Source: Nonomuraea polychroma
GTDB taxonomy: Bacteria > Actinomycetota > Actinomycetes > Streptosporangiales > Streptosporangiaceae
Assembly (NCBI RefSeq): GCF_004011505.1
Contig: NZ_SAUN01000001.1
Location: 2,356,001 to 2,420,000 of the forward strand
DNA: 64,000 nucleotides
Reading direction: 5' to 3'
Shown here: positions 1 through 64,000 of the stretch, one piece after another
Position numbering within the stretch: the first letter of the stretch is position 1
How the letters are laid out: every line of letters begins with the position of its first letter
The notes under the pieces: model-generated
Told to the model about the DNA's origin: nothing
The model's input: the letters and a program-made list of their open reading frames with translations, nothing else
The model's database searches: none
Made by a program: the position numbers and the translations under genes

Positions 1-1
1 T

Positions 2-400
2 GAGGCCGGTCGGATCGTCCGTCCATCACAGGGGCCTAGCCTCCCGCCTGAAGTGACAGAAGCGGTCGACCGGCTCCGCCAGGACCTTGAACGCTCCCCG
101 TTCCAGGCCCCCGAGGCGTCCCGTCTGGCGCAACTGCGGCTGACCGGCAGGACCTTGGCCGCCGCGGCCCGGGCGGGAGCGGTGCTCCGCATCGCCGACA
201 CGGTCGTGCTGTTGCCGGAGGCCGAAGCGGAGGCGGTGCGGATCCTCGGCGAGCTGCGCCAGCCGTTCACAGCCAGTGAGGCAAGGAGAGCGCTCGACAC
301 CAGCCGTCGGGTGGTCATCCCGTTCCTGGAGTTTCTTGATCAACGAGGACACACCGTTCGTGTGGACGGTAACTCGAGACGGCTCAAAATCAATAAGTAG
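2..400 (+). CDS. selB: Selenocysteine-specific translation elongation factor SelB, C-terminal part (5' end outside window)
   Basis: The frame is open from the window edge and ends at TAG 400, so this is the last ~132 codons of a longer gene. The C-terminal residues (QPFTASEARRALDTSRRVVI, then FLEFLDQRG and a basic tail) match the final winged-helix domain of SelB, which binds the SECIS hairpin of selenoprotein mRNAs while the missing N-terminal GTPase carries Sec-tRNA. A GTG at 53 is an internal codon, not a start. The neighbour immediately downstream is a tRNA-Sec-like gene, which supports the assignment. Whether the GTPase part is intact cannot be seen. Confidence 0.85.
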   Translation, partial: EAGRIVRPSQGPSLPPEVTEAVDRLRQDLERSPFQAPEASRLAQLRLTGRTLAAAARAGAVLRIADTVVLLPEAEAEAVRILGELRQPFTASEARRALDTSRRVVIPFLEFLDQRGHTVRVDGNSRRLKINK

Positions 401-469
401 CCTGACCTGACATAACAGCAAAATGCAGAAATCATGCTGGACGAACTTCTATCGACACCATTGATGCGA

Positions 470-475
470 TACAAT
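470..475 (+). promoter_or_regulatory. Possible -10 box (TACAAT) for the tRNA gene
   Basis: TACAAT lies 10 bases upstream of the tRNA 5' end, the expected distance for a tRNA promoter in the 85-bp selB-tRNA spacer. No convincing -35 hexamer is seen 16-18 bp upstream. Confidence 0.35.
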
Positions 476-485
476 TCCAGGTGTT

Positions 486-578
486 GGAGACGTTTAGGTG
501 TCTGGTGGCCCTCACGGTCTACAAAACCGATGGGCGGCGTGATGCGTCGCCGGCGGGTTCGATTCCCGTCCGTCTCCG
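486..578 (+). tRNA. selC: tRNA-Sec-like gene with anticodon ACA
   Basis: The RNA has the oversized shape peculiar to tRNA-Sec: acceptor GGAGACG (486-492) pairs with CGTCTCC (571-577), the T arm is GCGGG/CCCGT around loop TTCGATT, and there is a long 7-bp variable arm (533-539 with 545-551). The 7-nt anticodon loop is CTACAAA (519-525), giving ACA where bacterial tRNA-Sec normally has CTTCAAA (UCA). Weak points: the eighth acceptor pair is T493/C570, the D stem holds one T/C mismatch, and the anticodon stem needs a bulged or mismatched A530. CCA is not encoded (GCTA follows). It could be a recoded tRNA-Sec reading UGU or a decaying copy; position next to selB argues that it descends from the real selC. 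Confidence 0.8.
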
Positions 579-584
579 CTAAAT

Positions 585-614
585 GGAGGCCCCGCACGGC
601 GGGGCCTCCTTTTT
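585..614 (+). terminator. Intrinsic terminator after the tRNA
   Basis: A perfect 11-bp stem (GGAGGCCCCGC with GCGGGGCCTCC) closes a 3-nt loop and is followed directly by five T residues (610-614). It starts 7 bp after the tRNA and is the clearest rho-independent terminator in the window; it separates the selenium genes from the accessory block. Confidence 0.95.
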
Positions 615-626
615 ATTTCACGACGA

Positions 627-689
627 CTCTTTAGTGGTAGGCCGGGAATCTTTAGGAGTACGGCGCATTCCTTTAGGAGCACTCGCCGG
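627..689 (+). repeat. Three tandem 21-bp imperfect repeats with core CTTTAGGAG
   Basis: CTTTAG occurs at 629, 650 and 671, exactly 21 bp apart; copies 2 and 3 share CTTTAGGAG followed by T/C-AC, and copy 1 reads CTTTAGTGG. Two helical turns of spacing is typical of direct-repeat operators bound on one DNA face (for example by SARP-type activators). The array lies 205 bp upstream of the first gene of the accessory block. The rest of the 615-893 spacer holds only the ACTATAT element described next. Confidence 0.6.
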
Positions 690-812
690 ATCCTCTGCCG
701 GCGCCTCATTCGCCACAAGGTCGATCTCCACCGCCTCCACCTGGGGGAACGCTCCTCCCGTCAGGAAAATGGTGACATTTCACCCCCGAGACGACCACCT
801 CAGCACATGCTT

Positions 813-835
813 GACTATATCTCTTTAAAGTAGTC
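813..835 (+). promoter_or_regulatory. ACTATAT element, copy 1 (imperfect dyad GACTA...TAGTC)
   Basis: GACTATATCTCTTTAAAG is followed by TAGTC, so the ends form an inverted repeat GACTA/TAGTC over 23 bp. It shares ACTATATnnTTtAAAGTA with copies at 4141 and 11834 and the left half with 9496. It is ~60-80 bp upstream of the start at 894 and is a candidate promoter or operator for the 894-4140 operon. Confidence 0.55.
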
Positions 836-893
836 CAATGAATGAGATGTCCAGAGAGGTAACACCAGGTCGAGGAACACACGGGAGCGCCAC

Positions 894-1337
894 ATGACAA
901 TCGCGGAAAGCCCTGCCACCACTCTCACTCCTGACGTCGCCTCACTGCTCGAAGAATTCCGCGGCACTTTCGTTCCGGTCGCCGCGGACTTCCTCGAGGG
1001 GCGGATCTCGGCCAACGAACTGCGCAGGCGTTGGAAGCCGTTTTACACGGGGACCTTCCGGGAGTACGACCGCACTGTGGAGCGGGTGTGGCGGGATTCG
1101 ACCGGCACGGACGGCACCCTGGAGACGGGCTCGCCGCTGGCCGACCCCGTCCACGAGCTCCCCCTCAAGCACTTCCCGGTGAGCGTGGCGCAGAACAACC
1201 TCGATCGCCTGATCGAGGTCCTCGCGACCGAACTCGGAGACCGGACGGTCAAGGACACCGAGAGGCTCGAGCGGAAGATCGACTTCGCGCACGTCGTCGA
1301 TTCTCTCGATGAGCTCATGCAGTCACTCGCCAAGTAG
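894..1337 (+). CDS. Uncharacterised 147-aa protein, first gene of accessory operon
   Basis: I do not recognise the family. The protein is soluble, acidic and probably mostly helical, without signal peptide, membrane segment or cysteine motif. The C-terminal third (NNLDRLIEVLATELGDR, then a charged helix ending LDELMQSLAK) looks like an amphipathic helical bundle. The ATG at 894 follows the ACTATAT element by about 60 bp, though no strong Shine-Dalgarno is visible. It is followed after 46 bp by another unknown gene and then by 2117 and a UbiB-type kinase on the same strand, so a four-gene operon is likely. Confidence 0.75.
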   Translation: MTIAESPATTLTPDVASLLEEFRGTFVPVAADFLEGRISANELRRRWKPFYTGTFREYDRTVERVWRDSTGTDGTLETGSPLADPVHELPLKHFPVSVAQNNLDRLIEVLATELGDRTVKDTERLERKIDFAHVVDSLDELMQSLAK

Positions 1338-1383
1338 GCGGTGACATCGAGCAACAGTAAAAATCCAGACGAAAGGTTCAATT

Positions 1384-2106
1384 GTGAGCGAACCTCAACG
1401 TCCCCTCAAACCCCTCGTCGAGAACGAGCAGAGCGCGGCGCTCTCGTCTGCGGAGGTTGTGAAGGGTCACGAAGCGGCGTGGGGAGGCGAGGGTAACCTC
1501 TACCCGATCCGTCCTTACACGCTGACGTCGGCCTCGCTCGAGGCCTTCACCGTGCGGGAGCGCATCCACGTCCGGGTCGAAGGGCTCGGCGAGGACATCG
1601 TCGACTTGCACGGCATGGCGGTCTACCGTCGGCACGACCCCAAGGCCGCCGACGGCCAGCCGCTCACCTGGGCGAACTCCACCATCACCGCGCAGTTCCT
1701 GGCCCTCCAGGTGACCGGGCACAGCGAAGTGTTCGGTCAGGTCCGGGTGTCGAACTCACCGGGAAAGGCGGAGGGAGCACGGGTCAAGCCGAGCCCGCCG
1801 CCGGAAGATCACGGCATACAACCGATCAAGGACTGTATCACCATGCTCTATCCTCGGTTCGAGGTTGAAGAGCTGGGCACCACCATCGACACCGGCAGCA
1901 AGATCGTTCGGCTGGAGTCGCGGGTTGCGATGGTTCCCCCCATCGGGGACGTGTCGCGGACGTCGCAGAGCTACACGCTCTTCGACCCTGAAGGCCGTCA
2001 GGTCGGCGAGCTCATCGCCGCGGACATCGAGATCGGCTCGCTGATCCACCATGTGCCGATCCAGAGCGCGGTGATTCCGGCCGACCTCGCCGAAGTGCTC
2101 GCATAG
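1384..2106 (+). CDS. Uncharacterised 240-aa protein
   Basis: No family recognised. A GTG start at 1384 is preceded by CGAAAGG at suitable spacing. The protein has no signal peptide or membrane span and is rich in beta-type segments (for example RIHVRVEGLGEDIVDLHGM and ESRVAMVPPIGD), suggesting a beta-sandwich or lipocalin-like fold; this is inference. It lies between unknown genes 894 and 2117, 10 bp from the latter, and is probably co-transcribed with them and with the downstream kinase-like gene. Confidence 0.75.
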   Translation: MSEPQRPLKPLVENEQSAALSSAEVVKGHEAAWGGEGNLYPIRPYTLTSASLEAFTVRERIHVRVEGLGEDIVDLHGMAVYRRHDPKAADGQPLTWANSTITAQFLALQVTGHSEVFGQVRVSNSPGKAEGARVKPSPPPEDHGIQPIKDCITMLYPRFEVEELGTTIDTGSKIVRLESRVAMVPPIGDVSRTSQSYTLFDPEGRQVGELIAADIEIGSLIHHVPIQSAVIPADLAEVLA

Positions 2107-2116
2107 GCCATCGAGA

Positions 2117-2860
2117 ATGAACGACGTGCGCGTTGCCGTGCCGGTCCGCGCGAACCTCCGTGCGGGCCGGCACGCTTCCTATGGATTCTGCATCGAGGCC
2201 GATCTGGGCCACAAACCCATGCGTTATCTGTTCGGCCGGCGGTTCACCGGCGGCGGGGGAGAGGGAGTGGCGCAGACGGCACTCTTCGTGATGGAACCGG
2301 AGGTGCTGTCCGGCACCTACGTGTGGATCACCGAAGATCCGTTTGAGCGGACCTGTCAGGTCCAGACGTACCTGCCGACCATGAAGAAGCCGATTCAGGT
2401 GTTGGAGCGGCTGGTCTTCGACTGCCTGCCGCTGACGGACGTCGGCTACATCGACCTCATGGCCTGGGCTCACCCGGCGCTCGAGCCGATCGACCCCGAT
2501 GGTGAGCGGGGTCTGGTTCCGATACGACCGCGGCGTACGGAACTCAAGCGCTACGAAGGACCGGCCACAGTGCCGGGGCTTCATATCACGGAGTCCGTCA
2601 CCGTGGGCGACGGAATCGTGGTCTCCCGCCTCGTTCATCGGGGAGCGCGCCAGATCCGCCGATGGGAGGTCGTGGAGTTCGGCGACGCCGCGGAAGACCG
2701 CCTGCCGAAGCGCATCAAAGTCTCCCGGCCTGACAGCGGTCACCAGTCGGGTTTCGTCCGCTCCACGGAGGCCGTGCCGATCCCGCCCACGGCTTTCGAC
2801 GGCTCCCCAGAACAACTGCGGGAAGTCATGGAGAGGCGACTGGGAACAAGGCGGGGCTGA
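2117..2860 (+). CDS. Uncharacterised 247-aa protein, possibly LolA-like
   Basis: Beta-rich soluble protein. The middle part (TYVWITEDPFERTCQVQTYL, then PLTDVGYIDLMAW) faintly recalls the 'outer-membrane lipoprotein-sorting-like' (LolA-fold) proteins, which bind acyl chains, but no signal peptide is present and the resemblance is weak. The following UbiB-type kinase, itself linked to lipid or quinone metabolism, is separated by only 2 bp, so the two are translationally close. Function unknown. Confidence 0.75.
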   Translation: MNDVRVAVPVRANLRAGRHASYGFCIEADLGHKPMRYLFGRRFTGGGGEGVAQTALFVMEPEVLSGTYVWITEDPFERTCQVQTYLPTMKKPIQVLERLVFDCLPLTDVGYIDLMAWAHPALEPIDPDGERGLVPIRPRRTELKRYEGPATVPGLHITESVTVGDGIVVSRLVHRGARQIRRWEVVEFGDAAEDRLPKRIKVSRPDSGHQSGFVRSTEAVPIPPTAFDGSPEQLREVMERRLGTRRG

Positions 2861-2862
2861 CC

Positions 2863-4140
2863 ATGCGATTCCGGACTGCCCCGTTCCTGGTGGCACGTGC
2901 CTTCCGCATCGTGCTCTGGACGGTTCTCGCGATGGCTCGGGTCGTGCTCGTCCTCGCGCTGCCGTCGCGGCGGACGCGGGCCGAGCGCGTCGCGTCCGAG
3001 GTCGTGCGGCTGGCCGAGAAATTGCAAGGCGCCTTCATCAAGGTAGGGCAACTCCTCGGCACGCGGGCCGATCTGGTGGGGACGACGATGGCACGAGCGC
3101 TGGGTGCCTTGCAGGACGACGTCACGCCCATGCGCGCGGTTCACGCGCGGCGAGCGGCAGAGCGCGCGCTCGGGCCGCTGCCCGGGGAACTGGCCCGAGC
3201 GCTGGGCGGCCGACCCGTCGCGAGCGGATCCATCGCCTGCGTCTACCGTGCCGAGCTGGATGGTCTCGCGGTGGCCGTCAAAGTGCGCCGCCCCGGGATC
3301 GAGCGTGCCATGTCAGCCGACATCGGGATCGTCAAGGCTCTGATGCGGGTGCTCGGCAGGCTCCCGCCGCTGCTGCGAGTGCCGCTCGACGACATCGCGG
3401 AGCAGCTGGGGGAATGCCTGATCCGCCAGTTTGACCTGGTCTCGGAGCGGGTCCACCTTGAACGTCTTCGCCGGGACCTCGCGGATCTTCCTGAGGTCGT
3501 GGTACCGGCGACCGTTCCGGAATGGTGCGGCGACGGTGTCATCACCATGGAATTCATCGATGGACTCGACCGCACGATGACCGACCGCCTGCCGGCCACG
3601 GTTCGCGAGACGGGAATGGCGGTGCTGGTCCGGGCCGTGTACCGGATGCTCTTCCTGCATGGCTTCATCCACGTCGACCTGCACCAGGGCAACGCGTACA
3701 TCAGACGGGACGGCTCGGTGATTGTGCTGGACGCCGGGTTCACCTACCAGATGACCCCTGACGCGCGGCTGAAGTTCACCGAGTTCTTCGCGGGCATGGT
3801 GCAGGGGCGTGGCGACGAATGTGCCGAGATCTTGTTGTCCACGGTTCGTAAGGTCGCATCCGGCGCTGATGTCGCGGGATTCAGGCGCGACGTCTCCGAG
3901 CTGATCGCCCGCAGTGCGGGATTGGTGGCCGACCGCTTCAGCCTCTCCTCCTTCTCCGTGGAGCTGTTCGACCTCCAGCGCCGGCACGGCCATTTCGCCG
4001 ACCCCCAGTTCGTCTTTCCGTTGCTGTGCCTGCTCGCCGTGGAAGGTGCGGTCAAACGACACCATCCACTTATGGATTTTCAACTGGAAGCGGCGCCGTA
4101 CCTCATGCACGGCCTATTGACAGAGCCGTCCCTCGACTGA
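2863..4140 (+). CDS. UbiB/AarF/ABC1-family atypical kinase
   Basis: Family hallmarks are in order: KVGQLLGTRADL (KxGQ motif, ~residues 65-76), ASGSIACVYRAEL (Ala-rich loop in place of the P-loop), VAVKVRRPG (ATP lysine), MEFIDG, HVDLHQGN (in place of HADPHPGN) and VLDAGF (in place of DFG). An N-terminal hydrophobic stretch (~11-35) may anchor it to the membrane. UbiB relatives regulate isoprenoid, quinone or lipid pathways through ATPase activity. The DAG and HVDLHQGN variants keep the metal-binding Asp and the Asn but depart from consensus. It closes the 894-4140 operon; its stop codon abuts the next ACTATAT element. Confidence 0.85.
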   Translation: MRFRTAPFLVARAFRIVLWTVLAMARVVLVLALPSRRTRAERVASEVVRLAEKLQGAFIKVGQLLGTRADLVGTTMARALGALQDDVTPMRAVHARRAAERALGPLPGELARALGGRPVASGSIACVYRAELDGLAVAVKVRRPGIERAMSADIGIVKALMRVLGRLPPLLRVPLDDIAEQLGECLIRQFDLVSERVHLERLRRDLADLPEVVVPATVPEWCGDGVITMEFIDGLDRTMTDRLPATVRETGMAVLVRAVYRMLFLHGFIHVDLHQGNAYIRRDGSVIVLDAGFTYQMTPDARLKFTEFFAGMVQGRGDECAEILLSTVRKVASGADVAGFRRDVSELIARSAGLVADRFSLSSFSVELFDLQRRHGHFADPQFVFPLLCLLAVEGAVKRHHPLMDFQLEAAPYLMHGLLTEPSLD

Positions 4141-4159
4141 ACTATATAATTATAAAGTA
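4141..4159 (+). promoter_or_regulatory. ACTATAT element, copy 2
   Basis: ACTATATAATTATAAAGTA is nearly palindromic: ACT-n-TATAATTATA-n-AGT with a perfect 10-bp core. It starts one base after the stop codon of the kinase gene and sits 114 bp upstream of the acyl-CoA dehydrogenase start. ACCTGACAGGC follows at ~4188, and the same 11-mer follows copy 4 at 11914. Confidence 0.6.
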
Positions 4160-4254
4160 CCGTTTGATCATGTTTGACCGGTACGTCACCTGACAGGCCG
4201 TCCGGGCGATGTCACGCCCGGCCCGACGTGTCGCGGATCACCAAGGAGATCACC

Positions 4255-5484
4255 GTGCGACAGTGCCTGAACGAACGGCAGCGAGGCTTCCTGAGCCTCG
4301 CCGAAAAGGTCGCCCCCGCGCTGACCGAACGCGCTGTCAAGAACGACCGGGACAACGTCTTCCCTTACGACAACTACGCCGACCTCCGCGCGGCCGGGCT
4401 GATGCGGCTGACGGTGCCGGAAACCCTCGGAGGGCTGGGCGCCGAGCAGGGAGAGATGTTGCTGGTCCTGGAACGGCTGGCACAGGCCGACGGCGCGACG
4501 GCATTGGCCTACGCCATGCACGCGGCGCCGCTCGGCTCTTGGGCCGCCGTATGGCGGCAGACCGGAAACCCCATGCTGGAGCATGTTCTCGGGATCGCCG
4601 GTCGCGATGGTCTCGTGCTGGCGGCCATCTCCAGCGAGATCGGCGTCTCCAATCTGTTCCTCGACGCCCGTACCAAGGCCGAGCGGGTCCCCGGCGGCTT
4701 CCTCATCAACGGGAGGAAGAACTTCGCCACGAACAGCGCGGTCGCCACTCACTGCGCGACGACGGCACACTATGACGACCCCGAACTGGGCCCGCGGTTG
4801 TTCGTGGTCTTCGTCGACATGTCGGACCCGGCGGTGACCGTTCACCAGACCTGGGACACGCTCGGCATGCGGGCCACCCAGAGCAACGACGTGGTCTTCG
4901 AGGACCTGTTCGTGCCCGAACAGGCAGTGGTGCAGTCGGTACCGATCGGCCACTTCGACGCCGGGATCCTGGAGACGATCATCTGCTGGCAGGCCCCCTC
5001 GTTCGGCGCGGTGTACACCGGAGTCGCGGCCGCCGGCCTGGAGTGGGTGATCGACGTGGTACGGCGCCGCGGGTTGACCAGGGACACGCGGGTGCAGGAC
5101 GCCATCGCCGATTGCGAGATCCTCCTCGAGATCAACCGCAGTGTGCTGCACCGGCACGCGGAGGAGTTCGTCAGCAGGCGGCTGGTCGAGCAGCTCGGGG
5201 TGCAGGAGGGTCTGGCCCGCTGCGCCTTCGTCAAGAACACCTGCACGAACAACGCAGTCGCGATCTACCGCCGCCTCGTGGACGTATTGGGTGGCGCCGC
5301 GTATACCCGCACCCAGCCCTTCGAGCGCTTGTGGCGGGATGTCCAGGCCGGGCTCATCATGCCGATCTCCAATCTCATGGCCAACGAGCTCATCGGCGCC
5401 ACCGCGCTCGGCGTCTCCGTACGTCCCGTCGCGGGCGCGGACGCCGCCGGACCCGCACTCGCCACGACGGGAAGTGCCGGCTGA
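4255..5484 (+). CDS. Acyl-CoA dehydrogenase family flavoprotein
   Basis: The 409-aa protein has the three-part ACAD layout: N-terminal helices with LRAAGLMRLTVPETLGGLGA, the central FAD/substrate sheet (ISSEIGVSN, GGFLINGRKNFATNSAVATH, DTLGMRATQSNDVVFEDLFV) and the C-terminal helical domain (DVLGGAAYTRTQPFERLWRD). It should catalyse FAD-dependent alpha,beta-desaturation of an acyl thioester, or, like related ACAD-fold enzymes, flavin monooxygenation. GTG at 4255 was chosen because AAGGAG lies 6-7 bp upstream; a TTG at 4174 also lies in frame but lacks an RBS and would consume the leader. It opens the transporter operon and overlaps the next gene by one base. Confidence 0.88.
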   Translation: MRQCLNERQRGFLSLAEKVAPALTERAVKNDRDNVFPYDNYADLRAAGLMRLTVPETLGGLGAEQGEMLLVLERLAQADGATALAYAMHAAPLGSWAAVWRQTGNPMLEHVLGIAGRDGLVLAAISSEIGVSNLFLDARTKAERVPGGFLINGRKNFATNSAVATHCATTAHYDDPELGPRLFVVFVDMSDPAVTVHQTWDTLGMRATQSNDVVFEDLFVPEQAVVQSVPIGHFDAGILETIICWQAPSFGAVYTGVAAAGLEWVIDVVRRRGLTRDTRVQDAIADCEILLEINRSVLHRHAEEFVSRRLVEQLGVQEGLARCAFVKNTCTNNAVAIYRRLVDVLGGAAYTRTQPFERLWRDVQAGLIMPISNLMANELIGATALGVSVRPVAGADAAGPALATTGSAG

Positions 5485-6380
5485 TGCGACTCCCCAAAGC
5501 CGCGCTCCTGCTGGTGTCGGCCGTGCTCGTCATGACCGGCGGCTGCGGCGCCCAGCGGACCGCCGACGAACCCCTCCACGTCGGCGTCATCCCCAACATC
5601 TCGCCCGACCAGCAGCGCGCCCACTACGAGCCGTTCCGTGCCTATCTCGAGGGCCGGCTCCAGCGGAAGGTGGAGTTGTTCGTCGCCGCGGACTACGCCG
5701 GCGTGGTGACCGCCCTCACGGCCAAGAAGATCGACCTGGCCTATCTCGGCGGTCTCTCCTACGTGCAGGCACGGGAAAAGTCCGCGGTCACACCGCTGGT
5801 GTCCGAGGTCGACCAGGAGACGGGCACTCCTGAGTACCTGGCCGCCATCGTGGTCCCGAAGGATTCCTCCGCGCGCTCGGTCCGGGACGTGGTCGCTCGT
5901 GGCAGCCGCTTCGCCTTCGGCGACGTCAGCTCGACCTCGGGCAGCCTGTACCCGCGCGCGATGATCGTCGAGGCTGGGGCCCGCTGCGAACCGGGCGACC
6001 TGACCCGGTGTCCGCCGCTGAAGAGCGTGCGGTTCACCGGGGGCCATGACGCCACAGCCCGGGCCGTCTTGTCGGGCAGTGTGGACGCCGGAGGGATCGA
6101 GCTGCGCATCCTCCACCGCCTCGAGCGCCAGGGGACGGTCCCCAAGGGAGGCTTGCGGGTCGTCGGCACCCACAAGGTCATGGGGTACCCGTGGGTCGCC
6201 CGGGAGGGTTTGGACGGCAACATCCGCTCCGCCATCACGGACGCCTTCCTGGCGATCAAGGATGCGAAGCTGCTCGACCTGCTACGCGCCAAAGCGTACG
6301 TCCGTGTGTCGGGCGTGCATTACGCCGACGTGCGAACCAAGGCGGCGGAACTCGGGCTGCTCGCCGAACAGGGCAGGTAA
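5484..6380 (+). CDS. PhnD-like ABC transporter substrate-binding lipoprotein
   Basis: The start overlaps the previous stop (TGATG). Residues 1-21 form a lipoprotein signal with lipobox TGGC. The mature part follows the PhnD/phosphonate-binding fold: VGVIPNISPDQQRAHYEPF, DYAGVVTALTAKKIDLAYLGG, FAFGDVSSTSGSLYPRAM, VLSGSVDAGG. PhnD relatives bind phosphonates, phosphite or other small oxyanions. With the next two genes this makes a complete importer. No phosphonate-degrading C-P lyase genes are nearby, so the true substrate is open. Confidence 0.85.
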   Translation: MRLPKAALLLVSAVLVMTGGCGAQRTADEPLHVGVIPNISPDQQRAHYEPFRAYLEGRLQRKVELFVAADYAGVVTALTAKKIDLAYLGGLSYVQAREKSAVTPLVSEVDQETGTPEYLAAIVVPKDSSARSVRDVVARGSRFAFGDVSSTSGSLYPRAMIVEAGARCEPGDLTRCPPLKSVRFTGGHDATARAVLSGSVDAGGIELRILHRLERQGTVPKGGLRVVGTHKVMGYPWVAREGLDGNIRSAITDAFLAIKDAKLLDLLRAKAYVRVSGVHYADVRTKAAELGLLAEQGR

Positions 6381-6390
6381 TGGGGCTGCT

Positions 6391-7134
6391 ATGCGAATCG
6401 AACTGGCGGACGTCACGGTGCGCTTCGGTGACCAGACAGTGCTCGAGGACATTCACCTGACCGTGGCGGCGGGTGAACGGGTCGCCCTGCTCGGCCCGTC
6501 TGGAGCCGGTAAGACGACGCTCCTCAGAGTGATCGTCGGCGCCGTCCCGCCCGTCACCGGGTGGATCCGGGTCGACGGACTCGATCCCTTCGGATCCAGG
6601 TCCGAAGTGACCGCGCTGCGCCGATCCATCGGCTGCGTACGCCAGCGAGATGATCTCGTCCCCGGAATGACCGCCAGAACCAACATCCTGGCGGCGGCTG
6701 CCTACCAGTGGCGTCTGATCGACTGGCTCACGGTGCTGCGCGGAGCCGTGCCCCGCCGCTACGTCCGCCGTCTGACCGAGCTGGCCCGCCGGCACGAGAT
6801 CGAGCAGCTGCTCCCTGCCAGTGTGGAGCGGCTCTCCGGAGGGCAACGGCAGCGCGTGGCACTGGTCCGGGCCCTGCTGACGGAGCCTCTCCTCCTGCTT
6901 GCCGACGAGGCGACATCTGGTCTCGACCCGGTCCGTGCGGCGGAGGTCATCGAACACCTGCTGCAAACCGAGGCCACCGTGGTGGCCACGACACACGACC
7001 TGGCCGTGGCCTCCTGCTTCGAACGCGTCGTGGCGCTCCGCCACGGCCGCGTGGTGTTCGACGGCGCCGTACCCGAAGCAGATGACCTCAGCCGGATCTA
7101 CGGCAGAGCTCTCGTGGCGGAGCGGGTGACATGA
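6391..7134 (+). CDS. PhnC-like ABC transporter ATP-binding protein
   Basis: A 247-aa ATPase with Walker A GPSGAGKTT, signature LSGGQRQRVALVRAL, Walker B LLLLADEATSGLD and switch His in TTHDL. The central insertion (YQWRLIDWLTVLRGAVPRR) is characteristic of the PhnC branch. It is the cytoplasmic motor for the 5484/7131 importer; its TGA overlaps the permease ATG by 4 bp. Confidence 0.88.
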   Translation: MRIELADVTVRFGDQTVLEDIHLTVAAGERVALLGPSGAGKTTLLRVIVGAVPPVTGWIRVDGLDPFGSRSEVTALRRSIGCVRQRDDLVPGMTARTNILAAAAYQWRLIDWLTVLRGAVPRRYVRRLTELARRHEIEQLLPASVERLSGGQRQRVALVRALLTEPLLLLADEATSGLDPVRAAEVIEHLLQTEATVVATTHDLAVASCFERVVALRHGRVVFDGAVPEADDLSRIYGRALVAERVT

Positions 7135-7967
7135 TGACCGAGCTTCCCCCGCGGCGGCGCGCGCTCCGCTGGACTTTAGCCATCGGCGCGGCCGTCATGG
7201 CGGGCTGGGCCATCAGCGGCACAGGCGTAGGGCCGGCGTCCCTCCTGGCCGGCAGGGAAGGCGCCGCCGACATCATCTCCGGGCTCTTTCCACCGGACCT
7301 CGACGGCGATCTGCTGTCACGCGTCGCCGTCGCGGCGCTGGAAACAGTGCAGATCTCAGTAGCGGCCATGGTGTTGAGCATGGCGATAGGCCTGCCCTTG
7401 GCGCTGCTGATCGCCGCCAATGTCGAGGCGCCACGATGGATATCCGGAGTCGCCCGGGGAACCGCCACGCTCCTGCGCAGCGTGCACGAGCTCCTCTGGG
7501 CGCTGCTGTTCGTGGCCGCGGTAGGGCTCGGGCCGGCCGCCGGTGTCTATGCGATCGGCCTTCACTCGGCAGGTGTGGTGGCCAAGCTCTGTTCGGAGCA
7601 GCTCGAGGCCGTCGACCGCGCGCCCGTGGAAACGATGAAACTGACCGGCGGCTCTCGCCTGACGTGCGCGCTGCTGGGAATTCTGCCTCAGGCCCGGGCC
7701 AACATCGCCTCCCAGCTCCTCTACCAATGGGAGTGCGCGATCAGAAGCTCGATCGTCATCGGCTTCGTCGGAGCCGGCGGCATCGGGCAGGCGCTGGCCA
7801 TCGCGCTCCGCCTGTTCCGCTATCAGGAGCTGGCGACCCTCATCGCTGCCGTCGCGATCCTCGTCGTGTGCGTGGACCGCATGTCCAAGTCCCTCCGGGG
7901 TCGCCTGGGCGCGACGACGCGCTGGATGGCGCCGGTTCGACCGTCCTATGAAAGGAGCACGCCGTGA
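7131..7967 (+). CDS. PhnE-like ABC transporter permease
   Basis: A 278-aa integral membrane protein with about six hydrophobic spans and the PhnE-type coupling region (APVETMKLTGGSRLTCALLG, then GFVGAGGIGQAL). It overlaps its neighbours on both sides by 4 bp, so the ABC unit and the following DsrE gene are translationally coupled. Together with 5484 and 6391 it completes a PhnCDE-type importer. Confidence 0.87.
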   Translation: MMTELPPRRRALRWTLAIGAAVMAGWAISGTGVGPASLLAGREGAADIISGLFPPDLDGDLLSRVAVAALETVQISVAAMVLSMAIGLPLALLIAANVEAPRWISGVARGTATLLRSVHELLWALLFVAAVGLGPAAGVYAIGLHSAGVVAKLCSEQLEAVDRAPVETMKLTGGSRLTCALLGILPQARANIASQLLYQWECAIRSSIVIGFVGAGGIGQALAIALRLFRYQELATLIAAVAILVVCVDRMSKSLRGRLGATTRWMAPVRPSYERSTP

Positions 7968-8314
7968 AAGTCCTGTTCGTCCTGCATGACCCTCCTTACG
8001 GCACCGAGCGAACCTACAACGGCATCCGGTGGGCGCGCACCCTGCTCGACGAGGAGGAGAACGAGGTCAAGGTCTTCCTCTTCGGGGACGCCGTCGTTTC
8101 CGTGATGGCGGACCAGCGCACGCCCAACGGCTACTACAACGTCGGCTCGATGATCCGCACTCTGATCGACCGAGGGGCCGAGGTCGGGAGCTGCGGCACC
8201 TGCCTGGATGCCCGAGGCATCGACGAGTCCCGCGCGGCCAAGGGGCCCCATCGGTCATCCATGAAAGAGCTGTCCGGTTGGACGGCCTGGGCGGACAAGG
8301 TGATCAACGTTTGA
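7964..8314 (+). CDS. DsrE/TusD-family small protein
   Basis: A 116-aa single-domain protein: VLFVLHDPPYG (first strand, nucleotide-like loop), KVFLFGDAV, and GSCGTCLDARG carrying two cysteines at the position of the conserved DsrE/TusD cysteine. The family relays persulfide sulfur or acts with sulfur oxidoreductases. GTG 7964 has AAAGGAG six bases upstream. It is wedged between the PhnE-like permease and an SQR-like flavoprotein, a pairing common in sulfur metabolism, so persulfide handling is a reasonable inference. Confidence 0.85.
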   Translation: MKVLFVLHDPPYGTERTYNGIRWARTLLDEEENEVKVFLFGDAVVSVMADQRTPNGYYNVGSMIRTLIDRGAEVGSCGTCLDARGIDESRAAKGPHRSSMKELSGWTAWADKVINV

Positions 8315-8327
8315 TCCGGGAGGGTCC

Positions 8328-9485
8328 ATGCCTCGCAATGTTGTCGTCCTGGGTGCTGGAGTTGGCGGCCTGATCGCGGCGTCGCGGCTACGTGAGCTGC
8401 TGCCCCAGTCCGATCGTGTCGTCCTGGTCGATCGCTCGTTCGACGGGGCCCTCGGGCTGTCACTGCTGTGGGTCCTGCGGGGCTGGCGCACCGCCGAGTC
8501 GGTCAAAGTACGGCCGACGGAATCCGCGCTGCGCGGCGTTGAGATGCTGAAGGCGGAGGTTCAGGCCATCGACCTCGATCGCCGCTCGGTGGTCGTGGAA
8601 GGTGGCGAGCTGAGCTACGACGCGCTGGTCATCGCTTTGGGGGCGGCGCTCGATACGGGAAGCACGCCGGGATTGGACGCTGCGATCGCCGCCGGCGTCG
8701 CGACGGAGTTCTACACGCTGGAGGGAGCCGGCGCGACCCATGAGCGGGCACGGAAGCTGAACCACGGCCGAGTGGCGTTCCTAGTGGCAGGAGTGCCGTT
8801 CAAGTGCCCGGCGGCTCCGTTCGAGGCTGCCCTGCTCGCAGCCGACATGCTGCGCTCACGTGGCATCCCCGACCGGATCCAGATCGATGCCTTCACGCCC
8901 GACCCCCTGCCGATGCCTGTTGCCGGACCCGAAGTCGGCAAGGCCTTGGTGGGGATGCTCGAGCAACACAACATCGGATTCCACCCGAACAAGATGATCG
9001 ACCACATAGTGCCGGAGAGACGGCAACTGGTCTTCTCCGACGGCAGTCGCGAGACGTTCGAGCACCTCGCCGTCGTCCCGGCACATCGACCGCCGGCGCC
9101 CGTGGCCTCGAGTTTCGGTGGCTGGATCCCGGTGGACCCGCACACGCTCGTCAGCGAGGCCGACGGGGTCTGGGCCGTCGGCGACGTCACACTCCTGAAG
9201 CTCCCGAACGGCAAGCCGCTGCCCAAGGCGGCGGTCTTCGCGGAAGGCGAGGCGGAGACGGTCGCGATAGAGGTCGCACGTTTTCTGGGAATGGAGGGCC
9301 CCGATTCCTCTTTCTCGGGATACGGCTCGTGCTATATCGAGCTCGGCGGACACTGCGCCGCCAAAGGTGAGGGGCGGTTCTTCCACGAGCCGGCACCCGA
9401 GGTGACCCTCTATTCTCCCTCGCCCGACTTCCATCGGGAAAAGGTCGCGCAAGAAACCGACTGGCTCAAGCGATGGAATTCATGA
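8328..9485 (+). CDS. Sulfide:quinone reductase-like FAD oxidoreductase
   Basis: A 385-aa pyridine-nucleotide-disulfide-type protein: dinucleotide fold GAGVGGLIAASRLRELLP at the N terminus, a second glycine-poor middle domain, GVWAVGDVTLLKLPNGKPLPKA (FAD-binding 'GD' motif), and CPAAPFE near residue 162, the equivalent of the active-site cysteine segment CPPAPYE of SQR/flavocytochrome c sulfide dehydrogenase. RBS GGGAGGG precedes the ATG. The DsrE neighbour supports sulfide or persulfide chemistry; a quinone or another acceptor cannot be decided from sequence. Confidence 0.85.
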   Translation: MPRNVVVLGAGVGGLIAASRLRELLPQSDRVVLVDRSFDGALGLSLLWVLRGWRTAESVKVRPTESALRGVEMLKAEVQAIDLDRRSVVVEGGELSYDALVIALGAALDTGSTPGLDAAIAAGVATEFYTLEGAGATHERARKLNHGRVAFLVAGVPFKCPAAPFEAALLAADMLRSRGIPDRIQIDAFTPDPLPMPVAGPEVGKALVGMLEQHNIGFHPNKMIDHIVPERRQLVFSDGSRETFEHLAVVPAHRPPAPVASSFGGWIPVDPHTLVSEADGVWAVGDVTLLKLPNGKPLPKAAVFAEGEAETVAIEVARFLGMEGPDSSFSGYGSCYIELGGHCAAKGEGRFFHEPAPEVTLYSPSPDFHREKVAQETDWLKRWNS

Positions 9486-9495
9486 ATCGCCGAAA

Positions 9496-9513
9496 ACTAT
9501 ATGTAGCTCAAGC
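9496..9513 (+). promoter_or_regulatory. ACTATAT element, copy 3 (left half conserved)
   Basis: ACTATATGTAGCTCAAGC shares the left half ACTATAT with the other three copies; the right half is degenerate (CTCAAG against TTAAAG). It lies 52 bp before the ATG at 9548, in the short gap after the SQR-like gene, implying a separate transcription start. Confidence 0.45.
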
Positions 9514-9547
9514 ACACCACTAGAGATAGGTCGACAGAGGAGAGACC

Positions 9548-10099
9548 ATGCCCCACATCGCGATCCAACCCGAGATGGCGCCCGGCACGCCCGGCCTGTT
9601 CCAGTACCGGCCGGAGACGGGGCGCCCGCTCGCGGAGTTGGCCGAGACCCTGCTCCGCAACCCGCACTCGATGAGCCGGGCGGACCGGGAGCTCATCGCC
9701 ACCTACGTCTCGGCGCTGAACGAGTCCAAGTTCTGCTACTCGACACACCGGGAGGTCAGCGGCGCCCAGTACGACGAGGGCCGCCTGCTGGTCGACAAGG
9801 TCATGAACGACCCCGACAGCGCCCCGATCCCGGAGAAGCTCAAGAAGCTGTTGAAGATCGCCGGAGCGGTCCAGCGGAGCGGTAACGCGGTCACGGAGGA
9901 ACTCGTCACGGACGCCCGTAACGCGGGCGCGACGGACGTCGAGATCCACGACACCGTGCTCATCGCCGCGGCGTTCTGCATGTTCAACCGGTACTGCGAC
10001 GGTCTCGGCGCCTACACCCCCGAAGACCCCGAGGCCTACGTGGGCATGGCCGAGATGATCCTCAACGGCGGCTACCGGATGTGCGTCACAGGCCACTAG
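9548..10099 (+). CDS. AhpD/carboxymuconolactone decarboxylase-like protein
   Basis: The 183-aa all-helical protein carries NESKFCYSTHREV, the CMD/AhpD active-site segment. The second Cys and the His of the usual C-x2-C-x3-H are kept, while the first Cys is Ser; this form is common in peroxidase-related relatives. The end (AAFCMFNRYCDGLGAYTPED) also fits that branch. AGAGGAGAG is a strong RBS four bases before ATG 9548. Likely role: peroxide or thiol-linked reduction, or an uncharacterised lyase. A hairpin follows at 10111. Confidence 0.85.
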   Translation: MPHIAIQPEMAPGTPGLFQYRPETGRPLAELAETLLRNPHSMSRADRELIATYVSALNESKFCYSTHREVSGAQYDEGRLLVDKVMNDPDSAPIPEKLKKLLKIAGAVQRSGNAVTEELVTDARNAGATDVEIHDTVLIAAAFCMFNRYCDGLGAYTPEDPEAYVGMAEMILNGGYRMCVTGH

Positions 10100-10110
10100 C
10101 ACACAAGCGC

Positions 10111-10147
10111 CCAGTCCCGGGTCCGCGATGGGCGAGCCCGGGACTGG
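10111..10147 (+). terminator. 11-bp perfect hairpin between the AhpD-like and YciI-like genes
   Basis: CCAGTCCCGGG (10111-10121) pairs perfectly with CCCGGGACTGG (10137-10147) around a 15-nt loop. There is no T tract, as is common for actinomycete terminators. The right arm overlaps the only purine-rich Shine-Dalgarno candidate (GGAG, 10146-10149) for the ATG at 10151, so it could also act as a translational lock. Confidence 0.7.
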
Positions 10148-10150
10148 AGC

Positions 10151-10498
10151 ATGGGATCGGTGAACATGCGATACGTACTGCTCTATTGCGGCGGCGATGA
10201 TGCCGAGCCAATGAATGACGAGACCAGGGATCTCCTCGATCGGTGGTTCGCCAAATACCACTCCAACATCGTGCACAGCCGACGGCTGAAACCCGCGGAG
10301 ACCGCGACCACAGTCGACGTGAGCTTCAGCCCGGATCCCGTGATGTGGGACAGGCCGTTCGCCACGCCGGCGCTCAGCGGGTACATCGAGGTCGAGGCGG
10401 CCGACCTCGACGAGGTGCTGCGCATGGTGCGAACGTGGCCGGGCTCGCCGACCGTGGAGATCCGCCCGATCGTCAGCGCATCGACGCCATCGCCTTGA
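10151..10498 (+). CDS. YciI/DGPF-domain protein
   Basis: A 115-aa ferredoxin-like-fold protein: MRYVLLYCGGDDAEP at the N terminus and ALSGYIEVEAADLDEVLRMVRTWPGSPTVEIRPI at the C terminus match the YCII-related (DGPF) family, whose known members are small dimeric enzymes or sensors of unclear function. ATG 10166 is an equally possible start and gives the canonical N terminus MRYVLL. The 3' end overlaps the convergent PLP-enzyme gene by 26 bp. Confidence 0.8.
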   Translation: MGSVNMRYVLLYCGGDDAEPMNDETRDLLDRWFAKYHSNIVHSRRLKPAETATTVDVSFSPDPVMWDRPFATPALSGYIEVEAADLDEVLRMVRTWPGSPTVEIRPIVSASTPSP

Positions 10499-11801
10499 TC
10501 ACTCGCTCCACCTCGTCCGGACTGGTAACGATGCTCGGCCCGAACCGGACGAAGGACTCACGGTACGGCGTCGAACCCGCCGAGATCGCGTGCTTGGTGA
10601 GAAGCCGCTGGACGACGGCGTCCGGCTCCATGCCGTTGACCGCGCAGCAGATGACTCCGGCCGATAGCTCCGGAGACGTGGGCGTCACGAGACGGACGTT
10701 GGGCAGCTTGGCGAGCCCTTCCTTGAGCTGGACGGCTTGGGACCTGATCCGCTCCGCGACGGCCGCCTTGCCGATGGACTCGTGGAAGGCGACGGCCTGC
10801 GGTACGGCCCAGCGGTTCTCGAACGAGTGGTAGCCGCCCGGAGTATTGAGGTCGGCCGGCGGGCCGGGGGTTCCCGTCCAGGCCTGCCGGGAGAAACTCG
10901 GGATCACCGGTCGAAGCAACGGCCAAGCATCCGTTCTCGCCCAGACGAATCCGGTGCCTCGCGGGCCGAACAGCCACTTGTGCGTGGCCGTGATGAAGAC
11001 ATCGGCCCCCAAGTCGCTCATGGAGGCGTTCTCCGCGGCAAAACCGTGGACACCGTCGACCACGATCAGGACCCGTCGGCTCGGGCCGCGCCGGGCGTTG
11101 ATCTCCTTCACCGCCTGGCTGATCTGCGACAGCGGCAACTTGACGCCGGTGCTCGAGTGAACCCAGGTCAGGGCGAGCACCCTGGTCCTGGGGGTGATCC
11201 GGCGAACGAGCCTGTTCACGATCTCGTCGGCGGAGGCCGTGGCGGGATTCTCGTACAGCCGCACCCTGTGGATCACGATGCCGTCGGTCTCCGCGCGCAA
11301 CCGCAGCGCCTCGTGGCACGAGTAGAAGTCGTGCTCGGTGGTGATCACCTCTTCGCCGGCCTTCAACCGCAGGCCGCCATAGACCAGGCCGAGCCCCATG
11401 GTGGTGCTGTCGGTCAGCGCCACCTCCTGCGGCTGGGCCCCGATGTACCCGGCGATCGCCTTGCGCGTGTCGTCGCTGCGCTCCAGGTCGTAGAAGCCGA
11501 TCCCGTAGTCCTGAGGTCGGCTGTCCAGTGCGTCTCGGTACTGCGTGATGGCGTCCCGTACGGGAGCCGGATGCGCGGCCAGCATGAACGCGGCGAAGTG
11601 CGCGTAGCGCGAGGTGAGCGAGAACTGGGCACGGACCGAGCCCCAGTTCCGAGGGTCGAAGGCCGGGCCGGGCGCTCGCCGGGTGGCCTCCCCCGCGCAG
11701 CCCGCGGACATCGCGGCGACGCCGGCCATGAGGACGGCGCGTCGTCCCAAGCCTGCCGAAGCGTAGTCGAGGGGATTGCTCTGGATCTCCTGGTCTGCCA
11801 C
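10473..11801 (-). CDS. Exported class V aminotransferase / cysteine desulfurase-like PLP enzyme
   Basis: The 442-aa protein has the class V fold with the PLP lysine in TATHKWLFGPRGTGF, the cofactor Asp/His in VVDGVHGFA, and DSTTMGLG for phosphate binding; isopenicillin-N-epimerase-like and desulfurase-like enzymes share this pattern. Unusually, residues ~19-37 (LGRRAVLMAGVAAMSAGCAG) look like a twin-arginine lipoprotein signal, so the enzyme is probably exported. The start is GTG 11801 on the reverse strand; the promoter would lie in the divergent region around 11834. Reaction unknown: C-S lyase, epimerase or aminotransferase are all possible. Confidence 0.83.
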   Translation of the reverse strand: MADQEIQSNPLDYASAGLGRRAVLMAGVAAMSAGCAGEATRRAPGPAFDPRNWGSVRAQFSLTSRYAHFAAFMLAAHPAPVRDAITQYRDALDSRPQDYGIGFYDLERSDDTRKAIAGYIGAQPQEVALTDSTTMGLGLVYGGLRLKAGEEVITTEHDFYSCHEALRLRAETDGIVIHRVRLYENPATASADEIVNRLVRRITPRTRVLALTWVHSSTGVKLPLSQISQAVKEINARRGPSRRVLIVVDGVHGFAAENASMSDLGADVFITATHKWLFGPRGTGFVWARTDAWPLLRPVIPSFSRQAWTGTPGPPADLNTPGGYHSFENRWAVPQAVAFHESIGKAAVAERIRSQAVQLKEGLAKLPNVRLVTPTSPELSAGVICCAVNGMEPDAVVQRLLTKHAISAGSTPYRESFVRFGPSIVTSPDEVERVIKAMASMR

Positions 11802-11833
11802 GACGCCTCCTCGGTAACACGAAGCCTCTTCCC

Positions 11834-11854
11834 ACTATATATTTTTAAATCTAC
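11834..11854 (+). promoter_or_regulatory. ACTATAT element, copy 4, in the divergent promoter region
   Basis: ACTATATATTTTTAAATCTA (11834-11853) aligns with copies 1 and 2. It lies between the reverse-strand PLP-enzyme gene (start 11801) and the forward unb/PKSE operon (small ORF at 11946), so it could control both directions. As at copy 2, ACCTGACAGGC occurs downstream (11914-11924). Confidence 0.55.
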
Positions 11855-11889
11855 ATGGCCATCTGTGTCGCGCCGCAGTCTCCGAAGGT

Positions 11890-11916
11890 GGTATCGGAGG
11901 TGCTCCCTTCGATACC
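11890..11916 (+). promoter_or_regulatory. Inverted repeat GGTATCG...CGATACC in the leader of the enediyne operon
   Basis: GGTATCG (11890-11896) and CGATACC (11910-11916) are perfect inverted copies around 13 nt. They lie in the presumed 5' leader, 30 bp before the start of the small ORF. It may be an operator dyad or an RNA hairpin; there is no T tract. Confidence 0.45.
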
Positions 11917-11945
11917 TGACAGGCTTCTTCGATAGGAGCAGTTGA

Positions 11946-12095
11946 ATGCTTGTCAGCGCCGCTCATAACATCCAGGCGAAGGGACAGGTAATGGCTCGAT
12001 TTATCCAGAAGAGAAAAGCCCGGAGCAGCAAGAAGAATCCTCACTTGCCGACGCTCGACCTGCGCACACCGTCAGGCCGGACGCTGCCGTTCTAG
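11946..12095 (+). CDS. Small 49-aa basic peptide ORF heading the enediyne operon
   Basis: ATG 11946 is preceded by AGGAG (11934-11938) with a 7-bp spacer, the best Shine-Dalgarno in this region. The product begins MLVSAAHNIQAKGQVMARF, has a strongly basic centre (QKRKARSSKKN) and a proline/threonine-rich tail ending SGRTLPF; TAG at 12093. An inner ATG at 11991 would give a 34-aa form. No family is recognised and there are no cysteines. It sits 37 bp upstream of unbL in the same direction. It could be a leader peptide, a small regulatory or partner protein, or a peptide precursor; all are speculation. Confidence 0.6.
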   Translation: MLVSAAHNIQAKGQVMARFIQKRKARSSKKNPHLPTLDLRTPSGRTLPF

Positions 12096-12132
12096 GCAAC
12101 ACATCGGATCCGCTGACCCTGAGAGATTTGCC

Positions 12133-13080
12133 ATGAGAGCGCGAATGATCCGTCGAATGCTCGCCATCGGCCCTCGCAAGCTCGCCCTCGAGGGCCGCTG
12201 TCATCCAGCCGAGGCACCCGAGACTCAACGCGCTCTCGAGGAGGTGGTGAAGGCCTTCGCGGTCGGCTACAACACGGCCCTAGCAGGTCCGACCGGTGAG
12301 CTCACTTTCCCTGATCTCCCACGGGAGCTGCGCGGATTCGCCTTCGAGGGCGCCGCGATGAGCACCGCGCTGGTCGACCAGCTCACGATGGGAGGCGGTC
12401 GCGGCCTTCGAGAGCTCGCCGCCGGCGCAGGGGAACGGTACATACATCTGATTCACGTAGGGGCGGGCTGGGCGTACGCGCGCCTGCGGCGGCGTCCTTG
12501 GGCGGGTACGGAGTTCGCTCATCCCCTGCTGGGCTGGCTCGCGTGGGACGGCTGGGGCTTCCACCAGGCATTCTTCCACCCGCAGGCGGTCTTCGTCAGG
12601 CAGGCGGTCGAACGCCGCGGACGAGGCTCCGTCCAGCCCATCCGCGACCAGGGGGCCGGCCGGGCGTTGTGGTTCTACGCCGGGGCGAACGTGGCGCGGA
12701 TCGCCGGCATCATCGGCGGTTTCCCGGCCGGGCGCCGACGCGACCTATGGGCGGGGATCGGGCTGGCCGCCGCGTACACCGGAGCGCGGCAGGGACCCGC
12801 CGTCGATGAGTTGCTCACGGCCGCCGATGGATACCGGGACCACCTGGCGCAAGGAGCCGCGTTCGCGGCCAAAGCCCGGGTCCTGTCGGGAGTGATGCCG
12901 TCCGGCTGCGCGGCGGCCGTCGAAGCGATCACTGGAGTCGACGCCGAGACCGCGGCCGACTGGACCGACGGCGCGCTGAGCCACGCCATCCGGTTCCCCG
13001 ACTCGCCCGACGCGTATGAGATGTGGCGGGCGGGCATTCGTGATGCCTGGAACCTGAGGGCTCACGGGGTGGCCTCATGA
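12133..13080 (+). CDS. unbL: Enediyne biosynthesis protein E3/UnbL (DUF1702 family)
   Basis: A 315-aa protein with DUF1702 hallmarks: an N-terminal basic region, FAFEGAAMSTALVDQLT (~75-91), YIHLIHVGAGWAYARL, DGWGFHQAFFHP, QGAGRALWFYAGANVARI and the C-terminal W-x-D-G motif (DWTDGALSHAIRFPDSP). The family is found almost only beside enediyne PKSs; its biochemical role is unsettled. ATG 12133 has only a weak purine stretch upstream, and ATG 12145 is an alternative. Its stop overlaps the unbV start (ATGA). Confidence 0.92.
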   Translation: MRARMIRRMLAIGPRKLALEGRCHPAEAPETQRALEEVVKAFAVGYNTALAGPTGELTFPDLPRELRGFAFEGAAMSTALVDQLTMGGGRGLRELAAGAGERYIHLIHVGAGWAYARLRRRPWAGTEFAHPLLGWLAWDGWGFHQAFFHPQAVFVRQAVERRGRGSVQPIRDQGAGRALWFYAGANVARIAGIIGGFPAGRRRDLWAGIGLAAAYTGARQGPAVDELLTAADGYRDHLAQGAAFAAKARVLSGVMPSGCAAAVEAITGVDAETAADWTDGALSHAIRFPDSPDAYEMWRAGIRDAWNLRAHGVAS

Positions 13081-14981
13081 TGCGGCGGCTACGGCCCTGG
13101 ACGGCCCGGTTGTGCTGCATCGTCCTGCTGATCACCGCATGGGTCGCCGCCCGGCCGCCGTCCGGTTCCGCCGCGGAGCTGGACGAGCTGGCACAGCGGT
13201 TCAGTTTCAGCCGGCAACCCCTCAACGCCGCGACCGCCGGCCGTGACGTCCGGATCGTCGCGCCTGCCTTCGAGCACATCAAGGGGTGGATCTCAGCCGT
13301 GGGAGCGAGCGTCGGCCTGGCCGACCTCGACGGTAACGGCCTGGCCGACGACGTCTGCCTGATCGATCCCCGGGACGATTCGGTCACTGTCGGCCCGCTG
13401 CCCGGCACGGGCGCCAGATACAGCGCTCTGCGGCTCACCCCGGCGCCTCTCGCGTTCGACGCGACCATGGCTCCGACAGGGTGCGTCCCCGCCGACTACA
13501 ACGAAGACGGCCTCCATGACCTCCTGGTCTACTACTGGGGCCGCTCTCCGGTGATCTTCCTCAAGACCGCGTCGGGGGCATACGTGCCGCGGGAGCTCGT
13601 GCAGCCGTACGAGGTGTGGAACACCAATGCGCTCTCCCTGGCGGACATCGACGGGGACGGCCACGTCGACATCGTCGTCGGCAACTTCTTTCCCGACGAC
13701 GCTCGAGTCCTCGATCCGGAGGCGTACCAGGACGAGTTGCAGATGCAACGCTCGCTGTCCGACGCGCGCAACGGTGGCACGAACCGCATCCTGCTCTTCC
13801 GCTCCGCGCGAGCCGGTCAGGAACCGGCTGTGGAGTTCGCCCCTGTGGCCCAGCCTTTCCCGGGCGATCTCGCCAAGGCGTGGACTCTCGCCATCGGCGC
13901 TCAGGATCTGGACGCCGACGGGCGGCCGGAGCTCTACTTCGCCAACGATTTCGGCCCCGACTATCTGTTGCGCAACGTGTCCACGCCGGGTCAGGTCCGT
14001 CTGCAGGTCCTGCGCGGCCCACGCCATCTCACCACGCCGAAGTCCAAGGTGCTCGGCAACGACTCCTTCAAGGGCATGGGCGTGGCCTTCCCCGATCTGA
14101 ACCTGGACGACGTGCCGGACATGGTGGTCAGCAACATCACGGAGAACTTCGCACTCCACGAGAGCAACTTCGCCTGGGTGAGTACCAGGAAACCCGTCAT
14201 CACCGGTGACGTGGCCCAGTACGAAGACCAGAGCGAACCGCTCGGCATCTCCCGGTCAGGGTGGGGCTGGGATCTCAAGACCGGCGATTTCGCCGGCGAC
14301 GGAGACGTGCAGATCGTCCAGACCACCGGCTTCGTCGCCGGCACCACCAACCGCTGGGCCAACCTCCAGGAACTCGCCATGGCCAACGACGACCTGCTGT
14401 CGAAGCCGGGCGCCTGGCCGCGATTCGCACCGGGAGATGATATCTCGGGCGACGACACGAATCCGTTCTTCGCCCGCGGCGCCGACGGACGCTTCCACGA
14501 CATCGCCGCTCGCCTCGGCGTGTCGGATCCGGGCCCCTCGCGGGCGATCGCCCTGTCGGACTTCGACCACGACGGCCGCCTCGACTTCGCCGTCGCCAAC
14601 CAGTGGCGCCAGTCCTACGTGTACCGCAACACCCGTGCCACCAGCGCGCCCTTCCTCGGGCTGCGGCTCCTCACGCCCGCAACCGCGGGCCGCTGCACCG
14701 CACCGGCGGACGAGCTGCGGCCCGCGATCGGCGCCACGGCCCAGATTCTTTCCGGTGCCCGTGGTACCAGGTCAGGGCAGGTGTACCCGGCCAACGGACA
14801 CGGCGGGGTCTCGGCGCCGGAGCTGCTCTTCGCGCTCCAGAACCCTCAGACCCCCGTGACCGCCAAACTCACCTGGCGCGATCCGTGCGGTGCCCGTCAC
14901 GCCGCCAACGTCTCGCTCACGCCCGGCTGGCACACCCTGGCGCTGCTCGCGAACGGTTCCACTCAGGAGGTTAAGCCGTGA
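13077..14981 (+). CDS. unbV: Enediyne biosynthesis protein E4/UnbV (FG-GAP/VCBS repeats with ASPIC/UnbV domain)
   Basis: A 634-aa secreted-type protein. Residues 1-32 form a signal peptide (basic start, hydrophobic core, cleavage likely after GSAA). The body is an integrin-like beta-propeller with repeated calcium loops: DLDGNGLADD, DYNEDGLHDLLV, DIDGDGHVDIVVGN, DLDADGRPELYF, DFDHDGRLDFAVAN. The C-terminal ~110 residues (IGATAQILSGARGTRSGQVY, GHGGVSAPELLFAL) fit the ASPIC/UnbV domain. It overlaps unbL and unbU by 4 bp. Conserved in enediyne warhead cassettes, function undefined. Confidence 0.93.
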   Translation: MMRRLRPWTARLCCIVLLITAWVAARPPSGSAAELDELAQRFSFSRQPLNAATAGRDVRIVAPAFEHIKGWISAVGASVGLADLDGNGLADDVCLIDPRDDSVTVGPLPGTGARYSALRLTPAPLAFDATMAPTGCVPADYNEDGLHDLLVYYWGRSPVIFLKTASGAYVPRELVQPYEVWNTNALSLADIDGDGHVDIVVGNFFPDDARVLDPEAYQDELQMQRSLSDARNGGTNRILLFRSARAGQEPAVEFAPVAQPFPGDLAKAWTLAIGAQDLDADGRPELYFANDFGPDYLLRNVSTPGQVRLQVLRGPRHLTTPKSKVLGNDSFKGMGVAFPDLNLDDVPDMVVSNITENFALHESNFAWVSTRKPVITGDVAQYEDQSEPLGISRSGWGWDLKTGDFAGDGDVQIVQTTGFVAGTTNRWANLQELAMANDDLLSKPGAWPRFAPGDDISGDDTNPFFARGADGRFHDIAARLGVSDPGPSRAIALSDFDHDGRLDFAVANQWRQSYVYRNTRATSAPFLGLRLLTPATAGRCTAPADELRPAIGATAQILSGARGTRSGQVYPANGHGGVSAPELLFALQNPQTPVTAKLTWRDPCGARHAANVSLTPGWHTLALLANGSTQEVKP

Positions 14982-15925
14982 CCGAATCCCCCGCACCGCG
15001 TGACAAGCGCGTCGCCGCCCTCCGCCGCTTCGCCGTCTCGATCACGGTGCTTACTGTGGTCGGGCACGCCGCGCTCGGCTTTGAGCAAGCGTTCATCACC
15101 CCGGTCGCGGCCGTGATCTGCGCGTACGTGCTGGAGCTCGGGCTCGAGGTCATCGACGCCCGGACCCGTCAGCGCCCCATGAAGTTCCAGCCGACGTGGC
15201 GCAGCATGATCGACTTCCTGCTGCCGGCGCACATCACCGGGCTGGCCTGCGCCATGCTGCTCTACGCCAACGACCGCGTGGAACCGATCCTGCTCGCCGT
15301 GACGATCGCGATCGCGTCCAAGTATCTGGTCCAGGTCCCGGTGGGCGGGCGGTTGCGCCACGTGCTCAATCCCTCGAACACCGGCATCGTCGTCGTCCTG
15401 CTCCTCTTCCCCTGGGTGGGAATCGCCCCGCCGTACCACTTCACCGAGTGGGTGAGCGGACCCGTGGACTGGCTGATACCTGCCGGGATCCTGATGGCCG
15501 GCACGATGTTGAACGCCAAGCTCACCGGCAAGATGCCGCTCATTCTGGGGTGGCTCGCCGGGTTCGTGGCACAGGCCGTGATCCGGAGCGGCATCGAGGG
15601 CACGCCCGTGCTGAGCGCGCTCCTGGTGATGAGCGGCACGGCCTTCATCCTCTTCACGAACTACATGATCACTGATCCTGGGACGACACCGGTCCGGCCC
15701 AGGAACCAGGTGTGGTTCGGAGTCATCACCGCAGGCGTCTACGGGACCCTGGTCGCCTTCCACATCGTATTCGGGTTGTTCTTCGCCCTGACGATCGTGT
15801 GCGCGCTTCGCGGGGTCGGGCTCGCACTGCTGGCGTGGCTGGCAGGCGCGCCCCGGCCGCAAGTCGAGCCGGAGCCGGAGCTGGCCTTGGTGGGCGCCTC
15901 CCGTGTCGAGGGGGAAAGGGCATGA
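14978..15925 (+). CDS. unbU: Enediyne biosynthesis protein E5/UnbU, integral membrane protein
   Basis: A 315-aa protein with about nine hydrophobic spans and the RnfD/NqrB-like feature of UnbU proteins (LRHVLNPSNTGIVVVLLLFPW; FTNYMITDPGTTPVR). GTG 14978 has ACTCAGGAGG upstream and overlaps the unbV stop (GTGA); its own stop overlaps the PKSE ATG. Related redox-pump subunits bind flavin covalently; whether UnbU does is not shown here. It belongs to the five-gene warhead cassette. Confidence 0.92.
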   Translation: MTESPAPRDKRVAALRRFAVSITVLTVVGHAALGFEQAFITPVAAVICAYVLELGLEVIDARTRQRPMKFQPTWRSMIDFLLPAHITGLACAMLLYANDRVEPILLAVTIAIASKYLVQVPVGGRLRHVLNPSNTGIVVVLLLFPWVGIAPPYHFTEWVSGPVDWLIPAGILMAGTMLNAKLTGKMPLILGWLAGFVAQAVIRSGIEGTPVLSALLVMSGTAFILFTNYMITDPGTTPVRPRNQVWFGVITAGVYGTLVAFHIVFGLFFALTIVCALRGVGLALLAWLAGAPRPQVEPEPELALVGASRVEGERA

Positions 15926-18900
15926 CCGACGCCATAGCCATCGTGGGGATGGGCTGCCGCTACCCGGACGCCTCGGATCCCGGTCAGCTCTGGGAGAACG
16001 TGCTCGCGTGCAGGCGTTCCTTCCGGCCGATCCCCCGAGAGCGGCTGAACCTGGAGGACTACGCCCCCGATGGGGGTGATGCTGACAGCACCTACGTGAG
16101 ATTCGCCGGAGTACTCGAAGGGTGGCAGTTCGACCGCGCCCGCTTCCGCATCCCGGGATCCGCTCATCGGGTCACTGACACGACGCACTGGCTCGCCCTG
16201 GACGTCGCCGCCGACGCCCTTGCCGCCGCCGGCTATCCGGACGCCCGCGGGCTCGACCGCGACCGGGTCGCCGTCGTCCTGGGCAACTCGATGAACGGCG
16301 AGTTCAGCCGAGCGGTCGGGCTGCGGGTGCGCTGGCCCTACGTGCGGCGGGTGCTCCAGGGCGCCCTTGCCGAAGAGGGATGGACAGACGAACAGCGGGC
16401 AGGCTTCCTCGCGGCGGCCGAGCAGGCGTTCAAGGCGCCCTTCCCGGAGCCGAACGACGAAAGTCTCGCGGGAGCGCTGGCCAACACCATGGCAGGACGG
16501 GTGTGCAACCACTTCGACCTGCATGGCGGCGGTTACACGGTGGACGGCGCGTGCGCGTCCTCGCTCCTGGCCGTCACTACCGCCTGCTCCACGCTGCTTG
16601 CCGGCGAAGCGGACTTCGTGCTGGCGGGAGGGGTCGACATCAGCCTCGATCCCTTCGAGCTCGTCGGCTTCGCGCGCACCGGGGCGCTCGCCACCTCGGA
16701 CATGCGCATCTATGACGCATCTCCCACGGGATTTTGGCCAGGTGAAGGCTGCGGCATGGTCGCGCTCATGAGGTGGGAGGACGCCATGGCCGCAGGGCGG
16801 ACGCCCCTCGCGCTCATCCGCGGCTGGGGTGTCTCTTCCGATGGGCGGGGCGGGATCAGCAGGCCGGAGAAGAACGGCCAGCTTCTCGCTTTATGGCGGG
16901 CGTACACACGTGCCGGATGGGGGCCGGAGACGATCTCGCTGTTCGAGGGACATGGCACCGGCACGGCGATCGGCGACGAAGTGGAGCTGTCCGCGCTGAT
17001 CGAAGCCCATCGTTGCCTGCGCAGAGATCAGGCGGCAGCGCTCGGATCGATCAAGGCCAACATCGGCCACACCAAGGCGGCGGCGGGCGTGGCGGGCCTG
17101 CTGAAGGCCACACTGGCTCTGCAGCGTCAGGTGATTCCGCCGACGACCGGATGCCGAGAGCCTCATCAACTGCTTCGCCGCGACGGAGCCCCTCTGCGCA
17201 TCGTGTCTGACGCCGAGCCGTGGCCGGAGGCTCCCTTGAGGGCCGCCGTCAGCGCCATGGGATTCGGCGGCATCAACACCCATGTCGTTCTGGAGTCCGA
17301 GGCACGGCGCCGGCGAAACGGCCTGTCCGCTGCGGAGCGCAAGACAGCGACCCGGCCGCTCAGTCACGAGGCGTTCGTCGTCGGCGGGGACACCGTGCGG
17401 GAACTCGCCGGCGCCGTGGCCCGCGTGGCGGAGACGGCCGGCGGCATGGCCTTCGCCCAGCACGTCGACCTGGCCGCCGAACTCGCCGCGACCGCCGCCG
17501 AGCGGTCGGGGCGTTTCCGCATGGGCATCGTGGCGCGCGACCCCGATCAGCTCGCCCGCCGAGCCGTGCAGGCCCTCTCGATGCTGGACGATCTCGAAGG
17601 GAACGCGGAAGGAATCCCGCTCATGGCCCCCGGGATCGTCGCGGCGCATGGACGCGCCGCGACGATCGGGCTGCTCTTCACCGGCCAAGGGGCGCCGCCG
17701 ACCACGTCGGCCGGAGCGCTGGGGAAGGTCCTGCCGGAGGTCGAGAGCGTTTTCACCAGCGACTGGACCCTAACAGCCGACACTGCCGTCGCCCAGCCCT
17801 CCATAGTGCGCGCATCCCTGGCGGGCCTGAAGTGGCTGGCGAAGCTGGGTGTGCGGGCGGAGGCGGCAGTCGGACACAGCCTCGGGGAGATCACCGCCCT
17901 CCACTGGGCCGGCGCCCTGTCGGAGACGGACTTGCTCGATCTCGTCACCCGACGTGGCCGGCTCATGAGCGAGCTGGGGACTCCAGGGTCGGGCATGGTG
18001 TCGATCGCGGCATCGGCGGCGTCGGTCGCCGAGTTCATCGACGACACCAGCCTGACGATCGCCGCCGACAACGGCGTCGCCCAAGTCGTCGCAGGTCCAC
18101 TCCCGGACATCGAAAAGGTCCTCGAGCGCGCCGCGCGCGCCGGTGTGACGGCCCAGCGGCTGCGGGTGAGCCACGCCTTCCACACGCAGGAGATGAAGGC
18201 GGTGGAGCACCCGCTTTCAGAACATCTCTCGCGCATGGCGATCCGTCCGGTGGAGAGGCGGGTTTACTCGACGATCAGTGGCCGCCTGCTCACCCCGGCT
18301 CACGACCTGCGTCGCCTGCTGACCCTTCAGGTCACCTCGCCCGTGCACTTCGGGCGGGCGGTCACCGCTCTCGCCGCCGAGTGCGACCTCCTCGTCGAGG
18401 TCGGTCCTGGACAGGGACTCGCTTCCATGGCGGCAGCCCAGACCTCCGTCCCCGCGGTCGCACTCGGCGTGGGCTCCGCGTCAGCGGAAGGCCTGTGCCT
18501 GGCGGGGGCCGCGCTCTATGCCGCCGGGGCGATCAGCGACCTGCGGCCGTTCTTCGCCGAACGATTCCATCGCCCGTTCGATCTCGATCGCGCCCCTGAG
18601 TTCCTGAGCAATCCCTGCGAACGTGCCGCCGAGCCGGCACCGCGGTCCGAGCGCCCGAGCCCGGGTGAGGCTGACCACGTGGGCGAGGCCGACCGCGTGG
18701 ATGACGTGCCGGCGATGGTGCGAGCGCTCGTCGCCGACGCTCTGGAGCTGCCGTCCGACGCCATAGCCGACGACGATCGGCTGCTCAGCGATCTCCATCT
18801 CAACTCGCTACGGGTCGCCCAGCTCAGCCTGCAAGCCGTGACCGCCGCGGGACGTGCCATGCCCATCGAGCCGCTCATCATGTCCGACGTCTCGGTGGCC

Positions 18901-21525
18901 GACCTCGCGCGGGCGATCGAAGCCCTTCCCGCCGGGGGAGACGGCGATGAAGCAGCAGCGTCTCTCCCAGGGCTGGCCGACTGGCACCGAATCCTCCTTC
19001 CCACGGCGGAGCCCGTGACTCTGCCCGAGCAGGCGGAAACCTATGCCTGGCAGGTGGTCGGCGCCGGTCCCCTCCTGCATGGGCTGGCGTCACTCCTGCC
19101 CGTCCCGTCGGCGGAACGCTCGGCAATGCTGATCTTCCTCCCCGAAGATCCAACGGACAGCGACGTCGACGTCATGGTCAGCTCCGTGCGTGCGGCCGTT
19201 GCCGAGGGCATGCCCCTCACGGTCGTCGACCACGGCGACACCGCATCAGGCTTGCTCGCGACGATCCGGCAGGAATATCCGGGCCAAGTCGCCAGGTGGA
19301 TAGGCGTGGCCGACTGTCACAGCCCTGGAGCCCTCCTGCGCGTCCTCCGGTCCTCGGGCGAAGAGACGCCAGAGATTCTGCTGGATTCCGCCGGGCGTCC
19401 CTGCGTGCCCGCCTACCGGCCGATCGCCCACGCCGGTGACCACTCCACGCTTCCTCTCACCGCCGCGGACGTTGTGCTCGTGACGGGAGGAGGCAAAGGC
19501 ATCGGCTTCGAGACGGCGCTCGCGCTCGGTCGAGCCTCGGCAGCTCGCATCGCCCTGCTCGGGCGCAGCCGGCCGGACTCCGACGAGGAGCTTCGTGCCA
19601 ATCTCGCCAAGCTCACCGAGGCAGGCATCACCTTTGTGTACGAGCGCGCGGACGTCACCGACGCCGCCTCCACGCACCGCGCTATAGACGTGATCTCCCG
19701 GACCCTAGGGACGATCACCGCGGTGGTGCACAGTAGCGGCGTCAACCGGCCACAACGCTTCGCCGACCTCGATGCCGCCGCGTTCGCCGATCACTCCGCG
19801 CCCAAGCATCACGGACTGCGCAATGTGATCGCGGCGCTGGACCGGGACGCGTTGCGCGTGGTGATCTCGTACGGCTCCGTGATCGGCCGCTTCGGGCTCG
19901 GGGGGGAGGCGCACTACGCCCTGGCCAACGGCAGACTGCGGGAGTACATGCGCATCCTCCGTCGTGAGCTGCCGCAATGTCAGGTCTGCGATGTCGATTG
20001 GACGGTCTGGTCGGGCGCCGGGATGGGGGAGCGGTTCGACGTGCTCGACAGCCTGATGCGAGCCGGGGTCGTCCCCCTCCCCTCGGCGAAGGGCACCGAC
20101 CTGCTGCTGGAGTTGCTCACCGTTCGGCCGGACACCTCCTCGGTGGTGGTCACGGGACGACTTCCCCAGCTCACCTGCGCATACACCGCGGCCGAGCACC
20201 GATACGTCCAGACCGCTCCCTTCTTCGTCCCTGGCATCGAGCTGGTCGCCGAGGCCGAACTGAGCGCGGAGGCGGATCCTTATCTGGCTGACCACCGGAT
20301 AGACGGCCTGCGGGTGCTTCCTGCAGTCTGCATGCTCGAGGCCATGGCGCAGTCGGCCCACGTTTTGACGGGCAGCCGTCCGATGGGCATCGCCGATGCG
20401 CGCTTCGACCGCGCGATCCTGGTGCCCGACGAAGGCACGCGCACGATCAGGCTCTGCGCGCTCGTCCGTGAGGACGGCGACATCGACGTTGCCGTGCGGA
20501 GCGACGAGAGCGGCTACGCGGTGGATCACGCCTCCGCCAGGATTCTCATGTCCGAGCCGCCGGAGACCGTGAAGGTGCCCGAGCAGCGGTTGTCGTTGCC
20601 CAGCCATGACGGGCGAGGGCTGTACGGAGGGTTGTTCTTCCATGGGCCGCTGTTCCAACGGTTGCGCGGCTACCAGCACCTGGAGGCGACAGGGTGCACC
20701 GCCGTTCTCGCGAGCGGCCCCGACTTCCCGTTCGGCCCTGGACTGCCCACCAAGCTGATGCTCGGCGATCCGGCTCGCAACGACGCGAGCATCCACGTCC
20801 TCCAGGCCTGCGTGCCCCAACGGCGGCTGCTGCCTGTAGGGTGCGCCGCTTTCATCGTGCAGACAACGCGGAGCACGGACGGGGAGCTCGTCCTGTCCGC
20901 CGTCGAGCGAGAGCACTCAGGCGCCGACTACCTCTATGACGTCACGCTGCGCGAACGCTCTGGCCGCCCCGTGCTCAGCTGGACAGGGCTGCGTCTTCGC
21001 GACGTCGGCCCGCTCGATCCGGCAGGCGGCCGACCCGACCTCTTGCTCGCCCCATATTTGGAACGAGGCGCGGCTGCCCTGATCCCCGACTCCCCTGTAC
21101 GAGTGGAGGTCACGCCCAGCGGAGCCGATCGGGCGAGTGCCCGCCAGAACGGACGCGGCCGGAGCCATCTCGACGGTCTGGCCATGGCAGTTCACGGACG
21201 TGGTGTGGTCGCCTGTGACTGGGAGTGGGCCGATGGCGACCCGGAGGCTCTGCGTGGGCTCATCGCCTGGACCGCGCAGGCAAGGGAGATCGCCCGGTTG
21301 ACAGGCGAGCCCGAGGCCCATGTCCTGACCCGGCTGTGGACAGTTCGGGAATGCCTCTCCAAAACCGGCAGGACGGGCCAGGCATCGCTCACCGTGGCCG
21401 GAGCGTACGAGCAGGGCTGGGTACTCATGAGGGCGGGCAAGAGTCACGTGGCCTCAGCGATCGTCGACATCGGCGGCGAGTCCCGCCCCGCAGCCGTCGC
21501 CGTTCTGGTCGAGGGGGAATCGTGA
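15922..21525 (+). CDS. pksE: Iterative enediyne polyketide synthase (PKSE)
   Basis: An 1867-aa type I synthase with the complete enediyne order: KS (GACASS, Cys211; HGTGTAIGD, His344; NIGHTK, His383), AT-like (GHSLGEI, Ser653), ACP (DLHLNSL, Ser962 as phosphopantetheine site), KR (VTGGGKGIG from ~1187), DH (DHRIDGLRVLPAVCMLEAMA, His1458) and a C-terminal PPTase-like domain (LWTVRECLSKTG, ~1800). Such enzymes make the linear polyene precursor of enediyne cores and phosphopantetheinylate themselves. ATG 15922 overlaps unbU. All catalytic residues checked are intact, so it should be functional. 9- versus 10-membered class cannot be judged by eye. Confidence 0.96.
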   Translation: MTDAIAIVGMGCRYPDASDPGQLWENVLACRRSFRPIPRERLNLEDYAPDGGDADSTYVRFAGVLEGWQFDRARFRIPGSAHRVTDTTHWLALDVAADALAAAGYPDARGLDRDRVAVVLGNSMNGEFSRAVGLRVRWPYVRRVLQGALAEEGWTDEQRAGFLAAAEQAFKAPFPEPNDESLAGALANTMAGRVCNHFDLHGGGYTVDGACASSLLAVTTACSTLLAGEADFVLAGGVDISLDPFELVGFARTGALATSDMRIYDASPTGFWPGEGCGMVALMRWEDAMAAGRTPLALIRGWGVSSDGRGGISRPEKNGQLLALWRAYTRAGWGPETISLFEGHGTGTAIGDEVELSALIEAHRCLRRDQAAALGSIKANIGHTKAAAGVAGLLKATLALQRQVIPPTTGCREPHQLLRRDGAPLRIVSDAEPWPEAPLRAAVSAMGFGGINTHVVLESEARRRRNGLSAAERKTATRPLSHEAFVVGGDTVRELAGAVARVAETAGGMAFAQHVDLAAELAATAAERSGRFRMGIVARDPDQLARRAVQALSMLDDLEGNAEGIPLMAPGIVAAHGRAATIGLLFTGQGAPPTTSAGALGKVLPEVESVFTSDWTLTADTAVAQPSIVRASLAGLKWLAKLGVRAEAAVGHSLGEITALHWAGALSETDLLDLVTRRGRLMSELGTPGSGMVSIAASAASVAEFIDDTSLTIAADNGVAQVVAGPLPDIEKVLERAARAGVTAQRLRVSHAFHTQEMKAVEHPLSEHLSRMAIRPVERRVYSTISGRLLTPAHDLRRLLTLQVTSPVHFGRAVTALAAECDLLVEVGPGQGLASMAAAQTSVPAVALGVGSASAEGLCLAGAALYAAGAISDLRPFFAERFHRPFDLDRAPEFLSNPCERAAEPAPRSERPSPGEADHVGEADRVDDVPAMVRALVADALELPSDAIADDDRLLSDLHLNSLRVAQLSLQAVTAAGRAMPIEPLIMSDVSVADLARAIEALPAGGDGDEAAASLPGLADWHRILLPTAEPVTLPEQAETYAWQVVGAGPLLHGLASLLPVPSAERSAMLIFLPEDPTDSDVDVMVSSVRAAVAEGMPLTVVDHGDTASGLLATIRQEYPGQVARWIGVADCHSPGALLRVLRSSGEETPEILLDSAGRPCVPAYRPIAHAGDHSTLPLTAADVVLVTGGGKGIGFETALALGRASAARIALLGRSRPDSDEELRANLAKLTEAGITFVYERADVTDAASTHRAIDVISRTLGTITAVVHSSGVNRPQRFADLDAAAFADHSAPKHHGLRNVIAALDRDALRVVISYGSVIGRFGLGGEAHYALANGRLREYMRILRRELPQCQVCDVDWTVWSGAGMGERFDVLDSLMRAGVVPLPSAKGTDLLLELLTVRPDTSSVVVTGRLPQLTCAYTAAEHRYVQTAPFFVPGIELVAEAELSAEADPYLADHRIDGLRVLPAVCMLEAMAQSAHVLTGSRPMGIADARFDRAILVPDEGTRTIRLCALVREDGDIDVAVRSDESGYAVDHASARILMSEPPETVKVPEQRLSLPSHDGRGLYGGLFFHGPLFQRLRGYQHLEATGCTAVLASGPDFPFGPGLPTKLMLGDPARNDASIHVLQACVPQRRLLPVGCAAFIVQTTRSTDGELVLSAVEREHSGADYLYDVTLRERSGRPVLSWTGLRLRDVGPLDPAGGRPDLLLAPYLERGAAALIPDSPVRVEVTPSGADRASARQNGRGRSHLDGLAMAVHGRGVVACDWEWADGDPEALRGLIAWTAQAREIARLTGEPEAHVLTRLWTVRECLSKTGRTGQASLTVAGAYEQGWVLMRAGKSHVASAIVDIGGESRPAAVAVLVEGES

Positions 21526-21956
21526 AGCGTTTCTACGAGTACCGGCACCTGGTGACCTTCGCCGACACCAACCTGGTGGGCAACGTCTACTTCACGAACC
21601 ACCTGGAATGGCAGGGCGTCTGTCGCGAGCATTTTCTGGCCGAGCACGCCCCGGGCGTCATAGAAAGGCTCGCCGACGACCTCGCTCTGGTGACGGTCTC
21701 CTGCTCGTGCGAATACTTCTTGGAGCTCTACGCACTGGACCAGGTTTCGGTACGCATGTCGCTGCGCGGTATCGAGGCCAATCGCGTTTCCATGGAGTTC
21801 ACGTACTTCCGGGTCAATACCGGCCTTGCGCAGCTGGTGGCCCGAGGCGAGCAGACGATCGCGTGCCTGGCCAGGAAGGACAACGGGCTGGTGCCCGTGG
21901 ACGTGCCCGAAGAATTGCGCGCCGCTCTCGACGCCTACGCGGGCCGGCCAGCGTGA
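21522..21956 (+). CDS. Enediyne E10-type hot-dog thioesterase
   Basis: A 144-aa 4-hydroxybenzoyl-CoA-thioesterase-like protein: YRHLVTFADTNLVGNVYFTN (the Asp-Asn-Val region of E10 enzymes), HLEWQGVCREHFL and CSCEYFLELYALDQVSVRM are typical. It hydrolyses the polyene from the PKSE acyl carrier protein. GTG 21522 overlaps the PKSE stop (GTGA), and its own stop overlaps the next start, so stoichiometric expression with the PKSE is expected. Confidence 0.93.
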   Translation: MKRFYEYRHLVTFADTNLVGNVYFTNHLEWQGVCREHFLAEHAPGVIERLADDLALVTVSCSCEYFLELYALDQVSVRMSLRGIEANRVSMEFTYFRVNTGLAQLVARGEQTIACLARKDNGLVPVDVPEELRAALDAYAGRPA

Positions 21957-22621
21957 ACGGCGAGCGTCTGCCCGTCCTGGGCGTCGTCGGATGTGGCCGG
22001 ATGGGCTCCGCGTGCGCCGAACTGTTCGCACTCAACGGGTTTCCGCTGCTGCTCGCGTCACGGCGCCGGAGAACGGCAGAGGAGCTCGCGCGGCGCCTGC
22101 CCAGGGCAGCGGCGGGATCGGCCGAGATGGTGGCCGCGCATGCCGACCTGCTGATCCTGGCCACGCCCGCGGATGTGACCCGCACGGACATCGCGCCCAA
22201 GATCCGCTCGTTCGTCGCGGGAAAGCCCGTCATGGACGTGTCCAATCCCATGTTCTATCGGAACCTGGATCCCTGCTCGTCCTCGGCAGAGGCGATCGCC
22301 CGGGCGCTTCCGGGAGGTTGCCTGGTCAAGGCGCTCAACTGCGTTTCCGCCAAGCAGCTGGCGCGCCTGGAACAGACCGTCACCGTGCCGATAGCGGGTG
22401 ACGATCCGGTGGCCAAGCGACTCGTCACCAGCGTGCTGGAACGCGCCGGTTTCGATGTCGCCGACGCGGGGCCGCTGTCGTCGAGCAGGCTCATCGAAGG
22501 GCTGGCTCACCTCCTGTGGCAGCTCGGCAAGCGCGGAACGCTGGGGGACTCCATCGGCTTCCGGCTGGTGCATCTGGCATCCGACCCCGCGCTCGTGCCG
22601 ATCACACCTCGTAGGTTCTGA
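21953..22621 (+). CDS. NADP-dependent Rossmann oxidoreductase (F420H2:NADP oxidoreductase-like)
   Basis: A 222-aa protein with a dinucleotide-binding start VLGVVGCGRMGSACAELFAL, a basic NADP-selecting segment ASRRRRTAEELARRL, VAAHADLLILATPADVT, and KPVMDVSNPM and GCLVKALNCVSAKQL as in the coenzyme-F420-dependent NADP oxidoreductase family. The GTG start overlaps the thioesterase stop by 4 bp, so it is part of the enediyne operon, though this family is not a standard warhead gene. Could reduce F420 or a pathway intermediate. Its last 20 bp overlap the convergent peptidase gene. Confidence 0.82.
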   Translation: MNGERLPVLGVVGCGRMGSACAELFALNGFPLLLASRRRRTAEELARRLPRAAAGSAEMVAAHADLLILATPADVTRTDIAPKIRSFVAGKPVMDVSNPMFYRNLDPCSSSAEAIARALPGGCLVKALNCVSAKQLARLEQTVTVPIAGDDPVAKRLVTSVLERAGFDVADAGPLSSSRLIEGLAHLLWQLGKRGTLGDSIGFRLVHLASDPALVPITPRRF

Positions 22622-24842
22622 CCACGGTGACGTCCGCCCTGAGCAGGTAGAGCCAGTCCGGCGGCGCGGCATAGCCGGGCAGATCCGTCAATGTGCCGGG
22701 ACCGGCCTGTGTGTCGCTGACTCGCAGGCGGACAGGCTCATCGCTCTTCGTCAAGCTAAGAGTGACCTCGGTTCCGTCGGGATCCGGGGCCACGAACGTG
22801 AAGCCCGATCCCACGATCTGTCTACCCGCCACGACAATCTCGCGTATCTCGCCGTTCATGACCGACAATGCGATAGAACTCACGTCACGCTGCGATCGCA
22901 GAAGGACTCGAAGCCGGCGGGTCGAGCCTTCGGTGGTGTCGTCGAGGATCGTGAGTGCGGGCGCGGGCACGTCGGAGGCTTTCGCCGGGCCGACGCAGAT
23001 CGGTTGCGCGCCCCACACGTCGATGAAGGGATGCTCGGTCTGATCGGTGTGCACGTAGCCCGCGTTCCAGGCGTCCAATGGCGGATCGGCCCCCCACATC
23101 GCCTGTCTGGTGTCGGCGTCCATGATGTACCGCAATGTCGTGGCGCCCGGCTGGTCGGGCGAAACGCGGTCGGTGACGAGCCCGCGTGCGACGAGGGCGG
23201 CGGCGATGCCGAAGGCCAGGACCGGCGGCAGGTACGCCCACCTCCGCGGCCATAGCTCTTCGATCAGCGGTAGCGCCAGGCCGGCGCTGAACGCCAGCCG
23301 TGGAGCGGCGGTGATGCCGGCCATCCGCAATCCCAGAGGCAGGAGCTCCCACGTGCCGGCACCGATGACGGCCGCGGGGACGAGACTCGCCGCCGTCACG
23401 GGAACATGCCACCGTGGCGGGCAGAACATCGTGGCCAGTCGCCCCGTGGCGGCGCCCAGGGCAGGCAGTGCGGCCAGGTGGGAGGAGCCAGGGGACAGCA
23501 CGGCCAGGGCGGAGCCGAGCGTGGTCGGCCAGACGAGCATCCCGACGGCCGGGGCCTCTGGGCCCCACCGTCGCCGAGCGACGCCGTACCATCCCAGCAC
23601 GATGCCACCGACGAGGGCCAACAGCCCGGCCTCGAAATGGCCGGGACGGTAGGTCGTCGACATCCGCATGGTGGCGTACTCGGGCCGGACCCGTACAAGC
23701 ATGGGCCACAACGCCTGCCCCGCGGCGACGGACAGTCCCAGCGGCAGCAGTGCCGATGCCGTCCCCGCCAGGAATCCGGAGAAGCGGACGACGCCGCGGC
23801 GGTGTCCCGCGACGACCAGTGCGGTCGTGGCGGCCAGGCCGAGCGCGGCGAGCGGAATCGCGGCGCGAGCCGGATAGTGAGCGAGAGCGCCGCTCGGCGT
23901 GTTGAAGTAGACCAGTCGCTCGGCGTCGTCAGGCTCGGACAGATCCGACTCGCCGAAAGCCCGCGTCAGCGCCAGCATGTTGGACCCCAGCTGCTGCAGC
24001 GTGGGCTCGTCGACATGACCGGGGTCGTCCAGCGGACTGTGGAAGTACGGGGCCCCGGTGATGTAGCCGGAGTCGAGTCCGGCCAGGCCCGCGGCGAGGA
24101 ACGCGGACAAGTCTGTGTCATTGGGGACCCTCGCCGCGATGTCCGCGATTCCGGAATCGGCCACTGGATACGGTGCCGACCGCGCGAACGTCCGGACCAG
24201 CCGAGCATTCGGCTGAGACGTGCGGAACATCAGCACGGGCCCGCGATTCCCTCTCGCGTCCCAATTGAGGACGATCGCGGGCCCTTGTGCCAGGGGATGC
24301 TCGTCGGTGAACGCGGCCGCGCCCAGGAGCCCGGCCTCCTCGGCATCCGTCGCGACGAAGACGACATCGTTGCGCGGCGGCGTCGGATCGGAGGTGAGGG
24401 CTCGGGCAGTTTCCAGCAGAGCCGCCACACCGGTGCCGTCATCGCTGGCACCTGGGCCGGACGGCACCGAGTCGTAGTGCGCCGTCACGATCACGCGACC
24501 CGTGGGGGCGGCGCCGGGCACCACGCCTACGATGTTGAAGACCCTGCCGAGCACAGGCCGGCGATCGCGCGGCGATCTGCCCACCGCTTCCTGAACCTCC
24601 GTGCGCAGGCCCAGCCGTCGCATCTCACTCACGAGATAGTCGCGCACCCGGGCATGTTCGGCGCTGCCGACCGGATGAGGGCGGCGAGCAAAGCGCCGGA
24701 CGTGCTCGTTCGCCCGCGCCGCGCTGAACTCACGGGAGGCTGCGTCCGCCGGAAGAGGGGGCGGCGGACGCAACCTCCTGATCGTGACGACGGCGGTGGC
24801 GGCGAGCAGTCCTAGCGCCAGCAGACCGGGCAAACGAGACAT
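22602..24842 (-). CDS. Membrane-anchored M28 family zinc aminopeptidase
   Basis: A 746-aa protein with an N-terminal anchor (~5-22), an M28 catalytic domain and about 8-9 further membrane spans. Zinc and catalytic residues are visible: VTAHYDSVPSGPGASDDGTG (~residue 120), DAEEAGLLGA, NWDARGN and YFHSPLDDPGHVDE. The C-terminal ~200 residues are a beta-rich extracellular domain. This architecture resembles the endoplasmic-reticulum metallopeptidase/Fxna-like group. It is convergent with and overlaps the enediyne operon end by 20 bp. A link to the enediyne is not evident. Confidence 0.87.
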   Translation of the reverse strand: MSRLPGLLALGLLAATAVVTIRRLRPPPPLPADAASREFSAARANEHVRRFARRPHPVGSAEHARVRDYLVSEMRRLGLRTEVQEAVGRSPRDRRPVLGRVFNIVGVVPGAAPTGRVIVTAHYDSVPSGPGASDDGTGVAALLETARALTSDPTPPRNDVVFVATDAEEAGLLGAAAFTDEHPLAQGPAIVLNWDARGNRGPVLMFRTSQPNARLVRTFARSAPYPVADSGIADIAARVPNDTDLSAFLAAGLAGLDSGYITGAPYFHSPLDDPGHVDEPTLQQLGSNMLALTRAFGESDLSEPDDAERLVYFNTPSGALAHYPARAAIPLAALGLAATTALVVAGHRRGVVRFSGFLAGTASALLPLGLSVAAGQALWPMLVRVRPEYATMRMSTTYRPGHFEAGLLALVGGIVLGWYGVARRRWGPEAPAVGMLVWPTTLGSALAVLSPGSSHLAALPALGAATGRLATMFCPPRWHVPVTAASLVPAAVIGAGTWELLPLGLRMAGITAAPRLAFSAGLALPLIEELWPRRWAYLPPVLAFGIAAALVARGLVTDRVSPDQPGATTLRYIMDADTRQAMWGADPPLDAWNAGYVHTDQTEHPFIDVWGAQPICVGPAKASDVPAPALTILDDTTEGSTRRLRVLLRSQRDVSSIALSVMNGEIREIVVAGRQIVGSGFTFVAPDPDGTEVTLSLTKSDEPVRLRVSDTQAGPGTLTDLPGYAAPPDWLYLLRADVTVVRTYEV

Positions 24843-24869
24843 GAGCGCACCACCCGAGCCAGGCCGGGA

Positions 24870-26306
24870 TCAGCCCGCCGGCTCTGCCTGCGGGGCCGTC
24901 GAAGGCGGAGGGGAGAATTCAAGGCGGCGAATCAGCCCTGCGCCTGCCGCGCCCCCTACCGTGATGACGGTCAACGCGATCAGTGCGGGTGTGAACCCGT
25001 CGACGAACTGGTCGGCCGAGCCGTACCCGCCCGCACTGGAGAAGACCGCGGCCGCCACCGCGACGCCGAACACCGCGCCGACCTGCCTGATCGTGTTGCT
25101 GACGCCTGCCGCGATGCCCACGAGCTGTGGCTCGACAGAGCGCATCACCGCGGAGGCGGCTGTGGGGAACGCGACCGCGACGCCGACGCCGGCGGCGAGC
25201 AGCGGCACGATCATCATGCCGTAGCCGATGTCGGCCATGGCCATCAGCGCGATCGCCAAGAAGCCGACGGCGTGCAGCAGGAGCCCGACGATCAGCAGGG
25301 GGCGTTCTCCCTTGCTGTCGGCCATGCGCCCGGCCATGGGAGAGATGAAGAGCGCGAGAGCGACCCAGGGCAACATGCGGACGCCCACGCCGAGAGGATC
25401 GTGGCCCAGGGCGAGCTGGAGGTATTGGGCGAAGACGAAGCCCACGCCGTACAGCGTGGCGGCCAGGGAGAAGCTGACCACGCAGCCGCCGACGAAGCTG
25501 CGGTTGCGGAAGAGATCGAGAGGCATCATGGGAGCGGTGGTGCGATGCTCCCACCACAGGAAGGCGACCAGGGCCACGACTCCGCCGACCAGGCCGCCGA
25601 GCACGTACGGGCTGGCCCATCCGTCCTCGCCGCCCCTGATGAGCGCCTGTGCGATGCCGTAGACACCCAGGGTCGACAACACCAGTCCGAGCAGGTCGAT
25701 GCGGTGCGCGATCCCCTTGCTTTCGCTGATCCTGACGAGGCTGAGGATGATCACGACGATGCCGACCGGCACGTTGAGCCAGAAGATCCACTGCCATGAG
25801 AGCAGTTCGATGATGGCCCCGCCGATCAGCGGCCCCAGCGCGACGGCCAGGCCGGAAATGGCGCCCCAGACACCGAATGCCGCACCTCTCTGTTCGGGAG
25901 GGGTGGCGTCCGTGATGACGGCCAGGGCGAGCGCGATCGCGATTCCGCCGCCGACCCCCTGGAGAGCGCGGGCCGCGATGAGGATCTCGATGGTCGGGCT
26001 GATCGCGCAGACCAACGAGCTGACGGTGAACAGGGCGAGCCCTGAGACGAACAGCAGACGCCGGCCGTAGCGGTCTCCGAGCGCCGCGCCGGTCAGGATC
26101 AGGGCCGCGAAGCCCAGCTCGTAAGCGCTGATCGTCCAACCGAGCGCTGCCGTGCCCGCGTTCATGTCCTGATGGAGTGTGGGCAGAGCGGTCGTGACGA
26201 CCAGTACGTCAAGACCGACCATGAAGGAGGCGAAGGAGGCGAGGACTAAGGTCCACCGCTGACGAGACTGCGAGTAGGCGGCGTCGAGGCCGTCACTAGT
26301 GGCCAT
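24870..26306 (-). CDS. DHA2-family (EmrB/QacA-type) drug exporter, first copy
   Basis: A 478-aa, 14-span MFS antiporter: SFMVGLDVLVVTTALPTLHQ (motif D1), GAALGDRYGRRLLFVSGL (motif A) and GGGIAIALALAVITDATPPE with a motif-C-like AISGLAVALGPLIGG. These proton-coupled pumps expel bulky cationic or polyketide drugs. Close to the PKSE locus, it is a plausible product exporter, but no substrate residue proves it. 27 bp upstream of the M28 gene on the same strand. Confidence 0.88.
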   Translation of the reverse strand: MATSDGLDAAYSQSRQRWTLVLASFASFMVGLDVLVVTTALPTLHQDMNAGTAALGWTISAYELGFAALILTGAALGDRYGRRLLFVSGLALFTVSSLVCAISPTIEILIAARALQGVGGGIAIALALAVITDATPPEQRGAAFGVWGAISGLAVALGPLIGGAIIELLSWQWIFWLNVPVGIVVIILSLVRISESKGIAHRIDLLGLVLSTLGVYGIAQALIRGGEDGWASPYVLGGLVGGVVALVAFLWWEHRTTAPMMPLDLFRNRSFVGGCVVSFSLAATLYGVGFVFAQYLQLALGHDPLGVGVRMLPWVALALFISPMAGRMADSKGERPLLIVGLLLHAVGFLAIALMAMADIGYGMMIVPLLAAGVGVAVAFPTAASAVMRSVEPQLVGIAAGVSNTIRQVGAVFGVAVAAAVFSSAGGYGSADQFVDGFTPALIALTVITVGGAAGAGLIRRLEFSPPPSTAPQAEPAG

Positions 26307-26346
26307 GGGAGGCTCCAGTGGTTACTCTACGAACTCTTATTAGGCC

Positions 26347-26369
26347 AATGATCGATTTTTGCGATGATT
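26347..26369. promoter_or_regulatory. Inverted repeat AATGATCG...CGATGATT upstream of the first DHA2 exporter
   Basis: AATGATCG (26347-26354) and CGATGATT (26362-26369) match as inverted copies at 7 of 8 positions around a 7-nt AT-rich centre, about 41 bp before the exporter start at 26306 (reverse strand). Architecture suits a dimeric repressor such as MarR or TetR. The rest of the 111-bp spacer shows nothing else. Confidence 0.45.
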
Positions 26370-26417
26370 CGAGCTAGAAGCCTGGTTCCGGGTCTGAGCG
26401 TAACATCAAGCTATCGA

Positions 26418-27875
26418 TTATTGAAGTGAATCAGCCGTGTTGGCTCGCCGCATGCCCACGATCGCGTTGAGCACCGCGGGGATCGTCAGAACCGCTGCCA
26501 GCAAGAAGGCCCGCGCTACGCCGTCAGAGAGGGCGGTGAGCGGATCCGCGCCCTGGGCAAGCCTGCCGGCGGCGTAGGTGTTGGCGGCGGTCATGGCAAT
26601 GGCCAGCCCGATCGCCGCGCCGATCTGCGCAGCGGCCTGGACGACGCCTGCCGCCAGGCCGGCGGTGCGCTCGTCCGCCGACGAGGTCGCCACAACTTCG
26701 CTGTTGATCCAGGCGAACGGCATCCCCACACCGACGAGGACGAGTCCTGGAAGAATGTCCGTGAGGTAGGCGGAATCTGGTGCCAGCCGGGTCAGCAGCA
26801 ACAGGCCTCCTCCGATCGCTGCCCAGCCCAGCAGGTACGGCACACGTGGGCCGAGGCGGTTGAGCAGATATGTGCCCAGCGGGCCGACCAGCAGCACCAT
26901 GCCGACGACAGGAACGAGCATGAAGCCTGCTGTCAGCGCACCGGCGCCGTGAACTCGCTGGAGGTAGAGGCTGCCGACGACGATGACGGGGATCGTGGCG
27001 GCGGAGACCAGTAGCACGCCGACGGCACCGCAAACGAGCCGGCGGTTCCGGACGAGCGCAGGCGGCACGAGAGGGTGACTGGCCCGGGACTGGATGAGCG
27101 CGAAGGCGATGAGCAGGATTGCGCCACCGGCGAGGATCGCGAGGGTGAACGGGTCGGCCCAGCCGTGTTCGGCGGCGCGTACAAAGCCGTAGACCATAGC
27201 GAGCAGGCCACCGGTCATGCACGCTGCTCCGGGCACGTCCGCGCCGCGAGCGCGCTCGGTGCCGTCTTTCGGCACCAGGCGGAGCGAGGTCACCAGGATG
27301 GCCACGCCGATCGGGATGTTCACGTAGAAGCCCCAGCGCCAGTCGAACTGGCTGACCACGACGCCACCCGCGCAGGTGCCGGTGATGGCGCCGATGCCGC
27401 CGACCGTCCCCCAGATGCCGACGGCTCTGCTCCGTTCGGCTGGGTCGGTGAACATGGCGATCATGATCGCCATGGCGGCGGGGATGAGCAGTGCCGCAGA
27501 AACCGCCTGGAATGCGCGGCCGGCGATCAGCCAGGGGCCGTCGGTGGCGGCGCCGCACATCGCGGAGGCCAGGACGAACCCAAGGAGGCAGGTCAGGAAC
27601 AGGCGCCGCCGGCCGACGATGTCCGCGAGCCGCCCGCCTAACAGCTGGAATCCGCCGACCAGCAGGACATACACGTTGGTGACCCACTGGGCCGCCGTCA
27701 AGGTCATGTCGAGGTCGCGCTGGATGTCGGGAAGGGCCAGCGCCACGATTCCGGCATCAGCGTTGGCGACGAACGGTGCCACTGCCACGACGGCGAGGGC
27801 CGCGGTGCGCGTCCGAGCACGGACGGGGCTGACGGAGCCGGCGATCGGCCTGAGGGCATAGTCGACGACGGTCAT
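26418..27875 (-). CDS. DHA2-family drug exporter, second copy
   Basis: A 485-aa 14-span MFS transporter: NADAGIVALALPDIQRDL (motif D1), GGRLADIVGRRRLFLTCL (motif A), GTVGGIGAITGTCAGGVV (motif C). It is only distantly similar to the neighbour at 24870, so this is not a recent duplication. The start at 27875 faces the kinase-LLM gene across a 132-bp promoter region containing a perfect TetR-like palindrome (27928) and an ArsR-type motif (27966). Candidate efflux pump for the pathway product or other toxins. Confidence 0.88.
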   Translation of the reverse strand: MTVVDYALRPIAGSVSPVRARTRTAALAVVAVAPFVANADAGIVALALPDIQRDLDMTLTAAQWVTNVYVLLVGGFQLLGGRLADIVGRRRLFLTCLLGFVLASAMCGAATDGPWLIAGRAFQAVSAALLIPAAMAIMIAMFTDPAERSRAVGIWGTVGGIGAITGTCAGGVVVSQFDWRWGFYVNIPIGVAILVTSLRLVPKDGTERARGADVPGAACMTGGLLAMVYGFVRAAEHGWADPFTLAILAGGAILLIAFALIQSRASHPLVPPALVRNRRLVCGAVGVLLVSAATIPVIVVGSLYLQRVHGAGALTAGFMLVPVVGMVLLVGPLGTYLLNRLGPRVPYLLGWAAIGGGLLLLTRLAPDSAYLTDILPGLVLVGVGMPFAWINSEVVATSSADERTAGLAAGVVQAAAQIGAAIGLAIAMTAANTYAAGRLAQGADPLTALSDGVARAFLLAAVLTIPAVLNAIVGMRRANTADSLQ

Positions 27876-27927
27876 GGCTACTCCTGGGATGGGGAGAAGG
27901 CACGCGACGGGAAGCGCGTGAGCTCAT

Positions 27928-27939
27928 ACGACCGGTCGT
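27928..27939. promoter_or_regulatory. Perfect 12-bp palindrome ACGACCGGTCGT
   Basis: ACGACCGGTCGT is self-complementary and is a typical TetR-family operator core. It lies 53 bp upstream of the DHA2 exporter start on the reverse strand. No TetR gene is found in the window. Confidence 0.5.
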
Positions 27940-27965
27940 TACTACTCTTTAAATGTTAGGCAGCG

Positions 27966-27986
27966 CTTACGAAAGCGTCAACTGTC
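27966..27986 (+). promoter_or_regulatory. Shared motif CTTACGnnAGCGTCAACTGTC, copy A
   Basis: CTTACGAAAGCGTCAACTG plus TC is identical, apart from two bases, to the sequence at 37330-37350 upstream of an ArsR gene. 19 of 21 bases agree at sites 9.4 kb apart. It lies in the divergent region between the second DHA2 exporter and the kinase-LLM fusion, implying control by that ArsR-type regulator. Confidence 0.6.
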
Positions 27987-28007
27987 GTAGCAGAAGTTTT
28001 CGGACCC

Positions 28008-29510
28008 ATGCAGACTGGACGCATGGAAGACAGCCTGGATGTGCCATCACCTTGCCTGATCGTCCTGGTCGGTCCGGGTGCGTCGGGGAAGTCGACGTGG
28101 GCCGCGAAGAGCTTTCCCGCCGAGTGGATCGTTTCGAGCGACCATCTCCGCGCCATGGTGGGAAGCGGCGAAGACGACATCGCAGCCAGCGCGGATGCGC
28201 TCACGCTTCTGCTTCAGATAGTGACGATACGCGTGCGTCGGCGGCTGACCACAGTGATCGACACGCTCGGCCTCGACGTGGAACGCCGTCGCGCCTGGCT
28301 CGCCCTGGCGCGCGAGAACCAGATGGCGTGCGTGGCGGTGGCCTTCGACACGCCTGCCGCCGAGTGCCGCTCACGCAATCAGGGACGGGCCAAACGCATT
28401 CCGGTTGACGTGCTGAACAGCCAGCTCCGTACGTGGCGTCGCACCAAGGAGACGCTGGCCACCGAGGGCTTTGACAAGGTGATCTCTCCCCGGCCCGTTC
28501 GCGTGGTGCCCAAGGCGTTCTCCGAAGCCGCGGCCGCCGCCCGGCGCCAGCATGACGAACCGGCCGGGATGCGGTTCGGGCTGCACCTGGCCAGCTTTTC
28601 CTTCTCCCGCGACAGGGCGGCCACGGCGGGCCATCTCAGGGACATCGCCGAAGCGGCGGAGTCCGCGGGATTCGACGGCATCTACGTGATGGACCACTTC
28701 CGGCAGATTCCGCAGATAGGCCGGCCTTGGGACGACTTCCTGGAGAGCTGGACCACGCTGGCGTACCTGTGCGCGCACACGTCGCGGGTACGACTCGGCA
28801 CGCTGGTCTCCGGTATCACCTACCGCAACGTCGCGCACCTCGGCAAGATCGTTGCGACTCTGGACATATTGAGCCGGGGCAGGGCGGTCTGCGGGGTGGG
28901 GCTCGCCTGGTTCAAGGAGGAGCACCTGGCCTACGGCTGGGAGTTCCCGCCGGTCTCCGCGAGATATGCACTGCTGGAGGACGCGCTTCAACTGTTGCCC
29001 CTGATATGGGGACCAGGCAGCCCGCGGTTCGATGGGCGTGTCCTGTCGGTGCCGGAGGCGGTCTGCTATCCCAGACCCATCCAGGCGAAAATACCCATCA
29101 TCGTGGGCGGCGGAGCTGAGCGGCGGACGCTGAGGCTGGCCGCCCGCTATGCGGATGCCGCCAATGTCTTCGGCGACGTGCGCACCGTGCGGCACAAGGC
29201 GGGAGTGCTACGTCGCCACTGCGCCGAGGCCGGCCGCGATCCCGAGCAGGTCGCACTCACACATCTGTCCACCGCCCTGGTAGGGGCCGACGACAGACAC
29301 GTGACACAACTGGTGAGCCGACTTCGCCCGCCCCGACGGGATCCCGCTCGCTTTGCGGAGTCGGTGAACGCCGGCACTGTACATGATCACGTAGGCCGTT
29401 TCCGAGAGCTGGCGGAAGCAGGCGTGGGAGAGGTCATTGTGCGCCTGCCGGATCTCTCGGACACGGAACCGATCGAGCGCATGGCGAAGATCATCGCGGC
29501 CTTCCGTTGA
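28008..29510 (+). CDS. P-loop kinase fused to F420/flavin LLM-class oxidoreductase
   Basis: Two domains in 500 aa. Residues ~15-170 form a polynucleotide-kinase-like P-loop NTPase (Walker A GPGASGKST; SSDHLR; VIDTLGLD; GRAKRIPVDVL). Residues ~185-500 are an LLM-class TIM barrel (MRFGLHLASFSFSRD, DGIYVMDHF, VRLGTLVSGITYRNVAHLGK, RAVCGVGLAWFKEEH, IPIIVGGGAERRTL) matching the F420-dependent TIGR03560-like group. ATG 28023 is an equally good start; neither has a clear RBS. Such fusions occur in actinomycetes; the kinase substrate is unknown. Divergent from the DHA2 exporter. Confidence 0.87.
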   Translation: MQTGRMEDSLDVPSPCLIVLVGPGASGKSTWAAKSFPAEWIVSSDHLRAMVGSGEDDIAASADALTLLLQIVTIRVRRRLTTVIDTLGLDVERRRAWLALARENQMACVAVAFDTPAAECRSRNQGRAKRIPVDVLNSQLRTWRRTKETLATEGFDKVISPRPVRVVPKAFSEAAAAARRQHDEPAGMRFGLHLASFSFSRDRAATAGHLRDIAEAAESAGFDGIYVMDHFRQIPQIGRPWDDFLESWTTLAYLCAHTSRVRLGTLVSGITYRNVAHLGKIVATLDILSRGRAVCGVGLAWFKEEHLAYGWEFPPVSARYALLEDALQLLPLIWGPGSPRFDGRVLSVPEAVCYPRPIQAKIPIIVGGGAERRTLRLAARYADAANVFGDVRTVRHKAGVLRRHCAEAGRDPEQVALTHLSTALVGADDRHVTQLVSRLRPPRRDPARFAESVNAGTVHDHVGRFRELAEAGVGEVIVRLPDLSDTEPIERMAKIIAAFR

Positions 29511-29519
29511 GCGCCGGGT

Positions 29520-29855
29520 TCAGCCGACCGCGCGAATCTCTTCCTCGCCGTCGCCGCCCTCGGCCAGCCGCCGGGCGAGGTTCACCGAGTCGCCCCACAT
29601 CTGATCGAGGAACCTGCGCAACTCGGCCAGTCCATCCTCGCTCGCCCGATAAAGACGCTTGGTGCCTTCCCGGCGCTCAGAGATCAGCTCGGCGTCTTTC
29701 AACACCTGGAGATGCTGGGAGACGGCGGAGCGGGTCACACCCTCGAAATGCTCTGCGATGTGACCCGCGGACAGTTCCTCGCTCGCGACGAGCCGGAGAA
29801 TCGCCAGACGTCTCGGCTCGGCGATCGCGCGCAAGGTGTCATCCACCTGTGGCAT
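29520..29855 (-). CDS. ArsR-family transcriptional regulator
   Basis: A 111-aa winged-helix repressor: LRAIAEPRRLAILRLV, EELSAGHIAEHF, TRSAVSQHLQVLKDAELISE (recognition helix), RREGTKRLYRAS (wing). No metal-binding ELCVCDL cysteines, so it belongs to the non-metal ArsR branch often paired with SRPBCC or small-molecule enzymes. It overlaps the upstream DinB-like gene by 17 bp and is convergent with the kinase-LLM gene 9 bp away. Paralogous to the regulator at 36900. Confidence 0.88.
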   Translation of the reverse strand: MPQVDDTLRAIAEPRRLAILRLVASEELSAGHIAEHFEGVTRSAVSQHLQVLKDAELISERREGTKRLYRASEDGLAELRRFLDQMWGDSVNLARRLAEGGDGEEEIRAVG

Positions 29856-30342
29856 TCATCCCCCCAAGCGGACTGAAGAGTTCTTCCAATTGCCTAGTAT
29901 GCGCCAGCACGTGGAAAGTCGCATTGATCTGGAGGACCTGTGCCCACGGAACCGGGCTGTCCAGGCGCACCTCGCCATTGTCCACGATCTTCGAGGGGAC
30001 CAGGGTAGCGGCCTGCTCAGGGGTGAGGCACTCGGTCAGCTGGGCAAGCCTCTCGCCATTGGCCTTGACCAGGGCGCAGAGGTTCGCCCACCCCCCGCTC
30101 TCGGCGGCGATCCCCAAGAGCACGTCTTCGTCGATCGCCTCCGCGTTGTCGAACGTCAACGCCCGTCCAGCGATCAGGAGCTCGGTGGCGTCCGCGAGGA
30201 GAGCATCGTTCTTCGCCACGTGAGCGAGCACGAACTCGGCAGGCCACTCCCCAGGAGGCGGAGCCATGCGCTGCTGGTCCGCACACTTCTCGGCCACGTT
30301 CAGCAGATTCGCGTGCGCCTCGCGCAGCGCAGTGGCGTCCAT
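29839..30342 (-). CDS. DinB/mycothiol-dependent maleylpyruvate isomerase-like protein
   Basis: A 167-aa four-helix-bundle protein: PPPGEWPAEFVLAHVAKND (first metal-ligand helix), a central helix with LVKANGERLAQL, and NATFHVLAHTRQLEELF, whose His residues fit the DinB metal triad. Family members use mycothiol or bacillithiol as thiol cofactor. It forms a two-gene operon with the overlapping ArsR gene; conjugation or detoxification of electrophiles is a reasonable inference. Confidence 0.78.
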   Translation of the reverse strand: MDATALREAHANLLNVAEKCADQQRMAPPPGEWPAEFVLAHVAKNDALLADATELLIAGRALTFDNAEAIDEDVLLGIAAESGGWANLCALVKANGERLAQLTECLTPEQAATLVPSKIVDNGEVRLDSPVPWAQVLQINATFHVLAHTRQLEELFSPLGGMNATGG

Positions 30343-30376
30343 GAGATCTCCTTTGCCAGTGATATGGGCTAAGCCG

Positions 30377-31318
30377 TCACGCCGCCCAGGGCGCGATCGG
30401 GTACCAGATGTAGCCGCGGCGGGCGAGCAGTCGCACGTCCCAGTAGAGAAGGGTGAACACGCCGGCGACGATGAACGCGGCCCCCATCACCACGGCCATG
30501 CGGCCCGGTTTGGCGGTCATCCACCGATTCATCTTGCCTCCGGGCAGCAGCGCCATGCCCAGGAAGAGCGTGCTGATGATGATGATGTTGCCGATCGACT
30601 GAAGGACGAAGGCGAAGACCCCGTACAGGACGTTGTGGCTCTCCGCGGCATCCCTGAAGAGCTGGCGGAACAGGCCGTACGGCCGCCCGATGAGGAAGGC
30701 GCCGATGAGGGCGCCCATGAGCGCCATGCGGGCATGCGGGTAGCGGCGTGATACACGAGCGAGCGGATCGCGGACGATGCCCAGGGCCGCCAGACCCAGG
30801 TAGATCATGACGATGCCGATGATGCCGAACGTCACCATCGACTGCACCGAGCGCGGTGTGAGTCCCGTGGCTGTCGCGGTGCTGAACTGGGGCATCGATG
30901 TGCCGACGATGGCGACCACCGCCCCGTACAGGGCCGAGACGACGACCATTCCGGCGGCGAGGTGTGCCAGAGGCCTGAGCGCCGCCGCCAGACGTCCGCG
31001 CATGGTCCGCTGATCGCTGAGCAGCGGCGCCAGAGCGCCGAACGCGGCGATGTTGCAGGCGGTGAACGTGCCCGCGAGACCGGTGACGAAGGCGAAGATC
31101 AGCCCTGCGGACACTCCCGCTATGGGAACCTCGTTCGCGTCGTGGCCGAGCAGTCCGTCGGCCACCGTGTGGCCGATCGTCTGGTCGACGAAGTGCGCGG
31201 ACCAGACGACGGTGAGCAGGAATCCCGCCACGACGCTCAGCGTGACGACGAGCCACCGCCTCCGGGGCGTCTGCTGCTCTGTGGGTTGCGACTGCACAGG
31301 TGGAACCACGGTTGTCAT
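30377..31318 (-). CDS. Integral membrane protein, weakly DsbD/CcdA-like
   Basis: A 313-aa protein with about seven to eight membrane spans. The segment GLAGTFTACNIAAFGALAPLL places a Cys in a span reminiscent of the DsbD/CcdA thiol-transfer family, with two-fold repeat feel (VVSALYGAVVAIVGTS; GVFAFVLQSIGNIIII), but a second redox Cys is not obvious. ATG 31318 was chosen over GTG 31330 because GGAG lies six bases upstream. Function unknown. Confidence 0.75.
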   Translation of the reverse strand: MTTVVPPVQSQPTEQQTPRRRWLVVTLSVVAGFLLTVVWSAHFVDQTIGHTVADGLLGHDANEVPIAGVSAGLIFAFVTGLAGTFTACNIAAFGALAPLLSDQRTMRGRLAAALRPLAHLAAGMVVVSALYGAVVAIVGTSMPQFSTATATGLTPRSVQSMVTFGIIGIVMIYLGLAALGIVRDPLARVSRRYPHARMALMGALIGAFLIGRPYGLFRQLFRDAAESHNVLYGVFAFVLQSIGNIIIISTLFLGMALLPGGKMNRWMTAKPGRMAVVMGAAFIVAGVFTLLYWDVRLLARRGYIWYPIAPWAA

Positions 31319-31363
31319 GGCATGCTCCACTGACGGAGAGGAAGGAACCGCTGCAGCCAGGCG

Positions 31364-31825
31364 CTAGCGCGCGAACATCCGCTCAAAACCCCCGAGGATG
31401 TTGGGCCAGCCGGCTTTGTGCTTCGCGTAAAGATCCATCATCATTGGGCCGAGCTTCTCCCACCCGTGATGAACCAGCTCGACACGGGTCAGCCGCGGCC
31501 CCAGGGTCTTGAAATAGAGCAGTACCTCTGTGTAGATGGGTCCCGGCAGCACCTCCCAGGAGAAGGCGAAGAACTTCGGCGGGTCCCACTTCTGGATGTG
31601 ACCCCAGTCGCATTCGCGCCCGTCGAACAGCACCTCGTAGATCCGGCCGCCCACGTGTTCCTCCACATGGACGGACTCGACCTGGCCGGGTTGGATCGCG
31701 CTGGTCTGGATCGGCCACCAACTGCCGATCTCGCGGATGAAGGTGTTGAAAGTGCGCTCCCGGTCGGCCTCGACCATTATCGCGTGCCGGATAGGTTCCA
31801 CGATGGGCGGGATCGCATCGTCCAT
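31364..31825 (-). CDS. SRPBCC (AHSA1/START-fold) protein
   Basis: A 153-aa helix-grip protein: IRHAIMVEADRERTFNTFIR, GSWWPI, VGGRIYEVLFDGRECDWGHI, WDPPKFFAFSWE, ELVHHGWEKLG and the long C-terminal helix ending GGFERMF are family-typical. Such proteins bind hydrophobic ligands; the enediyne self-sacrifice protein CalC has the same fold, but AHSA1-like proteins are also common everywhere. AGAGG precedes the ATG. Neighbour of a VOC-family gene 71 bp upstream. Confidence 0.87.
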   Translation of the reverse strand: MDDAIPPIVEPIRHAIMVEADRERTFNTFIREIGSWWPIQTSAIQPGQVESVHVEEHVGGRIYEVLFDGRECDWGHIQKWDPPKFFAFSWEVLPGPIYTEVLLYFKTLGPRLTRVELVHHGWEKLGPMMMDLYAKHKAGWPNILGGFERMFAR

Positions 31826-31896
31826 GGGATCGACCTCTGTCCTTGGGCGGCCGCCCTCGGCCAGGTAGCCGTCCTACCTGGCCGCAGGCGGGAGTG

Positions 31897-32247
31897 TCAG
31901 CGCTGCCAGAGGCCGACTCGGTTGCCGTCGGGGTCCTGGAAGACCGCCATCACGCCGGTCCCGGGGATTTCGTACGGGGGTACCTCAGTCTTGCCGCCGA
32001 GGCGTTCGACGTGTTCCAGAGACGCCTTGGCATCCTGAACCGCGACGTAGAGGACGATGCCGGGCTGGTTGCCGTTGCCGGCCTGCCCGATTCCGCCGGG
32101 GATCCCCTCACTGGATCCCGTGTCGACCATGCCGTAGTTCATCGGGTTGTTGGCGTCGATGTTCCAGCCGAACAGCTCGGCATAGAACTTGTGTGCCTTC
32201 GCGGCATCCTTCGCGGTGATGTCGAACCACGCAACGGGCTGTCCCAT
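31897..32247 (-). CDS. VOC-family (glyoxalase/bleomycin-resistance fold) protein
   Basis: A 116-aa protein with two beta-alpha-beta-beta-beta modules: GQPVAWFDITAKDAAKAHKF, YAELFGWNID, and GIVLYVAVQDAKASLEHVERLGGK followed by MAVFQDPDGNRVGLWQ. The metal ligands of glyoxalase I are only partly kept, as in ligand-sequestering members. ATG 32247 is preferred to 32253 because GGAGGG lies at correct spacing only for it. TnmS proteins of tiancimycin producers show that this fold can bind enediynes; a link here is inference. Confidence 0.86.
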   Translation of the reverse strand: MGQPVAWFDITAKDAAKAHKFYAELFGWNIDANNPMNYGMVDTGSSEGIPGGIGQAGNGNQPGIVLYVAVQDAKASLEHVERLGGKTEVPPYEIPGTGVMAVFQDPDGNRVGLWQR

Positions 32248-32423
32248 GAGCATCCCTCCGACGTTGGATGTTGACCCGAGCCTAGGAGCCCGGTTGCGTA
32301 AGTTCTACCTGTCGAAGGTGGCGACTGTCTATACCTTTTGTTAGTTGCAGGTATCGAAAGATACGTAGATGCGCGCGGATCAGTGGACTGTTTGGTCCGG
32401 CAGATTGCTTCTAAAATGCTTAG

Positions 32424-33083
32424 TTACCTGCTCGACGACATGCGATCCACTCCCTTGATCAAGGATGCGCTCATGGCCTTGTTGACCGCGTCGATGCGCG
32501 AGACCGCCCCGAGCTTGGCGAAGATCTTCCGCATGTGCCGCTTCACCGTCGCCTCGGTGAGGGACAGGCGAGAGGCGATCTGGGAGTTGCTCATCGCCTG
32601 CGCGGTGAGTTCGAGGATTTCGCGCTCCCGATGGGAGAGCACGCCGGAAGGCTCCTGCTCCGTCTGGGCCAGGCTCTCGCGGGAGACGGAGAGCAGCACC
32701 CGCCCATCGTCGCGACGAGCACTGCGCACGGCCGACACCAGCTCGTCCATGCTGACGCTCTTCAGCAGGTAGCCGCGAATGCCGATGGCAAGCAGGCTCT
32801 TGAGGAGAGGAGCTGCGTCATACATGCTCAGGATGATCACTTGCGATCTCGGCGACACCTTGTGCAAACGCGTAACAGTCGTCTCGACGTCGTCGCCGGG
32901 GATCTCGACATCCAGCAGCACTACATCTGGCTTCGTCTCGCCGGCCAGAGCCACGGCTTCCTTGGCGTCACCGGCCTGGCCGACCACCACCAAGTCCTGC
33001 TGGGACTCAAGGATCTTCTGGACACCCTCCCGCACGATCGTGTGGTCATCGACGAGCAGAACAGTCGTGGGTCCCTCGGCCAT
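32424..33083 (-). CDS. NarL/FixJ-type response regulator
   Basis: A 219-aa protein: receiver domain with Asp12/Asp13 (LLVDDH), phospho-acceptor Asp58 (VVLLDVEI), Ser in ILSMYD and Lys in LLKSV; C-terminal LuxR HTH (LSHREREILELTAQAMSNSQ, then LTEATVKRHMRKIFAKLG). ATG 33083 was chosen because GGAGAGG lies six to seven bases upstream; a longer reading from 33113 lacks an RBS. Divergent from the histidine kinase at 33272, with which it should pair. The 170-bp region beyond its stop holds only a short GTATC-GAAA-GATAC hairpin. Confidence 0.92.
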   Translation of the reverse strand: MAEGPTTVLLVDDHTIVREGVQKILESQQDLVVVGQAGDAKEAVALAGETKPDVVLLDVEIPGDDVETTVTRLHKVSPRSQVIILSMYDAAPLLKSLLAIGIRGYLLKSVSMDELVSAVRSARRDDGRVLLSVSRESLAQTEQEPSGVLSHREREILELTAQAMSNSQIASRLSLTEATVKRHMRKIFAKLGAVSRIDAVNKAMSASLIKGVDRMSSSR

Positions 33084-33271
33084 ATGCCTCTCCAGCAGAC
33101 GCAGTGCGCTCACGGTAACCCAGCCCCGTCATGTCGGTATAGTCGGAGAGTGGATGAATGGCGGACAATGAGTTCTTATCTCCCTTTGGCGGTTGTCCGT
33201 CCGGTTTAAGTGACTATGATCTGCGATGTATCGGTGCTCAGAACGCTCGTCTTCGGCAACGGGGGGAGAGA

Positions 33272-34378
33272 GTGACGAGAGTCGATCAGGATGCCAAGGA
33301 GCCTCCCGGATTTGTTCTCGCCGCAGCCGTCGAAAATGATCACGTCGACATCATGGCCGCATATGAGCGGGCCTTACACGCTGCAGGCAGCCCTCTGGCG
33401 AACGACCGATCGCGCTGGGAACAGGCAAAAGAGCACGCACGTAGAAGCCTCATAGACCTCGTCGCAAGCCTTCGGGCGGGGGCGATCCGCGTGGCCGAAG
33501 ACGACACTTTGCGCGCGCGGGACACCGACACCGCGACGGTCGCGCCAAGCCCGAACCCCACGGATTCATGGCAGGCCGCGGCCATCTTCTTCGAGATCAC
33601 TTTGATGCATGTGTTACGGCGGATGAACGAGTCCGATCATTCATCGGGATTGATCCCGCTCACTACCGCTTCGTTGTATCGGAGTATCTCGAGACACATC
33701 GAGGAATCCTGCATGGCTCATTCGGGATTTCTGCTCAACCGAATTCATAAGGCGCACGTCGAGGAACGTCGCCGCATCGCCCGGGAACTGCATGACCGTG
33801 TCGGCCACGACGCGAGCATGGCCTTGCGCTCTATCGAATTGGCCATCATCAGCCAGGATGATCCGGCTCAAGCCTTGCGGACGCTCAAGACGGCTCAGGT
33901 GGCCGTGCAGGAGATCTTGCGGAGCGTACGGGCGCTGACCTCGGATCTGCGCCTCCAAGAACCCTTGGCCTCGTTGGAGCAGGGTCTCGAGGTCTTCATC
34001 GCGAGCGTCAAGTCTCCGGGCATGGATGTGCGCCTGCGGGTCAATGGGAACGAGACATGGGCCTCGCCGGAGGTCCGTGACGAGTCGTTCTTCATCCTTC
34101 GGGAAGCCATCCGGAACGCGGCGAAGCACGGTGCTCCTGCCCTGATCCTGGTAAGGGTCGACATCGCGCCTCATGAGCTTCGCGCCACGGTGGAGGACGA
34201 CGGCTGCGGCTTCGACCCGCGGCTGCCCCGGCGATCAGGAGGCGCCGGCCTGTGCACCATGGCGGAACGGGCCGACCTCATCGGCGGCACCGTCACCGTC
34301 ATGCGGCGGCCGAGCCGCGGCTGCAAGGTGGAGCTGATCGTCCCGCTCGTACGGCGTGCATCGCTCCAGCGGCGGTGA
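33272..34378 (+). CDS. NarL-class sensor histidine kinase (cytoplasmic, HisKA_3)
   Basis: A 368-aa soluble kinase. An uncharacterised N-terminal helical region (~1-155) acts as probable sensor; EERRRIARELHDRVGHD holds the phospho-His (~173); ATP-binding motifs are NAAKHG (N box), DDGCGFDP and GGAGLCTMAERA. GTG 33272 has GGGGGAGAG upstream. An in-frame ATG at 33158 also has an RBS-like GGAGAG, but the 38 intervening codons use TTA and AT-rich codons unlike the gene body, so I regard them as leader. No transmembrane span, so the signal is cytoplasmic. Confidence 0.9.
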   Translation: MTRVDQDAKEPPGFVLAAAVENDHVDIMAAYERALHAAGSPLANDRSRWEQAKEHARRSLIDLVASLRAGAIRVAEDDTLRARDTDTATVAPSPNPTDSWQAAAIFFEITLMHVLRRMNESDHSSGLIPLTTASLYRSISRHIEESCMAHSGFLLNRIHKAHVEERRRIARELHDRVGHDASMALRSIELAIISQDDPAQALRTLKTAQVAVQEILRSVRALTSDLRLQEPLASLEQGLEVFIASVKSPGMDVRLRVNGNETWASPEVRDESFFILREAIRNAAKHGAPALILVRVDIAPHELRATVEDDGCGFDPRLPRRSGGAGLCTMAERADLIGGTVTVMRRPSRGCKVELIVPLVRRASLQRR

Positions 34379-34391
34379 CGCGCCCATGCGA

Positions 34392-34431
34392 AAGCCCACC
34401 GGTTCGAGATGCTCATCGAGCCGGTGGGCTT
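34392..34431. terminator. Bidirectional hairpin terminator between kinase and clpC genes
   Basis: AAGCCCACCGGTTCGA (34392-34407) pairs with TCGAGCCGGTGGGCTT (34416-34431) over 16 bp with one G/T wobble around an 8-nt loop. It separates two convergent genes and can stop transcription from both sides. Confidence 0.88.
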
Positions 34432-34459
34432 CGGGCTGGGCGACGGTCTTCGCGCCCTA

Positions 34460-36763
34460 TCAAGCGACCTGGTCCAGACGGGAGACCGCGGTGAAGGTGA
34501 AGCAGGACTGGGTACCGTCGTCCTTGACGTCGACCATGATGAGGTCGCCGGAGCGGAACTCCCCGTAGAGGATCTTCTCGGAGATGTTGTCGTCGAGCTC
34601 ACGCTGCATCGCCCGGCGCAGCGGCCTGGCCCCCAGGATCGGGTCGTAACCGCGCTCGGCCAGCAGCGCCTTGGCGGCGGGCTCCAGGTGCAGGCTCATA
34701 CCGTGCTCCGCGAGGCGCTCGTTCACCTTGTCGGCCATCAGGTCGACGATCTGGATGATCTCGTCCTTGCCGAGCTGGTGGAAGACGACGACGTCATCCA
34801 CGCGGTTCAAGAACTCGGGCCGGAAGTGCTGCTTGAGCTCCTGGTTCGTCTTGGCCTTGACGCGTTCGTAGTCGCCGGCCAGGTCGTGGTCGGACGCGAA
34901 GCCGATGGGCACGCCTCGCGACAGTTCGCGGGTGCCGAGGTTGGTGGTCATGATGATCACCGTGTTCTTGAAGTCCACCACGCGCCCCTGAGAGTCGGTC
35001 AGCCGACCATCGTCCAGCACCTGGAGCAGCGTGTCGAAGACGTCGGGGTGCGCCTTCTCGATCTCGTCGAACAGGACTACGGAGAACGGCTTGCGACGGA
35101 CCTTCTCGGTGAGCTGGCCGCCCTCGTCGTAACCGACGTAGCCGGGAGGCGGGCCGAACAGGCGGGAGACGGTGTGCTTGTCCATGAACTCGCTCATGTC
35201 GAGCCGGATCAGCGCGTCGTCGTCACCGAAGAGGAACTCGGCCAGGGCCTTGGTCAGCTCGGTCTTGCCGACACCGGAGGGGCCGGCGAAGATGAACGAT
35301 CCACCGGGTCGGTCGGGGTCCTTCAGGCCGGCGCGGGCCCGGCGGATGGAGCGCGAGAGGGCCGCGATGGCCTCGCTCTGGCCGACGATGCGCGTACGGA
35401 GCTCGTCCTCCATGCGGAGCAGCCGCTGCGACTCGCCCTCGGTGAGCCGGCACACCGGGATGCCGGTGGCGTTGGCGAGCACCTCGGCGACCAGGTCTTC
35501 GGTGATCCGCCTGTCCTGCGCCGTGTCCACGCTGTGCAGGCGCAGCTGGGAGCCGGCCTCGTCCAGCAGGTCGATCGCCTTGTCGGGCAGGCACCGGTCG
35601 TTGACGTACCTGTCGCTCAGCCGGGCTGCCGCGACCAGGGCGGCATCGGTGATGGTCACATCATGGTGTGCCTCGTAGCGGGCGCGCAGGCCCTTGAGGA
35701 TCTCGATCGTGCCCGCCACCGACGGCTCGGCGACGTCGATGGGCTGGAAGCGCCGTTCAAGCGCGGCGTCCTTCTCGATGTGCTTGCGATACTCGTCCAG
35801 CGTCGTGGCACCGACCAGCTGCAGCTCGCCGCGTGCCATCAGCGGCTTGAGGATGCTCGCGGCGTCCATCGCGCCCTCGGCGGCGCCGGCCCCGACCAGC
35901 ATGTGAAGCTCGTCGATGAACAGGATGATGTCTCCACGGCCGCACACCTCGGCCAGGACCTTCTTCAGCCGGTCCTCGAAGTCACCGCGGTAGCGTGCAC
36001 CCGCGACCAGAGTGCCCAGGTCGAGCGTGTAAAGCTGCTTCCCCTTCAGGGTCTCGGGAACCGTGCCCGCGACCAGGCGCTGGGCCAGCCCCTCCACGAC
36101 CGCCGTCTTGCCCACGCCGGGCTCCCCGACGAGCACGGGGTTGTTCTTCCTGCGGCGGGACAGGATCAGCATCACGCGCTCGATCTCATTGTCCCGGCCG
36201 ATCACCGGATCGAGCTTGCCGTCGCGCGCGGCGTCGGTGAGGTTGCGGCCGTAGGTGTCCAGGGTGGACGGGGGAGCCGTCTCGGGGCCCACCAGCGTAC
36301 GGGCCTTGGGAAGGCCGCCCGCCGGCCGCGGCTCCATGCCCAGCTTCTGCATGATCTGCTCGCGAACCTTGCTCGGCTCGGCTCCTAACTTGGCCAGGAC
36401 CTCGGTCGCCTTGCTGTCGTGCGCGGCCAGCAGGCCGAGCAGAAGGTGCTCGCTCCCGATCTGCCGGTACCCCAGCCGGTGCGCCTCGTGCTGCGAGAGC
36501 ACCAGCACCTCGTTCAGCTGAGGCGCGAGCGGAATTTGACCGGTCTGAGCCTGGCTGCCCATACCGGCGATCTCTTCTACCTGCTGGTGTACGTCGTCCA
36601 GGCTGATGCCAAGGCTGCTCAGTGCCTCGGTGGCAGCCCCGTCGCTCTGAATGAGCCCGAGGAGAAGGTGCTCAGGACCCACGTAGTTGTGGTTGAACAT
36701 CCGGGCTTCCTCCTGCGCCAGCGTCACGATCTGCCGCGCCCTGTCACCAAACTGCTCGTACAT
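34460..36763 (-). CDS. clpC: ClpC-type AAA+ unfoldase lacking the middle (M/UVR) domain
   Basis: A 767-aa Hsp100 protein: two Clp-N repeats (~1-145), AAA1 with [19 protein letters not shown] and [18 protein letters not shown]2 with [20 protein letters not shown] and [15 protein letters not shown], and a ClpP-docking VPIGFAS loop. The linker after [11 protein letters not shown] runs almost directly into [18 protein letters not shown], so the ~65-residue coiled-coil M domain usual in ClpC is missing; this explains the short length (ClpC is normally ~820-850). ATG 36763 has AAGGAG eight bases upstream. Likely a specialised paralogue. Confidence 0.9.
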
Positions 36764-36899
36764 TTTCGACACTCCTTGTCCCTGTTTTGGGGCAGACTCC
36801 ACCCACGCACGGGCTCTCAGCCTGATTCAGCGCAAGCGAAACAACGCCAATGAGTGGGTGTCCGCAGAACTCTTTGTGATCGATTACGGGGCGCCTCGG

Positions 36900-37241
36900 C
36901 TAGTGGGGCGCCGACCCGTTTCCGCCGCCGTTCGAACCCTCCGCGAGGGATCGCGCACGGTCGAGGCTGTCACTCCACAGGCCCTCGAAGAAGGCGCGCA
37001 GCTCACCGAGGGTGATCTCACTCGCCCGATACAGCCGGCGAGTTCCGTCCCGCCGCTCGGTGATCAGGCCTGCGTCCTTGAGTACCTGAAGGTGTTGAGA
37101 GACCGCCGACCGCGTCACCGAGAAGTGCTGGGCGATCTCGCCGGCAGGCAGTTCGTTGGTGGCGATGAGACCCAAGATCGCCCGGCGTCGCGGCTCGGCA
37201 ATCGCCCGCAACACCCCGTCCAGATCCCGCTTCTCATCCAT
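36900..37241 (-). CDS. ArsR-family transcriptional regulator, second copy
   Basis: A 113-aa winged-helix protein closely resembling the 29520 regulator (LRAIAEPRRRAILGLI, TRSAVSQHLQVLKDAGLITE, RRDGTRRLYRAS) and likewise lacking metal-binding cysteines. The 315-bp region upstream (37242-37556) contains the motif CTTACGTTAGCGTCAACTG at 37330, repeated at 27966, a likely operator, plus the promoter of the molybdoenzyme operon. The tail after residue 100 is Gly/Asn-rich and probably disordered. Confidence 0.88.
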   Translation of the reverse strand: MDEKRDLDGVLRAIAEPRRRAILGLIATNELPAGEIAQHFSVTRSAVSQHLQVLKDAGLITERRDGTRRLYRASEITLGELRAFFEGLWSDSLDRARSLAEGSNGGGNGSAPH

Positions 37242-37329
37242 GGTTCACATCCGGTGTCTCGATTGTCGGTCCAGCTCCTCCGCTTGTCGTTCGGCTTCGG
37301 TTGCTGACACTCAGAAATGTACGTCGCGG

Positions 37330-37350
37330 CTTACGTTAGCGTCAACTGTC
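37330..37350 (+). promoter_or_regulatory. Shared motif CTTACGnnAGCGTCAACTGTC, copy B
   Basis: CTTACGTTAGCGTCAACTG plus TC, 89 bp upstream of the ArsR start at 37241; 19 of 21 bases match copy A at 27966. Presence beside a regulator gene suggests autoregulation and a second target at the exporter/kinase-LLM pair. Confidence 0.6.
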
Positions 37351-37461
37351 AAAAGGAAAAAATCATGGAAGGCTGACATTTGGCCAGGTCAAGTGCCATA
37401 TCGCCGCCATGCGAACACCTGGCCGGGAACCCAACCTTGGGGATCATGCTTTACGGCGCAA

Positions 37462-37518
37462 CCGTATTGCCAAATACGGCCCGTCGCCGGTTGACGTGGT
37501 TCTATATGTTTCTAAAGT
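37462..37518 (+). promoter_or_regulatory. FNR/CRP-like dyad and promoter of the molybdoenzyme operon
   Basis: CCGTATT-GCCA-AATACGG (37462-37479) is a perfect 7-bp inverted repeat with a 4-nt centre, the geometry of FNR/CRP-type sites. Twelve bases further are TTGACG (-35, 37491-37496) and, after a 16-bp spacer, TAAAGT (-10, 37513-37518). The ATG of the Fe-S subunit is at 37557. Position just upstream of -35 suits an activator. Further up, GGCCAGGT...ACCTGGCC forms another, widely spaced inverted pair. Confidence 0.6.
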
Positions 37519-37556
37519 CGAGAGGGCAGAGCACCACGATGGACGAGGAGAACCGC

Positions 37557-38171
37557 ATGGTGCGACTCGGAATGCTCATCGATCTCAACACCTGCATCGG
37601 ATGCCATGCCTGCTCAGTCGCCTGCAAGGCCGAGTTCGACGTCCCGCTCGGCGTCTTCCGCGACACGGTGAAGTATGTCGAGGACGGCACCTATCCCCAC
37701 GCGACCCGGCATTTCATTCCCGTTCTGTGCAACCACTGCGAAGACGCGCCCTGCCTGAACGCCTGCCCGACAGGGGCGATCGTGCGCCTGGAAAACGGCG
37801 AGGTCACGATCGACGAAGGAGACTGCAACCTCAATCGGTTCTGCATGGCCGCCTGCCCGTACGGCGCCATCTATGTGGACGTCGAGAAGAACGCGGCGCA
37901 GAAGTGCACCTTCTGTGAGCATCGGACGGCAGAAGGGCGGCAGCCGGCCTGTGTTGAGGCGTGTCCCACCAAGTGCCGGATCTTCGGTGACCTCGACGAT
38001 CCCGACAGTGAGATCGCCAGAAAGGCCGGATCTCACCCCGTCCGATCATGGAAAGAGGAGAAGGGAACACAGCCCCGTGTCCTGTACATCGACCCCCGGA
38101 ACGCCCTGAGCCTCATCGCCGAGGACGGCGTGCAGATCGACACGGAGGCCGACTTGCCCGGAACACAGTGA
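37557..38171 (+). CDS. 4Fe-4S electron-transfer subunit of a Psr/Phs/Nrf-type oxidoreductase
   Basis: A 204-aa DmsB/PsrB-like protein with four cysteine clusters: CIGCHACSVACK, CNHCEDAPCLNACP, CMAACPYG and CTFCEH...CVEACP, enough for four [4Fe-4S] centres passing electrons between the membrane anchor and the molybdenum site. ATG 37557 is chosen over an in-frame ATG at 37539 because GAGGAG lies six bases upstream. No signal peptide; it is probably carried out by its Tat-bearing partner at 39061. It overlaps the next gene by one base. Confidence 0.93.
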   Translation: MVRLGMLIDLNTCIGCHACSVACKAEFDVPLGVFRDTVKYVEDGTYPHATRHFIPVLCNHCEDAPCLNACPTGAIVRLENGEVTIDEGDCNLNRFCMAACPYGAIYVDVEKNAAQKCTFCEHRTAEGRQPACVEACPTKCRIFGDLDDPDSEIARKAGSHPVRSWKEEKGTQPRVLYIDPRNALSLIAEDGVQIDTEADLPGTQ

Positions 38172-39046
38172 TGACCCTAGGCGATCCGCTCCCGGAGACG
38201 CCGTGGGGCGCCCCTTTGGGGGCTTACTTCGTCCTGGTGGGAATGCCGAGCGGGCTCACTGTGATCTCGTGGTGGGCACGGACGCGGCGGTATCCCGGTT
38301 GGGCCGCGGTGGAACGTGTCGGCTCTTGGGTGGCGCTGGGCGTCCTGGCCGTGGTCAGCGTCATCTTGGTGGTGGACCTCGGCCGTCCCGCCGGCTTCTT
38401 CCTCATGCTCACCCGTTTCGACAACCTGGGATCGCCAATCTCGGTCGGGGCCAAGCTCATTGCCGTCAAGATGTTCCTGCTCGCGGTGCTGCTCTATCAG
38501 CTGGAGCGGCGCCGGCGAGCGGACAGGAGTGCTTCGGCGAGGACGCTTCCACGATGGATCAGAACCGTGCCGGCCTGGCTTCTGATCGCGCTCAGCTTCG
38601 GGCTGGCCATCTATCCCGTCTCGGTCCTGTCGCGTTCATGGGGATCTCCCTTGGCCGCCACCAGTGGGGCAGCGCTCATCTTCCTGCTGACTTCCCTGCT
38701 CATGGGTGCCGCCGGCGCCGTACTGATCGTCGAGTTGATGCCCCATGTGGACAGCGCCCGAAGTGTGTCGCGGGCAGGGATGGCGACGTTGCTGGGCGGC
38801 TATCTCCTTGCTCTGATATTCGAGGGGCTGTCCCTGAACGGCGATCCGCTGCAGCGGCGACTGCTGGCTGAGGTGGTGGCAGGCGCGTACGCGCTGCCGT
38901 TCTGGGGCCTGGTGGTCGCGGTCGGCGTCGCCACGCCCACCGCGTGCCTGCTCCTTTCCCGTCGGCGAGCAGCTGTGATGGTGAGCGCGCTCGCGATCCT
39001 CGTCGGCGCGGCCGCCGTCCGCTACTTAATCTTCCTTGCAGGCTGA
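38171..39046 (+). CDS. NrfD/PsrC-like membrane anchor subunit
   Basis: A 291-aa protein with about eight to nine spans: WGAPLGAYFVLVGMPSGLTV at the N terminus, VVDLGRPAGFFLMLTRFDNL (the conserved D-x-G-R-P loop of NrfD proteins) and SLLMGAAGAVLIVELMPH. It anchors the Fe-S and molybdenum subunits and exchanges electrons with menaquinone. TGATG overlap with the Fe-S gene shows translational coupling. Confidence 0.88.
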   Translation: MTLGDPLPETPWGAPLGAYFVLVGMPSGLTVISWWARTRRYPGWAAVERVGSWVALGVLAVVSVILVVDLGRPAGFFLMLTRFDNLGSPISVGAKLIAVKMFLLAVLLYQLERRRRADRSASARTLPRWIRTVPAWLLIALSFGLAIYPVSVLSRSWGSPLAATSGAALIFLLTSLLMGAAGAVLIVELMPHVDSARSVSRAGMATLLGGYLLALIFEGLSLNGDPLQRRLLAEVVAGAYALPFWGLVVAVGVATPTACLLLSRRRAAVMVSALAILVGAAAVRYLIFLAG

Positions 39047-39060
39047 TCAAGGGGACTCTC

Positions 39061-41586
39061 ATGTTCGACGATCTGACGCGCCGAGACCTCTTCCGCATCG
39101 GCGCGCTGGCGGGTGCCGCCGCCGCTGGACTGGGAACGATCGAGATCGTCAACCAGGCAGTCGAACCAGGTCCTCGATTCACGCCTGGCAAGACGACGGG
39201 TGCGGTCACGCGGGTACCGTCCATGTGCCAGATGTGCACAACCGCCTGCGGAATCATCGCCAACGTCCGTGAAGGGCGGCTGCTCACGATCGAGGGCAAT
39301 CCTGAAGATCCAAACAGCCGAGGCTCAATCTGCGCCAAGGGGGTCGCCGGGCCCTCGGTGCTGTACGACCCGTACCGACTGCTGTATCCGCTGAAGCGGG
39401 TCGGCAGACGTGGGGAGGGCCGCTGGCGGCGGATTTCCTGGGAGGAGGCATACGACGAGATCGCGGACCGGCTGCGCGCCATCCGCGAGAGCGGACATCC
39501 TGAGGAGTTCGCGCTCCAACAGGGACGCAACCGATCCAAGGACATCGTCCGTCGTTTCCTCAACGCATACGGCACCCCGTCGCACTTCACTCACCGGGCA
39601 CTGTGCTCGTTGAACCGACGTGCCGCCATCCTGACGACGATCGGCGAATCAGACTGGGACCTCGGAGACTTCGAGAACAGCCGCTACATTCTGAACTTCG
39701 GCTGCAACTGGGCCGAAGCCCACCAGGGCCATATCCCGGTGGCCACCCGGATGATGCGTGCCCGCGAGCACAACAACGCCAAGATCGTGACGCTCGAGTC
39801 GCGACTCTCCAATACGGCGGCCCTGTCCGACGAATGGTTCTGCGTGAAGCCGGGAACCGACGGGCTCATCGCGCTGGCGATGTCCAACGTGATCTGCGCC
39901 GAAGGCCTGTGGGACAAGGAGTGGTTCGACACCTGGTGCAACTACCCGGCGGACAAGTACGCCGAGCACGTCCGCTCCTACACTCCCGAGCGCGCCGAAG
40001 CCGAAAGCGGCATGCCCGCCACGGCGATCCGCCGCATCGCCCGCGAATTCGCCGCCGCCGCCCCGCGGTGCACCACGATCTGCAACCGCGGATCCCACGC
40101 CCACCGCAACGGTTTCTACAACGATCGAGCCATCACCGTGCTCAACGCCCTGGTCGGCAACATGGGCAAGGCCGGCGGCTGGTGCTGGCATCCGAACGCC
40201 GAATGGGACGACAAGCAGTTCCCCGAGCCCGGGCCCATTCCACCCAAGCCCACGGTCCGCAGTGTCATCGCCGATGCCAAGGACTGGCCACTGGCCAACG
40301 CCTGGCAGGGCAGGGAGATGAAGGTCGGCGAGATCGTCTACCTGTGGATCAAGGAACGCCGGCAACGCGTCTCCGCCCTGATGACCTACAACTGCGACCA
40401 GGCGTGGGCTTGGCCCGAGGCCAACCTGGTCAGGGACGTGCTGGCGGACGAAGAGCTCATCCCCTTCCACTTCTGCATGGACGTGATGTACTCGGAAACC
40501 GCCCATCTCGCCGACATCGTCCTGCCCTGGACCACCTATCTGGAGCGGTGGGACATCGACGCACGACCACCTCAGGGACTCGTGGACTACGTCGGACTTC
40601 GCCAGCCGGTCGTCCGGCCGCTCGGGGAGACCAAAGACCTCCGGGAGGTCTTCCCGGAGCTCGCCCGGCGCATCGGCGGCGGCATGGAGCGGTATTTCCC
40701 CTGGCAGACGCCGGAAGAGTACTTCGAGGAGTACTTTCGCGCCGTCCCCGGTGGCCTGAGCCACATGCGCGCCCACGGTGCCTGGCAAGACCCCCGGAAG
40801 CGGCCGCACTACCTGCCCTACGAGCGCCGGCTCAGTGACGAGGAACTGGCCGGAAGCGAGATCGACGAGCCGACGGGAGTCATCTACAAGGGCACTGATC
40901 CCAAGACCGGCGAACGCCAGGCGATCGGCATCCTCATCAACGGCATCGCCCGCCGTGGCTTCACCACCCCTTCACGCAAGGTCGAGGTCTCCAGCACGTT
41001 CATCGCGGTGAAGGGCGAACAGGCCGACAAGCGCATCGATCCGCTCCCGATCTACGACCCCATCCCCAGCCATAGCCGACCTTTCGCCGCGGACGAGCTG
41101 ATCATGATCAGCTTCAAGTGGAACGTCCACAACGCCCACCGGACCGGCCAGTCAAAGTGGCTCCAGGAGATCGTCCACTCCAATCCCGCCTGGCTCAACA
41201 CGGCCACGGCGGCGCAGCTCGGGCTGTCCGAGGGGGATTGGATAGAGGTCACCAGCTTCCGCCCGCATGACCCGCACGTGCCGCACGGTGACGGCTCGGA
41301 GCTCGGATCCCTGCGCACCCGCGTCCACCTCACCGAGGGCGTACATCCCTCAGTGATAGCCATCTCCCATAACAGCGGACGCTCCCACGGCGGCCCAATA
41401 GCCACCAACGGCCGCGACCAGGCACGAATCCCCGCCTACGGCCCCGCATCCCACGACGCCAAGGAACAGCCATGGTGGGCGGGGGCTCTCAGCGTTCCAC
41501 AGAACGACATCATGCCGATCTATCCAGACCCTGTGTCCGGGCAGCAGGCCTACCACGACACCATCGTCCGTATCCGGAAACTGTGA
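39061..41586 (+). CDS. Tat-exported molybdopterin oxidoreductase, Psr/Phs-like catalytic subunit
   Basis: An 841-aa DMSO-reductase-family enzyme. N terminus RRDLFRIGALAGAAAAGLG is a Tat signal; CQMCTTACGII...GSICAKG is the [4Fe-4S] Cys cluster; FGCNWAEAHQGH and GNMGKAGGW are MGD-binding; the probable Mo-ligand Cys is in HRALCSLNRR (codon TGC). The C-terminal dinucleotide domain contains SFKWNVHNAHRTGQSKW and ISHNSGRSHGGP. Polysulfide, thiosulfate, tetrathionate or arsenate are candidate substrates; sequence alone does not decide. Strong RBS AAGGGGA. Upstream B and C subunits complete the enzyme. Confidence 0.9.
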   Translation: MFDDLTRRDLFRIGALAGAAAAGLGTIEIVNQAVEPGPRFTPGKTTGAVTRVPSMCQMCTTACGIIANVREGRLLTIEGNPEDPNSRGSICAKGVAGPSVLYDPYRLLYPLKRVGRRGEGRWRRISWEEAYDEIADRLRAIRESGHPEEFALQQGRNRSKDIVRRFLNAYGTPSHFTHRALCSLNRRAAILTTIGESDWDLGDFENSRYILNFGCNWAEAHQGHIPVATRMMRAREHNNAKIVTLESRLSNTAALSDEWFCVKPGTDGLIALAMSNVICAEGLWDKEWFDTWCNYPADKYAEHVRSYTPERAEAESGMPATAIRRIAREFAAAAPRCTTICNRGSHAHRNGFYNDRAITVLNALVGNMGKAGGWCWHPNAEWDDKQFPEPGPIPPKPTVRSVIADAKDWPLANAWQGREMKVGEIVYLWIKERRQRVSALMTYNCDQAWAWPEANLVRDVLADEELIPFHFCMDVMYSETAHLADIVLPWTTYLERWDIDARPPQGLVDYVGLRQPVVRPLGETKDLREVFPELARRIGGGMERYFPWQTPEEYFEEYFRAVPGGLSHMRAHGAWQDPRKRPHYLPYERRLSDEELAGSEIDEPTGVIYKGTDPKTGERQAIGILINGIARRGFTTPSRKVEVSSTFIAVKGEQADKRIDPLPIYDPIPSHSRPFAADELIMISFKWNVHNAHRTGQSKWLQEIVHSNPAWLNTATAAQLGLSEGDWIEVTSFRPHDPHVPHGDGSELGSLRTRVHLTEGVHPSVIAISHNSGRSHGGPIATNGRDQARIPAYGPASHDAKEQPWWAGALSVPQNDIMPIYPDPVSGQQAYHDTIVRIRKL

Positions 41587-41596
41587 GGGGCCGGAT

Positions 41597-42205
41597 GTGC
41601 GAAACGAACTGAGTGCCAGGCGGAATCTGTACGAACTTGCCTCCCGAATCCTGTCCAGAGAGATCGATCCGCCGCTCTATCGAGCCCTGCAAACCGCTGA
41701 GACCGAACTGACCGACGAATCCAGCGGCGCCATGCTCATCAGCCCCCACCTCGAACAAGGTGGAGAAGAACACGCTTTGGAGGCGCTCTGCGTCGAGTTC
41801 TGCCGGCTGTTCATCGGCCCTCATGCGCTCTGCCCTCCGTACGAGTCAATTCAACGCGGCGAGGCAATGCTAGGTGGCCGCGCCGAACGCGCATTCACCC
41901 ATTTCCTGTACCGCCATGGCCTTCAGCCCGCGGTTCCCCAAGACCTCCCCATCCTGGCGACCGACCACCTGTCGGTGCAGTTGGCGGTCTTGTCGCATCT
42001 CCATGACCGTACCCTCCGCTCCGGCAGCACCCCCGAAACTCGCCACATCGTCGAGGAACTCCTGAATGAGCACGTCCTGCCGTGGGCTCCTGCCTATCTC
42101 GACACGATCCGATCGGCCACCGATCTCAACCCCTACCAGCTGATAGCCGAGGTCACCGCACAGTTCCTCCGTACTGAGCAATCCCTTGAGCTTTGCACGA
42201 GCTGA
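41597..42205 (+). CDS. TorD/DmsD-family molybdoenzyme chaperone
   Basis: A 202-aa all-helical protein: LYELASRILSREIDPPLY, EFCRLFIGPHALCPPYESI (the conserved Y/F-x-x-L-F-x-G-P...PPYES signature of TorD-like chaperones), ATDHLSVQLAVLSHL, and HVLPWAPAYLD. It guards the Tat signal and cofactor loading of the 39061 protein. GTG start 10 bp after that gene. A weak inverted repeat follows at 42235. Confidence 0.88.
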   Translation: MRNELSARRNLYELASRILSREIDPPLYRALQTAETELTDESSGAMLISPHLEQGGEEHALEALCVEFCRLFIGPHALCPPYESIQRGEAMLGGRAERAFTHFLYRHGLQPAVPQDLPILATDHLSVQLAVLSHLHDRTLRSGSTPETRHIVEELLNEHVLPWAPAYLDTIRSATDLNPYQLIAEVTAQFLRTEQSLELCTS

Positions 42206-42234
42206 CGCAAGGCGCTGAACCGGCATCCCCGAGC

Positions 42235-42255
42235 CCAGGCTTCCCCGTCGCCTGG
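42235..42255. terminator. Weak hairpin in the convergent gap after torD
   Basis: CCAGGC (42235-42240) and GCCTGG (42250-42255) form a 6-bp stem around 9 nt with no T tract. It is the only stem-loop noticed in the 123-bp gap between convergent genes, so a terminator role is tentative. Confidence 0.35.
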
Positions 42256-42328
42256 CTGGTCGGCTCGGTTTCTATGCCGCAGGTCGGCCTCACAGAGCGC
42301 GCCCGCCGCCCGTCGTGACCGCCGGCGC

Positions 42329-43744
42329 TCAGTTCGCCATGAAGCCCGAGGGGCGGCGCAGGGGCCACGGGTCCACGGTCTCCAGGGCGGCCGCCAGGCG
42401 GATCAGCACGGCCTCGTCCCAGGGACCGCCCACCAGCTGGGCGCCGATCGGGAGACCGGCCGGGGACATGTGCAGGGGAAGGCTGATCGCCGGCAGGCCG
42501 GTCATGTTGCACACCGCGGTGAAGGAGATCATCTGGGTTTCGGTGACCCGCAGCCCATCGGGGTTGTCGTTGGCCTCCTGCAGCACGGCGTCCACGGGCG
42601 GCGGAGGGCAGGCCATGGTGGGGGTGAGCAGGACGTCGAAGTCGGTTCCCCACTGGGCGACGACGGCGCGGGATTCCGCCTGCAGGCGGAGCGCGGCCCG
42701 TACGTATTCGCCGGAGTGCCTGGTCGTCGCGCGCTCCATTCGGCGGCGCAGGTGCGGTTCGGCGAGTTCCGGCTGGTCGTAGGGCACGCCCCACAGAGCG
42801 GCGTCCAGGACCGTCAGCGCGTACCCCGTGATGGCCTCCTCGCTGAAGAACCGGGGGGAGACGGGGAAGACGTCGTGCCCGAGGGATTCCAGGAGCCGCG
42901 CCGCCCGCTCGGCCGCCTCGGCGCAGACGGGATCCACCGGCATACCGGTGGGCGCCTCGGTGAGCAGGCCGATGCGCAGCCGCCCGCTGTCACGCCCCAC
43001 CTCCTCCGCGAAGGGGCGCTCCGGCGCGGGTGCGCGGTACATGGCCAGCCGGTCCGGTACGGACATGACGTCGAGCAGGGCGGCGGCGTCGCGCGTGTAA
43101 CGGGTGATGGCCCCCTCGACGGTGGCGTGCTCCCAGGCCGCCACCTGCTGCGGGACCCGCCCCCGGCTGGGCTTGAGCCCCACCAGGCCGCAACTGGAGG
43201 ACGGCATGCGGATCGAGCCGCCGCCGTCGTTGGCGTGCGCCACGGGGCACAGCCCGGCGGCCACCGCGGCCGCCGCTCCTCCGCTGGACCCGCCGGGGCT
43301 GCGGAACGGGTCCCAGGGGTTGCGAGTGGTGCCGAAACGGCTGTTCTCGGTGGTGGACAGCAGGCCCATCTCGGGCGAGTTCGTACGGCCCATGAGCAGG
43401 AACCCGGCATCCACGAAACGCTGCACGACGGGTTCGTTCTGCGGCCTGGGCCGGTCGTCCACGCCCAGGGAGCCGTACGTGGCCGGCTGCCCTTCCGCCT
43501 CGGTGAGCTCCTTGATCGGAATCGGCACTCCGTGGAAGGGCGGCAGGTCCGCACCGTCGGTCACGGCCTGCTCGGCCCGCTTGGCGGCGGCGCGCACCTC
43601 GTCGTCGTTGCGCCAGACGAAGGAGGTGAGACCGGGGTCGTAGCGGTCGATCCGGTTCAGGTAGGTGTCGGCGATCTCAACAGGGCTCAGCTCTCGCTTG
43701 CGTACGGCCGTGGCGAGGTCGACGGCGGCGGCGAAGGGGTCCAT
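42329..43744 (-). CDS. Amidase-signature (AS) family amidohydrolase
   Basis: A 471-aa enzyme with the Ser-cisSer-Lys triad: Lys in [17 protein letters not shown], Gly/Ser-rich segment [20 protein letters not shown] and [20 protein letters not shown] carrying cis-Ser and the acylated Ser. It hydrolyses an amide to acid plus ammonia. It ends the reverse-strand operon that encodes a Liv-type importer, so it probably degrades the imported amide or amino-acid derivative. Confidence 0.9.
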
Positions 43745-43762
43745 GTCAACTCCAAACAGGGA

Positions 43763-44446
43763 TCAGCGAACCATCAGCAGCTCGTCGAGCTGCCGGCGGG
43801 TTTCGGGGCCGACCGGCGCGTCGAGCACGACGCGGCCCGCCTCCATGACGACGGCGCGATGGCACCAGCCGAGCATCAACCCGGCGTGCTGGTCGACGAC
43901 GATCACGGCCACGCCGGCCGCGGCGACGGCGGCCAGCCCGGCCAGCACCTCGGTCACGACCGAGGGCTGCAGGCCCTGGGTCAGCTCGTCGATCACGACC
44001 ATGCGCCGGCCGGCGAGGATCGCCCGGGCCACGCCGAGCTGCTGTTTCTGCCCGCCGGACAGGGTGCCCGCCGGCTGGCCGGCCCGCTCGGCCAGCAGCG
44101 GGAAGAGGTCTCGCGGGTCGATGGCGGGGACGAATCCCTTCCGCGTGGCCAGCCGGACGTTCTCCGCGACGGTCAGCGATGGGAACACGCCGCGGTTCTC
44201 GGGCATGAGCGCGGCGCCCCACCGGGCGAGCAGGTCGGGACGGCCCGGCGGCACGGCGTGGCCGTCGAAGACGATCTCACCGCCCTGCCGGTCGGCCAGG
44301 CCGAATATCGTACGGAGGAGGGTCGTCTTACCCGTCCCGTTGCGTCCCAGCAGCGCGACCACCTCACCCCCCGCGACCTGTGCGGTCACGCCGCGGACGA
44401 CGTTCGCCTGCCCGTATCCGCCGGACATTCCAGTCAGTGTCAGCAT
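43763..44446 (-). CDS. LivF-like branched-chain/amide ABC transporter ATPase
   Basis: A 227-aa ATPase: Walker A LLGRNGTGKTTLLRT, signature LSGGQKQQLGVARAI, Walker B RMVVIDELTQGLQ, switch His in VDQH. The Glu after Walker B Asp is present. Start ATG 44446 overlaps the stop of the LivM-LivG gene by one base. It acts with the LivG half of that protein as the second motor subunit. Confidence 0.9.
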   Translation of the reverse strand: MLTLTGMSGGYGQANVVRGVTAQVAGGEVVALLGRNGTGKTTLLRTIFGLADRQGGEIVFDGHAVPPGRPDLLARWGAALMPENRGVFPSLTVAENVRLATRKGFVPAIDPRDLFPLLAERAGQPAGTLSGGQKQQLGVARAILAGRRMVVIDELTQGLQPSVVTEVLAGLAAVAAAGVAVIVVDQHAGLMLGWCHRAVVMEAGRVVLDAPVGPETRRQLDELLMVR

Positions 44447-46233
44447 CAGCCCCGCCCCAGGTAGGCCTCGCGCACGGCGGCGTCGGCCACGATCTCGTCC
44501 ATCGGCCCATGTGCGATGATCCGGCCGCCGTGCAGGACCACGACGTCGTCGGCGAGCTCTCTGACGATGTCCATGTCATGCTCGACGACGAGCATGGCGC
44601 AGCCGGTCCGTTCGGCGACCTGTTTCAACTCCCGGGTCAGCCGCCGGGCATCCTGGCGTCCCATCCCTGCCGCCGGCTCGTCCAGCAGGACCAGCCGCGG
44701 GCTTCCGGCGAGGACCATGGCCAGTTCCAGGCGCCGCCGGTCGGCCAGCGGCAGGGTGCCCGCCGCCGTCGTGTCGCCGGTGACCAGGTCCTGGTAGTCC
44801 TGCGGCAGGTCGGCCCTTACCGGTGCCTCCATGCGGGCCAGCCGGATGTTGTCGGCGGGAGACAGCTCGGTGACGACACTGGGAATCTGGAACATGCGGC
44901 CGACACCCATGCGCACCCGGCGGTGCACCGGTACGGCCGAGGCGTCCTGGCCGAAGATGCGCACCGTGCCGGCGTCGGCCGCGAGCTGGCCGGCGACGAT
45001 GGCCAGCAGTGTGCTCTTGCCCGCGCCGTTCGGCCCGATCAGGCAGACGCACCGGCCCGGCCGCACGGTGAGGTCCACGCCGTCGAGCACCCGGACCGGG
45101 CCGAAGGATTTGGCGATCTGCTGCAGGCTGAGGGCGGCGTCCGGGCCGGATTGCGGCGGCGTCCCGGACCCTCCGCCCTTGGCGGTGGCCGGGGGCAGTT
45201 TCACGGTGGGCGTGCCGCCCGACAGCCAGGTGCGGGCCAGGCCCGCCAGGCCGTCCGGCGCGACCTGAACGATCAGGACGAACAGGATGGCGAGTCCCAG
45301 GACGTACCAGCCCTGCCAGCTGGGGCCCAGGATCTGCTGGCCGGTCGTGAGCGCCACCGCGCCGAACACGGCGCCCAGCGTGGATTCCCGGCCGCCCACG
45401 GCGAGCCAGACCAGGACGCTGGTCGACAGCCCCAGGCCGAACACGGTCGGGGAAATCAGCCCGGCGACGGGGGCGTAGAGCGCTCCGGCGATCGTCGACA
45501 CGGCCGCGCTGGCGGCGAAGGCGGCCGACCGGACGCGGACGGTGTCGATGCCGGACTGCGCGGCGCGTTCCGGGTTGCGGGCCGCCGCTGTCAGCCGGGC
45601 TCCGAACCGGCTACGGACGATCAGCAGGGTGCACAGCCCCACCACCAGGACCACGGCGATCAGCGTCCGGTAGTAGGTCGTGACCACGTCCGAGGTGGAC
45701 ACCGTCAGGCCGTTGCTTCCGTTGGTGAGCGGCGTGAGCGTGGTCGCCGCCTTCTGCAGGAGCAGGCTGACGCCGAGCGTCAGCAGGATCAGCGGCGCGT
45801 CGGGGATGCCGGACGTCAGGCTGATCCTGACCACGATCAGGGCGATCACGGTCGCCGCGACCAGGGCCCCGGCCAGCGCGAATGCCAGGGGAACGCCGTG
45901 CTCTTCGCTCAGCGCCACCGCGTAGGCGCCGCAGCCGAAGAACGCCGCATGGCCGACGCTGAGCAGTCCCGCCCGTCCCCAGGCCAGGTCCAGGCCGTAG
46001 GTGAACAGGCCGTAGCACAGGCCCAGGGTCAGGGTGGCGACGGCGAAGGCGCTGAGCCCGAAAGGCGCCGCCGCCAGGGCGAGGAGCACCAGTGCGGTGG
46101 CGGCCACGGCCGGCCCGCGTGGCCGCCCCCTGCGGAGAGCCCCGGTGGACACCGCCGTGACGTCGGGCGTGGGCCGGTCGCTCACGACGTCGGCGGCGAC
46201 GTCGCCGCCGTTGCCATGGATTCGCTCGCTCAT
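44446..46233 (-). CDS. LivM-LivG fusion: permease plus ATPase of a Liv-type importer
   Basis: A 595-aa two-domain protein. Residues ~40-335 are a LivM permease with about nine spans (YGLDLAWGRAGLLSVGHAAFF; ESTLGAVFGAVALTTGQQIL). After a Gly/Pro-rich linker (KGGGSGTPPQSGP), residues ~360-595 are a LivG ATPase (LIGPNGAGKSTLLAIVAG, LADRRRLELAMVL in place of the usual LSGGQ, RLVLLDEPAAGMG). ATG 46233 overlaps the binding-protein stop by 4 bp. The signature motif reads TLPLADRRRLELA, as in many LivG. Confidence 0.9.
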   Translation of the reverse strand: MSERIHGNGGDVAADVVSDRPTPDVTAVSTGALRRGRPRGPAVAATALVLLALAAAPFGLSAFAVATLTLGLCYGLFTYGLDLAWGRAGLLSVGHAAFFGCGAYAVALSEEHGVPLAFALAGALVAATVIALIVVRISLTSGIPDAPLILLTLGVSLLLQKAATTLTPLTNGSNGLTVSTSDVVTTYYRTLIAVVLVVGLCTLLIVRSRFGARLTAAARNPERAAQSGIDTVRVRSAAFAASAAVSTIAGALYAPVAGLISPTVFGLGLSTSVLVWLAVGGRESTLGAVFGAVALTTGQQILGPSWQGWYVLGLAILFVLIVQVAPDGLAGLARTWLSGGTPTVKLPPATAKGGGSGTPPQSGPDAALSLQQIAKSFGPVRVLDGVDLTVRPGRCVCLIGPNGAGKSTLLAIVAGQLAADAGTVRIFGQDASAVPVHRRVRMGVGRMFQIPSVVTELSPADNIRLARMEAPVRADLPQDYQDLVTGDTTAAGTLPLADRRRLELAMVLAGSPRLVLLDEPAAGMGRQDARRLTRELKQVAERTGCAMLVVEHDMDIVRELADDVVVLHGGRIIAHGPMDEIVADAAVREAYLGRG

Positions 46234-47438
46234 GAGCAACCCTGCTTGGCCACGTTGTCGGCGATCGGGCCGAGGTTGCGTGTCACCTTGTAGGCGCCGC
46301 CGGGCTCGATGGTGGTCTCCAGCATGTCCGCCTGCAGCAGGTGGTTGGCCGGCTCGAAGTGCGTGCCCTTGCCCAACGGGGAGTCGAAGCGCATCTTGCC
46401 GATCTCGGTGTTGATCGCCTGCGGGTCGTTGCGGCCGACTTTGCCGGCGGCGGCGAGGAAGAACTGGACGCCGAAGTAGGCGTTGCCCGCGACCTCCGGA
46501 ATGGGCGGCGTGAACGTGTACTTCGCACGGTAGTCGGCGACGAACTCCTTGCTCTCGGCGTTGTCGAGCTGGTCCGTCCAGCGCACGACGTGGGTGCGCC
46601 CGTTCACGAGATCGGCGAGCGCCGGATAGTAGTCGGTGTCCAGGGGCGCGCCGTCGTAGCCCAGCCTGGACGTCAGCAGCCCGAACTGCTTGGCCTGCCG
46701 GCTGAAGGCCACAGCGTCCGCGCCGACCACCATGGACAGCAGCACGTCGGGCTCGGCGTCCTTCAACCGGGTGATGACCGACTGCCAGTCGGTCTGGCCG
46801 AGCGGGCTGTACTCCTCGGCGACGATCGTGCCGCCGGCCGACTTGGCGATCTCCTTGGCGATGCCGGCGTAGAAGTGCGGGTAGTTGTAGTCTGACCCGA
46901 CGATGGCCACCCGCTTGCCGTATGTGCCGATCAGCTCAGGGACGCTGGGGAGCAGGATTTGGCGGGTGGATTCGCCGAATCCCCATGAGTAGGGGAAGCA
47001 GCCCTCGGTGTCGCCCAGGATGGCGGTGCCGAACGGCACCTTGGCATCCTCGGCCACCTTGCTCACGGCCTCGGCGGTGTCGCCGGTGATGGTGCCGAAC
47101 AGCATTGACACGCGATCCTGCTGGATGAGCTTGCGGGCCAGCTGGGTGGAGGTGGCCGGGTCGCCGGCGTCGTCGACGACGACGTACTCGACCTTCTTGC
47201 CGCCCACCCCGCCGCTGTCGTTGACCTTCTGCACGCCCAGCTCGAGACCGCGCTGCAGTGCCTTCCCCGTCTCGCCGACCGGGCCGGTGAGCGGGACCAC
47301 CACCCCTATCTTCAGCGGCGCCCCGGAGTCGCCCGCGGCGCTGGAGACGGCCGATCCGCTGCACGCCGTCAAGGTCAGCAGTGCCGCCGCAACGGTGGTC
47401 AGGACGACCGTGCGGGAGAAAGGATGCGACGGGACCAT
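46230..47438 (-). CDS. LivJ/AmiC-like substrate-binding lipoprotein
   Basis: A 402-aa type I periplasmic-binding-fold protein with lipoprotein signal and lipobox LTAC (~23-26). Core motifs: IGVVVPLTGPVGETGKALQR, GKKVEYVVVDDAGDPATSTQ, LFGTITGDTAEAVSK, VAIVGSDYNYPH and VVGADAVAFSRQAKQFG. Related proteins bind branched-chain amino acids, amides or urea. ATG 47438 has GGAGG eight bases upstream and lies inside the 3' end of livH (40-bp overlap). Confidence 0.9.
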   Translation of the reverse strand: MVPSHPFSRTVVLTTVAAALLTLTACSGSAVSSAAGDSGAPLKIGVVVPLTGPVGETGKALQRGLELGVQKVNDSGGVGGKKVEYVVVDDAGDPATSTQLARKLIQQDRVSMLFGTITGDTAEAVSKVAEDAKVPFGTAILGDTEGCFPYSWGFGESTRQILLPSVPELIGTYGKRVAIVGSDYNYPHFYAGIAKEIAKSAGGTIVAEEYSPLGQTDWQSVITRLKDAEPDVLLSMVVGADAVAFSRQAKQFGLLTSRLGYDGAPLDTDYYPALADLVNGRTHVVRWTDQLDNAESKEFVADYRAKYTFTPPIPEVAGNAYFGVQFFLAAAGKVGRNDPQAINTEIGKMRFDSPLGKGTHFEPANHLLQADMLETTIEPGGAYKVTRNLGPIADNVAKQGCS

Positions 47439-48274
47439 GAGAGCAACCTCCGTACGTGGGAACGCGACCTGAGCGCCGCGGCCCCGATGATGACGATGTA
47501 GAAGAGGGCATCGGCGAGGGTGTCGGTGAGCCAGGTGCGCAGCAGGACCGCCAGGGCGGCCACCAGGAATGCCGCCGTGACCGCCGCACCGAGGGCACCA
47601 GGGCGGCTGAACAGCAGGGCGAAGAACATGGGCACGAGCAGGCCGAAGCCCATCGACGGATTCACCGCCAGGAGCGGGCTGTACAGAGCCCCCGCGAGCA
47701 CGGCCAGCATCCCGCCGGCGACGAAGGCCGCGGTCCGCATGCGGCGCGGATCGGTGCCGAGCAGCGCCGCCATCGTCGGGTTGTCCGCGACGGCGCGCAG
47801 CGTGAGCCCCCAGCCCGTCCGGTAGGCGGCGAACAGGACGGCTCCGATGACCGCCACGGCCACGAGGCCGGATATCAGCCGGTACGCCGGATAAGGGGTG
47901 CCTAGCAGCTCGACCGTGCTCTCCACGGGAGCCGCGGCCGTCCGGGACGTAGAGGTGAAGACCAGCTCGGCGACCTGCCGCAGCGCCATTCCCACACCCC
48001 AGGTGACCAGCATCGTGGCCAGTCCGTCCGCGAGGGGGCGCCGCAACAGAATCCGCTCGATCATCATGAGCGGCGCCACGCACAGCACGCAGGCCAGCAG
48101 CACACGCCAGCCGAACGCCACGGTGGTGGCGGTGGCGGCCACGTACGCGCCGGTCATCGCCAGGTCGCCCTGGGCGAGGTTGACCACCCGCAGCGCGGCG
48201 AAGATGATCGCGACACCGAGGGTGAGCAAACCGTACAGCCCGAATTGGCTGAGGATGGCGAGGAGAACGTCCAC
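47399..48274 (-). CDS. LivH-like ABC transporter permease
   Basis: A 291-aa permease with about eight spans: LYGLLTLGVAIIFAALRVVNLAQGD is the standard LivH opening, followed by GWGLTLRAVADNPTMAALLG (coupling helix) and SMGFGLLVPMFFALLFSRPG. It is the first gene of the reverse-strand amide-import operon (livH-livJ-livMG-livF-amidase), divergent from an AraC regulator across 154 bp, in which no clear operator was seen. Confidence 0.9.
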   Translation of the reverse strand: MDVLLAILSQFGLYGLLTLGVAIIFAALRVVNLAQGDLAMTGAYVAATATTVAFGWRVLLACVLCVAPLMMIERILLRRPLADGLATMLVTWGVGMALRQVAELVFTSTSRTAAAPVESTVELLGTPYPAYRLISGLVAVAVIGAVLFAAYRTGWGLTLRAVADNPTMAALLGTDPRRMRTAAFVAGGMLAVLAGALYSPLLAVNPSMGFGLLVPMFFALLFSRPGALGAAVTAAFLVAALAVLLRTWLTDTLADALFYIVIIGAAALRSRSHVRRLLSWSRRILSPARSS

Positions 48275-48428
48275 GATCTGGTCCGCCTTTCACCGCGTTG
48301 ACCGGATGGGATGTTCAGATGATGGCCGCGATGTGGTGGTCGAACTGGCGCGAGAGCGCACACTTGTGGTCTTCCAGCGCTTGGCCCGACACTGAATCAC
48401 GCGCGAACGGCCCGGTAGAGGAGTGGCC

Positions 48429-49394
48429 ATGCCCATCGAGCGGAGACAGGACGGCACCCTTGTCTACGGTTATCTCGACACCCCCGCACACCATGGTGTG
48501 CGCGCTTCCGACGCGGTGCTCGTACGGGACGAGGGGCGCCCCTACCAGGCGGAGATGAGGCCGTACCGCTTCGGCATGATGGGGGCGTGCGAGTTCACCA
48601 GCGATGATCCGGTCCGGGTGCGCTCCCTTCCGTCGCCGTCCGTGCCGGACGGGGAGTATCTGCTCAGCCTGCTCCGGTCCGGACGCGGCCGGCTCGAACA
48701 GGACGGCCGCCTCGCCTCGCTGTCGCCCGGCGAGTTCATGCTCTACGCCGGCGGGCGGCCGTTCCGGCTGGAGCTCGACGGCCCCTACCGCTATTTCCTG
48801 ATGAGAATCCCGGCCACGGTGGACCGGCTCTTCGGCACCGCCTGCGACGTCACCGCCAACCGCGAGATCCTCCGGCTGCCCAGCGCGCGGATCCTGGCGG
48901 CCATGCTGACGGAGATGGCCGATCAGGCGCCGGGGCTGGGCCCGCTGGCCGGACGCGAGCTGGGCGAGCACGTCACCGCCATGCTCGGGACGGTGCTGCG
49001 CGAGTCGTCGCGGCCGGATCCGCCCGGTGACGGCGCGGCCCTGCTGGCGCGGATCCTGGACCACATCGACCAGCACCTCGGCGACGACCTGCTCCCCGGC
49101 ACGATCGCCGCCGCCCACCATGTCTCGCCGCGCTACCTGCACAAGCTGTTCGAGCAGCAGGGCCAGACCGTCGGAGAGCACGTCCGCCGGCGGCGGCTGG
49201 AGCGCATCCGGCAGGACCTGGGCGACCCCGCGCTCGCCCAGGTGCCCGTCCAGGCCATCGCCGGACGCTGGGGGCTCAAGGATCCCAGTCATTTCAGCAA
49301 GCTGTTCCGGTCGGAGTACGGGATCTCGCCGCGCGAGTTCCGGCGGGAGGTGATCAGCCAGAGCGGCGCTCGCGCGTTGCGTGCCGGGAGGTGA
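48429..49394 (+). CDS. AraC-family transcriptional regulator
   Basis: A 321-aa protein with an N-terminal cupin-like AraC-binding-type domain (~60-150; LLSLLRSGRGRLEQDGRLASLSPGEFM) and two C-terminal HTH motifs (GTIAAAHHVSPRYLHKLFEQ; VQAIAGRWGLKDPSHFSKLF then EYGISPREFRRE). ATG 48429 has AGAGGAG five to six bases upstream. Divergent from livH, it most likely controls the amide-uptake operon in response to the substrate. Confidence 0.9.
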   Translation: MPIERRQDGTLVYGYLDTPAHHGVRASDAVLVRDEGRPYQAEMRPYRFGMMGACEFTSDDPVRVRSLPSPSVPDGEYLLSLLRSGRGRLEQDGRLASLSPGEFMLYAGGRPFRLELDGPYRYFLMRIPATVDRLFGTACDVTANREILRLPSARILAAMLTEMADQAPGLGPLAGRELGEHVTAMLGTVLRESSRPDPPGDGAALLARILDHIDQHLGDDLLPGTIAAAHHVSPRYLHKLFEQQGQTVGEHVRRRRLERIRQDLGDPALAQVPVQAIAGRWGLKDPSHFSKLFRSEYGISPREFRREVISQSGARALRAGR

Positions 49395-49400
49395 AAAGGC

Positions 49401-49433
49401 CCCCGGTCCCACGCCAGATGCCGGGGACCGGGG
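49401..49433. terminator. Bidirectional hairpin terminator between araC-type and GH3 genes
   Basis: CCCCGGTCCC (49401-49410) and GGGACCGGGG (49424-49433) form a perfect 10-bp stem with a 13-nt loop between two convergent genes. AAAA precedes it, giving a T tract on the reverse strand. Confidence 0.88.
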
Positions 49434-49446
49434 CGAATCGCTCGTT

Positions 49447-52260
49447 TCAGGCTGTCGAGCCGAAGCGGAACGCGGCGAGCCGGATGTCGCCGTGCAGGTT
49501 CACCTGCAGGTCGTGGACGCCTTCCGGCGACATCTCCAGGTCTTCGGCGACGGTCGTCCATGTGTAGCGGCACCCGGTGACCGGCACCGGGATTTCGGTG
49601 AGGAGCCGGTCGCCCGCCAGGAACTCAAGCTTCCCCGCACTCATACCGGCGACCTCGGCCTCGATGCGGATGGCCCCGGACAGGTCGGTGGAGCGGAACA
49701 GCAGCGTCGCGGGCTGGGCCTGGCTGGTGGGAGCGACCGCGTCGCCGGTGGTGCGGGTGGCGTCGACCAGGGTGATGCCCGTGTGGTCGTCGAAGTCGAC
49801 GGCCGAGGTGTGCCTGTCGACGACGACGCGGGGCCCGGGGGTGGGACCGCTCACCATGATCGGCGCCACCTGGGTGATGTCACCGGCGGAGCGGCCCACC
49901 AGCACCTCATAGTCGCCGGGGTCAGTGGTGAAGGCCCCGCCGGCCACGTCCCAGTGAGCGAGGTGCTCGGCTGACAGCCGGAAGGTGAGCTCCCGGCTCT
50001 CGCCCGGTGACAGCACGACCTTGCGGAAGTCGGCGAGCCGCAGCCGGGGGGCCTCGTAGCGCGCGTTCAACGCTCGGACGTAGAGCTGCACCACCTCGGA
50101 TCCCGGCCGGGTTCCGGTGTTGGTCAGCGTCATCGAGACGTCGACCGCACCGTCCGTGGTCAGGGTCCCCGAGGAGAGCCGCAGGTCGCCGTAGGCGAAG
50201 TCCGTGTAGGAGAGTCCGTGGCCGAAGGGGTACAGCGGGGCGGCCCTGTGGTACTGGTAGGTCCAGCCCGCCTTGATGATGTCGTAGTCCAGCGGGTGCG
50301 GGAGCTCGTCGTCGCCGAGGTACCACGTCTGCGGCAACCGCCCCCCGGGGTCGGCCTCGCCGAGCAGGACGGCAGCCAGCGCTCGGCCGGTTTCCTGCCC
50401 GCCGTGGGACGTCCACATCATGGCGGGCAGGTGCTTGGCGGCCCAGTCCAGGGCGTAGGGGTAGCTGCTCATCGTGACGAGCACGGTTTCGGGGCGGACC
50501 TCGGCGACCGCGCGCAGCAGCGCCTCCTGTCCCGCGGGCAGCGCGAGATCCCGGCGGTCTTCCGTCTCGCGGCCATTGATCAGCGGGTGGTTGCCGAGCA
50601 CCACGATGGCGACATCGGCGTCCTCGGCGGCGGCCCTGGCCTCCGCCGTACCGTCATGCAGGAGTTCCCGCTCCCAGCACTCGGCGTCGGCGGGGGTTTC
50701 GGCGGTGACGCTGAGCCGCCCGTCGACGGGGTCGACCGCGGCGTACCGGCCGGTGCGAACGTTGCGCAGCACCACGCTTCCGGGGACCGGTTCGAGCTGG
50801 AAGGTTTCGTTGATGAACCAGGTCTTGAGCACCTCCCGGTCTGCGGCCAGCGAGCCGTCGTCCTGGACGCTGAGGTAGCGGCCAGTGGCGGCGTCACGCA
50901 GGGTGAGCGCCCCGCCGCCCCAGTCGACGACATCGAAGGATGACCCGCCCAGCAGCTCACCGGTGGAGCGGGCCCGCAGCGCGATCCGGTCGGCCCCTTC
51001 CACGCGGACGACCTCGCCGAGCGCCTCGTCCAGCCCCGCCGCGACACTGATCTGGTACGGCAGGGTACCGCTGTACCAGTCCTCGAACAGGGTGTCCACG
51101 ACGGGTCCGATGACCGCCACACGAGGAGTGCCCGTCAGGGGCAGCAGGCCGTCGTTCTTGAGCAGCACCACCGACTCGGTCGCGGCCCGCAGGGCGAGAG
51201 CCCGGTGTTCGGCGCAGTCGATCACTTCGGGACCGATGGCGGCGTACGGGTCGAGGTCCGGGTCGAACTCCCCGAGCCGGAAGCGCAGCGAAAGTTGCCG
51301 TCGCACCGCGCGGTTGATGTCCTCCTCATCAATCAGTCCCTGGCCCAGCGCCTCCCGCAGCCTGCCGACCGGAGTCGCGCTGTCCTCGCCATGGTCGGTG
51401 AAGCTGTCGATGCCGGCCTTGAGCGCGGCGGCATGGGATTCGACGTGGTCGTCGAAGTAGTGCTCCAGATCGACCAGGTTGGACGGCGCCTCCGCGTCGC
51501 TGACCACGAACAGCTCGTGCCCGGTGGGCTCGGCCCACCGCCGCAGCTCCGTCTCGATGAGCGGGCTGACGTGGCAGGGACGGCCGTTGACCAGGTTGTA
51601 CGCAGCCATCACGCCGGTGGCCAGGCCCGAGGCGACCACTGGCCGGAACGCTGCCAGGTCGTATTCCTGCAGCACACGGGGACGGACGCCGGAGGAGGTG
51701 ACGCATCGGTCGTCCTCGTTGTTGTAGGCGAGGAAGTGCTTGAGCACCGGGGCGGCACGAAGGAAGGTCGGATGGTCGCCGGCCAGGCCCTTGCAATAGG
51801 CCACGCCGAGCCGCGCGGTGTGCACCGGGTCCTCGGAGTAGCCCTCCTCGTTGCGCCCCCAGCGCGGGTCGCGCAACAGGTTCACCACGGGAGCCCACGC
51901 CTGCAAGCTGTTGGCGCCGGAGCCGATCACGGGCGGGCGGTGGCGGTGGAAGGCGCGCAGCTCGACGGAAATGGCCTCGGCGACCAGCCGTACCAACTCC
52001 TCGTCCCACGTCGCCCCCAGGCCCACTGCCTGCGGGAATACCGTCGCCACCCCCAGCCACGCCACGCCGTGCAGGGCTTCGGACCCGGTGCGGAACGAGG
52101 CGATGCCCAGACGCGGCACGGCAGGCGCGTACTGGTGCAGCATCGCGATTCTTTCGTTGAAGGTTAACCGTCCGAGTAGATCGTCGACGCGCTTGTGCAT
52201 CGGCAGTGCGGGGTCCCTGAAGGGAACCGTGTCGGCCGCGGGCAGAGACGGGGAGCTCAC
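49447..52260 (-). CDS. Multidomain GH3 beta-glycosidase
   Basis: A 937-aa cytoplasmic-looking enzyme. The GH3 barrel (~20-320) has the LKHFLAYNNEDDR region and nucleophile Asp in FVVSDAEAPSNL; the second GH3 domain begins at LLKNDGLLPL. It is interrupted by a ~110-residue beta-trefoil/fascin-like insert (LLGGSSFDVVDWGGGALTLR ... GRYAAVDPVDG). Then come a fibronectin-III-like domain (DVSMTLTNTGTRPGSEVVQL) and a C-terminal CBM6-like beta-sandwich (~800-937). Likely beta-glucosidase or beta-xylosidase acting on imported oligosaccharides. An imperfect operator GAAGCGCATC lies 42 bp upstream. Confidence 0.9.
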   Translation of the reverse strand: MSSPSLPAADTVPFRDPALPMHKRVDDLLGRLTFNERIAMLHQYAPAVPRLGIASFRTGSEALHGVAWLGVATVFPQAVGLGATWDEELVRLVAEAISVELRAFHRHRPPVIGSGANSLQAWAPVVNLLRDPRWGRNEEGYSEDPVHTARLGVAYCKGLAGDHPTFLRAAPVLKHFLAYNNEDDRCVTSSGVRPRVLQEYDLAAFRPVVASGLATGVMAAYNLVNGRPCHVSPLIETELRRWAEPTGHELFVVSDAEAPSNLVDLEHYFDDHVESHAAALKAGIDSFTDHGEDSATPVGRLREALGQGLIDEEDINRAVRRQLSLRFRLGEFDPDLDPYAAIGPEVIDCAEHRALALRAATESVVLLKNDGLLPLTGTPRVAVIGPVVDTLFEDWYSGTLPYQISVAAGLDEALGEVVRVEGADRIALRARSTGELLGGSSFDVVDWGGGALTLRDAATGRYLSVQDDGSLAADREVLKTWFINETFQLEPVPGSVVLRNVRTGRYAAVDPVDGRLSVTAETPADAECWERELLHDGTAEARAAAEDADVAIVVLGNHPLINGRETEDRRDLALPAGQEALLRAVAEVRPETVLVTMSSYPYALDWAAKHLPAMMWTSHGGQETGRALAAVLLGEADPGGRLPQTWYLGDDELPHPLDYDIIKAGWTYQYHRAAPLYPFGHGLSYTDFAYGDLRLSSGTLTTDGAVDVSMTLTNTGTRPGSEVVQLYVRALNARYEAPRLRLADFRKVVLSPGESRELTFRLSAEHLAHWDVAGGAFTTDPGDYEVLVGRSAGDITQVAPIMVSGPTPGPRVVVDRHTSAVDFDDHTGITLVDATRTTGDAVAPTSQAQPATLLFRSTDLSGAIRIEAEVAGMSAGKLEFLAGDRLLTEIPVPVTGCRYTWTTVAEDLEMSPEGVHDLQVNLHGDIRLAAFRFGSTA

Positions 52261-52345
52261 GTGTCAGACCTCTAAGCAGGCTCGATGGGAGTGTGGTCAG
52301 CGAAGCGCATCGAAGCTGTCACGAGCCTGACGAACTGTCAATGCT

Positions 52346-52436
52346 TCATCAGAGAGAAACTTTCGTTTAATAACTTCCCTTGCGCAGTCGAAAACGTGTC
52401 ATTAGTCTCGCGGCAACACGGAAGCGCTTCGACGAC
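52346..52436 (+). repeat. 91-bp duplicated promoter segment, copy 1
   Basis: This segment matches 59101-59191 at roughly 80-85% identity with no gaps. Both copies hold AGAAACTTTCGTTTAA, a candidate promoter (TTGCGC, 17 bp, TAGTCT) and, 11 bp further, the palindrome GAAGCGCTTC (52421-52430), a LacI/CebR-like operator. It lies in the 375-bp divergent region between the GH3 gene and lacI. The remainder (52437-52568) holds only a possible -35 TTGACA near 52533. Confidence 0.85.
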
Positions 52437-52568
52437 AGGGCCACCCGGCGAGTGGAGGGGCCTGGGAGCGCCCGAGCCGGCGCATGCAGGGTGGCCATGG
52501 GCGTGGAAACGTGCGGGAAACAAGCCCTTGACAAGAGGTGTCTCCGGAATCGAGAGTAATGGCATTCC

Positions 52569-52620
52569 GCCTGACTACGTAGTCAGGCCGAAGGTCCGCC
52601 CAGTCTGACTACGTAGGCAG
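52569..52620. promoter_or_regulatory. Two palindromic operators TGACTACGTAGTCA upstream of lacI
   Basis: GCCTGACTACGTAGTCAGGC (52569-52588) is a perfect 20-bp palindrome; CTGACTACGTAGGCAG (52605-52620) is a second copy with one mismatch. Their centres are 34 bp apart, about three helical turns, and the second ends 15 bp before the ATG at 52636. This is a strong candidate autoregulatory operator pair. Confidence 0.8.
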
Positions 52621-52635
52621 GATCGAGGAGCCCTC

Positions 52636-53661
52636 ATGTCGGAGGCCCGGCGCCGCGCCCCTACCAGCACCGACGTCGCGCGGCGCGCCGGCGTCTCGCA
52701 GAAGACCGTCTCGCGTGTCATGAACGGCGAGCCGTACGTCAGCGCCGACGTTCGGGAGCGGGTTCTCGCGGTGGCTCGCGAGCTCGGGTATCGCCCCAAC
52801 ACCGCGGCCCGCGCGCTCCTTCTGGGCCGCTTCCAGCGCATCGGGATGGTCTCGCTCGGCAGTTCGCTGTACGGGCCCTCGGCGCTGCTGGTCGCGCTGG
52901 AGCGGCGGGCCCGGGAGACGAGCTACGCGTTCAGCGTGGTCCACACGTTCGAGGGCAGACCGGACAGCATCGTGAGCGCGGTGGAGTCCCTGCTGGACCA
53001 GGGTGTGGACGGCATCGTGCTGTCCGAGCCGATAGACGATGGGCAGGAACTGCGCATCGACCCGGACATCCCCGTGCTCAGCTTCGGCAGGTTCCCCGGC
53101 CTCGACGGGCCCCGGTTGGTGGTCACCGGAGCATCCGGCTTCGATGCGGGCCGGCTCGCCACCGAGCACCTGCTCGGCCTGGGGCATGCGACAGTCTGGC
53201 ATGTCGCGGGGCCTGGTCAGTGGCTCGCGTCGCGCGACCGCGCCCGTGGCTGGCGGCACGCGCTCGAGTCCGCGGGGATCGCCGCGCCACCGCCGATTGA
53301 AGGGGACTGGTCGCCCGCCTCGGGTTACGAGGCCGGCCGGCGACTGGCCGCAGACCCCGAGGTCACCGCGGTGTTCGTGGCCAACGACGAGATGGCGATC
53401 GGCCTGCTGCGGGCCGTGGCTGAGGCGGGCCGCGCCGTCCCCGAAGAGGTGAGCGTCGTCGGGATGGACGACATCCCGGCCGCGGCGTACCTCTCGCCAC
53501 CGCTGACCACCATCCGCCAGGACTTCGAGGCGATCGCCTCGCACGCGCTCGACCTGCTCGTCCGCCAGATCGAGAACGCCCCAGGCTCGGCGACCGTGGA
53601 CGACCTACCGGCGCAGCTCGTGCTACGCCGGTCGACCGCCCCCCCAAGGAGTAAGAGATGA
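52636..53661 (+). CDS. LacI-family transcriptional regulator, first copy
   Basis: A 341-aa repressor: N-terminal HTH (STDVARRAGVSQKTVSRVMN, hinge ELGYRPNTAARALLLGR) and a periplasmic-binding-like effector domain (DGIVLSEPIDD; AVFVANDEMAIGLLRAV; VVGMDDIPAAAYLSPPLTTI). GAGGAG precedes the ATG. Its stop overlaps the SBP gene by 4 bp, making it the first gene of the sugar-import operon 52636-58946; two palindromes sit directly upstream. Confidence 0.93.
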   Translation: MSEARRRAPTSTDVARRAGVSQKTVSRVMNGEPYVSADVRERVLAVARELGYRPNTAARALLLGRFQRIGMVSLGSSLYGPSALLVALERRARETSYAFSVVHTFEGRPDSIVSAVESLLDQGVDGIVLSEPIDDGQELRIDPDIPVLSFGRFPGLDGPRLVVTGASGFDAGRLATEHLLGLGHATVWHVAGPGQWLASRDRARGWRHALESAGIAAPPPIEGDWSPASGYEAGRRLAADPEVTAVFVANDEMAIGLLRAVAEAGRAVPEEVSVVGMDDIPAAAYLSPPLTTIRQDFEAIASHALDLLVRQIENAPGSATVDDLPAQLVLRRSTAPPRSKR

Positions 53662-55040
53662 CTTTGCCGAGGATGAGGTGGCTCGCCGTGGGAGCCGCAG
53701 CGGCCCTGTTCCTCGCCGGATGCGCCGGCGGCACGACCGGCGGCACGACCGGCGGCACGACCGGCGGCACCGGCGGCGAGGGCAAGCCCGCCGCCATCAG
53801 CCAGGCCGACATCCACAAGGCGATGAAGACGCCGACCGAGCTCACGTTCTGGACCTGGCTGCCCGACATCGACAAGGAAGTAGCGCTGTTCGAGAAGAAA
53901 TATCCCGCCATCAGCGTCAAGGTGATCAACGCAGGTAACAGCCAGGCCGAGTACACGAAACTACGGACGGCGCTCAAGGCCGGCAGCGGCGCCCCGGACG
54001 TGGTGCAGATCGAGTACCAGCACATTCCCGGCTTCGCCATCACCGGCAGTCTGCTGGACCTGCGGCCGTACGGCGCGGAGGCGCTCAAGGACCGGTTCGT
54101 CGACTGGGCGTGGGGCCAGGTGAGCGGCAGGAACGGCGAAGTCTGGGCGATCCCCCAGGACACCGGGCCGATGGGGATGCTCTACCGCAAGGACATCTTC
54201 GACAAGCACGGCATCGAGCCGCCGAAGACCTGGGATGAGTTCGCCGCCGCGGCCCGCAAGCTGCACGCCGCCGACCCCGGCGTGTACCTGACCAACTTCC
54301 CCACCAACCACAACTCCATCTGGACGGGCCTGATGTGGCAGGCCGGCGTCAAGCCGTTCCAGATGAAGGGCGCCGACCAGATCTCCGTCGACGTCGCCGG
54401 TGAGACGTCGAAGAAGCTCGCCTCCTACTGGAGCGGCCTGGTCAAGGAGGGCGTCGTGTCCACCGACGCCGACTTCAGCGACCAGTGGTTCCAGGCACTC
54501 AACAAGGGCAGGTACGCGACCTGGCTGACCGCCGCCTGGGGCCCGCTCTTCCTGTCCACCAGCGCCAAGGAGACCCGCGGAAAATGGCGTGTCGCGCCGT
54601 TGCCGCAGTGGACGGCCGGTGAACAGAAATCCGGCAACTGGGGCGGCTCGACCAGCGCCGTCGTCAAGACGACCAAGAACCCGATCGCCGCGGCCAAGTT
54701 CGCCGAATTCCTCAACAGCGACCCCGAGTCGGCCAGGATGCTGACGACCCTGCAGTTCCTGTACCCGCCGACCAAGGCGCTGCTGAGCGACCCGGCCTTT
54801 GTCGAGCAGAAATCGGACTTCTACGGCGGGCAGCAGGTGAACAAGGTGTTCGCCGACATCAGCGGCACGGTCCCCACCGACTTCGCCTGGCTGCCGTTCA
54901 TGGACCAGATCAACAACGACTGGAACGAGACGGTGGGCAAGTCGCTCGCTGACAAGACCGACCCGGCCGCCGGGTTGGACCAGTGGCAGCAGACCATCAC
55001 CACCTACGCCGAGAAGCAGGGCTTCAAGGTCGCGCGATGA
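53658..55040 (+). CDS. Carbohydrate ABC transporter substrate-binding lipoprotein (family 1)
   Basis: A 460-aa lipoprotein: signal ending LFLAGC, then an unusual Gly/Thr linker encoded by 12-bp tandem repeats, then a MalE/UgpB-type fold (LTFWTWLPDIDKEVALFEKK; GAPDVVQIEYQHIPGFA; WAIPQDTGPMGMLYRKDIFD). It captures an oligosaccharide for permeases 55037 and 55936. No dedicated ATPase is encoded, as usual in actinomycetes where a shared MsiK-type ATPase serves many importers. Confidence 0.92.
   Translation: MTLPRMRWLAVGAAAALFLAGCAGGTTGGTTGGTTGGTGGEGKPAAISQADIHKAMKTPTELTFWTWLPDIDKEVALFEKKYPAISVKVINAGNSQAEYTKLRTALKAGSGAPDVVQIEYQHIPGFAITGSLLDLRPYGAEALKDRFVDWAWGQVSGRNGEVWAIPQDTGPMGMLYRKDIFDKHGIEPPKTWDEFAAAARKLHAADPGVYLTNFPTNHNSIWTGLMWQAGVKPFQMKGADQISVDVAGETSKKLASYWSGLVKEGVVSTDADFSDQWFQALNKGRYATWLTAAWGPLFLSTSAKETRGKWRVAPLPQWTAGEQKSGNWGGSTSAVVKTTKNPIAAAKFAEFLNSDPESARMLTTLQFLYPPTKALLSDPAFVEQKSDFYGGQQVNKVFADISGTVPTDFAWLPFMDQINNDWNETVGKSLADKTDPAAGLDQWQQTITTYAEKQGFKVAR
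53727..53777 (+). repeat. 12-bp tandem repeat encoding a Gly-Gly-Thr-Thr linker
   Basis: GGCGGCACGACC occurs three times in tandem (53727-53762), followed by GGCGGCACC and GGCGGC. It is in frame and encodes GGTT repeats right after the lipid-modified Cys, a flexible tether; copy number is expected to vary by slippage. Confidence 0.9.
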
Positions 55041-55939
55041 GCGTCATGACAGTGCCGCCGTCCCGGCGGGCGAGCGCCCGCCGGGACAGGGCGGGTTACC
55101 TCTTCGTCGCGCCGTTCCTCATCATGTTCGTCGCCATGCTCGTGGCGCCGCTGGCGTACGCCGGATATCTGAGCCTGTTCCGGGAGCAACTGATCGGCGG
55201 CGTGAGGTTCGCCGGTCTCGACAACTACATCCAGGCGCTGAGCGACGAGCGGCTGCTCGACGGCGTGCTGCGCGTGAGCCGGTTCTTCCTCGTCCAGGTG
55301 CCGATCATGCTGGTGCTGGCGTTGTTGTTCGCCCTCGCCCTGGACAGCGGCGCGATGTTGCTGTCGCGGGTGATCCGGCTGGGGATCTTCGTCCCGTACG
55401 CGGTGCCCGGCGTGATCGCCGCGCTGATGTGGAGTTACCTGTACGGCCCGCAGTTCGGGCCGATCACCCAGCTCGCCGAGGCGCTGGGCCTGCCCGCGCC
55501 GAACCTGCTCAGCAGCGACTTGATGCTGGGCTCGGTGGCCAACATCGTGACCTGGGAGTTCACCGGCTACAACATGATCATCCTGTACGCCGCGCTGCGC
55601 GCCATCCCCACCGAGCTGTACGAGGCCGCGGCGGTGGACGGTGCCGGCGCCTGGCGGATCGCCTGGAGCGTGAAGATCCCCGCCCTGCGCCCCGCCCTTC
55701 TCATGGCACTGATCTTCTCGGTGATCGGCAGCTTCCAGCTGTTCAACGAGCCGGCGTTGCTGCAGCGCCTGGCCCCCAACGTCATCGACAGCGCCTACAC
55801 CCCCAATCTGTACACCTACTCCCTGGCCTTCGTCAGCCAGGACATCAACTACGCGGCGGCCGTCTCCTTCCTGCTCGGGCTCGTCATCGTCGTGGTGTCG
55901 TACACCGTCCAGCTCGCCGTCGCCCGGAGGAGAAGATGA
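55037..55939 (+). CDS. Carbohydrate ABC transporter permease (MalF/UgpA type)
   Basis: A 300-aa six-span permease: GYLFVAPFLIMFVAMLVAPL, SRVIRLGIFVPYAVPGVIAA and the EAA loop EAAAVDGAGAWRIAWSVKIP that contacts the ATPase. ATGA overlap with the binding-protein stop, and the same overlap with the next permease. Partner of 55936. Confidence 0.92.
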   Translation: MSVMTVPPSRRASARRDRAGYLFVAPFLIMFVAMLVAPLAYAGYLSLFREQLIGGVRFAGLDNYIQALSDERLLDGVLRVSRFFLVQVPIMLVLALLFALALDSGAMLLSRVIRLGIFVPYAVPGVIAALMWSYLYGPQFGPITQLAEALGLPAPNLLSSDLMLGSVANIVTWEFTGYNMIILYAALRAIPTELYEAAAVDGAGAWRIAWSVKIPALRPALLMALIFSVIGSFQLFNEPALLQRLAPNVIDSAYTPNLYTYSLAFVSQDINYAAAVSFLLGLVIVVVSYTVQLAVARRRR

Positions 55940-56847
55940 CCGTCACCGCAACGGCGCCGCCCCGGGCCACGGCCGGCGCCGCGCACTCCGCCGCAGCGGG
56001 CCGGCGTCGTAGCCCGGTGCTCACGTTGGGGATGCTCGCCGTCCTGGTCTACTTCCTGCTCCCGCTGTTCTGGTTGGTGGTGGCGGCCACGAAGACCACC
56101 GGCGCGCTGTTCTCCAGCTTCGGGCTCTGGTTCGGCGGGGACTTCGCGCTGGCGGCCAACGTCCGTAACGTCTTCACCGCTGACGGCGGAGTGTACGTCC
56201 ACTGGCTGCTCAACACGGCGATGTACGCGCTGGTGAGCGCGGGTGGCGCGGCGCTGCTGGCCGCCCTGGGCGGCTACGGGTTCGCCAAGTTCGCCTTCCG
56301 CGGCAACAGGCTGCTGTTCGGAGCCGTCCTCGGCGCGATCATGGTGCCCAGCACCGCGCTGGTCATTCCCACGTACCTGATCTTCTCGAACGTCGGGCTG
56401 GTGAACACGCCCTGGGCGATCATCCTGCCCTCGCTGGTGAACCCGTTCGGGCTCTACCTCATGCGGGTGTACGTCGAGGAGGCGGTGCCCGACAGCCTCC
56501 TGGAGGCGGCCCGCATCGACGGGGCCGGCGAGTTCCGGATCTTCCGTCAGGTGGTGCTGCGCCTGCTCGCGCCGGGCTTCGTCACCGTGCTGCTCTTCAC
56601 GCTCGTCGCCACCTGGAACAACTACTTCCTGCCGCTGATCATGCTCAACGACCCCTCCCTCTACCCCGTCACCGTCGGCCTGGCCAACTGGGCCGGGCGG
56701 GCGTCGGTGGGCGGCGGCGGCACCGGCGACGTCATCCCCCTCGTGGTCACCGGCTCACTGTTGTCCATCATCCCGCTGGTCGCGGCGTTCCTGATGCTCC
56801 AGCGCTACTGGCAGAACGGCCTCACCGCCGGCGGGGTCAAGCAATGA
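55936..56847 (+). CDS. Carbohydrate ABC transporter permease (MalG/UgpE type)
   Basis: A 303-aa permease with about six spans, including YFLLPLFWLVVAATKTTGALF near the N terminus, and the EAA motif EAARIDGAGEFRIFRQVVLR. RBS GGAGGAG overlaps the end of the first permease gene; its stop overlaps the GH42 start. Together with 53658 and 55037 it makes one oligosaccharide importer. Confidence 0.92.
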   Translation: MTVTATAPPRATAGAAHSAAAGRRRSPVLTLGMLAVLVYFLLPLFWLVVAATKTTGALFSSFGLWFGGDFALAANVRNVFTADGGVYVHWLLNTAMYALVSAGGAALLAALGGYGFAKFAFRGNRLLFGAVLGAIMVPSTALVIPTYLIFSNVGLVNTPWAIILPSLVNPFGLYLMRVYVEEAVPDSLLEAARIDGAGEFRIFRQVVLRLLAPGFVTVLLFTLVATWNNYFLPLIMLNDPSLYPVTVGLANWAGRASVGGGGTGDVIPLVVTGSLLSIIPLVAAFLMLQRYWQNGLTAGGVKQ

Positions 56848-58946
56848 ACGAAACGAAGGGAACATACGTGTCGCGAGTGCTTTTCGGCGCCGCCTACTAC
56901 CCCGAATACCACCCCAGTGATCTGCTGAAGACCGACCTCGACCTGATGGCCGAGGCGCGCTTCTCCGTCATCCGGGTCGGCGAGTCCGTCTGGTCGACCT
57001 GGGAGCCCGAGAACGGCCGCTTCAACCTGGACTGGCTCCAGCCCACGCTCGACGGCGCGCACGAGCGCGGCATCGGCGTCATCCTCGGCACCCCGACCTA
57101 CGCCGTGCCGCCCTGGCTCGCCCGCCAGTACCCCGAGATCGCCGGCGAGCGGGGCTCGGGACGGCGCATCCCGTGGGGCGCCCGCCAGGAGATGGACTTC
57201 ACCCATCCGGCCTACCGCTTCCACGCCGAGCGGATCATCCGGCGCGTCGTGGAGCGGTACGCCGGGCACCCGGCGGTGATCGGCTTCCAGGTGGACAACG
57301 AGCCCGGCCCGGAGCTGCTGCACAACCACGGCGTCTTCCAGCGCTTCGTCGATCATCTGCGCGACCGCTACGGCGACGTGGAGACGCTCAACGAGGAGTG
57401 GGGCCTGGTCTACTGGTCGCATCGGCTGTCGACCTGGGCTGACCTGTGGACGCCGGACGGCAACGCGCAACCGCAGTACGAGCAGGCCTGGCGCCGCTTC
57501 CAGGCCGAGCAGGTCACCGAGTTCATCGCCTGGCAGGCGGACATCGTGCGCGAATACGCCAGGCCGGACCAGTTCGTCACCACCTGCATCTCCTACGACC
57601 GGCCAGGGGTGGCCGACGACGAGTTGACCCGGCGTCTCGACGTCACCGCCGGCAACCCGTACTACGCCATGCAGGACGGTCTCGCTCTGCCTGCCGGGCA
57701 GAGCGGCCCGCAGCAGTGGGCCACCCACGACACCTGGGCGTTCTACCTCAGCGCCGACCGGATGTTCGCCTCACGTCAGGAGCCCTTCCTGGTCACCGAG
57801 ACCAACGCGCAGGCCATCGGTCCGTCGTGGATGAACCACCCCGCGTACGACGGTCAGTGGCGGCAGGCCGCCTGGGCGCTCGTCTCGCGGGGCGCGAACA
57901 TGATCGAGTACTGGCAGTGGCGCACCCTGGTCTTCGGCACCGAGACCTACTGGGGCGGCGTCCTGCCGCACAGCGGCCGCCCGGGCCGCGTCTATCGGGA
58001 GATCGCCCGGATCGGCGCGGAGCTGGAGACGGCCGGCGAGCTGGTCGCGGGCCTGATCCCGGACGCCGACGTCGCGATGCTCTACTCCATTCCGAGCAAT
58101 TGGGCGCTGACCGCCCAGCCGGCTCTGGCGCTGCCGGACGGCGGCCCGGACCGGCGTTCCTACCAGGGCATCTTCGACCCGTTCTACCGTGGCGCGTTCG
58201 AGGCGGGCCTCCAGGTACGGGTGCTGCACGCGGCTCAGGCGGTGGCGGCCGAGCCGGGCGAGCTGGCCGCACGGCACCCGGTCGTCGTCGCCGCCGGTCT
58301 GTACGCGGCCGACGACGCCACGCTGGACTGGCTGTCGGCCTACGCCTCGGCCGGCGGCCACCTGGTGCTCGGGCCGCGCACCGCGTACGCCGATCACGAG
58401 GCACGCGCGCGCCGCGAGGTCCAGCCGGCCCGGCTCGCCGAGCCCGCGGGCGTGTCGTACGACGAGTTCAGCAACCTGCCGGCCGACCTGCCCGTGCAGG
58501 CCACGCCCGGCTCACCGCTGAGGCTGCCGTCCGATGCCGCGGGCACCCGATGGGCGGACGGCGTGCACGCGGAGGACGCCGAGGTGCTCGCCGGCTACCG
58601 GCACCCGCACTTCGGCCGGTGGGCGGCCGTGACCACCCGCCCGTACGGCGCGGGCCGCATCACCTACGTCGGCACCATCCCCAACCCCGGCATGGCCACG
58701 GCGCTGTTCCGCTGGCTCGTCCCCGATGCCGGCTCGTGGGGCGGCATGCCGGCGGGCGTCACCTCGACCGGCGCCGTCACGGCGGACGGGCGGCGGCTGC
58801 GCTTCCTGCACAACTGGACCTGGCAGGAGGTCGCCGTCCCGGCGCCGACCGCGGTGCGCGACGTGCTCGCCGGCGCCGACCACGCGGCCGGTGCGGAACT
58901 ACGTCTCGGTCCATGGGATGTACGCGTCCTGCTGGAGATGCCATAG
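56844..58946 (+). CDS. GH42 beta-galactosidase
   Basis: A 700-aa enzyme with the three GH42 domains: TIM barrel (FGAAYYPEYHPSDLLKTDLD; acid/base Glu in GFQVDNEPGPELL; nucleophile Glu in FLVTETNAQAIGPSW; GANMIEYWQWRTL), trimerisation domain (~390-620) and a C-terminal beta domain. It cleaves beta-galactosides (or related linkages) brought in by the upstream importer. ATGA overlap with the permease. No signal peptide. The 264-bp region that follows holds a small GCCGGC hairpin (59047-59068) and the second 91-bp promoter copy. Confidence 0.94.
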   Translation: MNETKGTYVSRVLFGAAYYPEYHPSDLLKTDLDLMAEARFSVIRVGESVWSTWEPENGRFNLDWLQPTLDGAHERGIGVILGTPTYAVPPWLARQYPEIAGERGSGRRIPWGARQEMDFTHPAYRFHAERIIRRVVERYAGHPAVIGFQVDNEPGPELLHNHGVFQRFVDHLRDRYGDVETLNEEWGLVYWSHRLSTWADLWTPDGNAQPQYEQAWRRFQAEQVTEFIAWQADIVREYARPDQFVTTCISYDRPGVADDELTRRLDVTAGNPYYAMQDGLALPAGQSGPQQWATHDTWAFYLSADRMFASRQEPFLVTETNAQAIGPSWMNHPAYDGQWRQAAWALVSRGANMIEYWQWRTLVFGTETYWGGVLPHSGRPGRVYREIARIGAELETAGELVAGLIPDADVAMLYSIPSNWALTAQPALALPDGGPDRRSYQGIFDPFYRGAFEAGLQVRVLHAAQAVAAEPGELAARHPVVVAAGLYAADDATLDWLSAYASAGGHLVLGPRTAYADHEARARREVQPARLAEPAGVSYDEFSNLPADLPVQATPGSPLRLPSDAAGTRWADGVHAEDAEVLAGYRHPHFGRWAAVTTRPYGAGRITYVGTIPNPGMATALFRWLVPDAGSWGGMPAGVTSTGAVTADGRRLRFLHNWTWQEVAVPAPTAVRDVLAGADHAAGAELRLGPWDVRVLLEMP

Positions 58947-59100
58947 CCGTCGCTGCGCCATGGCCCATCGGAACGGCGGCGTGCTGAAGGACCTCAGCCT
59001 CGGCGAGATCGCCGTCCGGCTCGTCATCACCCAGGTGCGAAGAAAGGCCGGCACCCCTCCCCGCCGGCGTCATGCGCATGCTGCGAGGGCTGCCAAGGCC

Positions 59101-59191
59101 TCACCAGGAAGAAACTTTCGTTTAACAACTTCTCTTGTGTTGCCCGAAACATGTCATTAGTCTCGCGGCAACATAGAAGCGCTTCGACGAC
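59101..59191 (+). repeat. 91-bp duplicated promoter segment, copy 2
   Basis: It matches 52346-52436 end to end. Here TTGTGT and TAGTCT are 17 bp apart, and GAAGCGCTTC (59176-59185) follows 11 bp after the -10. The ATG of the second binding-protein gene is 20 bp downstream of the segment, so this copy clearly acts as a promoter/operator. Confidence 0.85.
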
Positions 59192-59210
59192 TTCGAAGGG
59201 TAAACCCCCC

Positions 59211-60875
59211 ATGAAACCCGAGTTGAACCGCAGAAGCTTCATCGGTGCCGCCGCGATGGCTCCTCTCCTCGCCGCCTGCGGCGGCGCACCTCAGCAGAAG
59301 CAGAAGGTCGGCACGAACACCAAGACCGGGCTCCAGGCGGCGCTCCCGTCCTACGTGCCGAGCACCTCCGTCAAGGCGGACATCGCCTCCGTCACCGGCT
59401 CCGGCGGAGCGGTGACCGAACCCGGCTTCCTGTCCTACCCCTCCGGCGGGATCGCCACGGTCCAGGGAGTGCCGGGCAAGGGCGGCAGCTACACCGCCGT
59501 CACCCCGCTCTGGGGCACGGTGCCGCCCCCGAACAACTCCTTCTACCAGGCCATGAACAAGGCCCTGGGCGCCACCCTCACCATGAAGCCGGCGGACGGC
59601 AACAACTACGACACCATCGTCACGCCGATGGCGGCGGCCAAGAAGCTGCCCGACTGGATCCAGCTGCCGAACTGGTGGAACGCCAAGTTCGGCACCGACC
59701 GGCTGGTCGGCACCCAGCTCGCCGACCTGACCCCGTACCTGGCCGGCGACAAGGTCAAGAAGTATCCCAACCTCGCCGCCATCCCCACCGGCGCCTGGCA
59801 GGCCTGCGTGTGGGGCGACAAGCTGTATGGCATCCCCTCCTTCTCCACCAACTTCAGCGTCCCCGGCTACATCGCCTACCGGCGGGACATCCTGGAGGCC
59901 AAGGGCATCACCCCTGACCAGGTGAAGTCCGTCGAGGACTACATGAACCTCGGCAAGGAACTGACCGACGCCAAGCGCGGCGTGTGGGCCTTCGACGACG
60001 TCTTCACCTACATGGGCTTCGCCTGGGACATCCCGCCCAACTGGAAGGTCGAGGGCGGCAAGCTGATCCACAAGTACGAGCTGCCGCAGCTGCTGGAGGC
60101 GCTCGACTGGCATTACAAGCTGGCCAAGTCGGGTTACCTCCACCCGGACGCGATCGCCGGACGGAACGCCGACGGCAACGCCCGCTTCTACGCGGGCAAG
60201 GTGCTGATCGCCGGTGGAGGCGCCGGCGGCTGGAACCTCTCCGACCACGAGTCGGGCGTCGCCGCCGACAAGAACTACCGGCGGGGCGGGTTCGACTACA
60301 TCTCCCACGACGGCAAGAGCCCCGGGCACATGTTCATGGGCGAGGGGGCCCGCATCATCAGCTACCTCAACATCAACCTGAAGCCGGAGCAGATCGAGGA
60401 GTGCCTGGCGATCGCCAACTACCTGGCGGCGCCGTACGGCTCGGCCGAGTACACGCTGGTCAACTTCGGAGCGGAGGGCGTCCACCACACGATGAAGGAC
60501 GGCGTGCCGACCGCGACCGAGGACGGCAAGAAGTTCGTCCAGGCCTCGACCTTTCCCTTCCTGGCCTCGCCACCCTTGGTCATCAGCAACCCCGGCGCCG
60601 ACCAGGTCACCCAGGACTACGCGGCCTGGCAGGCCAAGAATGTTAACGCTCTCATCAAGCCGGTGTTCTGGAACATGAACATCAGCATGCCCCAGCAGAT
60701 CTCCCTGCTGAACACCTCGCAGGCCATCGACGACGCCATCAAGGACTGCTACCACGGCAAGAAGACGGTCGCCGAGGTCCAGTCCGTCATCGACTCCTGG
60801 AAGAAGGGCGGCCTCGACCGGCTCAAGGGGTGGATGACCGAGAACGTGCTGAACAAGTACGGCACGGGCCAGTGA
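59211..60875 (+). CDS. Carbohydrate ABC transporter substrate-binding lipoprotein (LplA-like)
   Basis: A 554-aa protein with a Tat-type lipoprotein signal (NRRSFIGAAAMAPLLAACGG). It is larger than MalE-type proteins, matching the LplA/YtcQ group (TPLWGTVPPPNNSFYQAMNK; GDKLYGIPSFSTNFSVPGYI; NVNALIKPVFWNMNISMP), which import complex plant or uronic-acid-containing oligosaccharides. Strong promoter/operator copy directly upstream. Its stop overlaps the permease GTG (GTGA). Confidence 0.92.
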   Translation: MKPELNRRSFIGAAAMAPLLAACGGAPQQKQKVGTNTKTGLQAALPSYVPSTSVKADIASVTGSGGAVTEPGFLSYPSGGIATVQGVPGKGGSYTAVTPLWGTVPPPNNSFYQAMNKALGATLTMKPADGNNYDTIVTPMAAAKKLPDWIQLPNWWNAKFGTDRLVGTQLADLTPYLAGDKVKKYPNLAAIPTGAWQACVWGDKLYGIPSFSTNFSVPGYIAYRRDILEAKGITPDQVKSVEDYMNLGKELTDAKRGVWAFDDVFTYMGFAWDIPPNWKVEGGKLIHKYELPQLLEALDWHYKLAKSGYLHPDAIAGRNADGNARFYAGKVLIAGGGAGGWNLSDHESGVAADKNYRRGGFDYISHDGKSPGHMFMGEGARIISYLNINLKPEQIEECLAIANYLAAPYGSAEYTLVNFGAEGVHHTMKDGVPTATEDGKKFVQASTFPFLASPPLVISNPGADQVTQDYAAWQAKNVNALIKPVFWNMNISMPQQISLLNTSQAIDDAIKDCYHGKKTVAEVQSVIDSWKKGGLDRLKGWMTENVLNKYGTGQ

Positions 60876-61789
60876 GCGAGGGTCTGACCAGGCGGGGCAG
60901 ACTGCGGCGCGACCGATCCCTGCTGATCATGGTGGCGCCCGCGGTCATCCTGCTGCTGATCTTCAACTACGCGCCGATGGTCGGCGTCGTCACCGCCTTC
61001 CAGTACTACGACCCGCTGATCGGGATCTGGGACAGCGACTGGGCCGGCCTCGACCAGTTCCAGCAGCTCTTCGCCGACTCGCGCTTCTGGCACGCGTTGG
61101 GTAACACGCTCTATCTGAGCTTCGTCCAGCTCATCCTGTTCTTCCCGATCCCGATCGTGCTGGCGATGCTGCTCAACTCGGTGCTCAGCGAGCGGGTGCG
61201 CAACTTCATCCAGTCCGTCGTCTACCTGCCGCACTTCTTCTCGTGGGTGCTGGTCATCACGATCTTCCAGCAGATGCTGGGCGGCGCGGGCGCGCTCAAC
61301 CAGTGGTTGCGCTCGCAGGATCTGGAGACCTGGGACGTGATGACCAATCCCGACACCTTCGCGCTGCTGGTCACCTTCCAGGGCGTGTGGAAGGAGGCGG
61401 GCTGGGGGATCATCGTCTTCCTGGCCGCGCTGGCCGCCATCAACCCCGGCCTGTACGAGGCGGCCGCGGCGGACGGCGCCGGGCCCTGGCGGCGGATGTG
61501 GCACATCACCCTGCCGGGCCTGCGCGGAGTGATCGTGCTGATGCTGGTGCTGCGGCTCGGCGGCGCGCTCTCCGTCGGCTTCGAGCAGTTCCTCATCCAG
61601 CGCGATGCGGTCGGCCACGAGGCCGCGGAGGTGCTCGACACCTACGCCTTCTACTACGGCATCGCCACGACGAACTACAGCTTCGGCGCGGCCGCGGGCC
61701 TGTTCAAGAGCGTGATCTCGCTCCTGCTCATCTGGGGCGCCAACAAGCTGGCGCATTCCCTCGGCGAGGACGGGTTGTACCGGAAATGA
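60872..61789 (+). CDS. ABC transporter permease (LplB-like)
   Basis: A 305-aa six-span permease: SLLIMVAPAVILLLIFNYAPMVGVV, VVYLPHFFSWVLVITIFQQML and EAA loop EAAAADGAGPWRRMWHITLP; QFLIQRDAVG...DTYAFYYGI is typical of LplB. GTG 60872 overlaps the upstream stop; an in-frame extension to 60830 would run inside the binding-protein gene and is rejected. Confidence 0.92.
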   Translation: MSEGLTRRGRLRRDRSLLIMVAPAVILLLIFNYAPMVGVVTAFQYYDPLIGIWDSDWAGLDQFQQLFADSRFWHALGNTLYLSFVQLILFFPIPIVLAMLLNSVLSERVRNFIQSVVYLPHFFSWVLVITIFQQMLGGAGALNQWLRSQDLETWDVMTNPDTFALLVTFQGVWKEAGWGIIVFLAALAAINPGLYEAAAADGAGPWRRMWHITLPGLRGVIVLMLVLRLGGALSVGFEQFLIQRDAVGHEAAEVLDTYAFYYGIATTNYSFGAAAGLFKSVISLLLIWGANKLAHSLGEDGLYRK

Positions 61790-62685
61790 GTCAAAGACCA
61801 AGTTGGCAGGAGCCGCCAACCCTGGCCGGCCAGTCAGCCAAGGGCGTCACCCTCGGTGGGGTGCTGCTGATCGTGCTGGTTCCGCTGTGGATCGTGGTGC
61901 TGACCAGCCTGTCCACCAAGGGCGCCATCAACCGGGCCGGCGGCCTGGTGATCTGGCCCGACGGGATCACCTTCGAGGCGTACGAGGAGATGCTGAAGGG
62001 CTCGACCGTGCGCACCGCGCTGCTGGTGAGCCTCGGCATCACCATCATCGGCACGGCGATCTCGATGGTCGTTTCCGTCCTGTGCGCCTACGGCCTGTCG
62101 CGATCGGGCTCGTTCGGGCACCGCTTCATCCTGGTGCTGCTGATCGTGACGATGTTCGTCAGCGGCGGCCTCATCCCGACGTTCCTGGTGGTGACCGGGC
62201 TAGGTGGCTACGGACAGTGGTGGGCTCTGATCCTCCCGGGCGCGGTCTCGGTCTTCAACATCCTGATCCTCCGCTCCTTCTACTCGAGCACCGCCGCCGA
62301 ACTGATGGACGCGGCCCGGATCGACGGAGCGAGTGACTGGCGGATCCTCTGGTCCGTCATCCTGCCCACCTCGCGGGCGGTGACCGCGGTGATCGCCCTC
62401 TTCTACGCCGTCGGCTACTGGAACTCCTTCTTCAACGTCATGCTCTACATGCCGACGGAGAGCGAGAAATGGCCGCTGCAATATGTGCTGCTGACCTACG
62501 TCAACCGCGGCGTCGGCATGCCCGGCTCGGTCAACGCCGGTTTCGGCATGGCGCACTCGCAGACCGCGCCGCTGTCTTTGCAGATGGCCGTGGTGGTTCT
62601 CACCCTGGTGCCGCTCGTGATCGTCTATCCGTTCGTTCAGAAGCACTTCCGGACCGGCGTCCTGACCGGCGCCATCAAGGGCTGA
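61786..62685 (+). CDS. ABC transporter permease (LplC-like)
   Basis: A 299-aa permease: VTLGGVLLIVLVPLWIVVLTSLS, the EAA-type loop DAARIDGASDWRILWSVILP and FYAVGYWNSFFNVMLYM, with the C-terminal FVQKHFRTGVLTGAIKG end conserved in LplC. ATGA overlap with LplB. It completes the second importer; the same shared ATPase is needed. Confidence 0.92.
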   Translation: MSQRPSWQEPPTLAGQSAKGVTLGGVLLIVLVPLWIVVLTSLSTKGAINRAGGLVIWPDGITFEAYEEMLKGSTVRTALLVSLGITIIGTAISMVVSVLCAYGLSRSGSFGHRFILVLLIVTMFVSGGLIPTFLVVTGLGGYGQWWALILPGAVSVFNILILRSFYSSTAAELMDAARIDGASDWRILWSVILPTSRAVTAVIALFYAVGYWNSFFNVMLYMPTESEKWPLQYVLLTYVNRGVGMPGSVNAGFGMAHSQTAPLSLQMAVVVLTLVPLVIVYPFVQKHFRTGVLTGAIKG

Positions 62686-62689
62686 ACCA

Positions 62690-63724
62690 ATGGTGACCAT
62701 CGCTGATGTGGCCAAGGCGGCGGGCGTCTCCCCGAGCACGGTCAGCTATGCGCTCAGCGGCAAGCGCCGGGTCTCCGCCGAGACCCGGCGGCGCGTCGAG
62801 CGTTCCGTCCTCGAGCTCGGATATCACCCGAACGCGGGCGCCCGGGCGCTGGCGGGCAAGCGCTCGCACATCCTGGCCCTGGCAGTGCCGCTCCGCACCG
62901 ACGTGTACGTGCCGATCATGATGGAGATCGCCACCTCCGTCGCCGTGGCGGCCCGCAAGCACGGCTACGACGTGCTGCTGATCACCAACGACGAGGGCCC
63001 CGACGGTATCCGCCGCCTCGCGGCGAGCGGCCTGGCCGACGGCGTCATCCTCATGGACGTCGAGTTGGACGACAAGCGCATCCCGACGCTGGGAGACCTG
63101 CGGACCCAGGCGGCGCTCATCGGCCTGCCCGACGACCCCCGAGGACTGTCCTGCGTCGACCACGACTTCTCCGCCGCCGGCGCGCTGTGCGCGGATCATC
63201 TGGCCGACCTGGGCCACCGTGACATCGCCTTCATCGGTTACGGCTCCGGTATCTACCGGCGGCACGCGGGATACGCCGAGCGCACCCTCGCGGGGTTCCG
63301 CGCGCGTGCGAAGGAGCGCGGTCTGCGTTTCCTGCACCGTCCATGCGAGGGAACCTATGAGGGCATCGCAGGTACGCTCGGCCGCATCCTGTCCGACAGG
63401 CCTCACACGACCGGCTTCGTCGTGCAGAACGAGGGAGCCATCGGGCCGCTGCTCAGCCTCCTGCGCACCAGCGGGCGGACCGTTCCCGAGGACGCGTCGG
63501 TGATCGCCCTGTGCCCCGATCACCTGGCTGAGCAGCACGCACCTGCCCTCACAGCGGTGACCGGCCCGGCGAAGGAGCTCGGCCGCATCGCTGTCGAACA
63601 GGTCATGTCCCGGATCTCCGCATCCACGCGCGGCGAGCAGCCCACCGACGAACTCGTGCTGCTCACCCCCACTCTGACCGTCCGTGAGAGCACCGGACCG
63701 GTCCCGGAACACAGCCTCATCTAG
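62690..63724 (+). CDS. LacI-family transcriptional regulator, second copy
   Basis: A 344-aa repressor: HTH VTIADVAKAAGVSPSTVSYA, hinge ELGYHPNAGARALAGKR, effector domain with LADGVILMDVELDD and PHTTGFVVQNEGAIGPLLSL. It sits 4 bp after the LplC gene, so it is co-transcribed with the second importer. It is the better candidate for reading the GAAGCGCTTC palindromes, since the first LacI has its own operator pair. Confidence 0.93.
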   Translation: MVTIADVAKAAGVSPSTVSYALSGKRRVSAETRRRVERSVLELGYHPNAGARALAGKRSHILALAVPLRTDVYVPIMMEIATSVAVAARKHGYDVLLITNDEGPDGIRRLAASGLADGVILMDVELDDKRIPTLGDLRTQAALIGLPDDPRGLSCVDHDFSAAGALCADHLADLGHRDIAFIGYGSGIYRRHAGYAERTLAGFRARAKERGLRFLHRPCEGTYEGIAGTLGRILSDRPHTTGFVVQNEGAIGPLLSLLRTSGRTVPEDASVIALCPDHLAEQHAPALTAVTGPAKELGRIAVEQVMSRISASTRGEQPTDELVLLTPTLTVRESTGPVPEHSLI

Positions 63725-63735
63725 GAGCACTTCGT

Positions 63736-64000
<265 letters not shown>

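Follow-up and report, generated by a model that had tools for sequence, protein, structure and literature searches.

A tRNA-Sec gene with anticodon ACA and a predicted UGU target point to a dedicated sense-codon selenocysteine system beside the UGA system in Nonomuraea polychroma

The window, by which we mean the whole stretch of DNA analysed here (64,000 nucleotides) from the soil actinomycete Nonomuraea polychroma, begins within a selB gene, which is followed by a tRNA gene, a gene for a DUF6073 protein and a series of further genes on the same strand (Table 1). The tRNA is the only one that ARAGORN found in these 64 kb (486-579, forward strand), and the program labelled it Cys, with anticodon ACA. 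The gene is also matched by the Rfam tRNA-Sec model RF01852 along the whole model (486-577, model positions 1-91), with 68 bits against a gathering score of 47 and an E value of 9.7e-12. As read from the sequence, the anticodon loop is CTACAAA at 519-525, with A34 at position 521, and the codon predicted from this anticodon is UGU. A first-pass annotation of this DNA had described a tRNA-Sec with anticodon ACA adjoining selB, and both searches, together with the selB end at position 400, agree with it.

Table 1. Features of the locus, in window positions
Feature	Position	Strand	Basis or remark
selB2 3' end, SECIS-binding elongation factor	2..400	+	TIGR00475, 293 bits vs cut-off 242
tRNA-Sec, anticodon ACA (521-523), discriminator G578	486..577	+	Rfam RF01852 full-model match; ARAGORN
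Intrinsic-terminator-like GC-rich hairpin and T-run, 3' of tRNA	about 585..614	+	by eye from sequence
o147, 147 aa	894..1337	+	adjoins target in eight of eight sense-codon loci
DUF6073 protein, DynF-like beta-barrel, predicted Sec at residue 151	1384..2106	+	Pfam PF19550
UGU codon predicted to be read as Sec	1834..1836	+	gene's single Cys codon
SECIS-like hairpin GCUCU-AU-CCUCG-GUU-CGAGG-UUGA-AGAGC	1845..1873	+	apical loop starts 20 nt after codon
o247, 247 aa	2117..2860	+	conserved neighbour
ABC1/UbiB-like atypical kinase	2863..4140	+	conserved neighbour; PF03109, 153 bits
Acyl-CoA-dehydrogenase-like flavoprotein	4174..5484	+	conserved neighbour
Phosphonate-type ABC transporter (binding protein, ATPase, permease)	5484-6380, 6391-7134, 7131-7967	+	PF12974, PF00005, PF00528
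DsrE-like protein	7964-8314	+	
Sulfide:quinone-reductase-like flavoprotein	8328-9485	+	
AhpD/CMD-family protein	9548-10099	+	

The usual anticodon of tRNA-Sec is UCA, which reads UGA, and here ACA was found in its place. The gene stays within the tRNA-Sec family all the same, because exceptions to the usual anticodon are known. Identity as a tRNA-Cys was ruled out by the long variable arm and the full-length match to the tRNA-Sec model, and the Cys label given by ARAGORN derives from the anticodon. Imperfect stems had been noted earlier as a possible sign of decay. In the anticodon stem, the A514/A530 mismatch is real. In the acceptor, the eighth and ninth pairs are indeed non-standard, but the same odd pairs occur in a UCA tRNA-Sec of the same genome (L002), in an AUA gene (L113) and in another ACA gene (L087), and since other tRNA-Sec genes of the clade have this feature, it is by itself no sign of decay. 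The terminator previously noted after the tRNA was recognised again by eye as a terminator-like hairpin.

The tRNA is the last gene of a complete, intact selD-selA-selB-tRNA operon. Read from the full contig, selB2 is a complete gene of 586 aa (G000:C1:2354640-2356400, where G000 is the N. polychroma genome) that stops directly 5' of the tRNA, with selA2 and selD2 upstream; selD2, selA2 and selB2 lie in this order on one strand as open frames (L009, 2143-3246, 3258-4622 and 4640-6400). The operon gives matches to TIGR00476 and TIGR00475 above their cut-offs, and SelA2 was identified by its similarity to selA1 and by its SGDK motif.

Formate dehydrogenase had been named at first as the protein to examine. 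It was dropped as a UGU target, the Sec codon of fdhA being TGA, and the candidate is now the DUF6073 gene, whose codon lies 1.3 kb downstream. This gene, which belongs to DUF6073 by a profile match above the curated cut-off and by its DynF fold, is likely to be the target. In genome G014 the DUF6073 gene also has a single Cys codon, and it is likewise TGT. DUF6073 is present in 22 of 341 genomes of the family, which we sorted manually into 12 of a PIKD-site subtype, nine DynF-like and one very divergent. The codon at the site in the PIKD-site subtype is TGT in six, TAT in one and TGC in five, and Planomonospora, outside the 341-genome collection, is a seventh TGT case, with ACA. Loci with TGT or TAT are referred to below as sense-codon or Sec-type loci, and those with TGC as Cys-type loci; in the former, TGT accounts for 13 to 27% of the Cys codons by a rough ORF filter. 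The tree grouping of the Sec-type DUF6073 proteins is weakly supported (50/2).

When the codons in Cys columns were compared across the genes of the cluster, residue 151 of DUF6073 was the only position with TGT in the seven ACA genomes and TAT in genome G460. The columns considered had at least three Cys, or TAT beside a Cys, and matches below 40% identity were dropped; selD, selA, selB, o147, DUF6073, o247, UbiB, ACAD, PhnC, PhnE and AhpD were covered in at least four genomes. SQR was covered in two of them, whereas the comparison of PhnD (mis-set coordinates) and of PvdN was confined to the N. polychroma genome, and the DsrE-like gene was left out. Several other candidates were rejected. 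Cys31 of SelD is TGT in G000 and G460, but TGC in the other readable genomes, and for Cys80 of o247 two genomes have TGT and six have TGC. The TGA triplets that appeared to lie inside four DUF6073 matches are located just 5' of the gene start at those loci, away from the site.

As for the remaining neighbours, no family of Pfam or NCBIfam matched o147 at E values of up to 0.1, and orthologues of this protein are found in the seven other sense-codon loci and in three of the five Cys-type loci read. Relatives of the transporter ATPase and permease occur in the Herbidospora and G560 loci, and also near one Cys-type locus. It is possible that the DsrE-like, SQR-like and AhpD/CMD genes (7964..10099) are members of the same functional island; AhpD is also present at the G014, G560 and Herbidospora yilanensis loci, and an SQR-like flavoprotein at that of G460. 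Against the model for the type III sulfide quinone reductase, selenoprotein subtype, the flavoprotein of the window scores 163 bits, below the cut-off of 525, and its three Cys codons are all TGC. A PvdN-like class V aminotransferase gene (10473-11801, reverse strand; NF051467, 392 bits, below the cut-off of 650) lies beside the island, and in G631 a 60%-identical relative adjoins a Cys-type DUF6073 cluster.

The tRNA, the SelB lineage, the DUF6073 gene and several of the neighbours co-occur in eight genomes including that of N. polychroma, and the ACA anticodon is found in the tRNA-Sec of six further genomes of the family. In every one of the eight sense-codon loci the anticodon is complementary to the sense codon at the conserved Cys/Sec site: UGU with ACA in seven and UAU with AUA in one (G460). 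Among the 341 family genomes, the same seven carry a non-UCA tRNA-Sec, as found by an exact-pattern search, and a UGU/UAU-type DUF6073 gene; an eighth match of that search, in G674, turned out on manual reading to carry a normal UCA anticodon preceded by C at position 33. In the five Cys-type genomes the codon at the DUF6073 site is UGC, and their tRNA-Sec genes are all UCA. As related genomes are not independent, these counts are not to be taken as probabilities.

Genome G460 has a tRNA-Sec of 68.7 bits with anticodon AUA beside its DUF6073 gene, and the codon at the site is TAT. The order of its locus is selD, selA, selB, tRNA, o147, DUF6073, o247, UbiB-like, acyl-CoA-dehydrogenase-like and SQR-like. 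In the ACA loci read, the frames of selA, selB and selD are open, and their products are 58-74% identical to those of the window, with the qualification that the Planomonospora locus does not include selA and selD. In G460, selA2 appears to shift frame where seven C follow one another (L113 1429-1435), which is either a sequencing error or a real lesion. The SelD motif GAGCACK is kept in all six available sense-type sequences, and the SelA motif is SGDK in six of seven, the exception being H. yilanensis, which has SADK with the lysine retained. In a midpoint-rooted SelB tree, from which four duplicate loci were left out, the eight sense-codon loci fall on one side of a branch (support 100/99) relative to 13 UCA-associated SelB rows, and G000 (ACA) and G460 (AUA) are neighbours (97/94). 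From this placement of G460, the simplest history would be that ACA/UGU came first and that AUA/UAU is derived.

The N. polychroma genome, which is a single contig of 11.52 Mb, contains three tRNA-Sec genes above the Rfam cut-off, and two of them have UCA. One of these is found where selA1 begins, near selB1 and fdhA (L010), and fdhA has an in-frame TGA at L010:11838-11840 in the context ARV-U-HGPTVVSLA (translated by eye). SelB2 and SelB1 of this genome share 56-60% identity. Among the TIGR01591 matches listed, those with an internal TGA came from G000, where the TGA of fdhA is counted, and from G014 and G460, and none came from G560 or from the three Herbidospora genomes. Of the seven sense-codon genomes searched, six (those of the three Herbidospora, G014, G460 and G000) have a UCA tRNA-Sec as well as the sense-type one, and in G560 the ACA gene was the only tRNA-Sec found in our tRNA-Sec search of 17 genomes. 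The first-pass annotation had held that a UCA tRNA-Sec elsewhere in the genome, accompanied by TGA selenoprotein genes, would refute UGU recoding. Such a set is present, with two UCA genes and fdhA, but it does not refute the recoding, because the two systems are parallel: the organism has a normal UGA system plus the ACA system. The other UCA tRNA-Sec of this genome (L011 6549-7339) is near a truncated selB remnant with two stops, which has the appearance of true decay at that place. A tRNA-Sec(UCA) of G020 (L051 6643-7442) is likewise near a truncated selB remnant, and two or three tRNA-Sec genes were present in eight of 59 genomes examined.

This bears on the alternative of decay, under which the ACA tRNA-Sec would be a degenerating or mutated gene copy and the DUF6073 residue would be normal cysteine. 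The genome does have three tRNA-Sec genes, one of them near a truly broken selB, and the ACA gene has lost one anticodon-stem pair. Moreover, the ACA genomes alone would be compatible with plain Cys, because UGU is also a Cys codon, and the predicted distinction between Sec and plain Cys rests on one UAU genome, the G460 draft (83% complete, 840 contigs), which is the sole UAU case. We nevertheless consider decay very improbable, because the ACA anticodon, the operon and the target gene recur in other genomes; ACA is present in seven genomes, whose selA, selB and selD are open frames wherever the loci read include them, it belongs to the only tRNA-Sec found in G560, and the UAU/AUA swap of G460 argues against decay as well.

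According to the excerpted part of a review (PMC10778597), the apical loop of bacterial SECIS elements lies 16-37 nt after the codon, and the 20 nt of the predicted hairpin fall within this range. Its upper stem and loop, CCUCG-GUU-CGAGG, are invariant in all eight Sec-type genes, always with the loop 20 nt past the codon, and below the upper stem there is one bulged base and then a set of four positions, of which three are paired in G000 and all four in the other genes. Seven Sec-type genes have U as the bulged base; G460 has C, which it shares with the Cys-type genes. In the UGC genes the upper stem is broken in five of five, with two or three of five pairs left, and three of four lower pairs are kept. 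The string T-R-T, 15 bases and CCTCGGTTCGAGG, in register, was found exactly once per genome in the seven sense-codon genomes searched, and five Cys-type genomes lacked it. With the spacing freed to 12-20, TGT with the same stem gave one extra match each in G000 and G014, and the reversed control gave one.

Folding of the 53-nt stretch of the window that contains the hairpin gave -16.8 kcal/mol and a z-score of -1.76. The z-scores of the other stretches against shuffles were -2.06 for G460, -0.15 for G014, which is thus no better than its shuffles, 0.53 for the Cys-type locus L108 and -0.98 for fdhA, where three of the five stretches (L113, L057 and L108) began 2 to 9 bases 5' of the codon. 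When the 12 codons after the site were recoded synonymously, the native hairpin had only a moderate advantage: P ranges from 0.003 to 0.145 in the eight Sec-type genes and from 0.014 to 0.678 in five Cys-type genes, of which the one with 0.014 had another fold. A scan of synonymous difference in six Sec-type rows, two near-identical Herbidospora having been dropped, placed the ten-codon window that starts at the site lowest of 196 (0.051 vs 0.315 overall), and the window one codon later fifth (0.139). In the Cys-type genes, the window one codon past the site ranked 23 of 184, with a synonymous change of 0.175, which is below average. In an RNAalifold analysis of five rows, none of the pairs showed a change of both partners, and such changes are not to be expected because the stem hardly varies.

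Taken together, these observations make it highly probable, in our opinion, that a sense codon is recoded to Sec in a SECIS-dependent manner by a system dedicated to one codon and working beside the UGA system, and they strongly support the UGU recoding suggested at first. It also seems quite likely that the cell has two parallel Sec codes, of which the second would be kept for one codon of one gene, and that this codon moved from UGU to UAU together with its anticodon. In such a scheme, SerRS would charge tRNA-Sec(ACA) with serine, SelD2 would provide selenophosphate, and SelA2 would convert Ser to Sec on the tRNA. SelB2 would then bind the hairpin at 1845-1873 and deliver Sec-tRNA(ACA) to the ribosome at the UGU at 1834-1836 of the DUF6073 mRNA, where it would outcompete Cys-tRNA, and UGU codons elsewhere, having no hairpin, would remain Cys. 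A separate SelA1/SelB1/tRNA-Sec(UCA) set would serve UGA in fdhA, giving two Sec codons in the cell; the SelA, SelB, tRNA and SECIS of the sense-codon system are probably a set apart from that of UGA.

Cys-tRNA must compete at UGU. One may therefore imagine that the UGU of DUF6073 yields a mixture of Sec and Cys set by the selenium supply, with Cys as a fail-safe. This idea, which overlaps with dedicated recoding to Sec, would fit the Cys (UGC) found at the site in five relatives, but the UAU of G460 would make Tyr the fail-safe residue, and we regard such ambiguous decoding as a tentative possibility. Scarcely credible to us is that the second system loads a residue other than Sec, or that the tRNA is a non-ribosomal aminoacyl donor for the neighbouring pathway. 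The separate lineage of SelA and SelB and the neighbours with sulfur-type annotations (DsrE, SQR-like) could be read in this way, but the operon includes a SelD with its GAGCACK motif kept, and a role at the ribosome is indicated by the nature of SelB, an elongation factor, and by the way in which the codon follows the anticodon.

A second code of this kind, with its codon shift from UGU to UAU, would, if true, amount to a natural and heritable change in the meaning of a sense codon at one addressed site. The comparative series of UGU, UAU and UGC, together with two codes in one cell, suggests how a single occurrence of a sense codon can be addressed with the rest of the proteome left untouched, and how codon and anticodon can migrate jointly; the series also makes codon competition testable in matched species. 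DUF6073 is, moreover, a selenoprotein candidate invisible to UGA-based searches, which miss it because the gene is without an in-frame stop. In the literature searched, we found nothing joining selenocysteine with Herbidospora, nothing naming DUF6073 and nothing joining Nonomuraea with tRNASec.

Two more tRNA-Sec genes with anticodon ACA were observed elsewhere. A marginal one in Desulfallas sp. Bu1-1 (L079 1175-1267, 47.2 bits vs a cut-off of 47) lies directly 5' of a Sulf_transp (PF04143) gene and is possibly a separate case of UGU-Sec. A strong one (L083 2379-2466, 75.4 bits) is on a 3.4-kb contig of a Planctomycetota MAG, in which no sel gene was recognised by eye among the ORFs and no match to SelA2, SelB2 or SelD2 was found.

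Sense-codon recoding to Sec, with UGU in Aeromonas salmonicida, was reportedly described by Mukai et al. in 2016, and UAU may be among their ten sense codons. Reviews, in the excerpts at hand, give Sec at UAG, at UAA and at ten sense codons including UGU in A. salmonicida (PMC10778597, PMC8124441), and the excerpts of two other papers (PMC7609411, PMC5756416) refer to sense-codon tRNA-Sec only by citing the 2016 paper. Sense-codon Sec as such is thus already established; the dual-code cell, the UGU-to-UAU swap and the target family appear new within the literature searched.

One close comparison is the canonical UGA set of the same genome (selA1-selB1-tRNA-Sec(UCA)-fdhA), which has the same gene set and a tRNA of the same family. 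The fdhA hairpin resembles that of the G014 DUF6073 gene, with a single bulged base below a stem of 4-5 bp and a 3-nt loop. In contrast, SelB1 and SelB2 group apart, and the codon is TGA in fdhA and TGT in DUF6073. DynF (PDB 6ubl), a fatty-acid-binding beta-barrel of the dynemicin pathway encoded in an enediyne cluster, as excerpted from PMC8725005, shares family and fold with the DUF6073 protein of the window; however, DynF has Cys at the aligned position, and the two are 18% identical over 181 aligned residues. In Geodermatophilaceae, the excerpt of PMC5330540 describes UAG-Sec with a CUA tRNA-Sec and with FDH, AhpC and a UGSC-motif protein as targets, which is similar in that an actinobacterial non-UCA tRNA-Sec has a matching codon, but there a stop codon is involved, and here sense codons and DUF6073. 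A tRNA-Sec-like match with anticodon CUA (UAG) that we saw in another family of the same class (L178, G428:C6:102873-102937) resembles these known UAG-Sec actinobacteria. The UGU-Sec of A. salmonicida, as far as the excerpted sources describe it, is alike in its sense-codon tRNA-Sec anticodon, its SECIS dependence and its use of SelA, SelB and SelD. It differs in that the sense system described here stands beside a UCA tRNA-Sec in all but one of the seven genomes searched, and in that we see here one found codon, a different protein family and a switch from UGU to UAU in one lineage.
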